Positions 1-64,000 of a DNA stretch of 64,000 nt are shown here, piece by piece. This DNA is from Synechococcus sp. CS-1330. Lineage in GTDB: Bacteria > Cyanobacteriota > Cyanobacteriia > PCC-6307 > Cyanobiaceae. Within the stretch, counting starts at the first letter, position 1, and every line of letters starts with the position of its first letter. Under the pieces are notes generated by a model. It was not told where the DNA came from. It was given only the letters and a program-made list of their open reading frames with translations, and ran no database searches. The translations under genes and the position numbers were made by a program. The DNA lies in the NCBI GenBank assembly GCA_025128025.1, contig JAHLYR010000047.1, positions 1 through 64,000 on the forward strand, given 5' to 3'.

Positions 1-5
1 AGCCT

Positions 6-28
6 AAAAAACCAGCCCAAAGTGGCTG
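6..28 (-). terminator. Rho-independent terminator of the hydrolase transcript
   Basis: Read on the minus strand, a 5-bp stem CAGCC/GGCTG with a 6-base loop is followed by G and six T residues. This is the classical intrinsic terminator form. It lies about 80 bases beyond the stop of the minus-strand alpha/beta hydrolase, so it probably ends that transcript. Confidence 0.6.
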
Positions 29-110
29 AACATGAGACCAAAAGTCCTCAGAAAATGGCCTCAGAGGCAATTCTCGGTCAAAGGCACTCTTTCCTGCTCA
101 CTGCCTCCGC

Positions 111-1046
111 TCAAGCCCCGTTTGTCCAGAGATTCCCTAGTTCTGCTGGAAACTGATAGGTATGCACTTGGCTGCCGGCCTGTTTCTGCCATAGCCCTGC
201 GACTTGCTTAATAAGGGGTAAGCTCACTACGTTATCGCTGGCGTTAGTCACTACCTGAATGCTCTTTGCCCGGGGTCTGGAGATGCGGGCCTGGGACTGC
301 AAACCGAAGCCCAGCTGCAATATCTGCGTTACGGCATGGGTTGAGAAGCGGGGGTAGGCGTAGGGCGGGCCCAGTTCTTCTTTAAGGGTTGAATCCCACC
401 AGACAAAGGCGTTGGGCAGAAGTGAGAAGATTCTCATTGTCTGCAATGTGAATGCGCGGGGCACCTGGACGAAGCCGAAGCTTGGCGAAATCAGGACAGC
501 GAGGTGAACATCTTTGCGATTCTGCGCCGCCCATCCAGTGACAACGCCGCCTGCCGAGAAGCCCATTACGGTAACGCGATCCCCTAATCCCTGGGCAATG
601 TCCACTACCTGGTCTCCGTAGCTTGCCAGCTGCTTGGCGGTTATCCGAGCCTGGGCTTCTGTCATGCGGTCCGCAAGACCATTGTAGGGCAGAGGTGCGA
701 TAAGAACATTGTGCTCATTTCGGTGAAACAAATCCCCCAGTTCTGCAAACTGTTGAGGGCAATTGGTATACCCGTGCACCAGTACGATGACTCGCTTGGC
801 CTTCGTGCCATGCGAGAGGAGCTTCGTTTGGCAGAGTGGATTAAGATGGCCATTTTCATTTGCCTGAATGGCTTGAATTCTTTGCTCAGCCTCCCTGTAA
901 TTTTTGGCCGGATTAGGGCGAGCTGCGTAGCGATGGGGGTCAACCGGCCAATACAGGGCAAGCGCCGCTATGAGCAGATTGCCGCCAACTAAGATCAAGG
1001 CTATAGCTGGGCGCGTACTCACCCTCCAGGCTTGTTTCGATCCCAT
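111..1046 (-). CDS. Membrane-anchored alpha/beta hydrolase, probably 3'-truncated
   Basis: A 311-residue protein with one N-terminal hydrophobic segment (about residues 13-33) that would act as a signal anchor, followed by an alpha/beta hydrolase domain. The oxyanion-hole region VLVHGYTNCPQQF and the nucleophile elbow GFSAGG (Ser in GxSxG) are clear. A likely catalytic Asp lies in NASDNVVS near residue 268. The usual C-terminal catalytic His context is missing: after FPAELG the protein runs into NLWTNGA and stops, and none of the three frames downstream restores an obvious His-Asp motif. The fold is confident and the substrate is unknown. The gene may be inactive or have an altered C-terminus. 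It is transcribed alone on the minus strand. Confidence 0.75.
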   Translation of the reverse strand: MGSKQAWRVSTRPAIALILVGGNLLIAALALYWPVDPHRYAARPNPAKNYREAEQRIQAIQANENGHLNPLCQTKLLSHGTKAKRVIVLVHGYTNCPQQFAELGDLFHRNEHNVLIAPLPYNGLADRMTEAQARITAKQLASYGDQVVDIAQGLGDRVTVMGFSAGGVVTGWAAQNRKDVHLAVLISPSFGFVQVPRAFTLQTMRIFSLLPNAFVWWDSTLKEELGPPYAYPRFSTHAVTQILQLGFGLQSQARISRPRAKSIQVVTNASDNVVSLPLIKQVAGLWQKQAGSQVHTYQFPAELGNLWTNGA

Positions 1047-1176
1047 ATTCCAGTCTTCCTTGAGTTTCCAATTTCAACCAACCACAACTATGGGGCCCCT
1101 GGCACTGCATGGGCCTATTCAGATGCAGCTGCTTTGCCATACCCCTAGGGTTTGACAAACGCAGGCAGTAGTAGCC

Positions 1177-3006
1177 ATGGCGCCTGAGCTATCTGGACCG
1201 GCGGCACCAACCCAGCCACCGGCTCCAGAAGATGCCGCCAGTGGGGGCGGCTGGCCCCTGATCGAGGGCTGAGCCCGCGCCACCCTTTCACCCACGGGGT
1301 TGCGTCTATGGCAGACCCTCAACCACAAAAGCGCTTGCCTGTGATGCGCCTGGGGCACGGGCGGCCAGAACGGCGGCTTTCGCGACGAACTGGACGAGCC
1401 CCTGCAGCGCTGCCTCAAGAGTGTGGAGGCGATCGGAGCGGAACTGCAGTCGGCGGTGCCAGTGGAGGTGTTTGCCGGTCGCAGCCTGGCCGAGCTGCAG
1501 CAGCTCAGCTCCGCCGAATGGGTGCATGCCCTCACGGCCGAGGCCTTCGCAAGGCCAGTTACCGAGCGGGTGGCGTCGTACAGCTCCGGGCGCTCCTCCA
1601 ATGAGGCCGCCTACCTGCTGCAGCACGCCGATGGCGTGGTGTTGGTGGGCTCCAATGCGCCGGCCAACCACCCGCTGCACGGTGATCGTGATCAATCCGG
1701 TGCTGGAGGCGGGGCTGCTCAAGTTCGGCTCGCCCGCCTTCCCGATCCGCTCGATGCTTGGCGGCGGCAGTGAGCTTGCCTCCCTGTTCCTGCAGCGTGG
1801 CGCCATCGCCCTCGACTTCGTGAAGGCCCATGCCGATGGTTGGCAGGCCCTGATTGAGCAGATTGAGACCACCAGCTGGGAGGCGATCACGGGCTGTTGC
1901 GGCCTCAGCCGCGAGGAGCTGGAGCACACCGCTGCCCGGTTGGCTGCGTGCAAGGCGGTGGTGTTCGCCTGGGCGATGGGCATCACCCACCACGCCAACG
2001 GCACCGCCAACGTGCAGGCGATCGCCAACACGGCCGTGCTTACGGGCAACGTGGCCCGGCCGGGGGCGGGCACGATGCCGATCCGCGGCCACTCCAACGT
2101 GCAGGGCTTCGGCTCGATGGGGGTGACGGTGCACCTGCGCGAGCCGATGCGGCTTGCCCTGGAGCAGCTGCTCGGCCGGCCCCTCAGCCCCACCCGGGGC
2201 TACAACACCCGCGCCCTGATCGATGCGGCCGCTGCCGGCGCCGTCGGTTCCCTGCCACCAAGCCCAACACCGGCCACTTCCACGGCCTGGCGGCGCGCCA
2301 GACCCTGCTGCTGCCGGTGTTCAATCGCTTCGAGACGCCCCACCGCACCACGGTGGAATCGGGCAACAACTGGGTGCGGTTCAACTCCTGGCCGAGCTGG
2401 CCCACCGCCTGCACGGCAGTGAGCCGATCGACTGGCGGCGGCTGACAGGATCCCGCGTATGTGCGCGAGCTGATCGCCCGCACCGTGCCCGGTTACGCCG
2501 CCATCGCCGAGATCGACGCCAGCAAGAAGGAATTCGAGGTGGCCGGCCGGGTGTTCCAGGGCCCCCGTTTCGCCACCGCCACTGGCCGGGCCAAGCTGGC
2601 GGTGACGCCGCTGCCCGAGCTCGGATTGCCGGATGCGGATCACTTCGGCGGCCTGGCCGCCGGCGAGCAGAGCCTGGTGTTGAACCTGATCACCGCCCGC
2701 AGTTACGGCCAGCACAAGACGGTGGTCTACAAGCAGGGCGACAGCTATCGGGGCATGCCGCACCGCCAGACGATCCTGGTCAACCCGGAGGATCTGGCTG
2801 CCTGTGGCCTGCGGGCCCACCAGCGGGTGACCGTGCAGGGTGAAGCGGGCCAGCTCGACGGGATCGAGCTGATCCCAGGCTGGGTGCGCCGCGGCGCGGC
2901 TTTGATGTTTTATCCGGAGGCCAACGTGCTGATGCGGGCGGTGAGCGATCCCGAGAGCGGCACGCCGGCCTTCAAGCGGGTGCCGGTGCTGCTGCGCGGC
3001 CTTTGA
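1177..3006 (+). pseudogene. Decayed FdhF/YdeP-type molybdopterin oxidoreductase
   Basis: Pieces of one molybdopterin oxidoreductase of the FdhF/YdeP (formate-dehydrogenase-like) family are spread over all three plus frames. The ATG at 1177 opens a frame containing WPLIEG, then TGA at 1270, LRLWQTLNHK, a second TGA at 1342, CAWGTGGQNGGF, and on to SSGRSSNEAAYLLQ. About 60 residues expected between AAYLLQ and HADGVVLVGSNAPANHP are missing, and another in-frame loss precedes LTAEAFARP. The frame then shifts near 1675 (INPVLEAGLLKFG to RGHSNVQGFGSMG), again near 2235 (VFNRFETPHRTTVESGNN), near 2390 and near 2450, with the C-terminal molybdopterin-binding part intact at 2461-3006. With two stops, at least four shifts and deletions it cannot make the enzyme. 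It sits upstream of a MOSC gene. Confidence 0.85.
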
Positions 3007-3102
3007 GCTCGGCCAGCAGATCCGTAGCTATCGGCACCATGGCGGCACCCGGCTCCCTCGACAGTGACTAACCAGAGGGTGGCGCTTGCCCAAGAGAGAG
3101 TG

Positions 3103-3939
3103 ATGGAGCTGGTGGGGCACGTGCAGGCGCTTTGGCGTTACCCGGTGAAGTCGATGCTGGGAGAACGGCTGCAGCAGCTGGAAGTCGACCGCCGTGGCGT
3201 AGTGGGCGACCGTGCTTATGCCCTCTGGGATCCACAGGCCCAGCGTGTAGCGAGCGCCAAGAACCCACGCCGCTGGGCCGAGCTGCTCGCTTACAGAGCC
3301 CGTTATCTGGAGGAGCCCCGCTCCGGTGAGCCCCTGCCGCCGGTTGAGGTGCACGGCCCCCTAGACGGTGCCGCTGTGCAGCCCACCAGCCTGTGCAGCA
3401 ACGATCCCGCCCTGGTGGTGCGGCTGGCGGAGCGGCTGGGCCGCAGCGTGACCCTGCTCGATCAGGCCCCTGTGGGGGCCAGCCTTGATCAGTACTGGCC
3501 CCAGGTGGAGGGGCGGGCTTTCCAGGATGTGACCAACGAACTGATGTTGCCGCAAGGCACGTTCTTCGATGCCTGCCCGATTCACGCCATCAGCACCGCC
3601 ACCCTGGCTGCTTTGCGCCGCCTCGAACCTGAGCTCGATTTCGCCGTGGAGCGCTTCCGCCCCAATCTGCTGATCGAACCCACCGCCGCGGTGCAGGATT
3701 TTGTGGAGGAGCGCTGGGAGGGCGGCACCCTGGCGATCGGTGAAAACCTGGTGCTGCGCGTGGATGGCGGCTGCCCCCGCTGCGTGATCACCACCCTCGC
3801 TCAGGGATCCCTGCCCGAGTCGATGGAGATCCTGCGTGCCACCGCCCGCCACAACCAGGTCACCGCCGGCATCCGCCTGAGTGTGGTGAAACCAGGCCCG
3901 CTGGCGGTGGGCGACCCGGTGCGCCTGCAGGTGGGGTGA
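3103..3939 (+). CDS. MOSC domain protein (YcbX/mARC-like)
   Basis: A 278-residue protein with an N-terminal MOSC beta-barrel domain (HVQALWRYPVKSMLGE, RGVVGDRAYALWD) followed by a C-terminal MOSC domain ending in the conserved GGCPRCVITT segment. In mARC/YcbX relatives a cysteine in this region ligates the molybdenum cofactor. Such enzymes reduce N-hydroxylated substrates or handle the cofactor sulfur. I chose the ATG at 3103, preceded by a purine-rich AGAGAG, over an in-frame GTG at 3064, because homology begins immediately at MELVGHVQALW. It follows a decayed molybdoenzyme and overlaps the HPP gene (TGATG), suggesting an operon. The exact substrate is not known. Confidence 0.8.
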   Translation: MELVGHVQALWRYPVKSMLGERLQQLEVDRRGVVGDRAYALWDPQAQRVASAKNPRRWAELLAYRARYLEEPRSGEPLPPVEVHGPLDGAAVQPTSLCSNDPALVVRLAERLGRSVTLLDQAPVGASLDQYWPQVEGRAFQDVTNELMLPQGTFFDACPIHAISTATLAALRRLEPELDFAVERFRPNLLIEPTAAVQDFVEERWEGGTLAIGENLVLRVDGGCPRCVITTLAQGSLPESMEILRATARHNQVTAGIRLSVVKPGPLAVGDPVRLQVG

Positions 3940-4457
3940 TGCTGCAGAGCTGGCTGGTGGAGCAGCGGCGGCGCGGCCGGGCCTATCAGCCACACTTCCA
4001 GCGCCGTCAGGTATCTGTGACCTGGCTGGGGGCGCTGCTGGCGATCGCCCTGCTGGGCCTGCTTGGTGCCTGGAGCGGCATGGTGCTGCTGGCGGCGCCG
4101 CTGGGAGCCTCCTCGGTGCTGTTGTTTGGCTACCCCGCAAGCCCTTTGGCCCAGCCTCGCAACATTGTGCTTGGCAATCTGGTGGGGGCGCTGGTGAGCG
4201 TGGCGGCGGTGGCTTGGCTGGGCCAGGGGCCGCTGGTAATCGCTCTAGCGGTGGGGCTTACGGTGTTGCTGGGCCAGCAGCTGCGCTGCCTGCATCCTCC
4301 CGCCGGTGGCCTCGCCTTTCTCGGCGTGGCGCTGGGGGCCACACCGCCGTTTGTAATCACCCCTGTGCTGAGCGGCTCTCTGCTGCTTGTGCTGATCGCC
4401 GCGGCCTTCAGCCGCTGGGTGAAGGCCGCGTTGCCCTATCCGCACCACTGGCTGTGA
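3939..4457 (+). CDS. HPP family membrane protein, possible nitrite transporter
   Basis: A 172-residue integral membrane protein with four to five hydrophobic segments. HPP-family hallmarks are visible: APLGASSVLLFGYPASPLAQPRN and the name-giving HPPAGG in CLHPPAGGLAFL. Members from plant plastids and cyanobacteria have been shown to transport nitrite, which fits its position close to narB/nirA. That role is inferred here from family and neighbourhood. The ATG overlaps the MOSC stop (TGATG), and its own stop overlaps the GTG of the next permease, so three genes appear translationally coupled. Confidence 0.8.
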   Translation: MLQSWLVEQRRRGRAYQPHFQRRQVSVTWLGALLAIALLGLLGAWSGMVLLAAPLGASSVLLFGYPASPLAQPRNIVLGNLVGALVSVAAVAWLGQGPLVIALAVGLTVLLGQQLRCLHPPAGGLAFLGVALGATPPFVITPVLSGSLLLVLIAAAFSRWVKAALPYPHHWL

Positions 4458-5230
4458 CCCTCTGGCTGTTGCCGCTCCTGGCCCTGGTGGCCTTTCTCTA
4501 TGCCGCCGTGGGCCATGCGGGCGCCTCCGGCTACATCGCCGTGCTGGCCCTGGCCGGTCTGCCGGCGGAGCAGATCAAGCCGCTTGCTCTGATCCTGAAC
4601 ACCGCTGTGGCGGCCCAGGGCAGCTGGCAGTTTTGGCGAGCCGGCCACCTGCGCTGGCGGCTGTTCTGGCCGGTGTTGCTGGCGGGCTTGCCGATGGCCT
4701 TTCTGGGTGGCTGGCTCGATCTACCCACGCTCTGGTTTCAGCGGTTGGTCGCACTGGTGCTGCTGGCCTCGGCCCTGCGCTTTCTCCGCCAGCCCCGTGA
4801 TCCTGAGTGCCTCCGCCGGCCCCGTGATCCTGAGTGCCTCCGCCGGCCGTCGTTGGGGATGCTGCTGCTCTGCGGCGCTGGACTGGGGCTGCTCGCCGGT
4901 CTCACCGGCACCGGCGGCGGTGTGTTTCTCACGCCCCTGCTGTTGGGTTGCAGCTGGGCTTCCACCCGCCAGGCGGCGGCGGTGTCATCGCTATTCATCC
5001 TGGGCAACTCACTCAGCGGCCTGACCGGCTTGCTGCTGGCCCGCCGGGTCGCTGGTTCCCTGCTGCCAGCCCTGCCGGCCCAGTTCGGCTGGATGCTGCT
5101 GGTGGTGCTGCTGGCCGGCGCGGCAGGTTCCCGGCTCGGCAGCCGCCACTGGCCGGTGGCCTGGATCCGCCGTTGCCTGGCCCTGGTGCTCCTGCTGGCC
5201 GCCGCGAAGCTCCTGGGTTTCGCGGGCTGA
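4454..5230 (+). CDS. TSUP (TauE/SafE) family permease
   Basis: A 258-residue protein with about eight hydrophobic segments and the two-repeat layout of the TauE/SafE family. The first repeat contains YAAVGHAGASGYIAVLAL and the second GLGLLAGLTGTGGGVFLTPL, both typical glycine-rich signatures. Family members export sulfite, sulfoacetate or related anions, and the substrate here is unknown. The start GTG (4454) overlaps the HPP stop. The loop between the two halves carries a perfect 27-base tandem duplication, giving PRDPECLRR twice. It adds nine residues in a hydrophilic loop and is unlikely to harm the fold. Confidence 0.8.
   Translation: MTLWLLPLLALVAFLYAAVGHAGASGYIAVLALAGLPAEQIKPLALILNTAVAAQGSWQFWRAGHLRWRLFWPVLLAGLPMAFLGGWLDLPTLWFQRLVALVLLASALRFLRQPRDPECLRRPRDPECLRRPSLGMLLLCGAGLGLLAGLTGTGGGVFLTPLLLGCSWASTRQAAAVSSLFILGNSLSGLTGLLLARRVAGSLLPALPAQFGWMLLVVLLAGAAGSRLGSRHWPVAWIRRCLALVLLLAAAKLLGFAG
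4793..4848 (+). repeat. 27-bp in-frame tandem duplication
   Basis: Two consecutive copies of a 27-base unit (CCTGAGTGCCTCCGCCGGCC followed by CCGTGAT) lie inside the TSUP permease gene. The copies keep the frame and duplicate DPECLRRPR in the central cytoplasmic loop. Their identity suggests a recent replication-slippage event. Confidence 0.85.
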
Positions 5231-5251
5231 TGTTGGCGGTAGCGTTTCACC

Positions 5252-5671
5252 ATGGTCGCCTCCGCTGCCGAGCGTTTCACGCCGCCCCCCATCCCCTGGC
5301 GCCATCCCCTGGCGCTGGATCCGGCTTCTGAGCTGGGTCCGGGGTTGGATCCCCAGAGGTCTGGGGAAGCCTTGGCGCGTCTGTGCGCCGAACCCGATGT
5401 GCAGGCGGTGATCGCGTTTGGTTCGCGGGCCAGGGGTGAGGCGCGCCCCGACTCAGATCTGGATCTGGCGGTGATCGTGGGCCAGCCCCAGCTCACGCCG
5501 GCCGAAAAGATGGCCTGCTGGAAGCGCTTCAACCGAGCGCTGGGCCGGCAGGGAGTAGCTCTCGACCTGGTGGTGGCGGGCAGCGCTGATGCCGAGCGCC
5601 TGAGTGGCTCCCGTTGGCACGTGTTCGGCGATGTGGCCCGTGAGGGCCGGGTGCTGTATGTCGCCCGCTGA
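5252..5671 (+). CDS. MNT-type nucleotidyltransferase (antitoxin-like)
   Basis: A 139-residue protein with a minimal nucleotidyltransferase fold. The signature FGSRARGEARPDSDLDLAV supplies the GS and DxD metal-binding residues (about residues 60-78), and a later Asp (VALDLVV) completes the set. MNT proteins paired with HEPN partners form toxin-antitoxin modules in which the transferase modifies (for example AMPylates) the HEPN RNase. The HEPN gene follows and overlaps by 14 bases. The first 40 residues are proline-rich and encoded partly by a duplicated 13-base unit (CCATCCCCTGGCG), so the true start could be internal. Confidence 0.8.
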   Translation: MVASAAERFTPPPIPWRHPLALDPASELGPGLDPQRSGEALARLCAEPDVQAVIAFGSRARGEARPDSDLDLAVIVGQPQLTPAEKMACWKRFNRALGRQGVALDLVVAGSADAERLSGSRWHVFGDVAREGRVLYVAR

Positions 5672-6041
5672 AGACGCCTTGCTGCTTCTGGCGATTGTGC
5701 GCCGCCATCTGCGCAGCCTGGGGCTGACCCTTGACTCTGCCTATCCGGACGAAGACTGGGGCTTCACCGCCCAGCAGGCGGTGGAGAAACTGCTCAAAGC
5801 CTGGATTGTGCTGGCCGACCGGCGGCCACCTCGGGTCCACGACCTCGAAGATCTGTTCGCCCTGGCTGGTCAGCAGCTTGATCCCCTGCTGCTTGAGCTG
5901 CAGGTGTTTGCGGTGGAGGCCCGCTATGAGGAGGGACCCTTCCCGCTCCCCGCGCCGCGGCAGGAGCTGCTGGCGCTGGTCGAGGCGGAGCTGGAGCGGT
6001 GTCAGCAGGCGGTTGAGGCGCTGGGCGAATCGGACGCCTGA
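5658..6041 (+). CDS. HEPN domain protein (toxin-like partner)
   Basis: A 127-residue, mostly helical protein with HEPN features: DWGFTAQQAVEKLLKAW in the first helix pair, and an R-x(3-5)-H-D element (RRPPRVHDLEDL) corresponding to the Rx4-6H motif of HEPN RNases. The ATG at 5658 lies inside the nucleotidyltransferase gene, a 14-base overlap typical of MNT/HEPN modules. In characterised pairs HEPN is an RNA-cleaving toxin neutralised by its partner. Whether this one cleaves RNA cannot be told from sequence alone. Confidence 0.78.
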   Translation: MSPAEDALLLLAIVRRHLRSLGLTLDSAYPDEDWGFTAQQAVEKLLKAWIVLADRRPPRVHDLEDLFALAGQQLDPLLLELQVFAVEARYEEGPFPLPAPRQELLALVEAELERCQQAVEALGESDA

Positions 6042-6066
6042 CTTGGCTTAGGCCAACTGACTTGGC

Positions 6067-6699
6067 TCAGGGCCGATTCACGTTGCGGATGGCCCGGGGA
6101 TCCAGCGGCACCGCCTGGTAAGGCAGCTCCACCAGCCAGCTCTGCAGGCGCCGTTCGCCTCGGCCCACCGCTGCGGCCAGGTGGCCCCGGATCGGGGCGC
6201 TGCTCGGATAGAGGCCCAGCAGTGGTTGCAGCCGCTCACCGTCGTGGGCCAGTTGGAGCCTGGTCGGGCTCCCTGTTGCTGCGCCCGCCAGCAGGGTTTG
6301 CAGGGCGGCCAGGCTGAGATCCGGCATGTCCACCGGGCAGAGCAGCAGCTGCTCGTTCGGGTGTTGCTGCATCAGCCGGTGCAGGGCAAGCAGTGGCCCC
6401 TCCCAGGGCGGCGGTTCGGCCAGGGCCGTCATCGGCGAGCCCGGGGCCAGCTCGAGGGTCAGCTCTTCCGCCAGCTCCAGGTGCGCCCCATGGCGGCTCA
6501 GCAGGCTGATCGGGGCGTCCAGCCGGGCCAGCAGTCGCAGCGTGCGCTCCAGCCAGGTGCCGCCCTCGGGGTGGGGCAATAACGCCTTGTCGCGGCCCAT
6601 GCGCCGGCTCTCGCCACCGCTGAGCAGGCAGGCTCGTAGGGGCAGTTGTAGCAACGGCTGCCAGGCAGGCCCGCGCCCATCCGTAGGGTCCCGCCGCAT
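6067..6699 (-). CDS. mobA: Molybdenum cofactor guanylyltransferase
   Basis: A 210-residue MobA-type protein. It starts with [20 protein letters not shown], the nucleotide-binding consensus LxGGxSxRMGxDK, and continues through [11 protein letters not shown], where the Asp binds magnesium. It attaches GMP to molybdopterin to give the guanine dinucleotide cofactor needed by NarB, encoded about 1 kb away. I chose the ATG at 6699. This start overlaps the possible ATG (6698) of the divergent cyanase gene, so both promoters must lie inside the neighbouring coding region or one start is further in. Confidence 0.85.
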
Positions 6700-6712
6700 G
6701 TCTGCTTCCTCC

Positions 6713-7168
6713 ATGGCTCTGCCTCCCCACACCACGACCCTGCTCGACGCCAAGCGCTGCAGCGGACTCAGCTTCGCCGACCTTGGCGGCTGTCTTGGTC
6801 AAGATGAGGTGTGGACCGCCAGCCTGCTCTACGGCCAGGCCACGGCTTCAGCCGATCAGGCTCAGCTGCTGCTTGAGGCCCTGCAGATCAGCGAGCCGGA
6901 GCGGCCTGCCCTGCTGGCTGCCCTCACCACCTATCCCGTGAAGGGGGCCCTCGATCCGGTGATCCCCACCGATCCATTGCTCTACCGCTTCTACGAGATT
7001 CTCCAGATTTATGGCCTGCCACTTAAAGACGTGATCCAGGAGCAGTTCGGCGATGGGATCATGTCGGCGATCGACTTCAGCCTGACGGTGGCCAAACAGG
7101 AGGACCCGAAGGGTGATCGGGTGGTGGTGACGATGAACGGCAAGTTCCTGCCCTATCGCAAGTGGTGA
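6713..7168 (+). CDS. cynS: Cyanate hydratase (cyanase)
   Basis: A 151-residue protein of normal cyanase length. It converts cyanate plus bicarbonate into ammonia and CO2. The C-terminal catalytic domain is well preserved: [19 protein letters not shown] carries the Arg and Glu, and [11 protein letters not shown] carries the Ser of the active site formed between decamer subunits. The protein ends in [11 protein letters not shown], typical of the family. ATG 6713 is preferred, with an in-frame ATG at 6698 as the alternative. It stands between mobA and the nitrate-reductase-associated gene, consistent with nitrogen scavenging. There is no adjacent cyanate transporter; NrtABCD-like systems may serve. 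Confidence 0.92.
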
Positions 7169-7186
7169 GGCTTAGGGAGCCACTGT

Positions 7187-7681
7187 TTAGGGCTCTTCAG
7201 CCAGCAGCCCAAACTCCGCTAGGGCCCGCGGCAGGTTGCGGTGCTCGTGGCCCGGGTGGCTGAGCTTTACCAGGGCGAAGCGCTGCAGCTCGTTGAGCTC
7301 TGCCCAGCCGTTGGCCCGCACTCCTAGACCCAGCTGGGCGCAGGAGGCAGTCAGCACTTCGGGCAGTTGGTCGGCCTGCTGCCAGGGCTCAGCGTCGGCT
7401 CGGGGTAGGTCCTTGGCCTGGCCGGCGCTGAGAGCGCTGGTGCGCGCCTGCAGGTGCTGGCGTAACGCCTCGATGGCGGCGGGGTCATCGGGCCAGGCCA
7501 GCAGCTCAGCGCGCTCGGCCTCGCCCAGCTCGCTCCAGTGCTGCAGCTTCAGCTTCACGCCGGCCAGATCGAGCTTGCGCCGCACGGCCATCGGAATGCA
7601 GCGCAGGTCGGCAGTGAAGTCGGCCTCAAAGTGGAAGCAGGTGCTGGCTAGGAGGGAGCCCAGGGGGAACTGCGGTAACAA
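7187..7681 (-). CDS. Nitrate reductase associated protein
   Basis: A 164-residue soluble protein of the cyanobacterial nitrate-reductase-associated family. The conserved opening FHFEADFTADLRCIPMAVRR and LAGVKLKLQHW are present. The biochemical role is unknown; the family is named from its constant neighbourhood to narB. Here it is divergent from narB with about 40 bases between starts. The longest reading starts at a TTG (7681); no upstream ATG exists in frame, and the conserved N-terminus excludes the internal Met at residue 31. Confidence 0.82.
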   Translation of the reverse strand: MLPQFPLGSLLASTCFHFEADFTADLRCIPMAVRRKLDLAGVKLKLQHWSELGEAERAELLAWPDDPAAIEALRQHLQARTSALSAGQAKDLPRADAEPWQQADQLPEVLTASCAQLGLGVRANGWAELNELQRFALVKLSHPGHEHRNLPRALAEFGLLAEEP

Positions 7682-7723
7682 CTGCCACCATCATCGGGCG
7701 CCTTGGCTTGGTCGAATAGCCCC

Positions 7724-9850
7724 ATGGCCACTGATCCCGCCAGTCCAGCTGCCCTAGCCCAGTGCCCCTACTGCGGCGTGGGCTGCGGCCTGGAGTTGAA
7801 GGCTCCCGCTGAGTCCGCCGGCCCGTGGACCGCCCGCGGCGACCGCCACCATCCCTCGTCGCTTGGCCAGGTGTGCATCAAGGGCGCCACCGTGGGCGAA
7901 ACCCTTCACCACAACCGCCTCACCACGCCCCTGTGGCGAGCGCGCACCGACCAGCCCTTTGAGCCGATCAGCTGGGAGCGGGCTTTTGGTTTGCTGGTGG
8001 AGCGCATCGAGGCCACCCTGGCCACCAAGGGGCCCCAAGCGCTGGCGATCTACGGCTCCGGTCAGTTCCTCAGCGAGGACTATTACGCAGCCAACAAGCT
8101 GCTCAAGGGCGCCCTGGGCAGCAATAACTTCGATGCCAATTCGCGCCTGTGCATGAGTTCGGCGGTGGCCGGCTATGCCCGCAGCTTCGGCTCCGATGGC
8201 CCGCCCTGCTGCTACGACGACCTCGATCTGGCCGATCTGGTGCTGCTAATCGGCACCAACACGGCTGAGTGCCATCCGGTGCTGTTCCAGCGGCTGCTTA
8301 AGCGCCGGCGCAAGGGGAATGGGCCGCGTCTGGTGGTGGTGGATCCGCGCGCCACCGCCACCAGCGATGCCGCCGACCTGCACCTGGCGATCGCCCCCGG
8401 CACCGACCTGGCCCTGCTCTGCGGCCTGGGCCACCTGCTGCTTGAGCATGGCGGTGTGGATCGGGCCTGCGTGGCAGCCCACACCGAGGGTTTCGCCGAG
8501 CTGGAGACCCTCTGGCGGGCCTGGCAGCCGGCGCGGGCGGCGGCGGTGTGCGGCATCGCCGAGGCCGACCTGCGTCAGCTGGCCGATTGGTGGATCGCCA
8601 GCCAGGCGGCGCTCAGCCTTTGGTCGATGGGGGTGAACCAGAGCCGCGAGGGCAGCGCCACCGTGGCCGGGATCTGCAACCTGCACCTGGTGAGCGGCCA
8701 GATCGGCCGCCCCGGCGCCGGACCCTTTTCGCTTACCGGCCAGCCCAATGCCATGGGCGGCCGCGAGGTGGGTGGCCTGGCCCAGCTGTTGCCCGGCTAC
8801 CGCGCCGCGAGTGATCCAACGCACCGGGCCGAGGTGGAGAGCCACTGGGGCTTTGCTGCTGGCTCGATTTCGCCAGAGCCCGGCTTGGCGGTGTGGCAGC
8901 AGATCGAGGCGATGGAGCGCGGCGAGCTCGACCTTTGGTGGGTGGCGGCCACCAATCCCTTAGTAAGCCTGCCCAGCCTCGATCGGGTGAGGGCGGCGGT
9001 GGCGAACTGCCCGCTGGTGGTGCTGAGCGAGGCCTATGCCGGCACGGAAACCGAGGCCTTGGCCCACCTGGTGCTGCCGGCGGCCCAGTGGAGCGAGAAG
9101 GCTGGCGTAATGGTGAACTCCGAGCGCCGCGTCACCCTCTGCTCTGCCTTCCGCCAGCCTCCCGGCGAGGCCCGGGCCGACTGGGCGATCTTTGCTGAGT
9201 TGGGCCGGCGTCTCGGTTTTGTCGATCAGTTCAGCTACGCCTCCGCAGCGGAGGTTTATGCCGAATTCGTGGCACTCACGGCCGGCCGGCTCTGCGACAG
9301 CAGCGGTCTCAGCCACGAGCTCCTGGCCGAGCACGGCCCCCAGCAGTGGCCCTTCCCCGCTGGCACCGCCCCCGGCGGCGGCAAGGCGCGCCTCTATGTC
9401 GATCTGGCCTTCCCTACCCCTTCAGGGAAGGCACGCCTCTGGGCTGATCTGCCCATGGGCCTGGCCGAACCCCCCTGCGACTCCTATCCCCTGGTGCTCA
9501 CCGTGGGCCGGCTGCTGGGCCACTGGCACACCATGACCCGCACGGCCCATGTGGCGCGGACGCTCAAGGCCCACCCCGAGCCGCTGTTGGAGGTGCATCC
9601 AAGTGATGCGGCTCGGATGGGCTTGGTGGCTGGGGCCCGGGCCCATGTGCGCTCCCGCCGCGGTGCGGTGTCGGTGAAGGTGCAAATCACCGATCGCATT
9701 CGGCCCGGCACCGTGTTTTTGCCGATGCATTGGGGCGCCTCCCAAGGCGAGCTGGCTTGTGAGGCCAATCGACTGATGCATGAGCTGGGCTGCCCGATTT
9801 CGAAGCAGCCGGAGCTCAAGGCAGCGGCGGTCGCGCTGACGCCGGCCTGA
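7724..9850 (+). CDS. narB: Ferredoxin-nitrate reductase
   Basis: A 708-residue molybdopterin enzyme reducing nitrate to nitrite with ferredoxin electrons. The N-terminal 4Fe-4S motif CPYCGVGCGLE with a fourth Cys in LGQVCIKGAT is intact. SRLCMSSAVAGY provides the Mo-ligating cysteine as in NapA/NarB. The C-terminal molybdopterin dinucleotide-binding domain includes GRLLGHWHTMTRT and ends near HELGCPISKQPELK. There is no signal peptide and no flavin or heme domain, as expected for the soluble cyanobacterial assimilatory enzyme. ATG 7724 fits better than the upstream TTG at 7703. It is convergent with nrtD, one base apart. Confidence 0.95.
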   Translation: MATDPASPAALAQCPYCGVGCGLELKAPAESAGPWTARGDRHHPSSLGQVCIKGATVGETLHHNRLTTPLWRARTDQPFEPISWERAFGLLVERIEATLATKGPQALAIYGSGQFLSEDYYAANKLLKGALGSNNFDANSRLCMSSAVAGYARSFGSDGPPCCYDDLDLADLVLLIGTNTAECHPVLFQRLLKRRRKGNGPRLVVVDPRATATSDAADLHLAIAPGTDLALLCGLGHLLLEHGGVDRACVAAHTEGFAELETLWRAWQPARAAAVCGIAEADLRQLADWWIASQAALSLWSMGVNQSREGSATVAGICNLHLVSGQIGRPGAGPFSLTGQPNAMGGREVGGLAQLLPGYRAASDPTHRAEVESHWGFAAGSISPEPGLAVWQQIEAMERGELDLWWVAATNPLVSLPSLDRVRAAVANCPLVVLSEAYAGTETEALAHLVLPAAQWSEKAGVMVNSERRVTLCSAFRQPPGEARADWAIFAELGRRLGFVDQFSYASAAEVYAEFVALTAGRLCDSSGLSHELLAEHGPQQWPFPAGTAPGGGKARLYVDLAFPTPSGKARLWADLPMGLAEPPCDSYPLVLTVGRLLGHWHTMTRTAHVARTLKAHPEPLLEVHPSDAARMGLVAGARAHVRSRRGAVSVKVQITDRIRPGTVFLPMHWGASQGELACEANRLMHELGCPISKQPELKAAAVALTPA

Positions 9851-9851
9851 C

Positions 9852-10658
9852 CTAATCCACGTCGTGGGCGTAGCGGCGATACAGAAAGTCGAGGGCGTGG
9901 TTGCGCAGCTGGCCGTAGCGGGGGTCGTCCTGGATGGCTTCGTAGCGACGGGGCCGCTCAAAGGGCACCTCGAGGATTTCGCCGATGCCGGCGGCAGGGC
10001 CGTTGGTCATCATCACGACCCGATCGGCCAGAAATAGGGCCTCGTCAATGTCGTGGGTGATCATCAGCACGGTGGGTTTCTGCTCGCGCCAGATCGCCAG
10101 CAGCTCTTCTTGGAGCTCCTCCTTGGTGATGGCATCAAGGGCACCGAATGGTTCATCCAGCACCAGCACCGCTGGTGACACGGCTAGGGCGCGGGCGATC
10201 GCCACCCGCTGGCGCATGCCCCCCGAAATCTGCCCAGGGCGTTTGGCGCGGGCCTCCATCAGGCCCACCATCTCCAGGTGGTGAGTCACAACCTCGCGCC
10301 GGCTTTCGGCAGCCAGTTCGGGCCGGGCCGCTTTGACGGCCATCTCCACGTTTTGCCACACCGTGAGCCAGGGCAGCAGGGAGTAGTTCTGAAAAACCAC
10401 CATCCGGTCGGGGCCGGGCCCTGTGATCGGCTTGCCGTGCAGCGTCACCGAACCGTGGCTGGGCTGCAGAAAGCCAGACACCATGTTGAGCAGGGTGCTC
10501 TTGCCGCAACCGGAGTGGCCGATCACGCAGAGAAATTCCCCCTGCCGCACCTGGAGATTGATGTCACGCAGGGCCTCAAATGGCCCGCGCCGAGTCTGGA
10601 ACACCTGGCCTACGTCCCGAAACTCGAGGAAGGCAGGGCTAGAGGTAGCGGTGGTCAT
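9852..10658 (-). CDS. nrtD: Nitrate/nitrite ABC transporter ATPase NrtD
   Basis: A 268-residue ABC ATPase with Walker A GHSGCGKSTLL, signature ISGGMRQRVAIARAL, Walker B VLVLDEPFGALD and switch MITHDIDEAL. The NrtC/NrtD-type central motif VVFQNYSLLPWLTV is shared with the next gene. It powers nitrate/nitrite uptake together with NrtC and NrtB. The chosen ATG at 10658 overlaps the nrtC stop by four bases (ATGA); the upstream reading to 10832 is low-complexity and not part of the family. It is last in the nrtABCD operon. Confidence 0.92.
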   Translation of the reverse strand: MTTATSSPAFLEFRDVGQVFQTRRGPFEALRDINLQVRQGEFLCVIGHSGCGKSTLLNMVSGFLQPSHGSVTLHGKPITGPGPDRMVVFQNYSLLPWLTVWQNVEMAVKAARPELAAESRREVVTHHLEMVGLMEARAKRPGQISGGMRQRVAIARALAVSPAVLVLDEPFGALDAITKEELQEELLAIWREQKPTVLMITHDIDEALFLADRVVMMTNGPAAGIGEILEVPFERPRRYEAIQDDPRYGQLRNHALDFLYRRYAHDVD

Positions 10659-11470
10659 CGCGAGGTGGCGGCGAGTTGCTTGAGCCGGCGCTGCTCCTGC
10701 AGGAAGTGGATCAGCTCGGCGCGTAGCTGGTAGTAGGCGGGGTGGTCCATCACCGTGAGCCGGTCGCGGGGGCGCGGCAGGGGCACCTTCAAGATGTGGC
10801 CGATGCCGGCTGCTGGTCCGTTGCTCAGGCACACGACCCGATCTGAGAGCAGCAGGGCTTCGTCAACGTCGTGGGTGACCATCACGGCGGTAAGCCCCGA
10901 TTCCTGACAGATCTGCATCAGCTGCTGCTGCAAATTGCCGCGGGTGAGGGCGTCGAGGGCGCCAAAGGGTTCATCGAGTAGCAGCAGCTTGGGCCGGATG
11001 GCCAGGGCCCGAGCAATCGCCACCCGCTGCTTCATGCCGCCAGAGAGTTCGGCTGGAAATTTGTTGGCGGCGGCGCTGAGATTCACCGTCTGGATGTTGC
11101 GCTCAACGATTTCGCGCCGCTCCTGGTTGTTTTTGGAGGGGTAGACGGTGTTTACGGCAAGGGCGATGTTTTGGCGCACCGTGAGCCAGGGCAACAGCGA
11201 ATAGTTTTGAAACACCACCATGCGATCAGGGCCTGGATCGGTCACCTGACGGCCATTCATCAAGATGCCGCCCTCGCTGGCTTGGTCGAGCCCGGCTAGC
11301 AGGTTGAGCAGGGTGCTCTTGCCGCAACCGGAGTGGCCAATCAGCGACACAAATTCGCCTGCGGCGATATCGAGATTGATGCCCTGCAGAGCTACGTAGC
11401 GGCCGCCGTCATCGAGGGGAAATACCTGGGTAACAGCATCGACGCTGATCAGTCCAGCTGGAGTGGTCAT
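10655..11470 (-). CDS. nrtC: Short NrtC-like nitrate transporter ATPase
   Basis: A 271-residue ABC ATPase with Walker A GHSGCGKSTLL, signature LSGGMKQRVAIARALA and Walker B LLLLDEPFGALD. By position (after nrtB, before nrtD) it is the NrtC subunit. Classical cyanobacterial NrtC is about 660 residues and carries a C-terminal NrtA-like domain that mediates inhibition of uptake. Here the protein ends shortly after the ATPase domain, so that regulatory domain is absent. No remnant follows, because nrtD starts immediately with a four-base overlap. Transport should work, but the known post-translational control is probably missing. Confidence 0.88.
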   Translation of the reverse strand: MTTPAGLISVDAVTQVFPLDDGGRYVALQGINLDIAAGEFVSLIGHSGCGKSTLLNLLAGLDQASEGGILMNGRQVTDPGPDRMVVFQNYSLLPWLTVRQNIALAVNTVYPSKNNQERREIVERNIQTVNLSAAANKFPAELSGGMKQRVAIARALAIRPKLLLLDEPFGALDALTRGNLQQQLMQICQESGLTAVMVTHDVDEALLLSDRVVCLSNGPAAGIGHILKVPLPRPRDRLTVMDHPAYYQLRAELIHFLQEQRRLKQLAATSR

Positions 11471-12310
11471 TTAGGCGGCTCCCTTGCTCACCTTGCGCCC
11501 CACCCAGGCCACCAGGCGATCCAGCAGCAGGCCCACCACGCCCACATAAATGATCGCCAGGATTATTTGGCTGGAGCTGGCATCGCCGCCGGCGTTGTAG
11601 GCATCCCAGATGAAGTAGCCGATGCCGCCGTCGGCCTTCAGCATCTCTGCAGCCACGATTGCCAGCCAGGCCAGGCCCACGGCGATGCGCAGGCCGGTGA
11701 ATACGTAGGGCACCGTGGCAGGAATCACGATGTTGCTGATGTAGGCCCGCTTGCTGAGGCGCAGCACCCGGGCCACGTTGTTGTAGTCCTGGGGGATCTC
11801 CTGGATACCCACAGCCGTATTGATAATGATCGGCCAAATTGCCGTAATGAATATTACAAATACCGCCGATGTATTGGCGTCTTGAAACACCATCAGCGAA
11901 ATCGGAAACCAGGCCAGCGGTGGCACGGTGCGCAGCACCTGCACTACCGGATCAAACCCTTTGCCGGCGAAGCGGTTTAGGCCGAGCAGGCCGCCGATGG
12001 CGACTCCCACGACCGCTGCCAGGCCGTAGCCCACTGCCACCCGTTGCAGCGAGATCAGGATCTGCCAGCCAAGGCCCTTGCTAGTGCCACCGTCATCGAA
12101 AAACGGCTGGCTGATGTATGGATCCCAGGTATCAACCAGCACGTTGATCGGGCCGGGCAACCGCTCTACTCCCAGAAGCGCTGAAAGCAGTTGCCAGACG
12201 ATCAGGAAGGCACCGATGCAGAGCAGGTAGGGGAGCACCTGCGGCAGGGTTGGACGCAGCCGGCGACGGCGTCTGGTGGACGCAGGTGATGGAGGAGCAG
12301 TGGTGGTCAC
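11471..12310 (-). CDS. nrtB: Nitrate ABC transporter permease NrtB
   Basis: A 279-residue inner-membrane permease with about six transmembrane segments and a conserved cytoplasmic coupling (EAA) loop around EIPQDYNNVARVLRLSKR, continuing into IVIPATVPYVFTGLRIA. It forms the channel through which nitrate and nitrite pass after delivery by NrtA. It abuts nrtC (stop and ATG adjacent) and follows nrtA by about 40 bases, so nrtABCD is one transcription unit read leftwards. Confidence 0.92.
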   Translation of the reverse strand: MTTTAPPSPASTRRRRRLRPTLPQVLPYLLCIGAFLIVWQLLSALLGVERLPGPINVLVDTWDPYISQPFFDDGGTSKGLGWQILISLQRVAVGYGLAAVVGVAIGGLLGLNRFAGKGFDPVVQVLRTVPPLAWFPISLMVFQDANTSAVFVIFITAIWPIIINTAVGIQEIPQDYNNVARVLRLSKRAYISNIVIPATVPYVFTGLRIAVGLAWLAIVAAEMLKADGGIGYFIWDAYNAGGDASSSQIILAIIYVGVVGLLLDRLVAWVGRKVSKGAA

Positions 12311-12353
12311 GATGGAAGGGTGGGGTGGAGCGGGTGCCTCAGGAGCGTTGCGA

Positions 12354-13670
12354 TCAACTCATCGCCTTGATCTTCTGGGAGTCGAGATAGGCCTTGGGGT
12401 TCTCTGGATCGAAAACAATGCCGTCGAAGAACGTTTCCTTCCCGCGGGAATCACTCGCAGGTATTGCCTTCTCCTGGCCGATGGCGATGGCAGCCTCCTT
12501 CCAGAGATCGGAGCGGTTCACCTGCGCGATCAGGGCCTGAGTGTCGGTGTTGGGAGGCAAGTAGCCCCAGCGAATGTTTTCAGTAAGGAACCAGAGGTCA
12601 TGGCTCTTGTAGGGGAAGGAATAAGAATCGGTGTCCTTCCAAAAGTGCATGCGCAGGGGGGAGTCGGTTACCGATCGCCCATCGCCGAAGTCGAAGGTGC
12701 CGGCTAGACGTGGCTTGATGTCAGAGACACTCGCTTTGAAGTACTTGTCTTTTGACGTGATCTCGCACAGTTCGTCGAGATTGCTGGGGTCCTGACACCA
12801 GATCTGGGCTTCCTGCACCGCCATCAACAGGGCCTTGGCAGCCTTTGGATTCTGTTGCACCCAGTCGGCACGCAGGGAGAAGGCCTTTTCCGGATGGTCC
12901 TTCCAGAGCTCACCGGTGATGGCTGCGGTATAACCCAGCTTTTTGTTTACCAGGCGCTGGTTCCAGGGCTCACCCACGCAGAAGGTGTCCATCGTGCCGG
13001 TCTGCATGTTGGCGACCATCTGGGGCGGTGGCACCACCACCAGATCGGCATCTTTGTTCGGATCTACACCGTTGGCCGACAGCCAGTACCTCATCCAGAG
13101 GTCGTGAGTGCCGCCTGGGAAGGTCATGGCAGCCTTGAGCAGTTTGCCGCTGGCCTTTTTCTGATCGGCGATCTCCTTGAGCTTGGGGCTCTTGAGGGCC
13201 ACTTTGTCGGCCAGGAATTCATTCGACAGCGAAAGGCCCTGACCATTCACATTCAGACGCGCCAGGATCACCATCGGCAATGGCTTCTTGGTCTTGGTGA
13301 TCTTGCCCGCCGTGAGCAGATAGGGCATCGGCGTGAGGATGTGGGCGCCATCAATGCCGCCGCGGCTGCTGCCCAGCTCCAGGTTGTCGCGGGTGGCTGC
13401 CCAGGAGGTCTGTTTCACCACCTTCACCTCGGGCATGCCGTGCTTGGCGAAGAAACCCTTCTCCAGGGCAATGATCAGGGGCGCGGCGTCGGTGAGAGCG
13501 ATGAAGCCCAAGGTGGCAGCCTTCAGCTCAGGTGCCTCCGCACCACCGGCCGGACTTGCCGCTTGATCTTCAGATTTTTTGTTGGGACTGCCACAGGCAG
13601 CTAGCCACAAGGCTCCAGCGGCCGAACCTGCGGCGGTGATCAGAAACTTGCGGCGTGAAAGATTGGACAT
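12354..13670 (-). CDS. nrtA: Nitrate-binding lipoprotein NrtA
   Basis: A 438-residue periplasmic solute-binding protein. The start at 13670 gives MSNLSRRKFLITAAGSAAGA, a twin-arginine-like signal (SRRKFL), followed by the lipobox LAAC, so it should be a Tat-exported lipoprotein. The mature part is typical of NrtA: LGFIALTDAAPLIIALEKGF, GGIDGAHILTPMPYLL and MQTGTMDTFCVGEPWNQRLV. It captures nitrate/nitrite for NrtBCD. Upstream, over the end of the TrpD-like gene, lies an NtcA-like box in the right orientation. Confidence 0.93.
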   Translation of the reverse strand: MSNLSRRKFLITAAGSAAGALWLAACGSPNKKSEDQAASPAGGAEAPELKAATLGFIALTDAAPLIIALEKGFFAKHGMPEVKVVKQTSWAATRDNLELGSSRGGIDGAHILTPMPYLLTAGKITKTKKPLPMVILARLNVNGQGLSLSNEFLADKVALKSPKLKEIADQKKASGKLLKAAMTFPGGTHDLWMRYWLSANGVDPNKDADLVVVPPPQMVANMQTGTMDTFCVGEPWNQRLVNKKLGYTAAITGELWKDHPEKAFSLRADWVQQNPKAAKALLMAVQEAQIWCQDPSNLDELCEITSKDKYFKASVSDIKPRLAGTFDFGDGRSVTDSPLRMHFWKDTDSYSFPYKSHDLWFLTENIRWGYLPPNTDTQALIAQVNRSDLWKEAAIAIGQEKAIPASDSRGKETFFDGIVFDPENPKAYLDSQKIKAMS

Positions 13671-13779
13671 CGCTTGATAGGGATAGGCCGGAGTGGCGGC
13701 AATTGCACTCCGGACGGGCTCCATAAAGAAGCGCACCGAACCGGTCTGAAAATCGAGCCGGCGCGCAGGCTGACCGGTT

Positions 13780-13827
13780 ACATAACAACACCACGGTTGC
13801 CCTCAAGTTGAGGGTTGCAATTGCTAC
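13780..13827 (-). promoter_or_regulatory. Candidate NtcA site upstream of nrtA
   Basis: On the minus strand GTA-N8-AAC (GTAGCAATTGCAAC, 13827-13814) differs from the NtcA consensus GTAN8TAC at one position. A TTATGT -10-like hexamer lies at 13785-13780, about 28 bases downstream, which is longer than the usual 22-23. The site overlaps the stop region of the TrpD-like gene and lies about 145 bases before the nrtA ATG. NtcA is the cyanobacterial nitrogen activator. Assignment by consensus match only. Confidence 0.5.
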
Positions 13828-14945
13828 CGATCGCCGCTTTCGCCGGGATCGGCAAGGGTTCGCCGCAGTCGCTCGCCGCATTGGGAGGCCAGCAGAGCCC
13901 GCGCTTGCTCCAGGGCGTCAGCAAGGTTTTCGAAGCGACCGGCCAGCCAGAGGTAGGCCCCCAGATTCCAGAGCAGGGGCACAGCCAGGGGGCCTTCACC
14001 ACCCAGGGCGGCTAGCGCCTGCTGCTGCCAGCTTTGCAGGTTTTCCCAGGCGATCTCATCGCCGTTGAGGCCATGGTCTCGGGGGTGCAGAAGCAGCCGC
14101 TCCAGCGAGCCGTCGCGGACCCGGGCGGTGATGCCAGCCCGGCTTGTAGGCAGGTCGGTTGACCCCTCCAGGCCCTTCACCGTGAGCACCTCGCTTTCAC
14201 CGGCGGTGGCCAGGGCCTCCCAGGCCCGTTTTTCGGTAGGGGGATGGACGAAGCCACTCACTAATAAATGGTCGCCGCAGTGGGGGGTCCAAAGCAGTTC
14301 CAGGCTGGCCACGGGGGGGCGCTTGCCAATTTCATCGCGCACGGGCAGCAACCTTTCCGCCGCTGGGAAGTGGTCGGGCTGGTGTGTGAGGGCCAGGTGG
14401 TGGGCGCTCAACCGTTGCTGCAGAGCAGCGAGGCTGAGCCCTCGCCACTCAATGCCGAGGGCGGCGAACAGTTCGGCCAGGGTGACGCCGTACTTAACCG
14501 GCATCGGGTCGCCGCCGTGCAGCACCACCGGGATCTCGGCGCTGGCAAGCACTAGGGCGAGTAGAGGCAGCAGGGGGGCGGTGCGGCTGCGGCCGTCGTA
14601 GGGCACGCCGAAACAAATGGCCTGGCGGCCAGGGGTCTGCAGCTTTGGGCCGTGGCTGCGATAGCTGTCGAGCATGCCGGTCAATTCGATCGGCAGCGGC
14701 CGGCGAATCCGGTGGGCGATCAGGAAGGCTCCCAGCTGCGCATCGCTTGCCTGGCCCTGGAGCATCAGGTCCATGGCGTCGCGGGCTTCATCGCGGCTGA
14801 GGCCCGTGCTGGTGTGCTCGCCACTGCCCACCTTGGCAATAAGTTCGCGAAAGCGCGCCCGCTCGGGGCCGAGGCCATTGAGGCGCTGCAGGCGTCTAAG
14901 CCCCGCATCTGCCGCCGGTGCTGCGGGTGGTAGCGATTGCGACAC
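13824..14945 (-). CDS. Anthranilate phosphoribosyltransferase-like protein (TrpD2 type)
   Basis: A protein of about 373 residues related to anthranilate phosphoribosyltransferase: RFRELIAKVGSGEHTSTGLS, DAQLGAFLIAHRIR, then VVLHGGDPMPVKYGVTLAELF. In true TrpD the PRPP loop is GTGGD; here the corresponding stretch reads VPYDGRSRTAP, so tryptophan synthesis is unlikely. Family members are regularly found in cyanobacterial nitrate clusters with unproven function. The longest frame starts at 15005, but those 20 residues overlap palindromes of the nirA control region and lack homology, so I favour GTG 14945. It lies between nrtA and divergent nirA. Confidence 0.72.
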   Translation of the reverse strand: MSQSLPPAAPAADAGLRRLQRLNGLGPERARFRELIAKVGSGEHTSTGLSRDEARDAMDLMLQGQASDAQLGAFLIAHRIRRPLPIELTGMLDSYRSHGPKLQTPGRQAICFGVPYDGRSRTAPLLPLLALVLASAEIPVVLHGGDPMPVKYGVTLAELFAALGIEWRGLSLAALQQRLSAHHLALTHQPDHFPAAERLLPVRDEIGKRPPVASLELLWTPHCGDHLLVSGFVHPPTEKRAWEALATAGESEVLTVKGLEGSTDLPTSRAGITARVRDGSLERLLLHPRDHGLNGDEIAWENLQSWQQQALAALGGEGPLAVPLLWNLGAYLWLAGRFENLADALEQARALLASQCGERLRRTLADPGESGDR

Positions 14946-14971
14946 AGGAAGCGACCCGCACTGCAGACAAT
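14930..14971 (+). promoter_or_regulatory. nirA: Candidate NtcA-activated promoter of nirA
   Basis: GTA-N8-GAC (GTAGCGATTGCGAC, 14930-14943) is followed after exactly 22 bases by GACAAT (14966-14971), a plausible -10 element. This is the spacing of class II NtcA promoters. The box is almost identical to the one ahead of nrtA (GTAGCAATTGCAAC). The right half-site has one mismatch to TAC. It would drive nirA, whose ATG is 146 bases downstream of the -10. Confidence 0.5.
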
Positions 14972-14994
14972 TCCAATTGTCTCCCTGCGGGGAG
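14966..14994. repeat. Two adjacent inverted repeats in the nirA leader
   Basis: GACAATTCCAATTGTC (14966-14981) is a 7-bp inverted repeat with a 2-base centre. It is immediately followed by CTCCC-TGCG-GGGAG (overlapping to 14994) and then CGTTTTCCCATTTTT. The second hairpin plus T-rich run resembles an intrinsic terminator or attenuator in the nirA leader; the first could be an operator. Neither has a known assignment. Confidence 0.5.
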
Positions 14995-15116
14995 CGTTTT
15001 CCCATTTTTGTTATCCGGCGGCGTAGCTCTCATCGGCGCTTGCTCGGACCCCCCTGCAGCTCTGTGGCGGCAGGGAGGGCAAGCCGAGGTTGTTCCGTGT
15101 TCCGAGCGTCCGCCCC

Positions 15117-16655
15117 ATGACGAGCCCAACCATTTCTGCGGCCAGCCAGCCGGAGCTCAGCAAGATCGAGCAGGCCAAGGTCGAGCCATGTGGGCTGGAG
15201 CTGGCGCCTCGCCTCGAGGAGCTGGGCCGCCAGGGCTGGGAATCGCTCGACGAAGCCACGCTCACGATCCGGCTCAAGTGGCTGGGGATCTTCTTCCGTC
15301 CGGTGACCCCGGGGCGCTTCATGGTGCGGCTGCGGCTGCCCAACGGCGTGATCTCGGCCGACCAGCTGGAGCTGCTGGCTGAGGCGATCGATCGTTGTGG
15401 CGAGCACGGCAGTGCCGACATCACCACCCGCCAGAATCTGCAGCTGCGAGGCCTGCTGCTGGAGGACATGGCGCCCCTTTTGCAGGCCCTGGAGGCTGGG
15501 GGTCTGACCAGCCTCCAATCGGGTCACGACAACCCTCGCAACATCACCGGCAACCCGTTGGCGGGCATTGACCCGGAGGAGATCGTCGACACCCGCCCCT
15601 TGGTGGAGGCGATTCAGGCGCGGCTGCTGGGCCCCGCTGGCCCCCGCAACCTGCCGCGCAAATTCAATGTGGCCGTGGGGGGCGCTCCAGATAGCTTCCT
15701 GCTGCACAACGACCTGGCCTTCCTGCCGGCTGAGCACAACGGTGAGCTGGGTTTTACGGTGCTAGTGGGAGGCTTCTTTTCAGCCCAGCGCAACGAGTTG
15801 GCGATCCCCCTGGGCCTGTGGCTGCGGGCTGAGCAGCTGGCTGACTTCACCCTGGCCTTGCTGTGCCATTTCGAGTGCCACGGCAACCGCCAGCAGCGCA
15901 ACAAAAGCCGGCTGATGTATCTGATCGACCAGCTCGGGATCGATGCTTACCGGGCTGAGCTGGTTGAAGCCTTTGCCGAATCCGTGCTCCCCCACGATGG
16001 CTCCCACCTGGTAAACTGGGTCCCCCGCTCGGGCCTGGGCGTCCATGCCCAGAAGCAGGAGGGGCTCCACTGGGTGGGGCTGCACGTGCCGATGGGCCGG
16101 TTGGACGCGGCTTCGATGCTGGAACTTGCTGCTTTGGCGCGCACCTATGGCAGCGGCGAGCTGCGTCTCACCGAGGCCCAGAACGCTTTGATTGTTGATG
16201 TGCCCGGCGCTCGCCTCGAGGACCTGCTGGCCGAACCTCTGCTGCAGCGCTTCCGCCCCGACCCCTCGACCCTGCAGGCCGAAGCGGTGAGCTGCACCGG
16301 CAGCGCCTACTGCAGCTTCGCTTTAATCCCCACCAAGGGTGTGGCCCAGCAGGTGCTCGAAGAGCTGGAGCAGCGCATCGAGTTACCTGAGGCGGTGCGC
16401 ATGCATTGGACCGGCTGCCCCAATGCCTGTGGCCAGCCCTACATGGGTCAGATCGGGCTGATGGGTGCGAAGGCCCGTAAGGATGGTCAGATGGTGGAGG
16501 CGGCCAAGATCTTTCTTGGCGGCTCCATGGGCGCCGAGCCCAAGCTGGCCGAGCTGCATGAAAAAGGCGTACCCCTCAGTGATCTTGCCGATGTGCTGGA
16601 GCTGCTGCTGCTGGAGCAATTTGGAGCCCGGCGCCGCGAGCCGGCGGGCTCCTGA
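15117..16655 (+). CDS. nirA: Ferredoxin-nitrite reductase
   Basis: A 512-residue siroheme/4Fe-4S enzyme that reduces nitrite to ammonium with six electrons from ferredoxin. The cluster-binding cysteines are visible as CTGSAYC and GCPNACGQPY (C-x5-C and C-x3-C). The N-terminal half carries the ferredoxin-like repeat (FFRPVTPGRFMVRLR; ITTRQNLQLRG) and the second repeat the siroheme-binding HWVGLHVPMGRL and ELRLTEAQN. ATG 15117 is chosen over an in-frame upstream start at 15090. It heads an operon with a CbiX-like chelatase and cobA, which supply its siroheme. Confidence 0.95.
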   Translation: MTSPTISAASQPELSKIEQAKVEPCGLELAPRLEELGRQGWESLDEATLTIRLKWLGIFFRPVTPGRFMVRLRLPNGVISADQLELLAEAIDRCGEHGSADITTRQNLQLRGLLLEDMAPLLQALEAGGLTSLQSGHDNPRNITGNPLAGIDPEEIVDTRPLVEAIQARLLGPAGPRNLPRKFNVAVGGAPDSFLLHNDLAFLPAEHNGELGFTVLVGGFFSAQRNELAIPLGLWLRAEQLADFTLALLCHFECHGNRQQRNKSRLMYLIDQLGIDAYRAELVEAFAESVLPHDGSHLVNWVPRSGLGVHAQKQEGLHWVGLHVPMGRLDAASMLELAALARTYGSGELRLTEAQNALIVDVPGARLEDLLAEPLLQRFRPDPSTLQAEAVSCTGSAYCSFALIPTKGVAQQVLEELEQRIELPEAVRMHWTGCPNACGQPYMGQIGLMGAKARKDGQMVEAAKIFLGGSMGAEPKLAELHEKGVPLSDLADVLELLLLEQFGARRREPAGS

Positions 16656-16670
16656 GCGCGGAGGGCGGCT

Positions 16671-17978
16671 TTGAGATCTGCCCTGCCCCAGTGCGAGCCT
16701 GCCCAGCTGCCGGCCTGCGGTTCCCCGGCGCGTTGGGGCTGGCTGCAACAGCTGCGCAACCAGCCCGAGCTGGATCCTGAACCCTGGCTGCTGGCGCTGG
16801 AAAACGGCAGCCTCAGCATCGCCCCAGACCTGCTTGCCGTGTTGGCGGAGCGGCTCGATCCTCTGGCCCAGCTGCGTTTGCTGCGTTGGTGGCGCCAGCA
16901 GCCCGATCCGGATCCAGGCCTGCCCAGCCAGGTGCTGCGTCAGCGGGATGGGGCTAGTGCCGCCTGGCTGCTGCAGCAATTGGCCCCCGGCCCGGCCGCT
17001 CTTGGCCAGGCCGTGGCGCTAGCCCTGCTGCCCCTGCTGGGTCACCAGCGCCAGGTTGCGGCTTGGCCCGTGCTGCTGAGCTGGATGGGGGCTCCAATCG
17101 CCACCCCATTGCGGCGCGCCGCTCTCGAAGGGGTAGCCCGTGGTTTATCGGTGTGGCCCCGGCACCAGTTAGTCGCTGGCCTCAGCGCCCTGGCCGGCGA
17201 CCTCGATCCCCAGCTGGCCGCCCCGGCGGTGGATCTGCTGGCCCGCCTGCCAGGGGCCCGCCGCGCCCTGGTGCCCCTCCGCCGTCGCCGGCTCGATCCC
17301 CAGGTGGCTGAGCGCCTCGGCCGCCGCCTCGCTGCTACGCCGGTCCAACCCCTGCTGCTGGTGGTGCACGGCCGCGCGGGCGGCCAGCTGCCTGCCGAGT
17401 TGGTGGCGCTGGCCGCCGAGCTGGAGTGCCGCCGTGGTGCGCCCGTGCGGCTACAGGCCCTTTCGGCTGCGGCGCCGGCGGCGGCGAGTGAGCTGCTGCA
17501 GCCGGGTCAGGTTCTCGGCTTGGTGCCGCTGCTGCTGCTGCCCGGCGGCCATGTGCGCCACGATTTGCCGGCGATCGTGCGCCATTGGTCGGCTTTTGCC
17601 CGCGTGCAGCACTGGCCCTTCCTGGGGGCCTGGCCCTGCTGGCAGGCCGCCCTCGCTAAGGAGCTGGCCGGATTGGCTACGCAGGATGCCCGGCCCTTAC
17701 TGCTGCATCACCCCTTGGAGGGTCCCCTGGCAGCGCGGTATCTCACCACCCTGGAGCGGCGCACCGGCGCCCACTGCGTCGCCACTCCATACAGTGCAAA
17801 GCACCTCGCGGAGCTGAAGCTGACCCTTGCCGCTCCAGCCCTTGCCGCTCCAGCCTTGGCCCTTGCTCTGGCCGCCAACCGGCTCACCGACCAGCTAGCC
17901 GAGCAGGTGGGTCCGCCGTTGCTGCAGCGGCCTGGCCTGCGCCAGCTGCTGCTGGCTGAACTCGAGGCCCTGCCATGA
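16671..17978 (+). CDS. HEAT-like repeat/CbiX-type chelatase fusion
   Basis: A 435-residue protein in two parts. Residues about 1-222 are leucine-rich helical repeats resembling HEAT repeats (for example LRRAALEGVARGLSVWP). Residues about 226-430 resemble CbiX/SirB chelatases: LLLVVHGRAGGQLPAELVAL with His233, and LLLLPGGHVRHDLP with His294 and His297. In small class II chelatases such histidines bind the inserted metal. It sits between nirA and cobA and overlaps cobA by four bases, so insertion of iron into sirohydrochlorin is the likely job, though unproven. It starts at TTG 16671, preceded by a strong GGAGGG. The C-terminal region has a short LAAPA duplication. Confidence 0.75.
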   Translation: MRSALPQCEPAQLPACGSPARWGWLQQLRNQPELDPEPWLLALENGSLSIAPDLLAVLAERLDPLAQLRLLRWWRQQPDPDPGLPSQVLRQRDGASAAWLLQQLAPGPAALGQAVALALLPLLGHQRQVAAWPVLLSWMGAPIATPLRRAALEGVARGLSVWPRHQLVAGLSALAGDLDPQLAAPAVDLLARLPGARRALVPLRRRRLDPQVAERLGRRLAATPVQPLLLVVHGRAGGQLPAELVALAAELECRRGAPVRLQALSAAAPAAASELLQPGQVLGLVPLLLLPGGHVRHDLPAIVRHWSAFARVQHWPFLGAWPCWQAALAKELAGLATQDARPLLLHHPLEGPLAARYLTTLERRTGAHCVATPYSAKHLAELKLTLAAPALAAPALALALAANRLTDQLAEQVGPPLLQRPGLRQLLLAELEALP

Positions 17979-18763
17979 GTGCCCCGGCCCAGCTCGGCAC
18001 GGTTTACCTGGTGGGGGCGGGTCCCGGTGACCCGGAGCTGCTCACCCTCAAGGCCCACCGGCTGCTGCGGCAGTGCGACGCCCTCGTCTACGACTCCCTG
18101 GTGCCGCAGGCCCTGCTGAATCTGGTGCCCCAGGGCTGCGAGCTCCACTTTGTCGGCAAGCGCCGCGGTCACCATTCCGTGCCGCAGCCAAGCACCAATG
18201 CGGTGCTTGTGAAACTGGCCAGTCGCCATCGCCTGATCGTGCGGCTTAAGGGCGGTGATCCCTTTTTGTTTGGCCGCGGCGGCGAGGAGGCGGCCCACTT
18301 GGCCGCCAGGGGCGTGCCGGTGCAGGTGGTGCCTGGGGTAACCGCTGGCATCGCGGCTCCGGCCTATGCGGGCATTCCTGTTACCCACCGCCGCGCCGGC
18401 TCCAGCGTCACTTTCGTGACGGGCCACGAGGAAATCGATAAGGGCCGCCCAGGGGTGAACTGGCGCGGCCTGGCCCAGACCAGTGATGGCTTGGTGATCT
18501 ACATGGGCCTGCATAACCTGCGCCGCATCGCCGAGGAGCTGATGGCGGGCGGCTTGGCGGCTGACACGCCGGCGGCGGTGATCCAGCAGGGCACCGTGCG
18601 CGGTCAGCGCCAGTTGGTGACCGTGCTGGGTGAGCTGGCCGACCGGGCTGAGGAGCAGGATTTCGCTTCGCCATCAATCGTGGTGCTGGGCGAAGTGGTG
18701 GCCCAGCGGGTGCCGGTCTGTGCCCCCGAGCCCGCTGATGTGGAGATGCCGATCCCCTTCTGA
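17975..18763 (+). CDS. cobA: Uroporphyrinogen-III C-methyltransferase
   Basis: A 262-residue SAM-dependent methyltransferase making precorrin-2, the first step from uroporphyrinogen III to siroheme. It has VYLVGAGPGDPELLTLKAHR at the N-terminus, RLKGGDPFLFGRGGEEA, and the SUMT region GIPVTHRRAGSSVTFVTGHE. It is a single-domain SUMT without CysG oxidase/chelatase parts. The dehydrogenase that makes sirohydrochlorin is not in the window. It is coupled to the preceding chelatase-like gene by an ATGA overlap. Confidence 0.93.
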   Translation: MSAPAQLGTVYLVGAGPGDPELLTLKAHRLLRQCDALVYDSLVPQALLNLVPQGCELHFVGKRRGHHSVPQPSTNAVLVKLASRHRLIVRLKGGDPFLFGRGGEEAAHLAARGVPVQVVPGVTAGIAAPAYAGIPVTHRRAGSSVTFVTGHEEIDKGRPGVNWRGLAQTSDGLVIYMGLHNLRRIAEELMAGGLAADTPAAVIQQGTVRGQRQLVTVLGELADRAEEQDFASPSIVVLGEVVAQRVPVCAPEPADVEMPIPF

Positions 18764-18904
18764 TTCAAGCCAGTCTTCTTGATGGGTAGTGGTTGCGACG
18801 GCCGGCCCCCCGGTGGTGAGTTTCATTAGGGCTTGATTTGGCAGTGCCTGCTGCCCTTACCGATGCCTGTCCCTTCCCGGCCTGCCCCTCCCCGGTCTGC
18901 GCCG

Positions 18905-19381
18905 ATGTTTGAGCTGATTCCTTACGAGAAGTTCCGCGATACCCCCGCTGTTCGTTTCTTTGATATCACCGTTGCCAGCTCCAATGCCCGCGATCTGGTG
19001 ATCCATGCCGGTCCGGCCGTGAGCCCTCCGGATGAGGAGAAGACTGGTGCCTGGCAGTTTTATCTGCACCCCCACCAGGAAGATAATTTGCTGGCCCTGC
19101 ACGGCGGCCGAACTTTTTACTTGGTCAATTTGGGCTGGAATTATCCGTATCACATTGTTCGCCTAGAAACAGGTGGCGACATCCTGCGCATCCCTCCGGG
19201 AACTTTTCACCGTTCCGTTTCTGATCACGATGGTTCGGTGGTGCTTAATCAGGCTGTGCGCGAGGAGGGCGCCAGCGTGGTGCGGGAGTTTCGGGTATAT
19301 AATAGCCGCCTCATTCCCCGTTTATTTGCTACAACATTCAAAACGGCCCCCCTGCCTAAATTGCACGGGGTTAGCTGGTAG
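18905..19381 (+). CDS. Cupin-fold conserved protein
   Basis: A 158-residue protein with a single cupin barrel: WQFYLHPHQEDNLLALHGGR holds His residues and a Glu in a cupin motif 1-like arrangement, and RIPPGTFHRSVSDHDGS corresponds to motif 2. It resembles RmlC-like cupins without a known reaction. ATG 18905 is preferred because the 24 residues upstream are proline-rich and unlike a cupin. It lies 140 bases after cobA on the same strand and may be the last gene of the nirA unit; function unknown. Confidence 0.65.
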   Translation: MFELIPYEKFRDTPAVRFFDITVASSNARDLVIHAGPAVSPPDEEKTGAWQFYLHPHQEDNLLALHGGRTFYLVNLGWNYPYHIVRLETGGDILRIPPGTFHRSVSDHDGSVVLNQAVREEGASVVREFRVYNSRLIPRLFATTFKTAPLPKLHGVSW

Positions 19382-19399
19382 TCCCTTACTGGTAGGCCC

Positions 19400-21262
19400 T
19401 TAGTGAAACTGGGCTAAGTAGTGGCCTGTAGCAGCCACCGACATCGGCCGGCTGAATAGGTAACCCTGACCATGCTTGTACCCGTTTTGCATCAGCCAGG
19501 CACGTTGAGAATCGGTTTCAATCCCTTCAGCGGTACTTTCCAGTCCTAAATCGGTGCAGAGATTCTGGATGGTTTTTAGCAACTGGTTGCTGGGATTGCT
19601 CGTGTTGTCGATGCGCTTAACAAAGCTACAATCGACTTTCACCGTGCGCACTGGATAGTTGTGGAGGCGACTGAGCGAGGAATAGCCCGTGCCAAAGTCG
19701 TCGATGGAGATGGCAACTCCCTGGCGGCGTAAAGTGTTGAGATAGGCTCCCAGTTCCGAATCGTTGTTCTGTAAATAATCCTCCACCAACTCTACTTGCA
19801 GCTGCCAATCTTTTGGCAAGGGGGTGGAGCGGATCAGTTGGAGCAACCGATCTCGCAGGCCCTCACTTTCCAGCAGTAGAGAGGAAAGATTCACAGAGAG
19901 TTGTAGCGGCTTCCCTGGAGCAGCGTTTGCTAGTTCATGGCTGGCTTGGATTGCTTTCTGGATTATCTGAAGATCAATTTCCCCACTGAGTCCAGCCAGG
20001 TGAGATATCGGTAAAAACTGATCAGGTAACATCATTTCGCCGCTGTCTGTGCGCCAGCGCACCAGGCATTCCAGGCCTATGGGCTTGCCCGTGGCGAGAT
20101 CGACAATCGGTTGCATATAGGGGATCATTTCGTTGCGTCGGATAGCACGGCGCAGATCAGTTTCTATTTGATATTGCTGCTGTGCCGCCATTCGTGCGTG
20201 CAGGTTGATGAAGGTAAAATTGCTATTTTTGGTGCGATCGGCGATGGCTATGCGTTGAGCAATGCTGGCATCGGAGAGCAGGGAACTAGCGTTGCTGTAG
20301 TTATTTTTGAAGACCGCAATACCCATGCTCACTCCTAGCTCGATATCACGGTCGCCTAGTTTTAATGGTTCCTCAAGGCTCGCCATACATCTTTCTGCAA
20401 TCGCTTTGATAGCACTTTCCTCTGAGAGGTGGGGCAGCACGATTACTATTTCGGAATGTGAGTAGTAGGCGATTGATGCTTGAGTGGGTAGACAGTCCCG
20501 TAGACGCTCTAAGCCAGTTTGGATTAGGTTGTCGGCTGCAGCGTCCCCAAGGGTGGCGCTGACGCGGGAATACTCCTTGAACTTGCAGCGTGCCAGTGCA
20601 AAGCACGGTGGTTGATCTAGGCCAAGCATCAAGCTCAGCATCTGCTGCAACTGCTCCCGATTCATTACTGGGTTGATGTCACTAAGCAGATGGATAATTT
20701 CTTGCTTGGCCTGTCTATTTTCCCCTTGGGACTGCAGGGCCAATTCGGCAGATTGCAGTAGCAGGGCTTCCCGTCGCAGTTCCATTTGGCTAACTACCTG
20801 GCGAGCCAGTCGTTCTAGGGAGGTGACCTGCTTAGCTGTGAGTACCTTTGGCTCTGTGTCAATGGCGCAAAGGCTGCCAAGCGCCATGCCGTTGGAGGCG
20901 ATTAGGGGGAAGCCGGCGTAAAAACGGATGCGAGGATCACCTTGAACAAGTGGATTATCGGTAAAGCGATCATCTTCAAGGGCATCGTTTACAATTAAGG
21001 GCCGGCGCTGAACGATTGTGTGGCCGCAAAATGAAATATTTCTGGGCGTTTCCTGGGGTGCGTCGTCTAGGCCGACGCAAGACTTAAACCACTGACGATT
21101 TTCATCGATAAGGCTTATGACTCCTATTTTTGCGCCAGTAATGTCTTGAACTAGATAGGTAATATCGTCGAAGACCGCTTCTGATGGCGTATCAAGCACG
21201 CCGTAGCTGTGCAGTTCCTTGAGACGAGCGGCATCATCTTCTGGGATAGGTGCTTCTTGCAC
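19400..21262 (-). CDS. GAF - degenerate GGDEF - EAL c-di-GMP phosphodiesterase
   Basis: A 620-residue soluble signalling protein. A GAF sensor domain spans about residues 15-160 (FDDITYLVQDITGAKIGVIS; NISFCGHTIVQRRPLIV). A GGDEF-like domain around 200-350 lacks the catalytic motif (HSEIVIV at the expected site), so it is not a cyclase. The EAL domain (about 370-615) keeps the metal and catalytic residues: LECLVRW (ExLxR), VNLSS, IDDFGTGYSSLSRL, KVDCSFV and AEGIET. It should hydrolyse c-di-GMP to pGpG under GAF control. It starts with GTG at 21262 and is oriented with the GGDEF gene that follows upstream on the same strand. Confidence 0.85.
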   Translation of the reverse strand: MQEAPIPEDDAARLKELHSYGVLDTPSEAVFDDITYLVQDITGAKIGVISLIDENRQWFKSCVGLDDAPQETPRNISFCGHTIVQRRPLIVNDALEDDRFTDNPLVQGDPRIRFYAGFPLIASNGMALGSLCAIDTEPKVLTAKQVTSLERLARQVVSQMELRREALLLQSAELALQSQGENRQAKQEIIHLLSDINPVMNREQLQQMLSLMLGLDQPPCFALARCKFKEYSRVSATLGDAAADNLIQTGLERLRDCLPTQASIAYYSHSEIVIVLPHLSEESAIKAIAERCMASLEEPLKLGDRDIELGVSMGIAVFKNNYSNASSLLSDASIAQRIAIADRTKNSNFTFINLHARMAAQQQYQIETDLRRAIRRNEMIPYMQPIVDLATGKPIGLECLVRWRTDSGEMMLPDQFLPISHLAGLSGEIDLQIIQKAIQASHELANAAPGKPLQLSVNLSSLLLESEGLRDRLLQLIRSTPLPKDWQLQVELVEDYLQNNDSELGAYLNTLRRQGVAISIDDFGTGYSSLSRLHNYPVRTVKVDCSFVKRIDNTSNPSNQLLKTIQNLCTDLGLESTAEGIETDSQRAWLMQNGYKHGQGYLFSRPMSVAATGHYLAQFH

Positions 21263-21298
21263 GCGGGCTAGATGTTAAAACTTTAGGCTTGTTTTAGC

Positions 21299-23077
21299 TT
21301 AGCTGGTCCCCTTCTCCCTGGCCTGTCGCATATCCGCATCCGAGCGGGCCAGTAGGGCGTCTGGCTTGATTTCATCACCATCAAGGATGCTTATCCCAGT
21401 GGTGATGCTGGTGGGCACTGGTCCCTGCTTGCTCTCTAGCTCCAGCTGGCTTACTAGGGTTTTGAGCTCTTTAGCCATTTCCTGGGCGGCTGCTCCACTG
21501 CAATCTGTGGCCACCACCACGAATTCATCCCCACCGCTGCGGAAGAAGTGGTCGGTGATGCGCAGCCTTTGGCGTACCGCACTGGCCACTCGTTTCAGAA
21601 CCAGGTCCCCGATTTCATGACCAAAGCGGTCGTTAATTTTGGTGAGATCATCCACGTCGATGGTGATGCAGCTGAGGGGTTCGCCGCTACGGTGGCAGCG
21701 CAGGCATTCCTCTTTGAGCCTTAGGTACAGGGCATTGCGATTACCGCAGCCGGTGAGTAAATCGCTGGTGTTGACCTGTTCGAGCTCATCGCGAGAGCGG
21801 CGCAGGGCTTGGTTTGTCTCTTGCAGATCAACCGTCAGCAAGCGCACCTGCTGGATCCTTTGGTTGATCAACAGCACCATTACGCGCAGTTCGTTGATCA
21901 GAGATGGGGCAAGTGTGCTTAAACCGTCTGGGCTTGTAAGCATCGGCTGCAGCACTTTATTGATTTCGCGCTCAAACAATGCGCCAATCGTCATGCTGGC
22001 AGCAGTGCCAAGCAGCAGAGTGGCCAGAACGACAATTAGCAGCTGCGAGCTTTGATCTTGCATTCGTTTAACCAGATTGCCGGAAGGCTGCACTACCTGG
22101 ATCAATACGGACGGCTGACCTGGGCTGGTATGCAGTTGGCTGTAACTCCAGTAGCCATTTACCCATTTCTTCAGCATGGGTAGGGGTTGCTTGGAGATCA
22201 GCACCGCCAATTCGCGGGGATGCACATAGGCGCGTCCCCCATCGGTGAAGTCCTTGTCGAGCTGACTGAACAGTTCAGCATCGGAGCTGGTGCTCTTGCC
22301 ATTAGCCTCCACACGTCGGTAGGCCACATCTCCGCCTGGTATTTCAGACCAAGGCCTGGAACTGGCAACAGCCCGATTTACTACTTTTAGATTGTCAAGC
22401 TCCGCTTGCTGCACCGCCAGCTCTAGCTGATAGCCGGAGCTCATAGTGATGATTAGGGTTGGCACGGTCATGGTGATCAGCACCAGTCCCACAATTAGCC
22501 CCCGCAATGTGATGCCATTGCCGTGCCCCTGGCGGTTTCGCAGGGCGTTGATCACCATGAACAGGACGTATGCAATTGTGGCGTTAAGGACCCCATTGAC
22601 AACTTGTTTCAGCGCCGTGACGGCCACGTTGCTGGGGTCTATTCGAAGTATTAGGCCATAAAAGATGGCTACCATAGGCGCCCCAAGCAGAAGCCAGTAG
22701 CTGATCGCCAGGGGGATAACTGCGCCAGTGCTTACTTGATCGTTGCGGCGGCTCAGGCGTTGTAGGCCGAGGGTTAGCCAGGTGATTTCGACGCTGAAGA
22801 TCACTACCGCCCAAGGATGACCCCATGCTTTCCAGGTCACCAGGCTGGCGATGCAGCCCACCGGAATTACCCAGCCGGTGCGCCAGAGCAGCAAGGCCAG
22901 GATCGGCAGGATCGAGCCCAGCAGCACTTGGATGCCATAGAAGAGTGGCAGGGGCTGCAGGTTCAGCAGTACCGCCAGGCCGGCCGTTAGGGCTAGAACA
23001 AGCCCTTGCCTACGAGTTGGCTTTGCAAATATGGGGCCCCATGGAGACGGGGCGGGGTAACCAGTTATCGATGCCAT
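21299..23077 (-). CDS. Membrane diguanylate cyclase with periplasmic sensor region
   Basis: A 592-residue protein. The N-terminal half has about six transmembrane segments, then a further one ahead of a roughly 130-residue extracytoplasmic stretch (ELAVQQAELDNLKVVNRAV onward), another membrane segment (LLIVVLATLLLGTAASM), a linker coiled coil and a GGDEF domain. The active motif SGGDEF is intact, with an RxxD inhibitory site (RITD) exactly five residues before it, so synthesis of c-di-GMP with product feedback is expected. The start at 23077 (MASITGYPAP) is preferred over 23140. It is divergent from the binding-protein operon at 23231. Confidence 0.85.
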   Translation of the reverse strand: MASITGYPAPSPWGPIFAKPTRRQGLVLALTAGLAVLLNLQPLPLFYGIQVLLGSILPILALLLWRTGWVIPVGCIASLVTWKAWGHPWAVVIFSVEITWLTLGLQRLSRRNDQVSTGAVIPLAISYWLLLGAPMVAIFYGLILRIDPSNVAVTALKQVVNGVLNATIAYVLFMVINALRNRQGHGNGITLRGLIVGLVLITMTVPTLIITMSSGYQLELAVQQAELDNLKVVNRAVASSRPWSEIPGGDVAYRRVEANGKSTSSDAELFSQLDKDFTDGGRAYVHPRELAVLISKQPLPMLKKWVNGYWSYSQLHTSPGQPSVLIQVVQPSGNLVKRMQDQSSQLLIVVLATLLLGTAASMTIGALFEREINKVLQPMLTSPDGLSTLAPSLINELRVMVLLINQRIQQVRLLTVDLQETNQALRRSRDELEQVNTSDLLTGCGNRNALYLRLKEECLRCHRSGEPLSCITIDVDDLTKINDRFGHEIGDLVLKRVASAVRQRLRITDHFFRSGGDEFVVVATDCSGAAAQEMAKELKTLVSQLELESKQGPVPTSITTGISILDGDEIKPDALLARSDADMRQAREKGTS

Positions 23078-23230
23078 TAGGTAAACGTAGTCGTAGTGTC
23101 TGTCAGGGTGCGAGATATGAAGTTTTTGGTAAGAAGCCAATCATTCCCTTAGACTAACCTGGCATTAAACACCTTACTGGCTACCCCTTGGCCGGCATGA
23201 GTTTGTCGTTTCTTTCCTGGTTTTACGCCA

Positions 23231-24226
23231 ATGGGCATTTGCCTGTCTCCGGGCTTGGGTCGCCAACTGTTCACTCTGGCTGCAACTGGCTTCGCCTGGG
23301 CGGCAGTTGCAGGCTGCGCCGCCAAGCCTGAGGAGGTCAATGTGCCCATATCTAGCTGGCCGGGATATGAGTATTTTTATTTGGCTGAGCGACGCGGTCT
23401 GGCTGAGCGTCACGGCTTTAAATTAACGACATCCCAGTTTGCGGATCCCCAGGAAATTGTTCATTCCTATCTGCGGGGTGAACTTAATGTGGCTCAGCTC
23501 ACCACTGTGGAGCTTGTCGATATTTGTGAGAAGATTCCTGAACGCTGCCCTGTGGTTGTGCTGATTCTGGATGAATCACGTGGTGGCGATATCATTGCAG
23601 CCCGCCACGGCGTAGGTTCTTTGCAGGACCTGGCTGGTAAGCGTATCGGTACAACCTTTTCATCCCTTGGGCCCTATTTTGTTAGTCGGGCTCTGCAGCG
23701 TTCTGGGTTGAGCCTCGATCAGGTCGAGGTCCGTAATATGCCGTTGGCGGAGATGCCCGCTGCCCTGAAGCAGGGCAGCGTTGATGCAGTTGCCTTTTAC
23801 CCACCGTTTAGTGACTACGCAGCCCGCGATGGCCATTCCAGGGTGCTATTTGACAGCCGGCAAACCCCTGGGGAGATTTTTGATATATTGGTGATTGATC
23901 CTTCATATCTTCATAGTAATTCGGTTGTGCTGACTAAATTGGTTAAGGCCTGGCAAGACGCCCACCAACTGGCTCAAACTCACCCAAAGCAGGCGACAGG
24001 GTTAATGGCTGACCGGCAGAAAGTGACTGCCAAGGAGTTTCAGCAAGCTGAGCGGGGCTTGGTTTATTATGGGCTCGCTGATCAGATAGCAATGCTTGCT
24101 CCTGGCGGTGTGATGGAGCGAAACCTCAAGTCTGTCCAAAAGGTGCAGCAGGAGCTAGAGCTGGTGCGGATTGGTGCCCAGCTGCCTTCAGTTACTAATC
24201 TCTTGGTGGAAGCAGCCCTGCGATGA
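23231..24226 (+). CDS. NrtA/TauA-type solute-binding lipoprotein 1
   Basis: A 331-residue periplasmic binding protein. A signal peptide ends in the lipobox AVAGC near residue 29, so it is probably lipidated. The mature protein has a NitT/TauT-family fold: VNVPISSWPGYEYFYLAE, DLAGKRIGTTFSSLGPYFV, KQGSVDAVAFYPPFSDYAA and GEIFDILVIDPSYL. A Cys pair C-x6-C (ICEKIPERCP) is shared with the next protein and may form a disulfide. No permease or ATPase gene is nearby. The gene overlaps its paralogue by four bases, and a diguanylate cyclase follows, suggesting a sensory rather than uptake role. Ligand unknown. Confidence 0.78.
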   Translation: MGICLSPGLGRQLFTLAATGFAWAAVAGCAAKPEEVNVPISSWPGYEYFYLAERRGLAERHGFKLTTSQFADPQEIVHSYLRGELNVAQLTTVELVDICEKIPERCPVVVLILDESRGGDIIAARHGVGSLQDLAGKRIGTTFSSLGPYFVSRALQRSGLSLDQVEVRNMPLAEMPAALKQGSVDAVAFYPPFSDYAARDGHSRVLFDSRQTPGEIFDILVIDPSYLHSNSVVLTKLVKAWQDAHQLAQTHPKQATGLMADRQKVTAKEFQQAERGLVYYGLADQIAMLAPGGVMERNLKSVQKVQQELELVRIGAQLPSVTNLLVEAALR

Positions 24227-25218
24227 CAAGTCAGCGACCAAGCCTTCGGCGATCATGGGCCTTGGCTTTGGTCGGCCTGGCTTCGCTGGCAGGTTCGTTT
24301 GTAGCCTGGCGAACCCTGGGTGCCCAGGAACGGCTTGCGGTGGCGATTACCAGTTGGCCTGGCAACGAGTATCTGTATTTGGCTGAGCAGCGGAGTCTGG
24401 GTCAGCGCTATGGGCTTGATTTGAGGGTGCAGCAATACAGCTCCCTTGAGGATCAGCGCTTTGCTTATAGCCGCGGAGATGTTGAGGTCATTGCTACTAA
24501 TCTTCCAGATGTCATAGCGATTTGCCAGGAGGTGCCAAAGCGCTGCCCTGAGTTGTTTCTAGTGATAGATCAATCCGAGGGTGCAGATGTGATTGTCAGC
24601 ACTGCTGATTTGGCGGATGTACGTAATTTGGCAGGTCAGAAAGTTGGTCTGGAGCGCACTGTGCTTGCTGAATATTTGCTTTTGCGTGCTCTTGAAACTA
24701 AGCAGGTCCCTTTTGATCAGATGCGGCTCCTGCGTGAAGGGCCCAGCTTCCTTATCAACGCGTTGGAGAAAGGCAAGGTTGACGCGATTGTCACCTATCC
24801 GCCTTATGCTAATGCTCTGCGTGTGGATCTTCGCTACCGGGTTTTATTTAGTTCTGCTCAAATCCCTGGGGAGATCGTTGATGTTTTGGCTGTTAATCCT
24901 GCCTACGCAAAGCAACACCCGAGTAGTTTAAATTCATTGGTGCGCACTTGGTGGGCAGCTCAGGCCCTGGCCAGGGCCGAGCCCCATGCATCCCAGGCGT
25001 TGATGGCTAAGCGACAGCAGGTCAGCCCGGCTGAGTTTGTGGCCTCGGAACGTAGCATTCGTTATCCTGGTCCAGCGGAGCAGGCGGAAATGCTTGCCCC
25101 AACTGGCATGGTAGCTCGCGTGGTTGCCCGCATGGCAGATCAGATGATTTCGGCTGGGCGCCTTTCGGCCAAGGCGCCACTGCCCACTACCACCCAGACT
25201 TTTCTGCCAAAGCCTTAA
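24223..25218 (+). CDS. NrtA/TauA-type solute-binding protein 2
   Basis: A 331-residue paralogue of the preceding protein, sharing ITSWPGNEYLYLAEQRSLGQ, the C-x6-C segment (ICQEVPKRCP), LAGQKVGLERTVLAEYLLL, and KGKVDAIVTYPPYANALR. The N-terminus has a hydrophobic segment (about 12-30) without a lipobox cysteine, so it is an anchored or cleaved periplasmic protein rather than a lipoprotein. The pair may bind the same or related ligands, or work as a heterodimer. It overlaps gene 1 (ATGA) and is followed by a hairpin and then a GGDEF gene. Confidence 0.78.
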   Translation: MTSQRPSLRRSWALALVGLASLAGSFVAWRTLGAQERLAVAITSWPGNEYLYLAEQRSLGQRYGLDLRVQQYSSLEDQRFAYSRGDVEVIATNLPDVIAICQEVPKRCPELFLVIDQSEGADVIVSTADLADVRNLAGQKVGLERTVLAEYLLLRALETKQVPFDQMRLLREGPSFLINALEKGKVDAIVTYPPYANALRVDLRYRVLFSSAQIPGEIVDVLAVNPAYAKQHPSSLNSLVRTWWAAQALARAEPHASQALMAKRQQVSPAEFVASERSIRYPGPAEQAEMLAPTGMVARVVARMADQMISAGRLSAKAPLPTTTQTFLPKP

Positions 25219-25237
25219 AAAAGGATTACCTTTTTAA
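25215..25237 (+). terminator. A/T-rich hairpin between binding-protein and GGDEF genes
   Basis: TTAAAAAAGG-ATTA-CCTTTTTAA forms a 9-bp stem ending in a T run. It overlaps the stop codon of the second binding-protein gene. It resembles a weak, bidirectional intrinsic terminator and may attenuate rather than block transcription into the cyclase gene 66 bases downstream. Confidence 0.45.
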
Positions 25238-25302
25238 TGCAATAGTCATAATCCGCCGATTTTCCTCATAAGTTATGTCTCTTGGCTTGATTTGGAGAAT
25301 AA

Positions 25303-26517
25303 TTGTCAGGAGTGTCTCTGCTCAAGGGCCGTATTAATCGACAGCTTTGGCTGTTGGTGGCTCTCACCGGAGCTGCTGGATCAGCACTAATGGCGCTTTT
25401 GGCTGGTGCCTTGGTGCTCTCCTACAACGCCAGGGAGATAGAGCGGAGTGCCACCAACTTGGAGCGTATCCTTAGCACCAGCATGACTGGCTACCGCCCG
25501 TTGCACGACCTGCAGCGGGATTTGCAGCGAGCAGCTGTCAATCAGGGCCTAGAGAGTGCCCTAGTTGTAGATGCTCGCGGGGTTGTGCTGGTGGCCTCCA
25601 ACAATGCCTTGGTGAACCTGCCCCTGCCGCACGTGTTGCAACTGGCAGATGAGCAGCCTTTGAGGGCTCTGTTCGCCGATTGCCCGAGTAGGGATGGGGT
25701 GGTGAGCTGCCTCAACCAGGACCGGCGCGTTTTTGTTGGCCCCCTGCCCTGGCTTGGTGGTGATTTTTTAGTGACGATGCGGCAGTCACCGCTTGCCCTG
25801 GAGGATCGGGGGGGTGGATTTGGCGATCGGGCCACCCTGATCACCGTTGTCAACCTGGACACCCAGCGCAATGAAGCGCTCACTTTTGTGCTGCTGGTCT
25901 TTATTGCCGGCACCATGCCCCTGATCTTTGGCTCCATTGGTTTGTTGTTGATGCTGCGGCGCCACTTACTGCCCGAGTTGCTCAATATGGCTCAGATTGA
26001 TGCCCTTTCTGGCATCTTCAATCGCCGCACTTTTATGGAGACTGCTAGAGAAGTGCTCGCCAAGGCGCAGCAAGTGGGTGTGCCTTGCTCCATGGCTTTG
26101 ATTGATGTTGATCACTTCAAGGCCATCAACGACAACAATGGCCATGAAGTGGGGGATCAGGTAATTCGCCACGTCTCAAAGTTCTTGGCTGGTGCGGGCC
26201 GCAGCACAGACCTGGTGGGGAGATTAGGGGGAGATGAATTCATAATCCTGTTGCAAAATCCCCGCGAACGGGCTGTGCAGATGTTGGATCGCACCCGTCA
26301 GCAGTTGCAGGTGAGCCCGCTGCGCAAGGACGGCGGCGGCGTGGTGGAGGTGGAGCTTTCCGTTGGAGTTGCCTCTACGGAAGGAACGAGCGGTTACGAC
26401 TTGGAGTTGTTGATGGCTGCCGCCGATGGCGCGCTTTACGTGGCTAAGGATCGTGGCCGCCATCAGGTGGTTTGTTTGGAAATGGAGGGCACCCAATTGC
26501 AGGCCCCTTTTGCTTAG
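25303..26517 (+). CDS. Diguanylate cyclase with periplasmic sensor domain
   Basis: A 404-residue protein. One transmembrane helix (about 15-40), a periplasmic segment of about 150 residues, a second helix (about 195-220) and a cytoplasmic GGDEF domain. The active motif LGGDEF is intact, with RSTD five residues before it as inhibitory site. The periplasmic part contains a Cys pair, C-x8-C (CPSRDGVVSC). This is the layout of receptors driven by a periplasmic partner, and the two solute-binding genes just upstream are the obvious candidates. The start is TTG 25303 with GGAG six bases before it; GTG 25312 is an alternative. Confidence 0.83.
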   Translation: MSGVSLLKGRINRQLWLLVALTGAAGSALMALLAGALVLSYNAREIERSATNLERILSTSMTGYRPLHDLQRDLQRAAVNQGLESALVVDARGVVLVASNNALVNLPLPHVLQLADEQPLRALFADCPSRDGVVSCLNQDRRVFVGPLPWLGGDFLVTMRQSPLALEDRGGGFGDRATLITVVNLDTQRNEALTFVLLVFIAGTMPLIFGSIGLLLMLRRHLLPELLNMAQIDALSGIFNRRTFMETAREVLAKAQQVGVPCSMALIDVDHFKAINDNNGHEVGDQVIRHVSKFLAGAGRSTDLVGRLGGDEFIILLQNPRERAVQMLDRTRQQLQVSPLRKDGGGVVEVELSVGVASTEGTSGYDLELLMAAADGALYVAKDRGRHQVVCLEMEGTQLQAPFA

Positions 26518-27395
26518 GCGGACTGCATGGTTGCGGCCGGCGCTTGGATATCTGCCTCAATGCTCCATTCCAGCAGGCTTTCGACGCCATTCGGCCCCGA
26601 AAAGCTGCCCGTGACTGCGGCGGTCAGCTCCGGCTTGGAGGAAGTGGCCAAGGTGATGTAGCGATCGTCGATCACGCCAATGCCGCTGGGATCAAAGCCC
26701 CGCCAGCCGGCACCTGGCAGATACACCTCGGCCCAGGCGTGCAGGTCGTAGCTCTCCGGCTTTGGTTCCACTAGGTGGTAGCCACTCACGAAGCGTGCCG
26801 GTAAACCCACGCAGCGGCAGGCCTCCACCATCAGCATCGCTAGATCGCGGCAGGACCCCACCCTTTCCTTGAGGGTGCGGCCTGCCGGCCAGGCCGGACC
26901 TACGTGTCGCTGGGTGTATTTGACCCGGTCTTGGATGATCTCCACCAGCTGTTGCAAAAACATCAGTGCCCTTTGATCGCTGCCCATCAGCGCTTCCTGG
27001 GCTATGTCCACCGCGGCTGGGTCGTGCTGGCCATTGGGTAGCCAGCCCTCCAGGCTGCCGGCCAGGTCACCGTTCAGGTGTCCCACTGGGTAGGGCAACA
27101 TCGGTTCGCTGCCCTCCAGGCAAACCTGCAGTAGTGGTGCCGGTTCCGTTTCCACCAGGCTGCTGGCCCGCACGATGAACGCATCTGTTGGCCCATTGAA
27201 ACGGGCCCGCAGAATTTCATCGCCGCTGGCTGCCACCAGGGGGTAGAGCCGCCCAGGCTCAGGCGTCACCACCAGCTGGAAGTCCAGTAGCCGCTGGAAG
27301 CCATGGCCCCGGGGCTTGAGGCAGAACCGGTGCGGACCCAGCAGCACCGGGGCGCTGTAGCGGTAGGTGAAGGTGTGGGTTACGCGGGCACGCAT
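26514..27395 (-). CDS. Transglutaminase-like cysteine protease
   Basis: A 293-residue protein with an N-terminal beta-rich region (FTYRYSAPVLLGPHRFCLKP) and a transglutaminase-like core. The catalytic triad is visible: Cys in RVGSCRDLAMLMVEACR, His in DLHAWAEVYLPG and Asp in RGFDPSG. This family occurs with alpha-E and circularly permuted ATP-grasp proteins; the three are thought to make and process an unknown peptide-like product. The order here is ATP-grasp, alpha-E, transglutaminase, all overlapping or nearly so. The stop overlaps the convergent GGDEF gene by four bases. Confidence 0.85.
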   Translation of the reverse strand: MRARVTHTFTYRYSAPVLLGPHRFCLKPRGHGFQRLLDFQLVVTPEPGRLYPLVAASGDEILRARFNGPTDAFIVRASSLVETEPAPLLQVCLEGSEPMLPYPVGHLNGDLAGSLEGWLPNGQHDPAAVDIAQEALMGSDQRALMFLQQLVEIIQDRVKYTQRHVGPAWPAGRTLKERVGSCRDLAMLMVEACRCVGLPARFVSGYHLVEPKPESYDLHAWAEVYLPGAGWRGFDPSGIGVIDDRYITLATSSKPELTAAVTGSFSGPNGVESLLEWSIEADIQAPAATMQSA

Positions 27396-28339
27396 GCGTG
27401 GTCGGCGATGAAGTAGCGCTGTTCGATCAGATCATGGAGCCGATTGAGGTCGCTTTGCAGGCCGTCGATCGACTCGTGCAAGCCTCCCGCAATCAGCTCG
27501 TCGATGCGGCTGTAGCTCCAGCGGGCCAGGGTGAGGCCGCTGAGGCATTCGAGCTCGTCTGGAGCTCCTGGCACCGCCTGGCCTCGCACGATTCTCAAGG
27601 TTTCGTGGATGCGCTCCAGGCAGTAGCGCACCGAGCGCGGAAAGATCGGGTCGAGCAGCAGGAAGCTGGCCACCGCCTTGGGCTCGATCGCCTGCTGGCG
27701 CGACTGGCGGAACATTTGATAGGCCCCGGCGCTACGCAGCAGCGAGATCCACTGCAGTTCATCGAGCACGCCCCCCACCTCATCAGGTGAAGGCAGCAGC
27801 AGGAAGTACTTCACATCGAGGATGCGGGTGGTTTTTTCAGCCCGCTCCAGCACCCGCCCCAGGCGGCTGAATTGCCAGGAGAGGTCGCGGCTGAGGGTGG
27901 CATCCGTGATGCCATAGAAAAGTTGGCAGGCCCGGCGGATGTCGCGAAGTTGCTCCTGGGGAGGCTGATTCCAGAAGCCTTTGCTGTCGAACAGTGTCCA
28001 ATAGATGTCGTTGAGCTGCTCCCACATCTCAGTGGTGATTACATCGCGGATTTGGCGAGCGTTTTCGCGGGCGATGGCGATGCAGTTCACCACGCTGTTG
28101 GGATTGTCTTCGGTTCGCACCAGAAACTCCACCACCTGCTCCGGGCTTCCTTCTGGATAAAGACGGTCGAATAGTTCCCGATCACCACTGGCATCAACCA
28201 GGGGCAGCCAGGGTTCAGCGCTGCCGGGTGGGCAGTCGAGGGCCATCGCTTCGCTCACCTCCACAAAGCGGGAGATGTTTTCGGCCCGCTCCACATAGCG
28301 GTTGATCCAATAAAGGGAGTCGGCGACGCGGCTCAGCAT
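27380..28339 (-). CDS. Alpha-E domain protein
   Basis: A 319-residue all-helical protein of the alpha-E (DUF403) family: MLSRVADSLYWINRYVERAE, then LSRDLSWQFSRLGRVLERAE and RFLLL-type segments (KYFLLLPSPDEVGG). Its biochemical role is unknown. It is almost always encoded with a circularly permuted ATP-grasp enzyme and a transglutaminase, as here. It overlaps the ATP-grasp gene by seven bases and the transglutaminase gene by 16. Confidence 0.85.
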   Translation of the reverse strand: MLSRVADSLYWINRYVERAENISRFVEVSEAMALDCPPGSAEPWLPLVDASGDRELFDRLYPEGSPEQVVEFLVRTEDNPNSVVNCIAIARENARQIRDVITTEMWEQLNDIYWTLFDSKGFWNQPPQEQLRDIRRACQLFYGITDATLSRDLSWQFSRLGRVLERAEKTTRILDVKYFLLLPSPDEVGGVLDELQWISLLRSAGAYQMFRQSRQQAIEPKAVASFLLLDPIFPRSVRYCLERIHETLRIVRGQAVPGAPDELECLSGLTLARWSYSRIDELIAGGLHESIDGLQSDLNRLHDLIEQRYFIADHACVPA

Positions 28340-29772
28340 GGTTGTTCACTCACGATCCAGGTGTCCTTGCAGCCGCCACCCTGGGAAGAGTTGACCACCA
28401 GGGAGCCTCGGCGTAGGGCCACCCGGGTGAGACCGCCCGGGCTTACCCAGGCCCCCTTGCCGCGCAGTACATAGGGCCGTAGATCAACGTGGCAGGGGAA
28501 CAGTTCGCCTTCGCTCAGCGAGGGCACGGTGGAGAGCTCAAGGGTGGGCTGGGCTACGTAGTTGCGGGGATCGGCCTGGATCTTGACTGCAAACTCGGCG
28601 ATCTCCTCGCTGCTGGCGTGGGGGCCGATGAGCATGCCGTAGCCACCGGCCTCGGCTACCGATTTCACCACCAGCTCACTGAGGTGGGCCAGCACGTAGG
28701 CCCGGTCGTCCTCCCTGGCGCAGAGGTAGGTGGGCACGTTTTCAATGATTGGATCTTCGCCGAGGTAGTAGCGGATCATTTCCGGCAGGTAGGCGTAGAT
28801 CAGCTTGTCGTCGGCTACGCCGGTGCCTGGTGCGTTGGCGATTGCCACCCGGCCGGCCCGGTAAGCGGCCATCAGGCCGCGCACCCCCAGCATCGAATCG
28901 CTGCGGAATACGGCCGGGTCGAGGAAGTCGTCGTCGATGCGCCGGTAGATCACATCCACCGGTTCGGGCCCGGCCGTGCTGCGCATCCACACCCGGTCGT
29001 CCTGGCAGATCAGGTCGCGGCCCTCCACTAGCTGGATGCCCATCTGCTGGGCCAGGTAGCTGTGCTCGAAGTAGGCGCTGTTGAACACCCCGGGGGTGAG
29101 CAGAACCACCTTGGGGGTATCGGTCCAGGGGGCCAGCTCCCGCAGGGTCTGCAGCAGGTGGGAGGGATAATCGTCGATCGGTTGCACGGTGCGGCCGGCA
29201 AACAGGCTCGGGAACATCCGCTTCATCACCCGGCGGTTTTCCAGGAAGTAGGCCACGCCGGAGGGGCAGCGCAGGTTGTCTTCCAGCACTCGCCAGGTGC
29301 CTTGACCATCGCGCACCAAATCCAAACCGGAGATGTGGCACCAGCGGCCTAGGGGCGGCTGGAAGCCCTGCAGTTGGGGTCGCCAGCCCTGGGAGCTCTC
29401 CACGTCCTGCCGCGGAATTACGCCGTCGTTCAGGATTTTTTGGGGTCCATAGACATCGGCCAGAAATAGGTCGATCGCCTCCAGCCGCTGGAACAGGCCT
29501 GCCTCGAGGCGTTGCCAGTCCGCGCTACCGATCAGCCGCGGCAGGGGGTCGAAGGGAAGGATGCGCTCACTCCCCTGGCGGCCCGAGTCATTGAGGCGAA
29601 AGGTGGCTCCCAGCCGCCGCAGCAACACGCCAGCAGCCGCGTGATTGCGGTTCAGTTCATCGAGGCCCAGCTGGCCCAGGGAGGAGAGCAGGGGCCGCAG
29701 GGTGCTCCGGGGCTGATCAGGGGCACTGAAGTATTCGTCGTAGCCCCGATTTGGTCTGTATTCCGTAAACAT
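28333..29772 (-). CDS. Circularly permuted ATP-grasp protein
   Basis: A 479-residue protein of the circularly permuted type 2 ATP-grasp family. Typical stretches include GLDELNRNHAAAGVLLRRLG, LFLADVYGPQKILNDGVIPR, LVRDGQGTWRVLEDNLRCP and AIANAPGTGVADDKLIYAYL. ATP-grasp enzymes join a carboxylate to an amine or thiol, and a peptide ligase role has been proposed for this family, with no known substrate. First gene of the three-gene operon. Its ATG faces the PilZ gene 145 bases away. Confidence 0.86.
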   Translation of the reverse strand: MFTEYRPNRGYDEYFSAPDQPRSTLRPLLSSLGQLGLDELNRNHAAAGVLLRRLGATFRLNDSGRQGSERILPFDPLPRLIGSADWQRLEAGLFQRLEAIDLFLADVYGPQKILNDGVIPRQDVESSQGWRPQLQGFQPPLGRWCHISGLDLVRDGQGTWRVLEDNLRCPSGVAYFLENRRVMKRMFPSLFAGRTVQPIDDYPSHLLQTLRELAPWTDTPKVVLLTPGVFNSAYFEHSYLAQQMGIQLVEGRDLICQDDRVWMRSTAGPEPVDVIYRRIDDDFLDPAVFRSDSMLGVRGLMAAYRAGRVAIANAPGTGVADDKLIYAYLPEMIRYYLGEDPIIENVPTYLCAREDDRAYVLAHLSELVVKSVAEAGGYGMLIGPHASSEEIAEFAVKIQADPRNYVAQPTLELSTVPSLSEGELFPCHVDLRPYVLRGKGAWVSPGGLTRVALRRGSLVVNSSQGGGCKDTWIVSEQPC

Positions 29773-29917
29773 GCCGCGCCACCTGCCATGGCGGGATCAT
29801 GTCCACCCGCTGGGGCTGACGCCGGTGTGGGTTGATACGGAAGGCCAGCTCCGTCCGTGGCGACTTCCCTCTTATGCCATTAGGGTGAGCTCACGGCAGC
29901 TCGATGGGGCTTTTGTG

Positions 29918-30429
29918 ATGCCTAGCCATCTCCCCAATCTTGCTGAAGAGACCGCTAAACGGTCTGGTGTCTCCTGGGCAGAACCCTTCGCTAAAGACCC
30001 AGGGGGCTTTGAGGCCGAAACAATCCTTACTGGGGATGAATACCTAGAAATCCTGGGTCCCGATGATGGTCAGCGCCGCTATGAAAGGACGGTGGCGCCA
30101 CCCTGTCGTCCGGTGCCGATTCAGCTGCTCAGCCCAGAAGGCGAGCCTCGCACCGAGTGGTTTTATGCCGACATCCTCGACATCAGCCTCGGTGGCTTGT
30201 GTCTGCTGATCACTGAAAACCACGACTTACAAGTAGGCCAAAAACTGTTGGTTGATTTCAAGGTGCACCGGGCCTCCGACTTGCATCGGGTGGCGGGCTT
30301 GGTGCGTTGGTTTGTGCGCTCCGGCACCGTTACCACCATGGGAGTGGGCTTCAGCGAACCTCTGCCCCTGCTTCCCCAGCTGCTGCCGGAGCGGCGCAAT
30401 CGCCTGCGGGACCCCAACGCGGTGGCTGA

Positions 30430-30433
<4 letters not shown>
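29918..30433 (+). CDS. PilZ domain protein (c-di-GMP effector candidate)
   Basis: A 171-residue protein. The C-terminal part resembles a PilZ domain: [15 protein letters not shown] gives the Arg-rich entry loop, [13 protein letters not shown] the DxSxxG motif, and [10 protein letters not shown]...MGVGFSEPL the closing strands. These two motifs bind c-di-GMP in characterised PilZ proteins. The N-terminal 55 residues have no recognised domain. ATG 29918 is chosen since the upstream frame to 29771 overlaps the divergent ATP-grasp start. It lies 3.4 kb from the c-di-GMP enzymes and overlaps the convergent ureC stop by four bases. Confidence 0.72.
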
Positions 30434-32151
<1,718 letters not shown>

Positions 32152-32175
32152 GGGGTGGGGTTGCCGGGATGGGCG

Positions 32176-32493
32176 TTAATCGAGCGGTCCGTTGACCAGG
32201 CCGTTGAAGCCGAAAATCCGGCGCTCGCCGGCGAAGGGCACCAGCTGCACTTCGCGGCTGTCGCCGGGCTCAAAGCGGATAGCCGTGCCGGCGGGGATAT
32301 CGAGCCGCAGGCCGCGGGCGGCGTCGCGGTCAAATTTGAGTGCGCTGTTGGCTTCGTGGAAATGGAAGTGGGAGCCCACTTGCACGGGCCGGTCGCCGCT
32401 GTTGGCCACCAGCAGCGTTGTCACGGGCCGGCCGGCGTTCAGCACGATTTCGCCGGGTTCGGGCAGTAGTTCACCAGGGATCAGGGGGGGCAT
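32176..32493 (-). CDS. ureB: Urease beta subunit
   Basis: A 105-residue structural subunit beginning [20 protein letters not shown] and carrying the conserved [19 protein letters not shown] and [20 protein letters not shown]. It packs against UreC in the (UreABC)3 trimer. The gene is separate from ureA, as usual in cyanobacteria, 24 bases upstream of ureC. Confidence 0.96.
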
Positions 32494-32519
32494 GGCGGAT
32501 CGGGGTTGTGGGGCAGCGA

Positions 32520-32822
32520 TCAGCGGATCGGGTTGTGCAGGGTCACAAGCTTGGTGCCGTCGGGAAACATCGCCTCGATCTGCACCTCACTCACCAGCTC
32601 CTCCACTCCCTCCATTACCTGTTGACGGCTCAGCCAGGTGCTGCCCTCGGCCATCAGGGCGGCAACGGTCTTGCCGTCGCGGGCGCCCTCGATCACCTGA
32701 AAGCTGAGCCAGGCCACCGCCTCAGGGTGGTTGAGCCGCAGGCCGCGGTTGAGCCGCCTCTCTGCCAGCAGAGCGGCAGTGACGATCAGCAGCTTGTCCT
32801 TTTCCTGGGGGGTTAGGTGCAT
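32520..32822 (-). CDS. ureA: Urease gamma subunit
   Basis: A 100-residue subunit with the full family pattern: [40 protein letters not shown], and [20 protein letters not shown] near the end. It completes the UreABC enzyme. It lies 26 bases upstream of ureB. Confidence 0.97.
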
Positions 32823-32859
32823 GGCCCAACTTTGGCAGCTTTAGGGCGCCTTGACCCGT

Positions 32860-33786
32860 TCAGCCTGAACCCAAGGGCTGCTCCTGGAAGGGCCATACCC
32901 GCGGCAGTTCAGGGGCGGAGAGGCCGCGTGCGGCCCGGATCCGGGCCCATACCCTGGTGAACCAAAACCGGGCCGCCTGACTGGAGGGGCCGCGGTAGCG
33001 GGCGATCAGGCCCTGGTCTAGGGCGCCGCAGGCCAGGTCGCCCTCCAGGCCTTGGCGGTCGCTGCGGCAGTCGGCCAGTAGCTGGGCCAGGGCAGCGGCC
33101 CCCAGGGGCTGCGGCGCTGCCCACACCAGCGATCCCAGCACCGGTTGGCCCGCCATGCCGTGTTCTGCTGCGAGGCTGGCGCCGCTGATTTCTAGGGGAT
33201 CCACCAGCTCCCAGCGGCGACCTTCGGGGCCGCGGCGACAAACCTGCAGCCGTGAGCGCCAGCAGCCCTGGCCCAAGGTTTCGCCGGCAGCGCTGCGGCC
33301 TAGCCGTACGACGTCCATGCCCAGCCAGCTGGCCCCCGCTGCCAGCTCCACCGTGAGGCTCTGCTCCAGCAGTCCGCCGGCAAACAGCACCAGCTCCTGG
33401 GGCAGCCATTCCAGGTCGCTGCCGGCTTCGAGGCTGAAGTGGAAACTCTGCCGGGCCCACTGGCCCTGCGGCACCAAACGGGAGCGCCCCACCGTGCCGT
33501 ACACCTTCTGGGCCGCCACGCTGGTGAGCAGGGCCTGGCTGCCTGGGGCGAGGTGGGCCCGCAGGGTGAGTTGGTCGCCGCCCACCAGGCCGCCGGCGGT
33601 GTGCAGGAGGGGCAATTCGCAGCGGCCGTCTGCCTGGGGGTAGGCCCGTTGCAATTTCAGGGGGGATGTAGCCCAGCCCTGATGCACCGTGACCGGCGGC
33701 TCCCCCGGACTGCCCTGCCTGGCCGTGAACTCCAGCTCAGCGGCGCCGTGCCAGCGGCCTGCCGCAATGGTGTTGGGATGATTCAC
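32860..33786 (-). CDS. ureD: Urease accessory protein UreD
   Basis: A 308-residue accessory protein that binds apo-urease and, with UreF and UreG, delivers nickel. Family landmarks include HTAGGLVGGDQLTLRAHLAP, LTSVAAQKVYGT and LEWLPQELVLFAGG. The start is GTG at 33786. Only 36 bases separate it from the divergent ureE start, so each promoter must lie within the other reading frame unless the gene is served from elsewhere. Confidence 0.93.
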   Translation of the reverse strand: MNHPNTIAAGRWHGAAELEFTARQGSPGEPPVTVHQGWATSPLKLQRAYPQADGRCELPLLHTAGGLVGGDQLTLRAHLAPGSQALLTSVAAQKVYGTVGRSRLVPQGQWARQSFHFSLEAGSDLEWLPQELVLFAGGLLEQSLTVELAAGASWLGMDVVRLGRSAAGETLGQGCWRSRLQVCRRGPEGRRWELVDPLEISGASLAAEHGMAGQPVLGSLVWAAPQPLGAAALAQLLADCRSDRQGLEGDLACGALDQGLIARYRGPSSQAARFWFTRVWARIRAARGLSAPELPRVWPFQEQPLGSG

Positions 33787-33822
33787 CAGGCATGCTGCTC
33801 AAACACCATGGTGCACCCGGCG

Positions 33823-34338
33823 ATGGCCAGCTCCGAGCCTGCTGCCCAGCCGTTGGTGCTCCGTGAGCGCGGGCTGGCCGCCAGCCCTGGGGCCGTTCCT
33901 GCCTTGGTGCTGGCCCTTTCGGCGGCGGAGCGCACCCAGCTGCGGGGGTTGCGTTCTACACCCTGTGGCAGGCAGGTGCTACTGCAGCTGCCCCGGGGCT
34001 CAGCCCTGGAACCCGGTGAGTGGCTGGCCGCCACGGCTGCCGAACCGTTGGTGCAGGTGCAGGCGGCGGCGGAGGAGCTGATACAGGTGAGCAGCGCCGA
34101 TCCCCTAGCCCTGCTCCAGGCCGCCTATCACCTTGGCAATCGCCACGTGGCCATGGAGATCAGGGCTGGTGAACTGCGCCTGCTCGCCGATTCCGTGCTG
34201 GCCCACCTGCTGGAGCATCGCGGCCTGCAGGTGGATCAGCTGCAGGCGCCCTTTCAGCCCGAGTCCGGTGCCTACGGCTCCGCCCACGGCCACATCCACG
34301 GCCACATCCACGGCCACATCCACAGCCATGACCACTAG
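33823..34338 (+). CDS. ureE: Urease nickel metallochaperone UreE
   Basis: A 171-residue chaperone donating Ni(II) to UreG. The C-terminal domain holds YHLGNRHVAMEI, with the conserved metal-binding His, and the tail is His-rich: three GHIH units then SHDH, giving about nine histidines in the last 17 residues. The tail is encoded by near-identical 12-base repeats (GGCCACATCCAC). ATG 33823 is preferred; 33808 and 33778 are in-frame alternatives. It overlaps ureF by 11 bases. Confidence 0.92.
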   Translation: MASSEPAAQPLVLRERGLAASPGAVPALVLALSAAERTQLRGLRSTPCGRQVLLQLPRGSALEPGEWLAATAAEPLVQVQAAAEELIQVSSADPLALLQAAYHLGNRHVAMEIRAGELRLLADSVLAHLLEHRGLQVDQLQAPFQPESGAYGSAHGHIHGHIHGHIHSHDH

Positions 34339-34969
34339 CCGGTTGCGCTTGTTTCAATTGATTAGCCCGGCGCTGCCGGTGGGGGCCTTCAGTTATTCGG
34401 AGGGCTTGGAGGTGCTGGTGCAGCGCGGGCTTTTGCTGGATGGGGCTGGGGTGAGGGCCTGGCTGGAGGCTGAGCTGCAGCGCGGCACCCTGGCGCTGGA
34501 GGCGGCGAGCCTGCCGGGCTTGCTGGTGGCTGAGGTAGGCGAATTGCACGAGCGCGATAGCTGGTTGCTGGCCCTGCGGGAGGCGGCGGAGGTGCGCGCC
34601 CAGCAGCGTCAGATGGGCGCATCGCTGCTGGGGCTGCTGGCCGATCTGGGCTTCAATCCGCCCGCCTTGAACCTGGCCTGGCCGGCAGCCTTTGCCCTGG
34701 CGGGGCGCGCCCTCGAGGTTGCTGCCACCGAGCTGGTGGAGGCCTACTTGTATGGCTGGGTGGCAAACCAGCTAAGTGCGGCGTTGCGGCTGGTGCCCCT
34801 AGGACCCACCGAGGCCCAGCGCCTGCAGCTTGGCCTGGCGCCTTTGATCGCCGAGCGGGCCCTGGAATTGGCGGCTGCCGATCCCGACCAGCTCTGGAGC
34901 GGTGGTGTGGGTGCGGGTCTGGCCCAGTTGCGCCACGCCGAGCTGTACTCCAGGCTGTTTCGCAGCTGA
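34328..34969 (+). CDS. ureF: Urease accessory protein UreF
   Basis: A 213-residue all-helical accessory protein, with LFQLISPALPVGAFSYSEGL near the N-terminus and YGWVANQLSAALRLVPLGPT in the C-terminal half. UreF bridges UreD and UreG in the activation complex and gates GTP hydrolysis. The ATG lies within the His-tail codons of ureE, indicating coupled translation. ureG follows ten bases later. Confidence 0.94.
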   Translation: MTTSRLRLFQLISPALPVGAFSYSEGLEVLVQRGLLLDGAGVRAWLEAELQRGTLALEAASLPGLLVAEVGELHERDSWLLALREAAEVRAQQRQMGASLLGLLADLGFNPPALNLAWPAAFALAGRALEVAATELVEAYLYGWVANQLSAALRLVPLGPTEAQRLQLGLAPLIAERALELAAADPDQLWSGGVGAGLAQLRHAELYSRLFRS

Positions 34970-34978
34970 GCTGATCGG

Positions 34979-35575
34979 ATGAGCAAGCTGCGGGTGGGCG
35001 TAGCTGGGCCGGTGGGCTCGGGCAAAACGGCCCTGGTGGAGGCCCTGTGCCGGCGGCTGCGCGATCGCCTGCAGCTGGCGGTTGTCACCAACGACATCTA
35101 CACCCAGGAAGACGCCCAGTTCCTCACCCGAGTTGGGGCCCTGGAGCCAGAACGCATCCGCGGCGTCGAAACCGGCGGCTGCCCCCACACCGCCATCCGC
35201 GAGGACTGTTCGATCAACCGGGCGGCGGTAGCCGAGCTGGAGGCGGCCTTCCCAGATCTGGATCTGGTGCTGGTGGAGAGCGGCGGCGACAACCTGGCTG
35301 CCAGTTTCAGCCCCGAGCTGGTGGATCTCTGCATCTATGTGATCGATGTCGCCGCTGGCGACAAGATCCCCCGCAAGGGCGGCCCGGGAATCACCCGCTC
35401 CGACCTGCTGGTGATCAACAAGATCGACCTGGCTCCCATGGTGGGAGCCAGCCTTGAGGTGATGGCAGCCGACACCGAGCGCATGCGCCCTGGGCGCCCC
35501 TGGTGCTTCACCAACATCCGCAGTGGCGAAGGGCTGGAGGCGGTGGAGCAGTTTTTGTGGGCTCAGCTGCCCTAA
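34979..35575 (+). CDS. ureG: Urease accessory GTPase UreG
   Basis: A 198-residue SIMIBI-class GTPase that couples GTP hydrolysis to nickel insertion. Walker A is [15 protein letters not shown], the CPH metal-binding motif appears as [11 protein letters not shown], then [15 protein letters not shown] and the base-specificity motif NKIDLAP. Full length. Last of the ureEFG unit; the urt operon begins 120 bases downstream with its own promoter. Confidence 0.96.
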
Positions 35576-35597
35576 TTGGCTGGTTTTTAACGGAACC

Positions 35598-35640
35598 GTT
35601 GCAACCGCTACCAAGTCAAGGTGTCACAACTGGATACCTT
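35598..35640 (+). promoter_or_regulatory. urtA: NtcA-type promoter of urtA
   Basis: GTT-N8-TAC (GTTGCAACCGCTAC, 35598-35611) matches the NtcA consensus GTAN8TAC with one mismatch. After 23 bases comes TACCTT (35635-35640), a TAN3T -10 box. Sequence and spacing fit a class II NtcA-activated promoter. A small hairpin CCGCT/AGCGG lies in the leader, and the Shine-Dalgarno GTAGGAG precedes the urtA ATG at 35695. Confidence 0.68.
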
Positions 35641-35694
35641 CCAGAGACCGCTAAATAGCAGCGGAACATTCAGCGGTTTCCCGTAGGAGTTTTT

Positions 35695-36990
35695 ATGAAG
35701 TCTTCCCTGATGCGCAAAACGACCATGCGTTATGTAGCTGGTGCTACGGCGATGGCGGCCAGCCTTTCGCTGGTGGCCTGCGGTGGCGGCGGCGAAAAAG
35801 CCGCTGGCGATTTTGACGGCGAAGTGAAGGTGGGGATCCTCCATTCCCGCTCCGGCACCATGGCCATCTCCGAAAACACGGTGGCTGAAGCCGAGTTGAT
35901 GGCGATCGAGGAGATCAACGCCAAGGGCGGGATCACCATCGATGGCAAGAAGCTGAAGATTGTTCCCGTCGAAGAAGATGGTGCTTCTGACTGGCCCACC
36001 TTCGCTGAGAAAGCCAAAAAACTGATCGATCAGGATCAGGTGTCAGTGGTGTTTGGAGGCTGGACCTCAGCTAGCCGCAAGGCGATGCTGCCGGTGTTTG
36101 AGGCCAAGGATCACTTCCTCTTTTATCCGATTCAATACGAAGGTCAGGAGTGCTCCAAGAACATCTTCTACAGCGGTGCTACCCCCAATCAGCAGGCTGA
36201 ACCTGCGGTGTCCTGGCTGCTCAAGAACAAGGGCAAGGACTTCTTCCTAGTTGGCTCCGATTACGTGTATCCGCGCACCGCGAACACGATCATGAAGGAG
36301 CAGCTCAAGGTTGAGGGCGGCAATCTGGTGGGTGAGGACTACCTGCCGCTTGGCAACACCGAGGTGGCTCCGATTATTGCCAAGATCAAGCAGGCGCTGC
36401 CCAAGGGTGGTGTGATCGTTAACACGCTCAACGGTGATAGCAATGTTGCCTTCTTCAAGCAGATGAAGGCTGCTGGCATCACCCCTGCCAATGGCTACTC
36501 GATTATGAGCTTCTCAATTGCTGAGGAGGAGGTTGCGGCAATTGGCCCCGAGTATCTGGAAGGCACCTATGCGGCCTGGAACTTCTTCCAGAGCCTCGAC
36601 ACCCCGGCTTCCAAGAAGTTCACCACTGATTTCAAGGCCAAGTACGGCGAGAATCGGGTCACCAACGATCCGGCTGAGTCGGCTTACAACATGGTCTATC
36701 TCTGGGCCAAGGGTGCCGAGAAGGCTGGCAGCACCGACAACGCCAAGGTGCGAGAGGCCTTGATCGGAGTGACGTTCGATGCCCCTCAGGGTCCGATCGA
36801 AGTTCAACCCAACCATCACACCACTGAACTGGTGATGATCGGCGAGGTCCAGAAGGACGGCATGTTCAAGATCATCGAGAACAAGGGAGTTCTCAAGCCG
36901 ATTGCCTGGAACCAGTTTGTTCCCGAAACCAAGGGTTACACCTGCGATTGGACTAAGGATCGTCCTGATGCTGGCAAGTTCAAGATGTGA
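35695..36990 (+). CDS. urtA: Urea-binding lipoprotein UrtA
   Basis: A 431-residue periplasmic binding protein of the Leu/Ile/Val-type fold. The signal peptide ends at the lipobox LVAC near residue 26, followed by GGGGEKA. The mature protein has VKVGILHSRSGTMAISENTV, VVFGGWTSASRKAMLPVFEA, LFYPIQYEGQECSKNIFY and NTLNGDSNVAFFKQM, as in cyanobacterial and other UrtA proteins. It captures urea for UrtBCDE. An intrinsic-terminator-like hairpin after the stop probably makes it the most abundant product of the operon. Confidence 0.95.
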   Translation: MKSSLMRKTTMRYVAGATAMAASLSLVACGGGGEKAAGDFDGEVKVGILHSRSGTMAISENTVAEAELMAIEEINAKGGITIDGKKLKIVPVEEDGASDWPTFAEKAKKLIDQDQVSVVFGGWTSASRKAMLPVFEAKDHFLFYPIQYEGQECSKNIFYSGATPNQQAEPAVSWLLKNKGKDFFLVGSDYVYPRTANTIMKEQLKVEGGNLVGEDYLPLGNTEVAPIIAKIKQALPKGGVIVNTLNGDSNVAFFKQMKAAGITPANGYSIMSFSIAEEEVAAIGPEYLEGTYAAWNFFQSLDTPASKKFTTDFKAKYGENRVTNDPAESAYNMVYLWAKGAEKAGSTDNAKVREALIGVTFDAPQGPIEVQPNHHTTELVMIGEVQKDGMFKIIENKGVLKPIAWNQFVPETKGYTCDWTKDRPDAGKFKM

Positions 36991-37019
36991 GCCTACGGCT
37001 CGCCTAATGACTTCAGTTC

Positions 37020-37042
37020 GGGGGAGCTTGTCTCCCCCTTTT
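37020..37042 (+). terminator. Terminator/attenuator between urtA and urtB
   Basis: GGGGGAG-CTTGT-CTCCCCC forms a perfect 7-bp stem with a 5-base loop, followed by TTTTC and more T-rich sequence. It lies 30 bases after urtA and 48 before urtB. Partial termination here would raise binding protein over membrane components, a common arrangement in ABC operons. Confidence 0.75.
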
Positions 37043-37089
37043 CACTTCGTTTTTATTTTTCTTTCCCTTGCCGAGCCCTGTTGGGCGCC

Positions 37090-38247
37090 ATGGATCTTCT
37101 TTACGACACACTTTTCAATGGCCTAGCCATCGGTTCGGTGCTGGTGCTGGCTGCCCTTGGCTTGGCCGTTGTATTTGGCTTGATGGGGGTCATCAACATG
37201 GCCCACGGCGAGTTGATGATGCTCGGCGCGTACACCACTTACGTTGTACAAAACCTATTTAAAAATGGCCCTCTAGAGGGTCTTTTCCCCATCTACATTT
37301 TGGTGGCGATACCGCTTGCTTTTCTAGTGAGTGGTTTGGCTGGCTTGCTGTTGGAAAAAACCGTGATTCGGCGCCTTTACGGCAGGCCTTTGGAAACTCT
37401 CTTGGCTACCTGGGGGGTCAGCCTGATTCTGCAGCAATTTGTGCGCTCGGTGAGCAGTGCCTTTGTTGTGGGGCTTGTGGTGGCCGTGGCTCTTGGGCTG
37501 GTTGCACCGCGGTTGTGGCCCAGCTCCTGGGCTCAAAGGCGCTGGACTCCATTGCTTGCAGTGGCTACTTGGCTATTTTCTGGTCTGATTGGCATCATCT
37601 TGGCCTCCGGATTGGGTGGTATTCGGGTGCTGGATCAGCCCTGGTTTAGTGCTCGCAACCTAGACGTCACAGCTCCGCTCTGGTTGCGGGGTTCGGTTGA
37701 CTTTGGCGGTGTCAATATGCCAACGGCACGCCTGTTCATTGTTGCCCTCACGGCGATAGCCCTGGTGGCGGTGCATTGTTTTCTGCAGAAGAGTGTCTGG
37801 GGGATTCGCATCCGGGCCGTTACCCAAAATCGCTCGATGAGCGATTGCCTGGGGATTCCTACCGAAACCGTCGATGCTCTCACCTTTTTGGTGGGATCGG
37901 GTTTGGCTGGTGTGGCTGGAGTGGCTGTGACTTTGCTCGGCTCGGTGGGCCCAAACCTCGGCGGTAACTACATCGTTGACTGTTTCATGGTGGTGGTTCT
38001 GGGTGGGGTTGGCAAACTTCTTGGCACGGTGGTAGCGGCGCTGGGTATAGGAGTGCTTAGCTATGTGATCGGCTCTGGCTCCCTACTGCTGCTTTGGCCC
38101 GCCATGCCAGCCGGCCTCAATGAGCTGATCACTTTTTTTGCCACCACCTCGATGGCAAAGGTGCTCGTGTTTGCTCTGATCGTTTTGTTCCTGCAGTTCA
38201 GGCCCGCTGGCTTGTTCCCGCAGAAGGGACGGCTGGTGGAGGCCTAA
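37090..38247 (+). CDS. urtB: Urea ABC transporter permease UrtB
   Basis: A 385-residue LivH-type permease with around nine membrane segments. Conserved parts are LGLAVVFGLMGVINMAHGEL near the N-terminus, RAVTQNRSMSDCLGI and GGNYIVDCFMVVVLGGVGKL near the C-terminus. ATG 37090 is chosen. It forms the channel with UrtC. Confidence 0.94.
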   Translation: MDLLYDTLFNGLAIGSVLVLAALGLAVVFGLMGVINMAHGELMMLGAYTTYVVQNLFKNGPLEGLFPIYILVAIPLAFLVSGLAGLLLEKTVIRRLYGRPLETLLATWGVSLILQQFVRSVSSAFVVGLVVAVALGLVAPRLWPSSWAQRRWTPLLAVATWLFSGLIGIILASGLGGIRVLDQPWFSARNLDVTAPLWLRGSVDFGGVNMPTARLFIVALTAIALVAVHCFLQKSVWGIRIRAVTQNRSMSDCLGIPTETVDALTFLVGSGLAGVAGVAVTLLGSVGPNLGGNYIVDCFMVVVLGGVGKLLGTVVAALGIGVLSYVIGSGSLLLLWPAMPAGLNELITFFATTSMAKVLVFALIVLFLQFRPAGLFPQKGRLVEA

Positions 38248-38250
38248 GCC

Positions 38251-39393
38251 ATGGCGAAATTTCGCACCTGGTTGCCTTGGTTGCTGCTGGTGGCTGCAGC
38301 CTTGGTCTTGCCGGCGATCCTGCCGCCGTTCAGGCTTAACCTGCTTGGTCGATTTTTGTCGCTTGGAATCGTAGCCCTGGGTATAGATTTGATCTGGGGG
38401 TTTACCGGCATGTTGAGCCTGGGTCAGGGCATCTTCTTTGCCCTTGGTGGTTATGCAATTGGCATGCATTTGCAGCTTTTGTCGTTGGCGCCGGGTGAGT
38501 TGCCTGAGTTTTTTGGGCTGTATGGAGTAAAGCAGCTCCCTGCTTTTTGGCAGCCATTTCAGTCGTTTGTGTTTACGGGATTATGTATTTGGGTGTTGCC
38601 TGCCTTGGTGGCTGGGGTGCTTGGTTATCTAGTTTTTCGCAACCGCATCAAGGGGGTCTACTTCTCGATTCTTACCCAGGCGGCCCTGCTGGTCTTTTTC
38701 AACTTTTTTAATGGCCAGCAGAAGTTGATTAATGGCACCAACGGCCTTAAAACTGATACCGCGCGGATCTTTGGGGAGCTGGTGGGCAGTGATGCCATGC
38801 AGCGCAACCTGTTTTGGCTCACTGTGGTTTTGGTGATGGCTGCGTGGTTGCTATGCCGCTGGCTCACCCGCGGTCGCTTCGGTGATGCCTTGATCGCTAT
38901 CCGTGATGACGAGCCGCGGCTGCGCTTCACCGGCTACAACCCCACTGCTTACAAAACCCTGGTGTTTGCCATTGCTGGTGCCATGGCTGGTGTGAGCGGT
39001 GCGCTTTATACCGTGCAGTCCGGCATTGTGTCGCCCCAATACATGGCTGTGCCCTTCTCTATCGAGATGGTGATTTGGGTGGCAGTGGGCGGCCGTGGCA
39101 CCTTGATCGGAGCTGTGCTTGGTGCCGTTTTGATCAACTACGCCAAGAGTTTGGTCAGTGAACAACTGCCTGAAACCTGGCTGTTTATCCAGGGTGGTTT
39201 GTTCCTATTGGTGGTCACGGCGCTGCCTGATGGGTTGGTGGGCTGGTGGCGTCAGGGTGGCCCGCGTCATATCCAGGCCATGGTTGGCTGGCCACCATTG
39301 GCTCCCACCTATCCGGGCTTGGATCTCGACCCTGCGGCGCAGGCGGAGCGCCAGGCGTTTAGCTCCGATGTTCCTCCCGGAGGTGCCCCATGA
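38251..39393 (+). CDS. urtC: Urea ABC transporter permease UrtC
   Basis: A 380-residue LivM-type permease: LGIDLIWGFTGMLSLGQGIF, KGVYFSILTQAALLVFFNFF and VAVGGRGTLIGAVLGAVLIN, with about nine hydrophobic segments. It starts three bases after urtB and overlaps urtD by four, so translation is coupled. It works with UrtB as heterodimeric pore. Confidence 0.94.
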   Translation: MAKFRTWLPWLLLVAAALVLPAILPPFRLNLLGRFLSLGIVALGIDLIWGFTGMLSLGQGIFFALGGYAIGMHLQLLSLAPGELPEFFGLYGVKQLPAFWQPFQSFVFTGLCIWVLPALVAGVLGYLVFRNRIKGVYFSILTQAALLVFFNFFNGQQKLINGTNGLKTDTARIFGELVGSDAMQRNLFWLTVVLVMAAWLLCRWLTRGRFGDALIAIRDDEPRLRFTGYNPTAYKTLVFAIAGAMAGVSGALYTVQSGIVSPQYMAVPFSIEMVIWVAVGGRGTLIGAVLGAVLINYAKSLVSEQLPETWLFIQGGLFLLVVTALPDGLVGWWRQGGPRHIQAMVGWPPLAPTYPGLDLDPAAQAERQAFSSDVPPGGAP

Positions 39394-40163
39394 CTGCGTC
39401 TACTGCCGCTCCTTTGGTCGCCCCGTTGCTGGAGCTACGCGGGGTCAGCGTCAGCTTCGATGGTTTTTGGGCCCTTAACGATCTCAACCTCTCCCTGGCA
39501 CCCGGCGAGCTGAGGGCTGTGATCGGCCCGAACGGGGCTGGTAAAACCACCTTCCTTGATGTGATTACAGGCAAGGTGCGCCCCACCAAAGGCGATGTGG
39601 TGTTTCGGGGGCGCTCGTTGCTAGGCATCGCCGAACATCGCATCGCTCGGCTTGGGATTGGCCGCAAATTTCAGACCCCGCGCATCTACCAAAACCTCAG
39701 CCCTCGCCGCAATCTTGAGCTGGCTGTCAAGGGCAGCCACTCACCCTTTAAGCTGCTGTTTGGGAGTCTTGATAGCCGTCAGCGCCAGCGCGTTCAAGAG
39801 TTGCTGGCCCTTGTTGGCCTCGAGACCCATGCCGCCCGGCGGGCCGGCAGCCTTTCCCACGGCCAGATGCAGTGGCTTGAGATCGCCATGCTGCTGGCTC
39901 AGGACCCTTATGTGCTGCTGGTGGATGAGCCGGTGGCCGGCCTTTCCGAGGAGGAGACCGAGCGCACCGGTGCTTTGCTGCGCAGCCTTGCGGGCGACCA
40001 CACCGTGCTGGTGATCGAACACGACATGGATTTCATCCGTGAGCTCGATTGCCCTGTGACCGTGCTGCATGAGGGTCACGTGCTTTGTGAGGGCACGATG
40101 GAGACGGTGCAGAGCGATCCGCGTGTGATCGAGGTTTATCTCGGTGTTGAGGACGACGTATGA
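39390..40163 (+). CDS. urtD: Urea ABC transporter ATPase UrtD
   Basis: A 257-residue LivG-type ATPase. Walker A GPNGAGKTTF, signature LSHGQMQWLEIAML, Walker B VLLVDEPVAGLS and H-loop IEHDMDF are present. The signature LSHGQ is the usual UrtD variant of LSGGQ. It overlaps both neighbours by four bases (ATGA). Confidence 0.95.
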   Translation: MTASTAAPLVAPLLELRGVSVSFDGFWALNDLNLSLAPGELRAVIGPNGAGKTTFLDVITGKVRPTKGDVVFRGRSLLGIAEHRIARLGIGRKFQTPRIYQNLSPRRNLELAVKGSHSPFKLLFGSLDSRQRQRVQELLALVGLETHAARRAGSLSHGQMQWLEIAMLLAQDPYVLLVDEPVAGLSEEETERTGALLRSLAGDHTVLVIEHDMDFIRELDCPVTVLHEGHVLCEGTMETVQSDPRVIEVYLGVEDDV

Positions 40164-40912
40164 GAGCTTCTGCCACCATGACAACGCCACCCCAGGGCGA
40201 GGCCAACCGCTTGCTGAGCGTGCGCGGGCTCAACGTCTATTACGGGGAGAGCCATATTTTGCGCAACGTCGATCTATCGATTGCGCCTGGTCAGATGGCC
40301 TGCCTGATCGGGCTCAATGGAGTTGGCAAAACCACCCTGCTCAAGTCGATCATCGGCCTGGTGCCCCAGCGCAGCGGTTGCATCGAGCTGGCAGGTAGTG
40401 ACTGCGGCGGCCTAGCGCCCCACCGCCGCGCTCGGGCTGGCATTGGCTACGTGCCCCAAGGGCGGGAGATCATCCCCCAGCTCAGCGTGCGCGAAAACCT
40501 GCTGCTGGGTCTTGAAGCCCTGCCTGGGGGTATGGGCCGCCATCGCCATATCGACCCGCTGGTGTTTGAGCTGTTCCCGGTGCTGGAGAAGTTTCTGGCC
40601 CGCCGTGGCGGCGACCTCTCCGGTGGTCAACAGCAGCAGCTGGCCATAGCCCGGGCCCTGCTCGGCAAGCCCCGACTGCTGCTGCTCGATGAACCCACGG
40701 AGGGCATTCAGCCCTCGGTGGTGCTCGACATACAGCGGGCAGTGAGCCGGATCATTCGAGAGACGGGGATTTCGGTGTTGCTGGTGGAGCATCACGCCAG
40801 CTTTGTGCGCCAATCCGACTGTTACTACGCCATGCAGAAGGGCGGCATCGTTGCCAGTGGCGCCACGGCCGATCTCAGCTCGGAGATGATCCAGCGCTTC
40901 TTGAGCGTTTGA
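40160..40912 (+). CDS. urtE: Urea ABC transporter ATPase UrtE
   Basis: A 250-residue LivF-type ATPase with Walker A GLNGVGKTTLL, signature LSGGQQQQLAIARALL, Walker B LLLLDEPTEGIQP and H-loop VEHHASF. The ATG at 40160 overlaps urtD; an in-frame ATG at 40178 is the alternative. Last gene of the urtABCDE operon. Confidence 0.95.
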   Translation: MRASATMTTPPQGEANRLLSVRGLNVYYGESHILRNVDLSIAPGQMACLIGLNGVGKTTLLKSIIGLVPQRSGCIELAGSDCGGLAPHRRARAGIGYVPQGREIIPQLSVRENLLLGLEALPGGMGRHRHIDPLVFELFPVLEKFLARRGGDLSGGQQQQLAIARALLGKPRLLLLDEPTEGIQPSVVLDIQRAVSRIIRETGISVLLVEHHASFVRQSDCYYAMQKGGIVASGATADLSSEMIQRFLSV

Positions 40913-40917
40913 GGTTA

Positions 40918-41079
40918 GAAAGAGGTTGATCCTTGGTTGCCGGTTTAGCCCCAGCCCAGGCCCAAACCTGCCAGTTCCTGGCGCCTGAGGGTGGCGATGG
41001 AGTCACCAACGTCGTCGCCAAAACGATTGGTGCAGGTGATCCTTTGGCTGGCCCAACTGGAACACTGATTTCTTTGTGA
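40918..41079 (+). pseudogene. Remnant of a small secreted protein
   Basis: Between urtE and the folate genes a short frame (from 40933 to TGA 41077) reads LVAGLAPAQAQTCQFLAPEG and ends ...PTGTLISL. The APAQAQ segment looks like a signal-peptide cleavage region. The positively charged, hydrophobic start it needs (VRKRLILG) lies just upstream in another frame, as if one base were gained or lost near 40936. I read this as a frameshifted remnant of an exported protein of about 55 residues. Family not recognised. The rest of the gap to 41151 shows nothing further. Confidence 0.3.
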
Positions 41080-41151
41080 CCCAGCCTTTTGCTAGCTATA
41101 AGTTTTTTTCACCACCAACTCCTCGGTGAATGCCACGTGCCCGATTCAGGG

Positions 41152-42033
41152 CTATCGCATTTCCACCATGGGTTGCAACTGACCTAAAAGCTGGCGCCAA
41201 AATGCCTCAGCACCAATGCTGCTCCGGCCAGCACCCTCTCCTGGCAGGCGCGCTCCGCCCAGGTGGCTGATCGGCCGGCAGCTCAGGCTGTTTAGCAGCA
41301 AAGCACCCGCACAGTTCTGTAGGTCGGCCTCGTTGACCGGGGCTTCAGTGATCAGGCCCCGATCCAGACCCCGCTGGCGCATCACCCCCGGCAGGCAGCC
41401 GCTGCTTACGGGCGGGGTGATCCAGGTGCCTCCGAGGCAAACCAGCAGGTTGGCGCTGGTGCCGCAGCAGAGGCCGCCTGCGGAGCTGGCCAGCAGCGCG
41501 TCGTCGGCACCGGCTTCCAGGGCCTGGCGGCGGGCCTGGATCGAGGCCCCGTAGGCGAAGCTCTTGCAGCGGCTCAGCAGGCTGGTGGCGCTGCGGGTTT
41601 CGGTGGCACTAACGATCACTCGCACCGGCTCAAAACACGGTTTGATGGCACTGAGCTGCAGCCAGAAGCTGGGGCTGCAGTTGCTGGGTGGGTCGATGCC
41701 CCGTGCACCGCTGCCGCGGCTCCAGTTGAGTCGCAGGGCGCCGCTGCTGCCCAGGTCCGTGCCGATGCCGCTGCGCTCGATCGCTGCGGCGATCAGGGGC
41801 TGCACGGTCGCCGTTCCTGGCGGTGGCGGTAGCCCCAGCAGCGCCGCCGAGCTCTGCCAGCGGCCTAAGTGTTCCTCCAGCAGCCAGGCATGGCCTGCCT
41901 CCACCAGCAGGGTTTCAAACAGGCCATCGGCCAGCAGCAGGCCTCGATCGCTGATCGCCAGGGTCAGGGTCTGCGGCGTCCCCCAGCGCCCCTGCCCCGT
42001 GCCGTCGCCCAACCAGGCGATCGGGGCGCTCAT
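41152..42033 (-). CDS. pabC: Class IV aminotransferase, likely aminodeoxychorismate lyase
   Basis: A 293-residue PLP enzyme of aminotransferase class IV: LLADGLFETLLVEAGHAWLL at the N-terminus and SRCKSFAYGASIQARRQALE with the PLP-binding Lys. Gene context decides the call. It overlaps pabB by four bases, so conversion of aminodeoxychorismate to p-aminobenzoate and pyruvate for folate is most likely. A branched-chain aminotransferase is less likely because of its short, divergent C-terminus. Confidence 0.78.
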   Translation of the reverse strand: MSAPIAWLGDGTGQGRWGTPQTLTLAISDRGLLLADGLFETLLVEAGHAWLLEEHLGRWQSSAALLGLPPPPGTATVQPLIAAAIERSGIGTDLGSSGALRLNWSRGSGARGIDPPSNCSPSFWLQLSAIKPCFEPVRVIVSATETRSATSLLSRCKSFAYGASIQARRQALEAGADDALLASSAGGLCCGTSANLLVCLGGTWITPPVSSGCLPGVMRQRGLDRGLITEAPVNEADLQNCAGALLLNSLSCRPISHLGGARLPGEGAGRSSIGAEAFWRQLLGQLQPMVEMR

Positions 42034-43352
42034 GCCAGGGCCTCCAGCAGCGGTTGCAGTTTCCAGCCCAACTCCTCGGCTTCGGCGGCGGGGTCGGAGT
42101 CGGCCACGATGCCGCAGCCGGCGTGGGCCCGTAGGCGCTGGCCGCGCAGCAGCAGCGAGCGGATCAGGATGTTGCTGTCGAACTGGCCGTCGCTGCCAAT
42201 TCTGAACAGGGAGCCGCAGTAGGGCCCCCGCGGCACCGGTTCGAGGCCATGGAGGCGCTGGCAGGCGCGGATCTTGGGGGCGCCGGTGATCGAACCGCCT
42301 GGCCAGCAGGCCCGCAGCAGGTCAATCGCGGTCAGCCCCGGCTCGAGCTGGCCCCGCACCACCGAGGTGAGGTGGTGCACCTGGCGGTAGCTCTCCAGCC
42401 CCACCAGCTGGGGCACCTGGATCGAGCCTGGCTTACACACCCGGCCCAGGTCGTTGCGCAGTAGGTCGACGATCATCACGTTCTCGGCCCGGTCCTTGGG
42501 GCTGGTCACCAGGTCGGCGGCGGCGTCGGCATCGGCGTCGGCATCGCCATGGCGGGGCCGGGTGCCCTTGATCGGCCTGGTTTCCACCTCCCCGCCCGTC
42601 CCAACCCGCAGGAACCGCTCCGGCGAGGCCGACAGCACCGCCTCCCCCGCCGCCACTCCGCCGGCGATCGCCAGGCCAGCAAAGGGGGCGGCGCATAGCT
42701 CGCGCAGGCGGCCGTAAAGGGCGAGGGGATCGGCGGGACTTGTTAAGGAGTGCTCGCAGCAGGCGGTGAGATTGGCTTGGAAAAGATCGCCGGCGGCGAT
42801 CCAGGCCCGCACCTGCTCCACCTGGGAGGCAAAGCGCTCTGGTGGGGTGTGCCAGTGCCAGGAGGCTGGCGCGATCGCGGCCGGGGGTTGGCACGCTGGC
42901 GCGGTGCCTAGATCAAGCCGCTCCAACAGGGCAGCGAAGTTACTCAACCGCGCTGGATCTTGACCCTCGAGCCACTGCTGCTGGCTGCCATGGTCAAACA
43001 CCAGCACTGGGTCGTGGCGGGCGGCCCAGAGCAGGGCCATGTCTGGCGACTGCCAATGGGGTGCCGGCTCCACCCAGGCCCCGGCTTCATAGCTGAGCCA
43101 GCCCATCCAATGGCCGCCGTCAGCGGCCAGATCCGCAAGCAGCGCAAAGGGGTCACTGGCTCCGGCCTCCCCCGGCAGGCCGCGGCAGATGCGCTGCTCT
43201 AGGGGCGCCAGGCCGAGACGGCTGCAGGGGCCCTGGGCGCTGCCATCGCTATCGAGCCACACCAGACCTTCCCTCCCCAGCTCGGCCGCCAGGGCTTGCA
43301 CCAGGGGCCAGGGATCCCGCCAGGGCAGGGGGTGATTTAGGGGCGGGCTCAT
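42030..43352 (-). CDS. pabB: Aminodeoxychorismate synthase component I
   Basis: A 440-residue chorismate-utilising enzyme. RPIKGTRPR carries the Lys that distinguishes PabB from anthranilate synthase (which has Ala), [18 protein letters not shown] is the chorismate-binding core, and the C-terminus [20 protein letters not shown] is typical. It makes aminodeoxychorismate using ammonia from a PabA glutaminase not encoded here. ATG 43352 overlaps queC by four bases. A run of alternating Asp-Ala codons (about 42520-42552) inserts a DADADADA stretch near the PIKGT loop. Confidence 0.88.
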
Positions 43353-44095
43353 GCCCCGGCTGCCAGCAGGGCGGCATCGCGGATGCGGCAGCTGTCGCAC
43401 ACGCCGCAGGGCTGCTCGCGGCCCTCATAGCAGCTCCAGGTGCGCTCGATCGGCACGCCGAGCCGACGGGCCTCTTGCACGATCCGGGTTTTGCTCCAGC
43501 TCACCAGGGGTGCCCAGAGCTGGGCGGCGTGGCCTTCACGGCCGGCCTTGCTGGCCAGCTCAGCCAGGGTCTGGAAGGCTTCGAGGTAGTCAGGGCGGCA
43601 GTCGGGGTAGCCGGAGTAGTCGACAGCGTTCACGCCCAGCACCAGTTTCTGGGCGCCGCGGGCCTCAGCCAGGCTCAGCGCTAAGGCGATGAACACGGTG
43701 TTGCGTCCCGGCACGTAGGTGCTCGGGATCACGCCCGCCTCAACCCCGGCGCTGGGTACGGCGATGGCGCTGTCGGTGAGGGCGGAGCCACCCCAAGCGG
43801 CCAGGTTGACGGCGATGGTGTGGTGTTCAGCTAGCCCCAGGAGCGGTGCCAGTTCGGCGGCGGCTTGCAGTTCGCGGCGATGGCGTTGGCCGTAATCCAG
43901 CGACAGCCCGATCACCTGGTAACCAGCTTCGATCGCTAGGGCCGCGGCGGTAGCCGAATCCAGGCCGCCGGAGAGCAGGGCGATGGCGAGGGGTGGGCCA
44001 GATGGGGCTATTGGGCTGGCGATGGCGTTGGGGAGCTTGTACAGAAGTACATCTTCCCCAATGCCAGCGCCGCTTGCAGCCGCCACGATGGCCAT
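43349..44095 (-). CDS. queC: 7-cyano-7-deazaguanine synthase
   Basis: A 248-residue PP-loop ATPase that turns carboxy-deazaguanine into preQ0 for queuosine. It has the [20 protein letters not shown] loop, [16 protein letters not shown], and zinc cysteines [16 protein letters not shown] at the end. The first 35 residues extend beyond the usual family start; ATG 44095 is the only ATG, with GTG 44086 as alternative. queE lies nearby with ecotin between. Confidence 0.93.
44039..44050. promoter_or_regulatory. LexA-like palindrome GTACAGAAGTAC
   Basis: GTAC-AGAA-GTAC matches the core of the cyanobacterial LexA box (RGTACNNNDGTWCB), with flanking T and A instead of the preferred R and B. It lies within the non-conserved extension of queC, about 64 bases upstream of the ecotin ATG. 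If queC starts further in, it is intergenic. Consensus match only. Confidence 0.25.
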
Positions 44096-44113
44096 AACCG
44101 TGGATATGGGGAT

Positions 44114-44632
44114 ATGGATTGGGCCAGGGGCATCAAGAACGCGGCGCTTGTTTTGCTGCTCGCTGCGGCGCCCGTCTCGGCGGTACCCCGGCTCGATCTC
44201 TCCAGTTACCCGAAAGTCGCCGCCGGTGATCGGCGCTGGGTGATCCAGCTGCCGGGGGTGCTGCCCCCCAACTCCGATGCCGCCCTGTCTTCAAACCCCG
44301 CCGACTGGCGGGTGCAGTTGCTGGTGGGACAAATGGTGCAACTGGATTGCAATCGCCAGATGTTCGGCGGCAAGCTCCGCGCCGTGAAACCCGCCCAGAA
44401 GGATGGACCGGTGATCTATCGGGTCACGGATGTGGGGCAGTTGGCCTCCACCCGCATGGCCTGCCCGGCGGACCAGCCGCGCCGCCGCGGCTTTGTGCCG
44501 ATGGCCGGTAAGGCGTTTGTGGTGCCCTACAACGCCAGTCGTCCGATCGTGGTCGATGCCCCCCGGCCGCTGGAGCTGCGCTGGCGGCTGTGGAAGGCGG
44601 AAAGCCAGGAGCGCCCGGCGCAGCTGCAGTGA
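44114..44632 (+). CDS. Ecotin-like periplasmic serine protease inhibitor
   Basis: A 172-residue protein with a signal peptide ([15 protein letters not shown], cleavage after about residue 23) and an ecotin fold: [69 protein letters not shown] and RLWKAE. The two cysteines of the loop disulfide are conserved. The reactive site reads STRMAC against STMMAC in E. coli ecotin, so the P1 residue is probably Arg, favouring trypsin-like targets. It is inserted between queC and queE and ends one base before the queE stop. Role unknown in cyanobacteria; protection against grazer or bacterial proteases is a guess. Confidence 0.85.
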
Positions 44633-46880
<2,248 letters not shown>

Positions 46881-46890
46881 TCAATGTACC

Positions 46891-47140
46891 GGGCGCTGCC
46901 TGCTGGGCCTGGCTGGGTTCGGCGGTCACGCCCGCTGCGCGGGCAACACCGCGCTCACCTCAGCCAACCCCGCAAGGAGCCAGGCGTGTTTTGTGGCTGC
47001 TCAACCCTGCAGGCAATAGCTCCCGCCCAGCTCGGCCCGGCCTGCGGAGGCTCGCTGGTCCGCTGGTGCCGCTGCGGTGAGGCCGGTATTGCCCGCGCAG
47101 CGGGCGCTGACCGGCCGATCCCAGCGGCACCAGCGGTACT
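46891..47140. repeat. Large imperfect inverted repeat with REP-like cores
   Basis: The pyrG-dps gap holds two related arms in opposite orientation, about 46891-46975 and 47060-47140. Each contains a GC-rich hairpin, GCCCGCTGCGCGGGC at 46930-46944 and its complement GCCCGCGCAGCGGGC at 47091-47105. The similarity extends outward (TGACCG-CCGAACCCAGC against TGACCGGCCGATCCCAGC) and inward (GGTGTTGCCCG against GGTATTGCCCG). This resembles a bimorphic pair of REP elements. The second arm ends just past the dps stop, so it could also act as transcript end or stabiliser. Confidence 0.65.
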
Positions 47141-47143
47141 TGA

Positions 47144-47620
47144 TCAGCCCTCAAGCAAGCTGCGCAGCATCCAAGCGGTCTTCTCGTGGATCTGCAGCCG
47201 CTGGGTGAGCAGGTCGGCGGTGGGTTGGTCGTTGGCCTCTTCGGCGGTGACCATGACGCCGCGGATGGTGCGGGCTACCGCCTCGTGGCCCAGCACCAGC
47301 TCGCGCACCATCTCGAAGGCTGCCGGAATGCCCTGGGTTTCGGCGATTGAGGAGAGCTGGCCGTAGGTGGCGCCGCCAAAGGGGGCCGGGCAGCCAAGGG
47401 CGCGGATGCGCTCGGCGATGGCGTCTAGGGCGTTCCAGAGCTCGGTGTACTGCCCCATAAACATCAGGTGCAGGGTGTTGAACATCGGCCCGGTGACGTT
47501 CCAGTGGAAACCGTGGGTTTTGGCGTAGAGCACGGTGCTGTCGGCCAGCACGCGGCCCAGGCCTGCGGCGATCTCCAGCCGCTGGGCTTCCGGGATGCCG
47601 ATGTCAATGTCGGTTGCCAT
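47144..47620 (-). CDS. dps: Dps family DNA-protection/ferritin-like protein
   Basis: A 158-residue Dps-type four-helix protein. [20 protein letters not shown] and [13 protein letters not shown] carry the two His and the later Asp/Glu of the intersubunit ferroxidase site. The position equivalent to Asp/Glu four residues after the second His (usually LHxxFE) is Met (LHLMFMGQY), so one ligand seems lost. DNA-binding tails are short. Expected to form dodecamers protecting DNA and storing iron; oxidase strength is uncertain. Confidence 0.88.
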
Positions 47621-47665
47621 GGCAACTTATCCGTAGTGACTTCGTTTTAGCCCGGATGGGCTGGT

Positions 47666-48619
47666 TTAGTCGAGGCTGCCCAGATAATCCTTCACTCGGC
47701 AGCGGTTCTGGGGTTGGCGCAGCTTCAGCAGGGCCCGAGATTCGATCTGCCGCACCCGCTCCCGGGAGAGCTGCATGGCAGCGCCGATCTCAGTCAGGCT
47801 GCGGGGAGTGTCGTCTACTAGCCCGAAGCGTTGACGGATCACCTCGGCTTCGCGGCTGCTCAGGTCTTCAAGCAGGGCCTCGAGGTCTTTGTGCAGCTGC
47901 TCGCGGGCGAGTTCCTGCTCAGGTGTGCCGTGGCTGTCTTCCAGTAGGTCGCCGAGCTGCATGTCCTGTTCCTTGCCCACCCGGGCCTCCAGGGAGACGG
48001 GTTTGGGCAGCTGCAGCAGGGTTTCGCGGATCAGCGCTTCGCTGAGATTCAGCTCCTGGGCGATTTCAGCCACGCAGGGCAGCCGGCCTAGCCGGGCGCT
48101 GAGTTCACGCTGGGCCCGTTTAATGCGGTTGAGCTTCTCGGTGATGTGCACCGGCAGCCGGATCGTGCGGCTCTGGCTGGCAAGGGCCCGGGTGATGCCC
48201 TGGCGAATCCACCAGTAGGCGTAGGTGCTGAAGCGAAACCCCCGGGTCGGGTCAAAGCGCTCCACGGCCCGCTCCAGTCCCAAGGTGCCCTCCTGCACTA
48301 GATCCAGCAGGTCCATGTCCCGGCGCAGGTACTTCTTGGCCACCGACACCACCAGGCGCAGATTGGCTTGGATCATCCGCTCCTTGGCCCTTTTGCCGCG
48401 GTGCAGGGCCAGTCGTCGCTCTTTGGCGGCGACTTCGTCCAGTTCACCTGCGCCCGGTTCGTCGTTGTCCGGATCGCCCTCGCGCAGTAGCTGTTCTCGC
48501 CGCTGCACCAGCCGGGCCAGGATGAGCTCCTGCTCCTGGGTAAGCAGGTCCACCCGACCGATGTCCTGCAGATAAAGCCGCACCGGATCGGTGCTGGTGG
48601 GGGTGTGGGGCACGCCCAA
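47666..48619 (-). CDS. Group 2 sigma-70 factor (RpoD-like)
   Basis: A 317-residue sigma factor with region 1.2 (DPVRLYLQDIGRVDLLTQEQ), region 2 (RLVVSVAKKYLRRDMDLLDL, FSTYAYWWIRQGITRALA), region 3 and a region 4 helix-turn-helix (SLTEIGAAMQLSRERVRQIE). It lacks the long region 1.1 of primary RpoD, so it is a group 2, non-essential factor, used in cyanobacteria for stress, nutrient and light responses. The start is TTG 48619 or the GTG two codons later. Confidence 0.9.
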   Translation of the reverse strand: MGVPHTPTSTDPVRLYLQDIGRVDLLTQEQELILARLVQRREQLLREGDPDNDEPGAGELDEVAAKERRLALHRGKRAKERMIQANLRLVVSVAKKYLRRDMDLLDLVQEGTLGLERAVERFDPTRGFRFSTYAYWWIRQGITRALASQSRTIRLPVHITEKLNRIKRAQRELSARLGRLPCVAEIAQELNLSEALIRETLLQLPKPVSLEARVGKEQDMQLGDLLEDSHGTPEQELAREQLHKDLEALLEDLSSREAEVIRQRFGLVDDTPRSLTEIGAAMQLSRERVRQIESRALLKLRQPQNRCRVKDYLGSLD

Positions 48620-48709
48620 TCCATAAGTGGTGCTTCACCGTTGCTGCGCTGGGCAGCTGCGGCGCCAAATGCCCCGTTTTGTTTTGGCTTTCAGTTGTGT
48701 CTTTGGGCT

Positions 48710-50536
<1,827 letters not shown>

Positions 50537-50599
50537 GCTGAGATCCGGAGTGAATGGCGATTGTCCCACCCAGGGCATTAGCGCCGGGCTGTTGCTGCG

Positions 50600-51712
50600 T
50601 CAGCGCCTGTAGAAGGGACGCCTCACCACCAGCGCTGGCTCGGCCTTGCCGCGAATCTGCACCGCTAGCTCGGTGCCCAGCTTGGCGGCGCTCGCTGGTA
50701 CGTAGGCCAGGGCGATCGCTTCTTCGAGGCTGGGTGACCAGCTGCCGCTGGTGATTTGCCCCACCGGCTCACTAGCTACTGGCGCCCCGGCAGCTAGCAC
50801 CGGGTAGCCGTGGCGGGCGATGGCGCGGCCCTGCAGCTTCAATCCCACCAGGCGCCGCTGGACTCCCGCGGCGCTCTGGCGTTCCAGCACCTCGCGGCCT
50901 ATGAAGGATTTGGGCATTTCCAGGTGCACCAGCCAGCCCAGGCCGGCCTCCAGGGGTGTGGTGTGCTCGTCCAGCTCGTGGCCGTAGAGGTGCATGGCCG
51001 CTTCCAGGCGCAGGGTGTCGCGGGCGCCGAGGCCGCAGGGGCTGACGCCGCTGGCCAGCAATTTGTCCCACAGGAGCAGGCCGTCTGGCCGGTTCAGCAG
51101 CAGTTCGAAGCCGTCTTCGCCGGTGTAACCAGTGCGGCCCACAAAGGCGCTGGCGCCAGCCAGATTCAGCTCCCGGTGGCCGAAGCGGGGCAGGCCGCTC
51201 AGGTCGCTACCCGCCAACTCCTCCAGGCGGGCGGCCGCCTCCGGGCCCTGCAGGGCCAGCAGCACGCCATCACCCTTGCGATCTTCAACACGGATGCCAA
51301 GGGGCTCTAGCTGGCTGCGGATCCAGGTGGTGTCGGCAGCGACGCAGGCGGCATTGATCACCAGCAGCAGTTCGTGGCACTGGCCATCTGCCTGCCAGCC
51401 CCGGTCGTAGACGATCAGGTCGTCGCGGATGCCGCCCCGCTCGTTGAGCAGCACCGTGTAGCAGGCCTCTCCCGGGCCAATGCGAAACAGGTCGGTGGGC
51501 ACCAGAGCCTGCAGGGCGTCTTTGGCGTCTGCGCCCCGCAGGGTCAGCACCCCCATGTGGGAGATGTCGAAGATGCCGCAGCGGCGCCGCACGGCCTGGT
51601 GCTCTGCCACCAAGCCCTCAAATTGCACGGCCATCTCCCAGCCGGCAAAGGGCACCATCCGGCCATCCGCTGCTTGGGCGGCTTCAAACAGGGGGGTGCG
51701 TTTCAAGCCCAT
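50600..51712 (-). CDS. gcvT: Aminomethyltransferase (glycine cleavage T protein)
   Basis: A 370-residue T protein of the glycine cleavage system that moves the methylene group from the lipoylated H protein to tetrahydrofolate, releasing ammonia. Conserved parts: RRCGIFDISHMGVLTLRGAD, RTGYTGEDGFELLLNRPDG and GLGARDTLRLEAAMHLYGHE. The other glycine cleavage genes are not in the window. No glycine riboswitch was recognised upstream. It matters for photorespiratory glycine in cyanobacteria. Confidence 0.95.
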   Translation of the reverse strand: MGLKRTPLFEAAQAADGRMVPFAGWEMAVQFEGLVAEHQAVRRRCGIFDISHMGVLTLRGADAKDALQALVPTDLFRIGPGEACYTVLLNERGGIRDDLIVYDRGWQADGQCHELLLVINAACVAADTTWIRSQLEPLGIRVEDRKGDGVLLALQGPEAAARLEELAGSDLSGLPRFGHRELNLAGASAFVGRTGYTGEDGFELLLNRPDGLLLWDKLLASGVSPCGLGARDTLRLEAAMHLYGHELDEHTTPLEAGLGWLVHLEMPKSFIGREVLERQSAAGVQRRLVGLKLQGRAIARHGYPVLAAGAPVASEPVGQITSGSWSPSLEEAIALAYVPASAAKLGTELAVQIRGKAEPALVVRRPFYRR

Positions 51713-52189
51713 GGCCGGATCCTATGCAGGCCTGCGCAAATCAATAAGGAACCTGGAAGATTCGCTGTATCGCCTACCACTTTGGTCAATCGTCCATACC
51801 TTGAGAGACCAGATCACTCCTTTGGATGGGTCAGCGCCCTTGCTGCCGCAGCTGCCGCCATTGCGCCCCACCCAGTGGCGCTGAATTCGGCTGGTGTCAG
51901 CTGCGCCAGCTGCCGATCCACCCCGAATTGGCCCTGGAGCTGTGGTGCCATCACTGGACGGCCCGGCCGCCGCGGCTGCCTGTGATTAGTGCGGAGGCAG
52001 TGGCTGGGGCGACATCAGCTCAGCTGAACCAGCAGCTCAGCCTTGAATCAGCTTTTGACAAAAGCTGAAGAAAATCTGTAATTTGGCCCGGTTTCGGGTC
52101 TTATTTGGCTTTTGTGCTCGCCATGGCTAGTCGCCTTGGGCTGCAGAGCTGTATTAAGGGTCTCTGGTTTCGATTAGGGGGTATGGGGC
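51713..52189. other. 477-bp gap between gcvT and the cNMP-binding gene
   Basis: This divergent gap must hold the gcvT promoter and that of the plus-strand gene at 52190. Its middle carries one possible small coding region (51826-52068), listed separately. Near 52065-52140 it becomes AT-richer (AAAATCTGTAATTTGG), which would suit a promoter. No RNA element or repeat was recognised. Confidence 0.4.
51826..52068 (+). CDS. Possible small cysteine-rich protein
   Basis: An 80-residue frame beginning MGQRPCCRSCRHCAPPSG, with a C-C-x2-C-x2-C cluster that could bind a metal, followed by LPIHPELALELWCHHWTARP and a polar C-terminus. I do not recognise a family. Support is weak: it has no clear ribosome-binding site, and GC-rich sequence opens chance frames. 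The second half has protein-like composition, so a real small gene or a shortened remnant is possible. Confidence 0.3.
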   Translation: MGQRPCCRSCRHCAPPSGAEFGWCQLRQLPIHPELALELWCHHWTARPPRLPVISAEAVAGATSAQLNQQLSLESAFDKS

Positions 52190-52588
52190 ATGGTGGCTTC
52201 GGTGGTGATCACGACCCCGCTGGAGCTGATGGCGGCCCAGGTGGATTGCGAGGTTCTCACCCTGCCCACCGGCTCCAAGGTGTTTTCCAGAGGCTCCCGG
52301 GCCGATTCGATTTACGGGGTGCGCCGCGGCATCATCGAGGTGATCAGCGAGAGCGGCGAGAAGCTTTGCTATCGCCCCGGGGAGTTGTTCAGCTATCAAG
52401 ACATCCTTTGGCGCGACGGGATTTATCGCAACGAAGCCGTGGCCCGTACCCCTGTTGAGATCCTGCGGCTAGATCGCCTGCGCTTCCTCAACCTGCTGCA
52501 TAACCACCCGACTCTGGCGGTGCTGCTGATCAGCCAGCAGCACGAGCGCCTGCGCGAGCAGCGCACCACCGGCACCTGCTGCTATTGA
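52190..52588 (+). CDS. Small cyclic-nucleotide-binding-like (CRP sensor) protein
   Basis: A 132-residue stand-alone beta-roll domain similar to CRP/FNR sensor domains: LPTGSKVFSRGSRADSIYGV, RRGIIEVISESGEKLCYRPG and LFSYQDILWRDGIYRNEAVA. There is no C-terminal helix-turn-helix, so it is not itself a DNA-binding regulator. The usual phosphate-binding cassette GE-x6-R-x-A is modified (GELFSYQD...NEAVAR), so a cNMP ligand is doubtful. Such short proteins are known in picocyanobacteria without assigned function. Confidence 0.65.
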   Translation: MVASVVITTPLELMAAQVDCEVLTLPTGSKVFSRGSRADSIYGVRRGIIEVISESGEKLCYRPGELFSYQDILWRDGIYRNEAVARTPVEILRLDRLRFLNLLHNHPTLAVLLISQQHERLREQRTTGTCCY

Positions 52589-52601
52589 GACGCACTCAGC
52601 A

Positions 52602-53477
52602 TCAACGTTCGAGCAGAAACAGCAGGCTGCGCACCACCTTGGCGGCCAGCACGCTGCTTACGCCGGAGGCATCCAGTATGGGCGCCAGCTCCACCACATC
52701 GGCGGCCACCAGGTTGTGGTGGCGCAGCTCCTCCACCAGGGCAGCGAAATCACCCCAAATGAAGCCGCCGGGCTCCGGTGTGCCGGTGCCGGCCATCACC
52801 GCCGGATCAAACCAATCGAGATCCACCGTGAGATAGAGGGGCTGGCCCCGTAAGGGCTTGAGCGCCTCGGCCATCCGCTCGATCGCCACCAGCCGGCCCG
52901 ACTGCCGCAGCTCGGAAAATTCCTCGCGGCTGCCGCTACGGATGGCGATCTGCAGCAGCTGCTGGCTGGGCAGCACCTCCAGGCAGCGGCGCATGGCGCA
53001 GGCGTGGCTGTGCTTCGCGCCGAGCCACTCGTGGCGCAGGTCGGCGTGGGCATCGAGCTGCACCAGCACCAGCTCCGGGTGCTGGGCCGCCACGGCCGCC
53101 ACGGCGCCGGAGCTGATCGAGTGTTCGCCGCCCAGCATTAGGGGCTTGAGACCCAACGCCAGCACCGCTTCAGTGGCCGCCTTCACCGCCGCCACCACCG
53201 GCTCGGGGGCGCCGAAGGGAATGGCCACGGCGCCGAGGTCGGCGAAGGCCAGGTCTTCCAGGTCGCGATCGAGCTGGGGGCAGTAGCTCTCCAGGCCGCT
53301 GCTCACCTCGCGGATTGCCGCCGGCCCGAATCGGGTGCCGGGGCGGAAGGAGGTGGTGCCGTCGTAGGGCACGCCAAATAGGCCCACACGGCAGCCGGCT
53401 GGATCGCGCTGGCTGGCCATGTAGATGGCGCCGTCTGTGTCAAAGAGATCGGTGTCAAATAAATCCGTGTCAAACAT
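52602..53477 (-). CDS. speB: Agmatinase/arginase family ureohydrolase
   Basis: A 291-residue metalloenzyme that releases urea from agmatine (putrescine route) or a related guanidino compound. Manganese ligands are in GGEHSISSG, QLDAHADLRHEW and LTVDLDWFDPA. The start ATG 53477 overlaps the speE stop (TGATG), and pairing with spermidine synthase supports a polyamine role. Released urea could feed the urease encoded in the same region. The N-terminus is odd: three tandem FDTD units ([16 protein letters not shown]) encoded by a 15-base repeat. Confidence 0.86.
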   Translation of the reverse strand: MFDTDLFDTDLFDTDGAIYMASQRDPAGCRVGLFGVPYDGTTSFRPGTRFGPAAIREVSSGLESYCPQLDRDLEDLAFADLGAVAIPFGAPEPVVAAVKAATEAVLALGLKPLMLGGEHSISSGAVAAVAAQHPELVLVQLDAHADLRHEWLGAKHSHACAMRRCLEVLPSQQLLQIAIRSGSREEFSELRQSGRLVAIERMAEALKPLRGQPLYLTVDLDWFDPAVMAGTGTPEPGGFIWGDFAALVEELRHHNLVAADVVELAPILDASGVSSVLAAKVVRSLLFLLER

Positions 53478-54313
53478 CAGCCCAGCTCCCGCTCGATGGC
53501 GGCGGGGATGGCGTCGAAGGCGCCGCGCTGCCAGCGGGGACTCCAGATCTGACAGCCACAGTCGACGGCCGCGGCGCGGGCGGGATCCGGCTGCAGGTAG
53601 CGACGGCCGTCTGTGGCGGCGAACGTCCAGCTCCACCAGCCGCTCGGATACATGGGCACCCAGCCGTACATCGGATCGGCATGGCCAAACACCTCGCGGA
53701 TCAGGCGCACGGTGTCGATATGCACCGCTCGGAAGGCCTCGGGTGATTCGCTCTGGGTGGCGAACACGCCGCCGGTCCGCAGGATGCGGCGGCACTGATC
53801 AAAAAAGGCCCGGTTGAAAAGTCCCTCGGCCGGGCCGGCGGGGTCGGAGCCATCCACGATCACCACGTCGTAGCTGGCATCTGCGGCATTGGAGGCCCAG
53901 GCGATGCCATCGCCGACGGTGAGTTGGAAGCGGGGATCACTCCAGCAGCCGCCGCCGATGGAGGGCAGATACTGCTGGCTCCACTCCACTACCAGGCCGT
54001 CTATCTCCACCAGGTCGAGCTGCTGCACGCCAGCGTGGCGCAGGCACTCGCGGGCGGTGCCGCCATCGCCGCCGCCGATCACCAGCACCCGCTCGATGCT
54101 GGCGGCGCTGCATAGGGCCGGATGCACGATCGCCTCGTGGTAATGCCGCTCCTGGCGCTCGGCCGTCATCCAGCAGCCATCGAGCAGCAGGCCCTTGCCG
54201 TAGCGCTGGCTATCGATGATCGTCACCTTCTGGAAGGCTGAATCTTGTTCGGCGAGCACTGTGCCCTCCAGGCCGTAGCGCACGCCGTCGAAGACCTCGT
54301 CGATCCAGCCCAT
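53477..54313 (-). CDS. speE: Spermidine synthase
   Basis: A 278-residue aminopropyltransferase making spermidine from putrescine and decarboxylated SAM. It begins [20 protein letters not shown] and has the SAM-binding [14 protein letters not shown] and the catalytic-loop [19 protein letters not shown] 54313 is chosen because upstream residues are arginine-rich and non-conserved. It is the first gene of a two-gene polyamine unit with speB. Confidence 0.92.
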
Positions 54314-54396
54314 GGCCAAAATTCGCACTCTCTCTAGCCTTGCGCATCGCCGGTGTGTTGGCCGTGACAGGCTGATTCCAGGGCTCCCCTGAATCC

Positions 54397-54846
54397 ATGG
54401 CTCCCCTGCGACCCACGGCGGATCTGCGGCTGACCCCAGCGCTGGTGATCGGCGCCGCCGAGCTGGCCTGGCGTTTTTCGCGCTCCTCCGGCCCCGGCGG
54501 CCAAAACGTGAACACCACCGATTCACGGGTGGAGCTGGTGTTTGATCTGGCGGCCTCCGCTGCCCTGCCGCCCACGATTAAGGCCCGGGCCCTGGGGCGA
54601 CTGGAGGGAAAGTTGGTGGAAGGTTGTGTGGTGATTACGGCCAGTGAGCATCGCTCCCAATGGCAAAACCGGGGGGCGGCCCAGCGGCGCCTGGTGGAGC
54701 TGCTGCAGGAGGCGATTAAGCCGCCGCCGCCGCCGCGCCGGGCAACTCGGCCCACCCGCGGTTCAGTGCAGCGGCGTCTGGCGGCCAAGAAGCAGCGCGG
54801 TGCGATCAAGGGGCAGAGGGGGGCGCGTCCTCAGCCGGAGGATTGA
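54397..54846 (+). CDS. arfB: Ribosome rescue peptidyl-tRNA hydrolase
   Basis: A 149-residue release-factor-like protein with the catalytic GGQ motif in [19 protein letters not shown], and a basic C-terminal tail ([17 protein letters not shown]) that in ArfB/YaeJ enters the empty mRNA channel. It frees ribosomes stalled on truncated mRNA. There is no codon-recognition domain, which separates it from RF1/RF2. Single gene. Confidence 0.9.
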
Positions 54847-54924
54847 GCTGTTGGCTGGCTGTCCCTAAATCTGATACTCGCAGTACAGGTTGTACGGAAC
54901 TTGCGAGGCTGTTGCGCTCAAGGA

Positions 54925-55737
54925 TCAGGGACCTGGCGTTGGCGTGTTTTCAGCTCGGATCTGGGCCTTGGCTTGCTGCCAAAGGCCTTCGAGTTCGCCG
55001 ATGCTGCGGCCCTTTAGGTCGCCATCTAGGGCTGCCTCTACCCGGGAGAAGCGATTGAGGAAGCGGCGGTTGGTGCCCGCCAGGCCCGCTTCCGGTTCGA
55101 TACCGCACCAGCGGGCCACATTGACCAGGGTGAACAGCACGTCGCCCAGCTCCTCCTGAGCATGGCGGCGATCCCCTGAGGCCACAGCCACCTTGAGCTC
55201 GTCGAGCTCCTCGTGCACCTTCGCCCACACCCCTGCCATGTCATCCCACTCGAAGCCGGCCGCGGCAGCTTGCTTGGAGATCGTCATGGCGCCGGCTAGG
55301 GCGGGCTGGCCCCGCACCTTGCCGGCCAGCCGATCGCTGAGGGGGCTGGTGGAGGCGGGTTGGGGTTTCTCGGCGGCCTTGATCTCCTCCCAGCTGGCCG
55401 GCTCGCCACCGCCAAACACATGGGGATGGCGGCGCACCAGCTTGGCGCTGATGCCTGCAGCGATCTGGGCCAGATCAAAGCTGCCTGCCTCGCTGGCGAT
55501 CTGGGCGTGGAGCACCACCTGCAGCAGTAGGTCGCCCAGTTCCTCAGCCAGGTGGCGCTCGTCGCCCGAGCGGATCGCATCGGCCACCTCATGGGCCTCC
55601 TCCAGCACGTAGGGCACCAGGGAGGCGTGGGTTTGCGCCAGATCCCAGGGGCAGCCGCCCTCGGGGTCGCGCAGGCGAGCCACCACGGCGATCAGTTCAG
55701 CTAGGGCCTCAAGGTGCGGCGGAATTTGGGGGCTCAT
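54925..55737 (-). CDS. mazG: Nucleoside triphosphate pyrophosphohydrolase MazG
   Basis: A 270-residue two-domain MazG. The first all-alpha NTP pyrophosphohydrolase domain has VLEEAHEVADAI and HLAEELGDLLLQVVLHAQIA (EExxE...ExxD); the second repeats it with KVHEELDELKVAV and HAQEELGDVLFTL. It hydrolyses aberrant or excess NTPs to NMPs. ATG 55737 overlaps the upstream DUF2227 gene by four bases. Confidence 0.92.
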   Translation of the reverse strand: MSPQIPPHLEALAELIAVVARLRDPEGGCPWDLAQTHASLVPYVLEEAHEVADAIRSGDERHLAEELGDLLLQVVLHAQIASEAGSFDLAQIAAGISAKLVRRHPHVFGGGEPASWEEIKAAEKPQPASTSPLSDRLAGKVRGQPALAGAMTISKQAAAAGFEWDDMAGVWAKVHEELDELKVAVASGDRRHAQEELGDVLFTLVNVARWCGIEPEAGLAGTNRRFLNRFSRVEAALDGDLKGRSIGELEGLWQQAKAQIRAENTPTPGP

Positions 55738-56231
55738 CGGCGGTGGCGACGCAGCAGGCGGGGCAGGCGCGGCATCGGGTCGCCATCTTGGATCAGGTGC
55801 AGCCAGCTGCTGGCCTCCAGGCCCACCAGGGCGGCCAGCAGCAGAGGACGCTGGCCCTGCCAGAGCGCCTGGGCGGTGGCCAGGAGCTGCTGGGGTGGCG
55901 GCCCACCGAGGGGTTGCAGCAGCAAGCAGATCACCAGCAGCAGCGCCGCCAGGTAGGCCAGGCGCCCGCTGGTGCCCAGCAGGGGACTGTGGGAGATCAG
56001 GGAGCGATGGCGCAGCAGGTTGCGGTAGGGCCACCAGAGCAGCCGCAACGGTCCCCAGCGGCGGGTGGGATTGGAGCGGGTGTCGAGGTCGGGGGAGAGC
56101 AGCAGGCCGCCCAGCAGAAAGCTCAGGCCGGCCACACTCACCCCTGCCAAACCCAGCCAGGGCCACCACAGCAGCCCAAAGGGCAGGCTCAGGAGCCAGG
56201 TGGCCCGGTCGTGGCTGCGGCCGCTGGCCAT
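55734..56231 (-). CDS. DUF2227-type putative metal-binding membrane protein
   Basis: A 165-residue protein with three to four hydrophobic segments. It starts MASGRSHDRATWLLSLPFGL and contains LSPDLDTRSNPTRRWGPLR and HRSLISHSPLLGT, ending in HLIQDGDP. The spaced His and Asp residues are the features behind the family's metal-binding label; activity is unknown. It is coupled to mazG by an ATGA overlap and follows the acyltransferase gene by three bases. Confidence 0.78.
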   Translation of the reverse strand: MASGRSHDRATWLLSLPFGLLWWPWLGLAGVSVAGLSFLLGGLLLSPDLDTRSNPTRRWGPLRLLWWPYRNLLRHRSLISHSPLLGTSGRLAYLAALLLVICLLLQPLGGPPPQQLLATAQALWQGQRPLLLAALVGLEASSWLHLIQDGDPMPRLPRLLRRHRR

Positions 56232-56234
56232 CGA

Positions 56235-57161
56235 TCAGCGCCCGGGTGGGCCGATGGGGCGCAGCCGCTCACCGCTGCCATCGCCAGTTCGCCAGCGCCG
56301 GTTGATCCAGTAGTACTGCTCCGGATAGGCCTGGATCAGGGGTTCGTGCCAGCGGGCTACGGCGGCTAGCTGGTCGCTCAGGGCGGCGGCACCCTGGCCG
56401 GGCCATAGCGGTGCGCCAAAGATCAGCCGAAAGCGGCCGTCGGCTTCCCGCACCTGGGCCACGGGAAACAGGGGGCAACCCGATTTCTGCGAAAGGGCCG
56501 CTGGCCCTTTGACGAAGTTGGTGCTCAGGCCGAGGAAGTCGACCTGCACTTCGCTGCTGCGGCTGTAGAGGTCGGTCATCACCACGAGGCTGCCGCCGCG
56601 TTGCAGGCAGCGCAACATCGATCTGGCATCAGCCTGGGGTATCCAGTTGCAGTAGCTGTTGGCCTGGCGGGCCCGGTTCAGCAGCACGTCGCTGTAGGGG
56701 TTGCGGGCGGGGCGATACACGACGGATGGGGTGTCCAGCTGTTCGCTCAGCCAGCGCAGCCCCAGATCCCAGCAACCCAGGTGCAGCGATCCCACGATCA
56801 CCCCCTGGCCCTGGCGATGCAGTCGCAACAGTTCCTCGAGCCCCTCCCCCTCGGCGCTGATCAAGGAGGCGTCAACCGGTTGGATGATCGATTCGAGGCA
56901 GGAGAGAAAAAAGCTGTTGATCGACTGCTCGGCGATGGCCTCACGCTGGCCCTGGCTGAGCTGCTCGCCATAGACCCGCGTCAGGTTGGCGATCGCCGTG
57001 GTGTGGCGCCGCCGCAGCCAGGGCCTGGCTAGCCGGTGGGCTTGGGCAATGCTGCGGCCCATGCTGCGGTGGGAGCGCCCCCGCAGCGCCAGCAGCAGCA
57101 GCCGCACCCCGAGGGCCTCCTGTTGCCAGCGCAGCTTGCGTTGAAGTGGGGCCTGAGCCAT
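56235..57161 (-). CDS. LpxL/HtrB-like acyltransferase
   Basis: A 308-residue acyltransferase of the lipid A biosynthesis (LpxL/LpxM) family. The catalytic H-x4-D is seen in VGSLHLGCWDLG, with supporting YRPARNPYSDVLLNRAR and NFVKGPAALSQKSGCPLFPV. It probably adds a secondary acyl chain to lipid A or a related outer-membrane lipid. First gene of a leftward unit with the DUF2227 gene and mazG. Confidence 0.87.
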   Translation of the reverse strand: MAQAPLQRKLRWQQEALGVRLLLLALRGRSHRSMGRSIAQAHRLARPWLRRRHTTAIANLTRVYGEQLSQGQREAIAEQSINSFFLSCLESIIQPVDASLISAEGEGLEELLRLHRQGQGVIVGSLHLGCWDLGLRWLSEQLDTPSVVYRPARNPYSDVLLNRARQANSYCNWIPQADARSMLRCLQRGGSLVVMTDLYSRSSEVQVDFLGLSTNFVKGPAALSQKSGCPLFPVAQVREADGRFRLIFGAPLWPGQGAAALSDQLAAVARWHEPLIQAYPEQYYWINRRWRTGDGSGERLRPIGPPGR

Positions 57162-57182
57162 AGGGTGTATTTTGCCTATGGC

Positions 57183-57254
<72 letters not shown>

Positions 57255-57279
57255 TTTCAGGGGCGCTCCAATGGGGGCG

Positions 57280-57537
57280 TCAGCCTTCTGGGAACAGCAG
57301 GCTGGCGAGCTCGTCGGCATCTACGTCGTAGACACGGGCGAGGCTGGTTTCGATGGCGCTGGTCACTTCGCCAGGCAGAAAGCGCATGGCGTTGAGGGCG
57401 TCGTCAGCGATCTCGTCGGTGAGCAGGGTTTCTTCGCCGCCGAGCTTTTCGTCGTTGATCACTGCCATTACCCAGCTCTGGTAGGCGTACACGAGATCGC
57501 TGAACTCCAAATCGGGGTCGTTGAAGTCGAGGGCCAT
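57280..57537 (-). CDS. Conserved small acidic protein
   Basis: An 85-residue acidic protein starting MALDFNDPDLEFSDLVYAYQ, with AYQSWVMAVINDEKLGG and a C-terminal DVDADELASLLFPEG. It is soluble, mostly helical and has no recognisable catalytic motif. Its composition and clear internal start (57537) suggest a real, conserved picocyanobacterial gene. Function unknown. Confidence 0.65.
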   Translation of the reverse strand: MALDFNDPDLEFSDLVYAYQSWVMAVINDEKLGGEETLLTDEIADDALNAMRFLPGEVTSAIETSLARVYDVDADELASLLFPEG

Positions 57538-57593
57538 GGGTGCGGCAGTCACATGCCAGTGCAGTCTGCCGGCAGCTGGGCAGGATGGCAGGC

Positions 57594-58034
57594 ATGAATG
57601 CCATCAACCTGCAGGCAACCCTGTTTGATTTCGCCATTGGCGAGTTGGTGCGGCAGCACCGTGAGAGCTTTCAGCCGCTCTGGAGCGCTGATAGCTGGGC
57701 CAAGCTGCTGATCTGGTTGGCGCTCAATTGCGGCTGCAGCGGTGATCGTGAGTCGCTGGAGGCCTATGCCGAGGCGCTGGGGCCAGGGCTCACCGTCCGC
57801 ATGCGGCGAATTTTCTTTGAGCGCGAGCTGGAGGATTTGGAGCTGCGGGTGCTGGCCGATCCCGCCGATCCCCAGGTGTTGGTGCTGCCCTTAGGGCCTG
57901 CTGGCCCCCTTGATCATGGGCGGGTGGCGGCGGCTCTGGAGCGGCTGGGTCTGCTTGGACAGGTGGCGGCGGAGCCCCAGCGCTGGCAGCAGTTGGAGGC
58001 GGCCCTTGCCCTTCCCTGGCAGGAGCGTTCCTGA
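57594..58034 (+). CDS. Hypothetical helical protein
   Basis: A 146-residue protein (start at 57594; 57585 also possible) opening NAINLQATLFDFAIGELVRQ, with LLIWLALNCGCSGDRESLEA and a leucine-rich C-terminal half ending LEAALALPWQERS. I recognise no family. The stop overlaps the ATG of the 2OG oxygenase by one base (TGATG), so the two are probably cotranslated and may act together. Confidence 0.65.
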   Translation: MNAINLQATLFDFAIGELVRQHRESFQPLWSADSWAKLLIWLALNCGCSGDRESLEAYAEALGPGLTVRMRRIFFERELEDLELRVLADPADPQVLVLPLGPAGPLDHGRVAAALERLGLLGQVAAEPQRWQQLEAALALPWQERS

Positions 58035-58660
58035 TGAATCTGCTTGCTACCTATCGCAATGCCGGCTTTGAGGCCCTCGCCGATGGGGTGATGGCTTTTT
58101 ATGAGCGCCGCGTTGACCTGCGACGGCCCGGGGTGGCCTTTGGCCCTGGCGGCAAAACTGAGCCCGCCAAAATTTCCACCGATATCAGCCTGGTGGCCAT
58201 CGACCGCTGCGATCCCGAGGCATTCGCCCTGGCGGAGGTGATTCTGCGCGGCGTCACGGCTGGGCTGGAGCGCTACCTGCAGGAGCGGGCCCTCTTTCGC
58301 CAGTGCTGCCCGGAGCAGGAATTGTTCGTAAATCCGATCTTCAACCTGCAGCGCTACGCCCCTGGTGAGGGTTTCAAGCGCTGGCACTGCGACTGGACAA
58401 TCAGCGACGAGGCCACCGAGCCGGCACATCGTGTGCTGGCCTGGATTCTCTATTGCAACGACGTGCCCAGGGGGGGCACCGAGTTTCATTGGCAGGATCA
58501 CCACGAGCCGGCTGAGCGGGGCAAGCTCGTGATTTTTCCGGCTGGCCCCTCCCACCTCCACCGGGGCAGGGTCAGCGAGGAGCACACCAAAACGATCGCT
58601 ACCGGCTGGATCAATGCCGGCAGCTATCAGAATTACCTGGGCCGGCTCGCTCAGTCCTGA
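58034..58660 (+). CDS. 2-oxoglutarate-Fe(II) dioxygenase family protein
   Basis: A 208-residue protein with a jelly-roll oxygenase signature: KRWHCDWTISDEATEPAHRV supplies H-x-D, LAWILYCNDVPRGGTEFHW the central strands, and GPSHLHRGRV the second metal His, followed by a region to TIATGWINAG where Lys/Arg would hold 2-oxoglutarate. Prolyl-4-hydroxylase-like enzymes are the closest kind. Substrate unknown. It is coupled with the preceding hypothetical gene. Confidence 0.78.
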   Translation: MNLLATYRNAGFEALADGVMAFYERRVDLRRPGVAFGPGGKTEPAKISTDISLVAIDRCDPEAFALAEVILRGVTAGLERYLQERALFRQCCPEQELFVNPIFNLQRYAPGEGFKRWHCDWTISDEATEPAHRVLAWILYCNDVPRGGTEFHWQDHHEPAERGKLVIFPAGPSHLHRGRVSEEHTKTIATGWINAGSYQNYLGRLAQS

Positions 58661-58913
58661 TCTGCAAGCTCCCAAGTCTTGGCGGCCCAGGCCAACTCAC
58701 CGACATCCCAGCCGAGGTTGTCGAAGTTGCGCAGGGCCAAGGCGTCGTCGCTTGCTAGCAGAAGCTGGGCAAAACCTTTCACCAGGGCAGCGGCTTCGAT
58801 GTTGAGACCAGCTTGGCCGGCGACTTCTGCCAGGCCGGCGGCTGTTGTGAACCGCGCAGCTGGCGTTGCAGATCTTCGTTGCTACGAACTGCATCCAAAA
58901 AGGCTTCGATCAT
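58651..58913 (-). pseudogene. Frameshifted Nif11-family protein
   Basis: The minus strand begins MIEAFLDAVRSNEDLQRQLR, a clear Nif11 domain start. In the annotated frame it stops early (...TSKPLPW), while another frame continues perfectly from about 58856: RFTTAAGLAEVAGQAGLNIE, AALVKGFAQLLLASDDALAL and NLGWDVGELAWAAKTWELAD. One base lost or two gained in a CGCG run explains the break. Nif11 proteins include RiPP leader peptides, but no double-glycine site or Cys/Ser/Thr-rich core follows here. Its end overlaps the convergent oxygenase gene. Confidence 0.72.
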
Positions 58914-59213
58914 GGTTTTGCAGAGTTTTCGAAACAATTTAGTGGTTAAGGCGTAGTGCGAGCCCTGGCTTGTGTTCTGCAATACCTCTGGAGGGAGGGG
59001 AGAGCTGTAATTATCATTGAAATGGAATAAATTTTGAAGCCTGACCCTCGCCAAACTAAAAAGTTGCCTCTGATTAGGGTTTCAGCTGCCAGGCTCAGGC
59101 GTCTGCGCAAAGTGCGTGGCGTCTTTATGCAAGTTCTGGTGCTTTGTGGCATCAAAGTTGCGGTTCATTTTGGTGGTCTTGAGCGAATAAGTGTTAATCA
59201 ATTGTTTTAGGCT
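58914..59213. other. 300-bp gap without recognised feature
   Basis: The stretch between the Nif11 remnant and the membrane protein gene is AT-richer than its surroundings and has stops in all frames. It should contain the promoters of both flanking genes (for example around TGTTAATCAATTG near 59192-59204). I see no repeat, RNA gene or coding remnant. Confidence 0.4.
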
Positions 59214-59858
59214 ATGGTCGCCTCGACCATATTTTTGTTGGGCTTTTTGTTGAATGGTGTGCTCACCGATTTTAAGGAAAGCGAGAAAATACCCGCCGAA
59301 TTAGCAACCTCTCTTCAGACGCTGAATCTAGAGATCCGGGCCATTCAGGCTTATCATCCTGAGGCTCAGATTGCTGCAGCCCTTGCCGCGGTGACTGGCC
59401 TTGGCCATTCCTTGCTTGATTGGTTGAAGGAGCGGATCAGTACTGAGCAAATGCTGGCGCGCCACACTCAGACCCATGCAGAGGTGGTGGGTGCGGCGGT
59501 GCAGTTCAAGGGTGATGCATCTACTTTGAGGGGAAGGCTTATGCAGGATTTAGCGTTAATACTCGCCAAGATTAATCGTGTGCAGACCATTCGCGATACC
59601 ACATTTGTGCCACTTGTTTACTGGATGGCGGACATAGCCGCAGTGCTTCTCTTTGCGGGCTTGGTAATGGCTAGGGCCGAAAATCTTCCCGAGTCTGTAT
59701 TCTTTCTGGCAGTAATTTCCTTTATTGTGATTTTATTGTTGCGCTTGATTGACGATATTGATAATCCCTTTGGCCTGTCTGACATGGATTCGGCAGAGGA
59801 TGTTTCGATCGAGCTATTGGAAAAAGTAGTCGATCGGCTCAGGGCTGCTGCTGAGTGA
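59214..59858 (+). CDS. Hypothetical membrane protein (DUF4239/bestrophin-like)
   Basis: A 214-residue protein with one N-terminal membrane segment (about 2-18), a helical soluble middle (ESEKIPAELATSLQTLNLEI), two adjacent C-terminal membrane segments (about 135-178) and an acidic tail (DIDNPFGLSDMDSAEDVSIE). The arrangement recalls bestrophin-like DUF4239 proteins, which have four segments; a tag stop two codons before the ATG rules out a longer N-terminus. Function unknown. Its last codons overlap the convergent mscS-like gene by 20 bases. Confidence 0.6.
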   Translation: MVASTIFLLGFLLNGVLTDFKESEKIPAELATSLQTLNLEIRAIQAYHPEAQIAAALAAVTGLGHSLLDWLKERISTEQMLARHTQTHAEVVGAAVQFKGDASTLRGRLMQDLALILAKINRVQTIRDTTFVPLVYWMADIAAVLLFAGLVMARAENLPESVFFLAVISFIVILLLRLIDDIDNPFGLSDMDSAEDVSIELLEKVVDRLRAAAE

Positions 59859-61104
59859 ATTTATTGGGTTGATGCTGCTCAGGCGGCCATTGCATGGAAT
59901 ATTCCACATGTTGTGGAAAGGGAATTTCAATGCTGTTATCGCGGAAGGCCTGCCAAATTGCCTGGTTCACCTCGCTGCAGATGCCCACGTTGTCCATGGG
60001 GTTGGCAATCCAGAAGCGCAGGCTGTAATTAATAGCGGAGTCGCCGTAGTTCAACAGTAGGGCTTTGGGGGCCGGCTGGGGAAGCACCCTTGCCACCTTG
60101 AGAGCTGTGGCCTCGAGCAGGGCTATCACTTCTGCTGGGTTGTTGTGATAGGCGGCGCCAATGCTTACCTGGCTGCGGCGCATGCGGTCGCTAGCGGTGA
60201 AGGTGGTGGCCGCTTCGGTGAAGAAGGTCTGGTTGGGGATCAGTAGTTCGGCATTGTCACGATCACGCCAAAGCAAGGTGGCGCGCAATCCCAGGCTGCG
60301 AACTTCGCAGGGATCGCCGTCGAGCATCAGCACTTCACCTGGACGTACGGATCCCTCAAACAGCAGCCAGATGCCGCTCACAAAGTTGGAAAATATCTCC
60401 TTGATGCCGAAGCCCAGCCCCACCGATAGGCCACCCGCCACGGCAATTAAGGCGGTGCTGTTGATGCCCAGGTGCACCGCCACGCCCATCAGGCCCAGTC
60501 CCACCACGGTGTAGCGCAGCATCAACTCCATGGCTTTGCGGCTGCCATCGCTGCTTGCCAGGCCCCGTTGCACCAGCCAGGCCACGGCCGCTGCTGGGGG
60601 CCCCGAGCCCATGAGCACCAGGTAGGTGATCAGGGCGGCATTGAACAGCCTGCCTGCATCCACGGGCACACCCAGCACGCTGCCCAGGGGAGCCACGGCC
60701 AGATCACTGATGCTGTCAAGGCTGCTGATCAGCATCAGGGCCGCCAGCAGCAGATAGGCGGGCCGCAGCAGGCGGCTGTCCAATTGCCGCGCAGTTTCCG
60801 CGCCGAGGCGGCGTTGCAATAGTGGGTGCAGCAGGTCGAGGGCGTACCAGCCCAGCCAGAGCACGCCCAGCTGGCCGCTGATTCCGTAGGGCAGCCCCAG
60901 CTGGGCCAGCAGCAGGCAGCTCGCCGCCAGCACCACGAGGGCCAGGGGGGTGTAGGCCCGTGGCCGCAGCTGGCGGAGCCAGTTTCGGCGGGCTGCAAAC
61001 CGCCGCAACACCATCAGTCCGATCGCCACAGCCAGCTGCAGCAGCACGGCGGGCCGCTCCAGATAGCCCAGCCAGCCCAGCAGCTCCAGCAACAGCTCTC
61101 TCAT
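59839..61104 (-). CDS. MscS-family mechanosensitive channel
   Basis: A 421-residue protein with about six membrane segments, the glycine/alanine-rich pore helix AVAGGLSVGLGFGIKEIFSN, and the MscS beta domain FEGSVRPGEVLMLDGDPCEV, RDRDNAELLIPNQTFF, then the C-terminal alpha/beta domain ending NSIEIPFPQHVEY. It should release osmolytes on hypo-osmotic shock. It overlaps an upstream solute-binding gene by four bases, an unusual partnership. Confidence 0.87.
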   Translation of the reverse strand: MRELLLELLGWLGYLERPAVLLQLAVAIGLMVLRRFAARRNWLRQLRPRAYTPLALVVLAASCLLLAQLGLPYGISGQLGVLWLGWYALDLLHPLLQRRLGAETARQLDSRLLRPAYLLLAALMLISSLDSISDLAVAPLGSVLGVPVDAGRLFNAALITYLVLMGSGPPAAAVAWLVQRGLASSDGSRKAMELMLRYTVVGLGLMGVAVHLGINSTALIAVAGGLSVGLGFGIKEIFSNFVSGIWLLFEGSVRPGEVLMLDGDPCEVRSLGLRATLLWRDRDNAELLIPNQTFFTEAATTFTASDRMRRSQVSIGAAYHNNPAEVIALLEATALKVARVLPQPAPKALLLNYGDSAINYSLRFWIANPMDNVGICSEVNQAIWQAFRDNSIEIPFPQHVEYSMQWPPEQHQPNKFTQQQP

Positions 61105-62393
61105 GGCCGGTTCCGCAGGATCGCCACCAGACTCTGGCCCGCCTTGTTGGGCGGCACCTCCCCAAACACCAACGTGGTGAGCAGGGTCTGGATCTCGGCT
61201 AACCGGGGATCGTTGCTGTGCGTTAGTGCCATCAGGGTGTTGGTCTGCCTGCCCTGCTCGGCCGAGGTCACCATGGCGCGAAGCGTCGCCGAGCTGCTCA
61301 ACGGCACCCTCACGAAGCGGTTGGCCGGCAGCGCCACCTGGGAGCCCAGGGTGAGATTCCTCTGGCTCAGTGGGTTCACGCTGAAGCGGCTGAAGGCCAG
61401 GGCTCGCTTGCGGCTGCTGCGGCTGACGTTGGTGCCGAGGGCCAACACCCGCAGCTTGTTGATCGGACTTGCATTACCCCCCTCGCCGCTCGGCAGGGGC
61501 GCCATCCCGAGCCCATCCCCCAGGGCTTTGCGCAGCCGGGGTATGGCCGAGCTGCGACAGGGGAACCAATCGACCTTGCCCTCCCGGAATTCAGCCTCTG
61601 CTGAGGACTGACTGGCGTAAAAGGTGACTCGCTGTTGGTTGTTGGCGTTTTGCAGCCAGGTGAGCCAGCGCTCGATCGCCTGCTGCTGGGCCCCGCTGGG
61701 TTGTCTGCCGGCAGCGGCTGTATCGATGGCGTCGATCGCACCAAAGCTGCCGGCTGTCCAGAAGAGGTTGTAGGCCTCCATCGAGAGGCCCACGGGATGG
61801 CCCTTGGCACTGGTGTCGAGCAGCTGCTCCAGGGTGGCTGGTGCCACTGGCAGTCGCCGGCGGTTGAAGCAGGCCAGCTGGGTCTGCACCAGCAATGGCA
61901 GCCCGGCCAGGTCTCCGGAGGGGTTGCGCAGCCGATCGAGCACCTGGGGATCGAACTGGTTGAGATCCACCTCGGTTTGCGGGAAGGGCGCGGTCACACC
62001 TGCCGCCAACAGCCGCAGGGCCATGTCCCCGCTGAGGAGCAGCAGATCGGGGCCCAGCCCAGCCCGGTTGCGGTGCTTGATCTCCCACTCCAGCTGTTGC
62101 TCGGGGTAGAGACTGTCCTGAAAGCGGGTGTTTGGCTGCAGCTGGCGGTAGCTAGCCTCCAGCCCGCCCAGTCTCTGCAGGGTGTCGGCGCGTAGCTCGG
62201 CGTCGATCTTTTCGTCGGGGTTCACCTCCACCCCGAGGTGAAGCACGTTGGGCAACTCACGGCCCAGGGTGCAGCCCCCGAGGGGGGCGAGCAGGGCTAA
62301 GGCGCCCAGCAGCCTGAGCAGGCGATCGCGCCGACGTTGGGATTTCTGAGCGGCAGGGGGCGGGGCCATGGATGGCACGAGCTGACCCATCAT
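61101..62393 (-). CDS. Sugar-type extracellular solute-binding lipoprotein
   Basis: A 430-residue (or 422 from ATG 62369) binding protein. A basic start (KSQRRRDRLLRLL) and hydrophobic stretch lead to the lipobox LGGC near residue 41. The body resembles family 1 (maltose-type) binding proteins: LGPDLLLLSGDMALRLLAAG, DLAGLPLLVQTQLACFNRRR and AIERWLTWLQNANNQQRVTF. No ABC permease or ATPase is adjacent; instead it is translationally coupled to an MscS channel. Ligand unknown. Confidence 0.72.
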   Translation of the reverse strand: MMGQLVPSMAPPPAAQKSQRRRDRLLRLLGALALLAPLGGCTLGRELPNVLHLGVEVNPDEKIDAELRADTLQRLGGLEASYRQLQPNTRFQDSLYPEQQLEWEIKHRNRAGLGPDLLLLSGDMALRLLAAGVTAPFPQTEVDLNQFDPQVLDRLRNPSGDLAGLPLLVQTQLACFNRRRLPVAPATLEQLLDTSAKGHPVGLSMEAYNLFWTAGSFGAIDAIDTAAAGRQPSGAQQQAIERWLTWLQNANNQQRVTFYASQSSAEAEFREGKVDWFPCRSSAIPRLRKALGDGLGMAPLPSGEGGNASPINKLRVLALGTNVSRSSRKRALAFSRFSVNPLSQRNLTLGSQVALPANRFVRVPLSSSATLRAMVTSAEQGRQTNTLMALTHSNDPRLAEIQTLLTTLVFGEVPPNKAGQSLVAILRNRP

Positions 62394-62764
62394 CCCGCTG
62401 CGGGGGCACCGTGACAGCGAGCCTTGATTTGCTCACTCTTTGCCTAGCCTTCAGGGTTTTCCTGAGGCTCCTGCTTTAAGTGGGGAAAGCTGTCCATCCC
62501 CGTTGTTCTGCCGGACAGCAGCACCAGGTCTCTGAACTCTCCCCAGCGCGTTCTCTCGCTCAACCTGGCTGCTGTGCTGGGCTATCGAGTGCTCGCCGCT
62601 CTCGATCGGGGCCATCTGGCTGCTGCACCCCACGGGCCTGGTCGTTGAGCTGCGCCGGCTCGACTGGTGGGCGTTGCTGCTGGCCATCACAACGAAGGGC
62701 GCAATCGTCTCTGCTTGCTGACGCGACCGCTTTGAGACCATAGGGGCCACGCCGAGCCTTCACC
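62394..62764. other. 371-bp gap upstream of valS
   Basis: This region carries the valS promoter and the upstream region of the divergent solute-binding gene. A plus-strand frame near 62566-62720 reads IGAIWLLHPTGLVVELRRLD followed by WWALLLAITTKGAIVSAC, membrane-like in character but without a start codon or family match. It may be a remnant of a small membrane protein. Nothing else was recognised. Confidence 0.35.
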
Positions 62765-64000
62765 GTGTCAGCCGAAGCCTTGCCCAAGACCTACGACCCG
62801 GCGGGCACGGAAAGCCGCTGGCAGCACGCCTGGGAGAGCAGCGGTGCTTTTCACCCCGATCCCAATGCCCCCGGCGAGCCCTTCAGCGTGGTGATTCCGC
62901 CGCCGAACGTGACCGGCAGCCTGCACATGGGCCATGCCTTCAACACGGCCCTGATCGATACGATCGTGCGCTTCCAGCGCCTGCGCGGCAAAAACGTGCT
63001 GTGCCTACCCGGCACTGACCACGCCTCGATCGCCGTGCAGACGATCCTCGAAAAGCAGCTCAAAGCCGAAGGCAAACGCAAAGAAGACCTAGGCCGCGAA
63101 GCCTTTCTGGAGCAGGCCTGGGCCTGGAAAGCCGAGAGCGGCGGCACGATCGTGGGCCAGCTGCGCCGGCTCGGTTACTCGGTGGATTGGCAGCGGGAGC
63201 GCTTCACCCTCGACGCCGGCTGCAGCGCCGCCGTGATCGAGGCCTTCAACCGCCTGCATGAGCAGGGGCTGATCTATCGGGGTGAATACCTGGTGAATTG
63301 GTGCCCCGCCTCGGGATCGGCGGTGAGTGATCTGGAGGTGGAGATGAAGGAGGTGGACGGCCATCTCTGGCACTTCCGCTATCCGCTCAGCAGCGGTGCC
63401 GGTTTCCTAGAAGTGGCCACCACCCGTCCCGAAACCCTGCTGGGCGACACTGCCGTGGCGGTGAACCCCAAGGATCCGCGCTACGCCGAGCTGGTGGGCC
63501 AAACCCTCACCCTGCCGCTGGTGGGCCGCCAGATCCCGATCGTGGCCGACGACCACGTGGATGCGGAGTTCGGCACCGGCTGCGTCAAGGTGACCCCCGC
63601 CCACGACCCCAACGATTTCGCGATCGGCCAGCGCCACAACCTGCCGCTGATCACGGTGATGGCCAAGGACGGCTCCATGAATGAAGCGGCCGGCCGTTTT
63701 GCCGGCCTGGATCGCTTCGAGGCTCGCCAAGCGGTGGTGGCGGCCATGGAGGCCGAAGGTTTCCTTGCGCGTGTGGAGGACTACCGCCACAGCGTGCCCT
63801 TCTCTGATCGCGGCAAGGTGCCGGTGGAGCCCCTGCTCTCCACCCAGTGGTTTGTCAAAACCGAGCCCCTGGCGGCCCGCTGCCGAGAGGCCCTCGAGAA
63901 CGCCGATCCCCGTTTCGTGCCGGAGCGCTGGAGCAAGGTCTACCGCGACTGGCTCACCGACATCCGCGACTGGTGCATCTCCCGTCAGCTGTGGTGGGGC
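62765..64000 (+). CDS. valS: Valyl-tRNA synthetase (5' part)
   Basis: The first 412 residues of a class I synthetase that continues past the window. It opens with [20 protein letters not shown], has the HIGH motif as GSLHMGHAF within [40 protein letters not shown], and the editing domain ([18 protein letters not shown]). Start is GTG 62765 ([11 protein letters not shown]). The KMSKS part is outside the window. Confidence 0.96.

Follow-up and report, generated by a model that had tools for sequence, protein, structure and literature searches.

In the window, the whole stretch of 64,000 nucleotides that was analysed, a gene for a TrpD-like protein lies between an nrtA-like gene and nirA. The genes of this cluster and the features found on the TrpD-like gene, which we file as cnaT for the reasons given below, are as follows.

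7703..9850, plus strand: narB-like nitrate reductase (NasC and related assimilatory models, all under their cut-offs; name taken from gene order)
9852..11470, minus strand: nrtC/nrtD, two nitrate ATP-binding proteins (ntrCD, 383 and 397 bits, cut-off 292)
11471..12310, minus strand: nrtB, nitrate permease (ntrB, 352 bits, cut-off 209)
12354..13736, minus strand: nrtA-like substrate-binding protein (SsuA_fam alone, under its cut-off; name taken from gene order)
13824..14945, minus strand: cnaT, TrpD-like protein of 373 aa (open reading frame; GTG start at 14945)
13884..14561, minus strand: Glycos_transf_3, C-terminal a/b domain of CnaT (Pfam)
14589..14603, minus strand: PYDGR, residues 115-119 of CnaT, in place of the GTGGD PRPP loop
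14649..14846, minus strand: Glycos_trans_3N, N-terminal helical domain of CnaT, residues 34-99 (Pfam; coordinates derived from residue numbers)
14930..14943, no strand assigned: NtcA-like box GTCGCAATCGCTAC (written for the minus strand), differing from GTAN8TAC at one position; it lies where cnaT starts, in the divergent region that cnaT shares with nirA
15090..16655, plus strand: nirA, ferredoxin-nitrite reductase (PRK09566, 668 bits, cut-off 594); the ATG is probably at 15117
16671..17978, plus strand: marginal CbiX-domain protein (23.6 bits, cut-off 22)
17975..18763, plus strand: cobA, uroporphyrinogen-III C-methyltransferase of the siroheme branch (TIGR01469, 306 bits, cut-off 185)

The start codon of cnaT is the GTG at 14945, and the sole other usual in-frame start upstream is an ATG at 15005, which is an alternative. 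Pfam recognised both domains of the product, Glycos_trans_3N with 55.4 bits (cut-off 26) and Glycos_transf_3 with 40.1 bits (cut-off 27). The AlphaFold model (pLDDT 86.3, pTM 0.85) matched anthranilate phosphoribosyltransferases with a best Z of 35.9 (2.4 Å over 323 aligned residues), so that the TrpD fold proposed in an earlier, sequence-only reading of this DNA is borne out by domains and model alike. NCBIfam model PRK07394 (NF005635, 'hypothetical protein') gave 480 bits against a curated cut-off of 287. The models for TrpD (TIGR01245, 78 bits, cut-off 199), YbiB/TrpD2 (PRK08136, 122 bits, cut-off 185) and PRK09071 (100 bits, cut-off 257) all scored below their thresholds, and the best PDB sequence matches were YbiB chains. 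A canonical trpD is present on a separate contig of the same genome (C25; 284 bits to Glycos_transf_3).

Frias, Herrero and Flores reportedly found in 2003 that expression of the nir operon in PCC 7120 needs cnaT. Given the PRK07394 score, the ntcB-cnaT gene order and PMC9430850, the window gene is best filed as a picocyanobacterial cnaT and a probable orthologue of cnaT of PCC 7120; its orthology to all0601 of Nostoc/Anabaena PCC 7120 rests on gene order and the same paper. According to that paper, Nostoc/Anabaena PCC 7120 is reported to require cnaT in order to express its nir operon, and the nitrate region of Synechococcus WH7803 contains cynS together with cnaT, described as an element that positively regulates expression of the nirA operon; a citation in it dates the naming of cnaT to 2003. 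PMC10161378 reports that nrtABCD of freshwater picocyanobacteria is flanked by a gene for an anthranilate phosphoribosyltransferase, which it classes among 'unrelated genes'. No biochemical mechanism for CnaT was found in the literature searched, from which subscription papers were mostly absent. The earlier suggestion of a nitrogen-related role that had not been defined was therefore partly right: the link to nitrogen stands and the mechanism is undefined in that literature, but a role in nir expression had already been reported under the name cnaT. The gene find itself is ordinary, cnaT being known already, and its interest lies in the mechanism and in new comparative clues.

Like cnaT of PCC 7120 (all0601) and WH7803, the window gene encodes a TrpD-like protein of a nitrate cluster, and its kin follow ntcB in other cyanobacteria. 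It differs from the PCC 7120 gene in lying between nrtA and nirA and in belonging to a genome in which NtcB was not found (best LysR match, 31%). A cynS gene lies beside cnaT in 10 of 30 short loci (L045-L074). NtcA-like boxes recur upstream of cnaT in 22 of 24 related loci, a count made without a shuffle control, and this recurrence alone among the box data may be called suggestive; over the whole window, one-mismatch boxes numbered 62 against a mean of 59.9 expected, which is not above chance.

Two neighbouring frames deserve a brief description. The CbiX-domain protein (16671-17978) is 435 aa long, carries CbiX at residues 242-320 after a long N-terminal extension, and is a candidate siroheme chelatase. 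Downstream of cobA, an ORF of 182 aa (18833-19381) gave no Pfam or NCBIfam match and recurs in several Cyanobium-type loci.

CnaT motifs, phylogeny and proposed function

We compared motifs in 92 CnaT rows, some of them nearly identical and a few representing the same gene twice, with those in 22 TrpD rows. GTGGD was found in 0/92 CnaT and 22/22 TrpD rows, KHG[NS] in 0/92 and 20/22, and G.DE anywhere in the protein in 4/92 and 22/22. The CnaT loop at the PRPP site reads VPYDGRSRTAP, and the loss of GTGGD noticed earlier in the window protein is confirmed by these counts. P[YF]DG[RK] was present in 91 of the 92 CnaT rows, the sole exception being a truncated ORF of 247 aa, and GKRP, VH.PTE and [KN]GLEG were present in all of them. 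The CnaT motifs were invariant in 18/18 aligned CnaTs, including three from genomes without NirA. Judged by these motifs, loss of the PRPP-binding signature is family-wide in CnaT.

Phylogenetic analysis against TrpD and TrpD2/YbiB, a check suggested in the sequence-only reading, returned CnaT as a separate clade: CnaT and TrpD each formed a clade of their own (100/100), and CnaT grouped with TrpD rather than with YbiB (100/98, unrooted tree). The CnaT clade included ntcB-linked genes of other cyanobacteria (13 CnaT rows, branch 100/100), and in a second tree 31 CnaT rows fell on one side with a support of 99; the trees took 31 and 13 of the 92 rows, partly hand-picked. The nearest outside relative found was a Halorussus plasmid protein, placed as sister of CnaT in the 13-row tree (98/85) on a long branch, a placement that is not secure. 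CnaT thus shares with TrpD the fold and two-domain make-up but differs in its clade and in having lost the PRPP-site motifs. With YbiB/TrpD2 it shares the missing GTGGD and the best PDB match, but differs in clade, score and loop motif. The 'glycosyl transferase family' proteins of PRK09071 are likewise TrpD-like, and some of them occur in nas operons; CnaT differs from them in score, loop motif and tree branch.

What might such a protein do? CnaT has the phosphoribosyltransferase fold and, because the PRPP-binding residues are lost, would make no phosphoribosyl-anthranilate. Because a distinct set of motifs is strongly conserved (PxDGR where the PRPP loop used to be, K151, RDxxGKRP, VHxPTE, and GLEG with D264), CnaT has most likely retained the ability to bind some small molecule. 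Ligand binding, the identity of the ligand and contact with a regulator are what we infer: the ligand would come from the nitrite/siroheme branch, its binding would raise expression of the nir genes, and CnaT would act with the LysR regulator NtcB where NtcB exists. In the window's organism, where no NtcB was found, CnaT would reach nir expression by another route. We give a probability of roughly 0.45 to this reading, which makes CnaT a regulator of the nitrite/siroheme branch that works by sensing a ligand.

Its close rival, a serious possibility to which we give somewhat less credence, is that CnaT serves the siroheme branch or nitrite reductase, either as an enzyme or as an assembly helper; a shortage of siroheme or of active nitrite reductase would then lead indirectly to the loss of nir expression that has been reported. 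We favour the ligand-sensing regulator because it accounts for the phenotype reported for nir expression, for the ntcB tandem and for a group of LysR fusions described below. A helper would better explain why such genes adjoin cobA/cysG, why some lie mid-operon and why CnaT persists in genomes that lack nitrate genes; on the other hand, no known siroheme-enzyme catalytic motif was noticed in CnaT, without a dedicated motif search.

Neighbours of cnaT in cyanobacteria

The PRK07394 search covered the cyanobacterial phylum, 14 control genomes and individually named proteins. The model exceeded its cut-off in 161/386 genomes of the phylum and in 1/14 controls, among which Synechococcus elongatus was the sole cyanobacterium. 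A genome scan for cnaT found 41 loci in cyanobacteria and a single distant one in an alphaproteobacterium. Both nirA and nrtA accompanied cnaT in 31 of the 41, some of the other ten being cut by contig ends; the linkage to nitrate genes is found in relatives as well. Among the matches listed, Cyanobacteriia (n = 186) divided into 155 with CnaT and NirA, 7 with CnaT alone, 5 with NirA alone and 19 with neither, counts that ignore relatedness and score one weak CnaT match (G383, 1.2e-83) as present. The distance between cnaT and nirA in 139 genomes with both, again among the matches listed, was within 20 kb in 60 and farther on one contig in 34, and the genes lay on different contigs in 45; within the window's family they were within 20 kb in 26/28 genomes (matches listed).

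Outside the window's family, ntcB (LysR) was found directly upstream of cnaT on the same strand in 34/45 loci, corresponding to 32/42 genomes (three genomes are counted twice among the loci). In PCC 7120, too, cnaT follows ntcB. The gaps ranged from -17 to 294 bp, with one of 809, and one NtcB of these loci was confirmed by Pfam. There was no ntcB beside cnaT in 11 of the 45 loci, three of them just 4 kb long, which counts against a regulator.

The position of cobA favours a helper of the siroheme branch in the window's own family. Among the matches listed for 127 family genomes with both genes, cobA lay within 10 kb of cnaT in 106; the two were on one contig in 110, within 350 bp in 22 and on different contigs in 17. 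Outside the family, by contrast, no cobA/cysG match was found near cnaT in 29/29 longer loci; cobA is therefore unlikely to be linked to cnaT everywhere, and the result tells against a helper.

Genomes that have lost one partner cut both ways. Three genomes that are 99-100% complete (G114, G165, G223) have no NirA, NarB or NtcB among the matches listed and have kept CnaT. The place of NtcB is taken there by a 29-31% LysR paralogue alone, cnaT stands head-to-head with cobA, and the conserved CnaT motifs are retained. Because these genomes keep CnaT, its role cannot be confined to nitrate genes or NtcB, a point against the regulator and in favour of the helper. Four other genomes (G161, G209, G259, G294) have NarB and NirA and have lost CnaT (matches listed), so that nitrate genes can evidently do without CnaT in some genomes, a further point against the regulator. 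Their queC-pabB-pabC-cobA-MFS-ppk row is otherwise intact, with about 0.1 kb from cobA to the MFS gene, and the same row occurs in G163, which has no NarB. All five carry cobA without CnaT, which argues against a helper. Altered evolution of cobA after loss of cnaT was considered and rejected: identity to the cobA of locus L080 was 57-59% in the cnaT-less lineage versus 64-76% in the cnaT-bearing picocyanobacteria compared, and identity of the control Ppk drops alike (59-60% versus 67-79%). Four genomes (G304, G314, G389, G798) carry two copies of cnaT on the same contig, separated by about 10 kb.

TrpD-like relatives beyond the cyanobacteria

We found eight proteins that consist of a LysR-type HTH and a TrpD-like domain and have no LysR substrate-binding domain (Pfam, 8/8). 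They are encoded at L099 7521-9041, L100 7533-8984, L101 7530-8978, L136 and L144-L147; seven lie on alphaproteobacterial plasmids, the eighth being L136. All eight genes adjoin genes for TonB receptors or iron-chelate transporters, and their products are annotated as 'glycosyl transferase family protein', LysR regulator or hypothetical. Because the substrate-binding domain is missing, the TrpD-like domain of this related branch would occupy the place of the LysR effector. Together with the ntcB-cnaT tandem, the fusions support a regulatory, ligand-sensing CnaT by analogy, and a purely enzymatic role would be less natural in them. The support counts as analogy because the fused domains group as a single clade inside PRK09071 or next to it, outside the CnaT clade, and their place on the PRK09071 side also weighs against the regulator.

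TrpD-like genes also lie beside nitrate and siroheme genes in other bacteria. Plasmids of Sulfitobacter and Ponticoccus show the order nirB-nirD-nitrate reductase-(TrpD-like)-cysG, and in these two Rhodobacterales nas operons the TrpD-like gene lies mid-operon with a 4 bp overlap with the nitrate reductase gene. On a Catenovulum plasmid the TrpD-like gene follows nitrate reductase, with cobA-nirB-nirD farther along; an Acinetobacter plasmid locus had no cobA/cysG. Mid-operon genes beside nasA and cysG favour a helper, and the Rhodobacterales arrangement with its overlap is unusual for a regulator. Delftia plasmid pKV29 carries a TrpD-like gene without annotation; a candidate cobA/TrpD-like fusion on it was rejected, as cobA begins just before the TrpD-like match ends, overlapping its final bases.

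The neighbourhoods of 60 TrpD-like loci from the phylum of an alphaproteobacterium were compared with those of 20 trpD controls. Forty of the loci represent all 38 genomes over the cut-off among the 299 searched, together with two that fell below it; the other 20 were hand-picked from lower rows with larger contigs preferred, and the controls likewise. cobA/cysG was near 24/60 TrpD-like loci versus 0/20 controls (Fisher p 0.0004, or p 0.007 when the eleven Pseudomonas-like loci are taken as one), in keeping with a helper, while the 36/60 loci that show none count against it. NasA was near 12/60 loci versus 1/20 controls, a difference that is not significant (p 0.17). The single control match was partial at 28%, and operon-type cases alone, by our own reading, gave 12 versus 0 (p 0.03); a uniform-position expectation gives far smaller values and ignores relatedness. 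At L104-L114, which are Pseudomonas-like by inferred group and make up 11 of the 24, a PRK09071 protein lies near cysG with no nas genes in the stretch.

A single archaeal case also favours a helper. The Halorussus plasmid locus (L075 6176-10403) holds in a row an unannotated CbiX-domain ORF, a DR2241 gene, cobA, the CnaT-like gene and a ferredoxin gene. The CnaT-like protein, annotated as anthranilate phosphoribosyltransferase, has a YDG[RK].[RK] loop in common with CnaT.

The remaining two explanations fare worse than the regulator and the helper. CnaT could be a sequence-independent nucleic-acid binder like E. coli YbiB, acting on nir expression via DNA or RNA, as its best PDB matches and the GTGGD missing from both would suggest; some members over the YbiB cut-off also sit in nas-cobA clusters (L179, L180). 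We consider this improbable in view of the separate clade, which joins TrpD (100/98 in the unrooted tree), the 122 bits against a cut-off of 185 and the different loop motif; pI and net charge do not separate the families. A working anthranilate phosphoribosyltransferase, or a PRPP user with another acceptor, agrees with the TrpD fold and with conserved motifs that suggest a used site, but is very improbable with both PRPP-site motifs missing in 92/92 rows and a separate trpD in the genome.

There is also a wider reading, which we regard as doubtful. Both Bacteria and Archaea might generally employ catalytically altered TrpD-fold proteins, as a component so far without a name, when they assimilate nitrite with the help of siroheme. 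CnaT, the haloarchaeal relative and members of PRK09071 and PRK08136 would then sense or handle an intermediate of the siroheme branch; the steady partner of CnaT in picocyanobacteria would be CobA rather than nitrate as such, and the same fold would have become the effector domain of LysR-type regulators of iron-chelate uptake. Surveying the literature by title or abstract opening, with few subscription papers, we found no treatment of TrpD-like proteins in nitrate/siroheme operons across phyla and nothing on LysR/TrpD-like fusions. Genes for TrpD-fold proteins recur next to those for siroheme and nitrate use in groups far apart; this recurrence and the LysR fusions point to a testable class of ligands. 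They also suggest that some 'anthranilate phosphoribosyltransferase' and 'glycosyl transferase' labels in nitrate operons mislead. Finally, a further TrpD-like branch (L168-L177) was seen in genomes of 2.2-3.0 Mb, below the PRK09071 cut-off, with two of its loci beside ABC ATPase-like genes.
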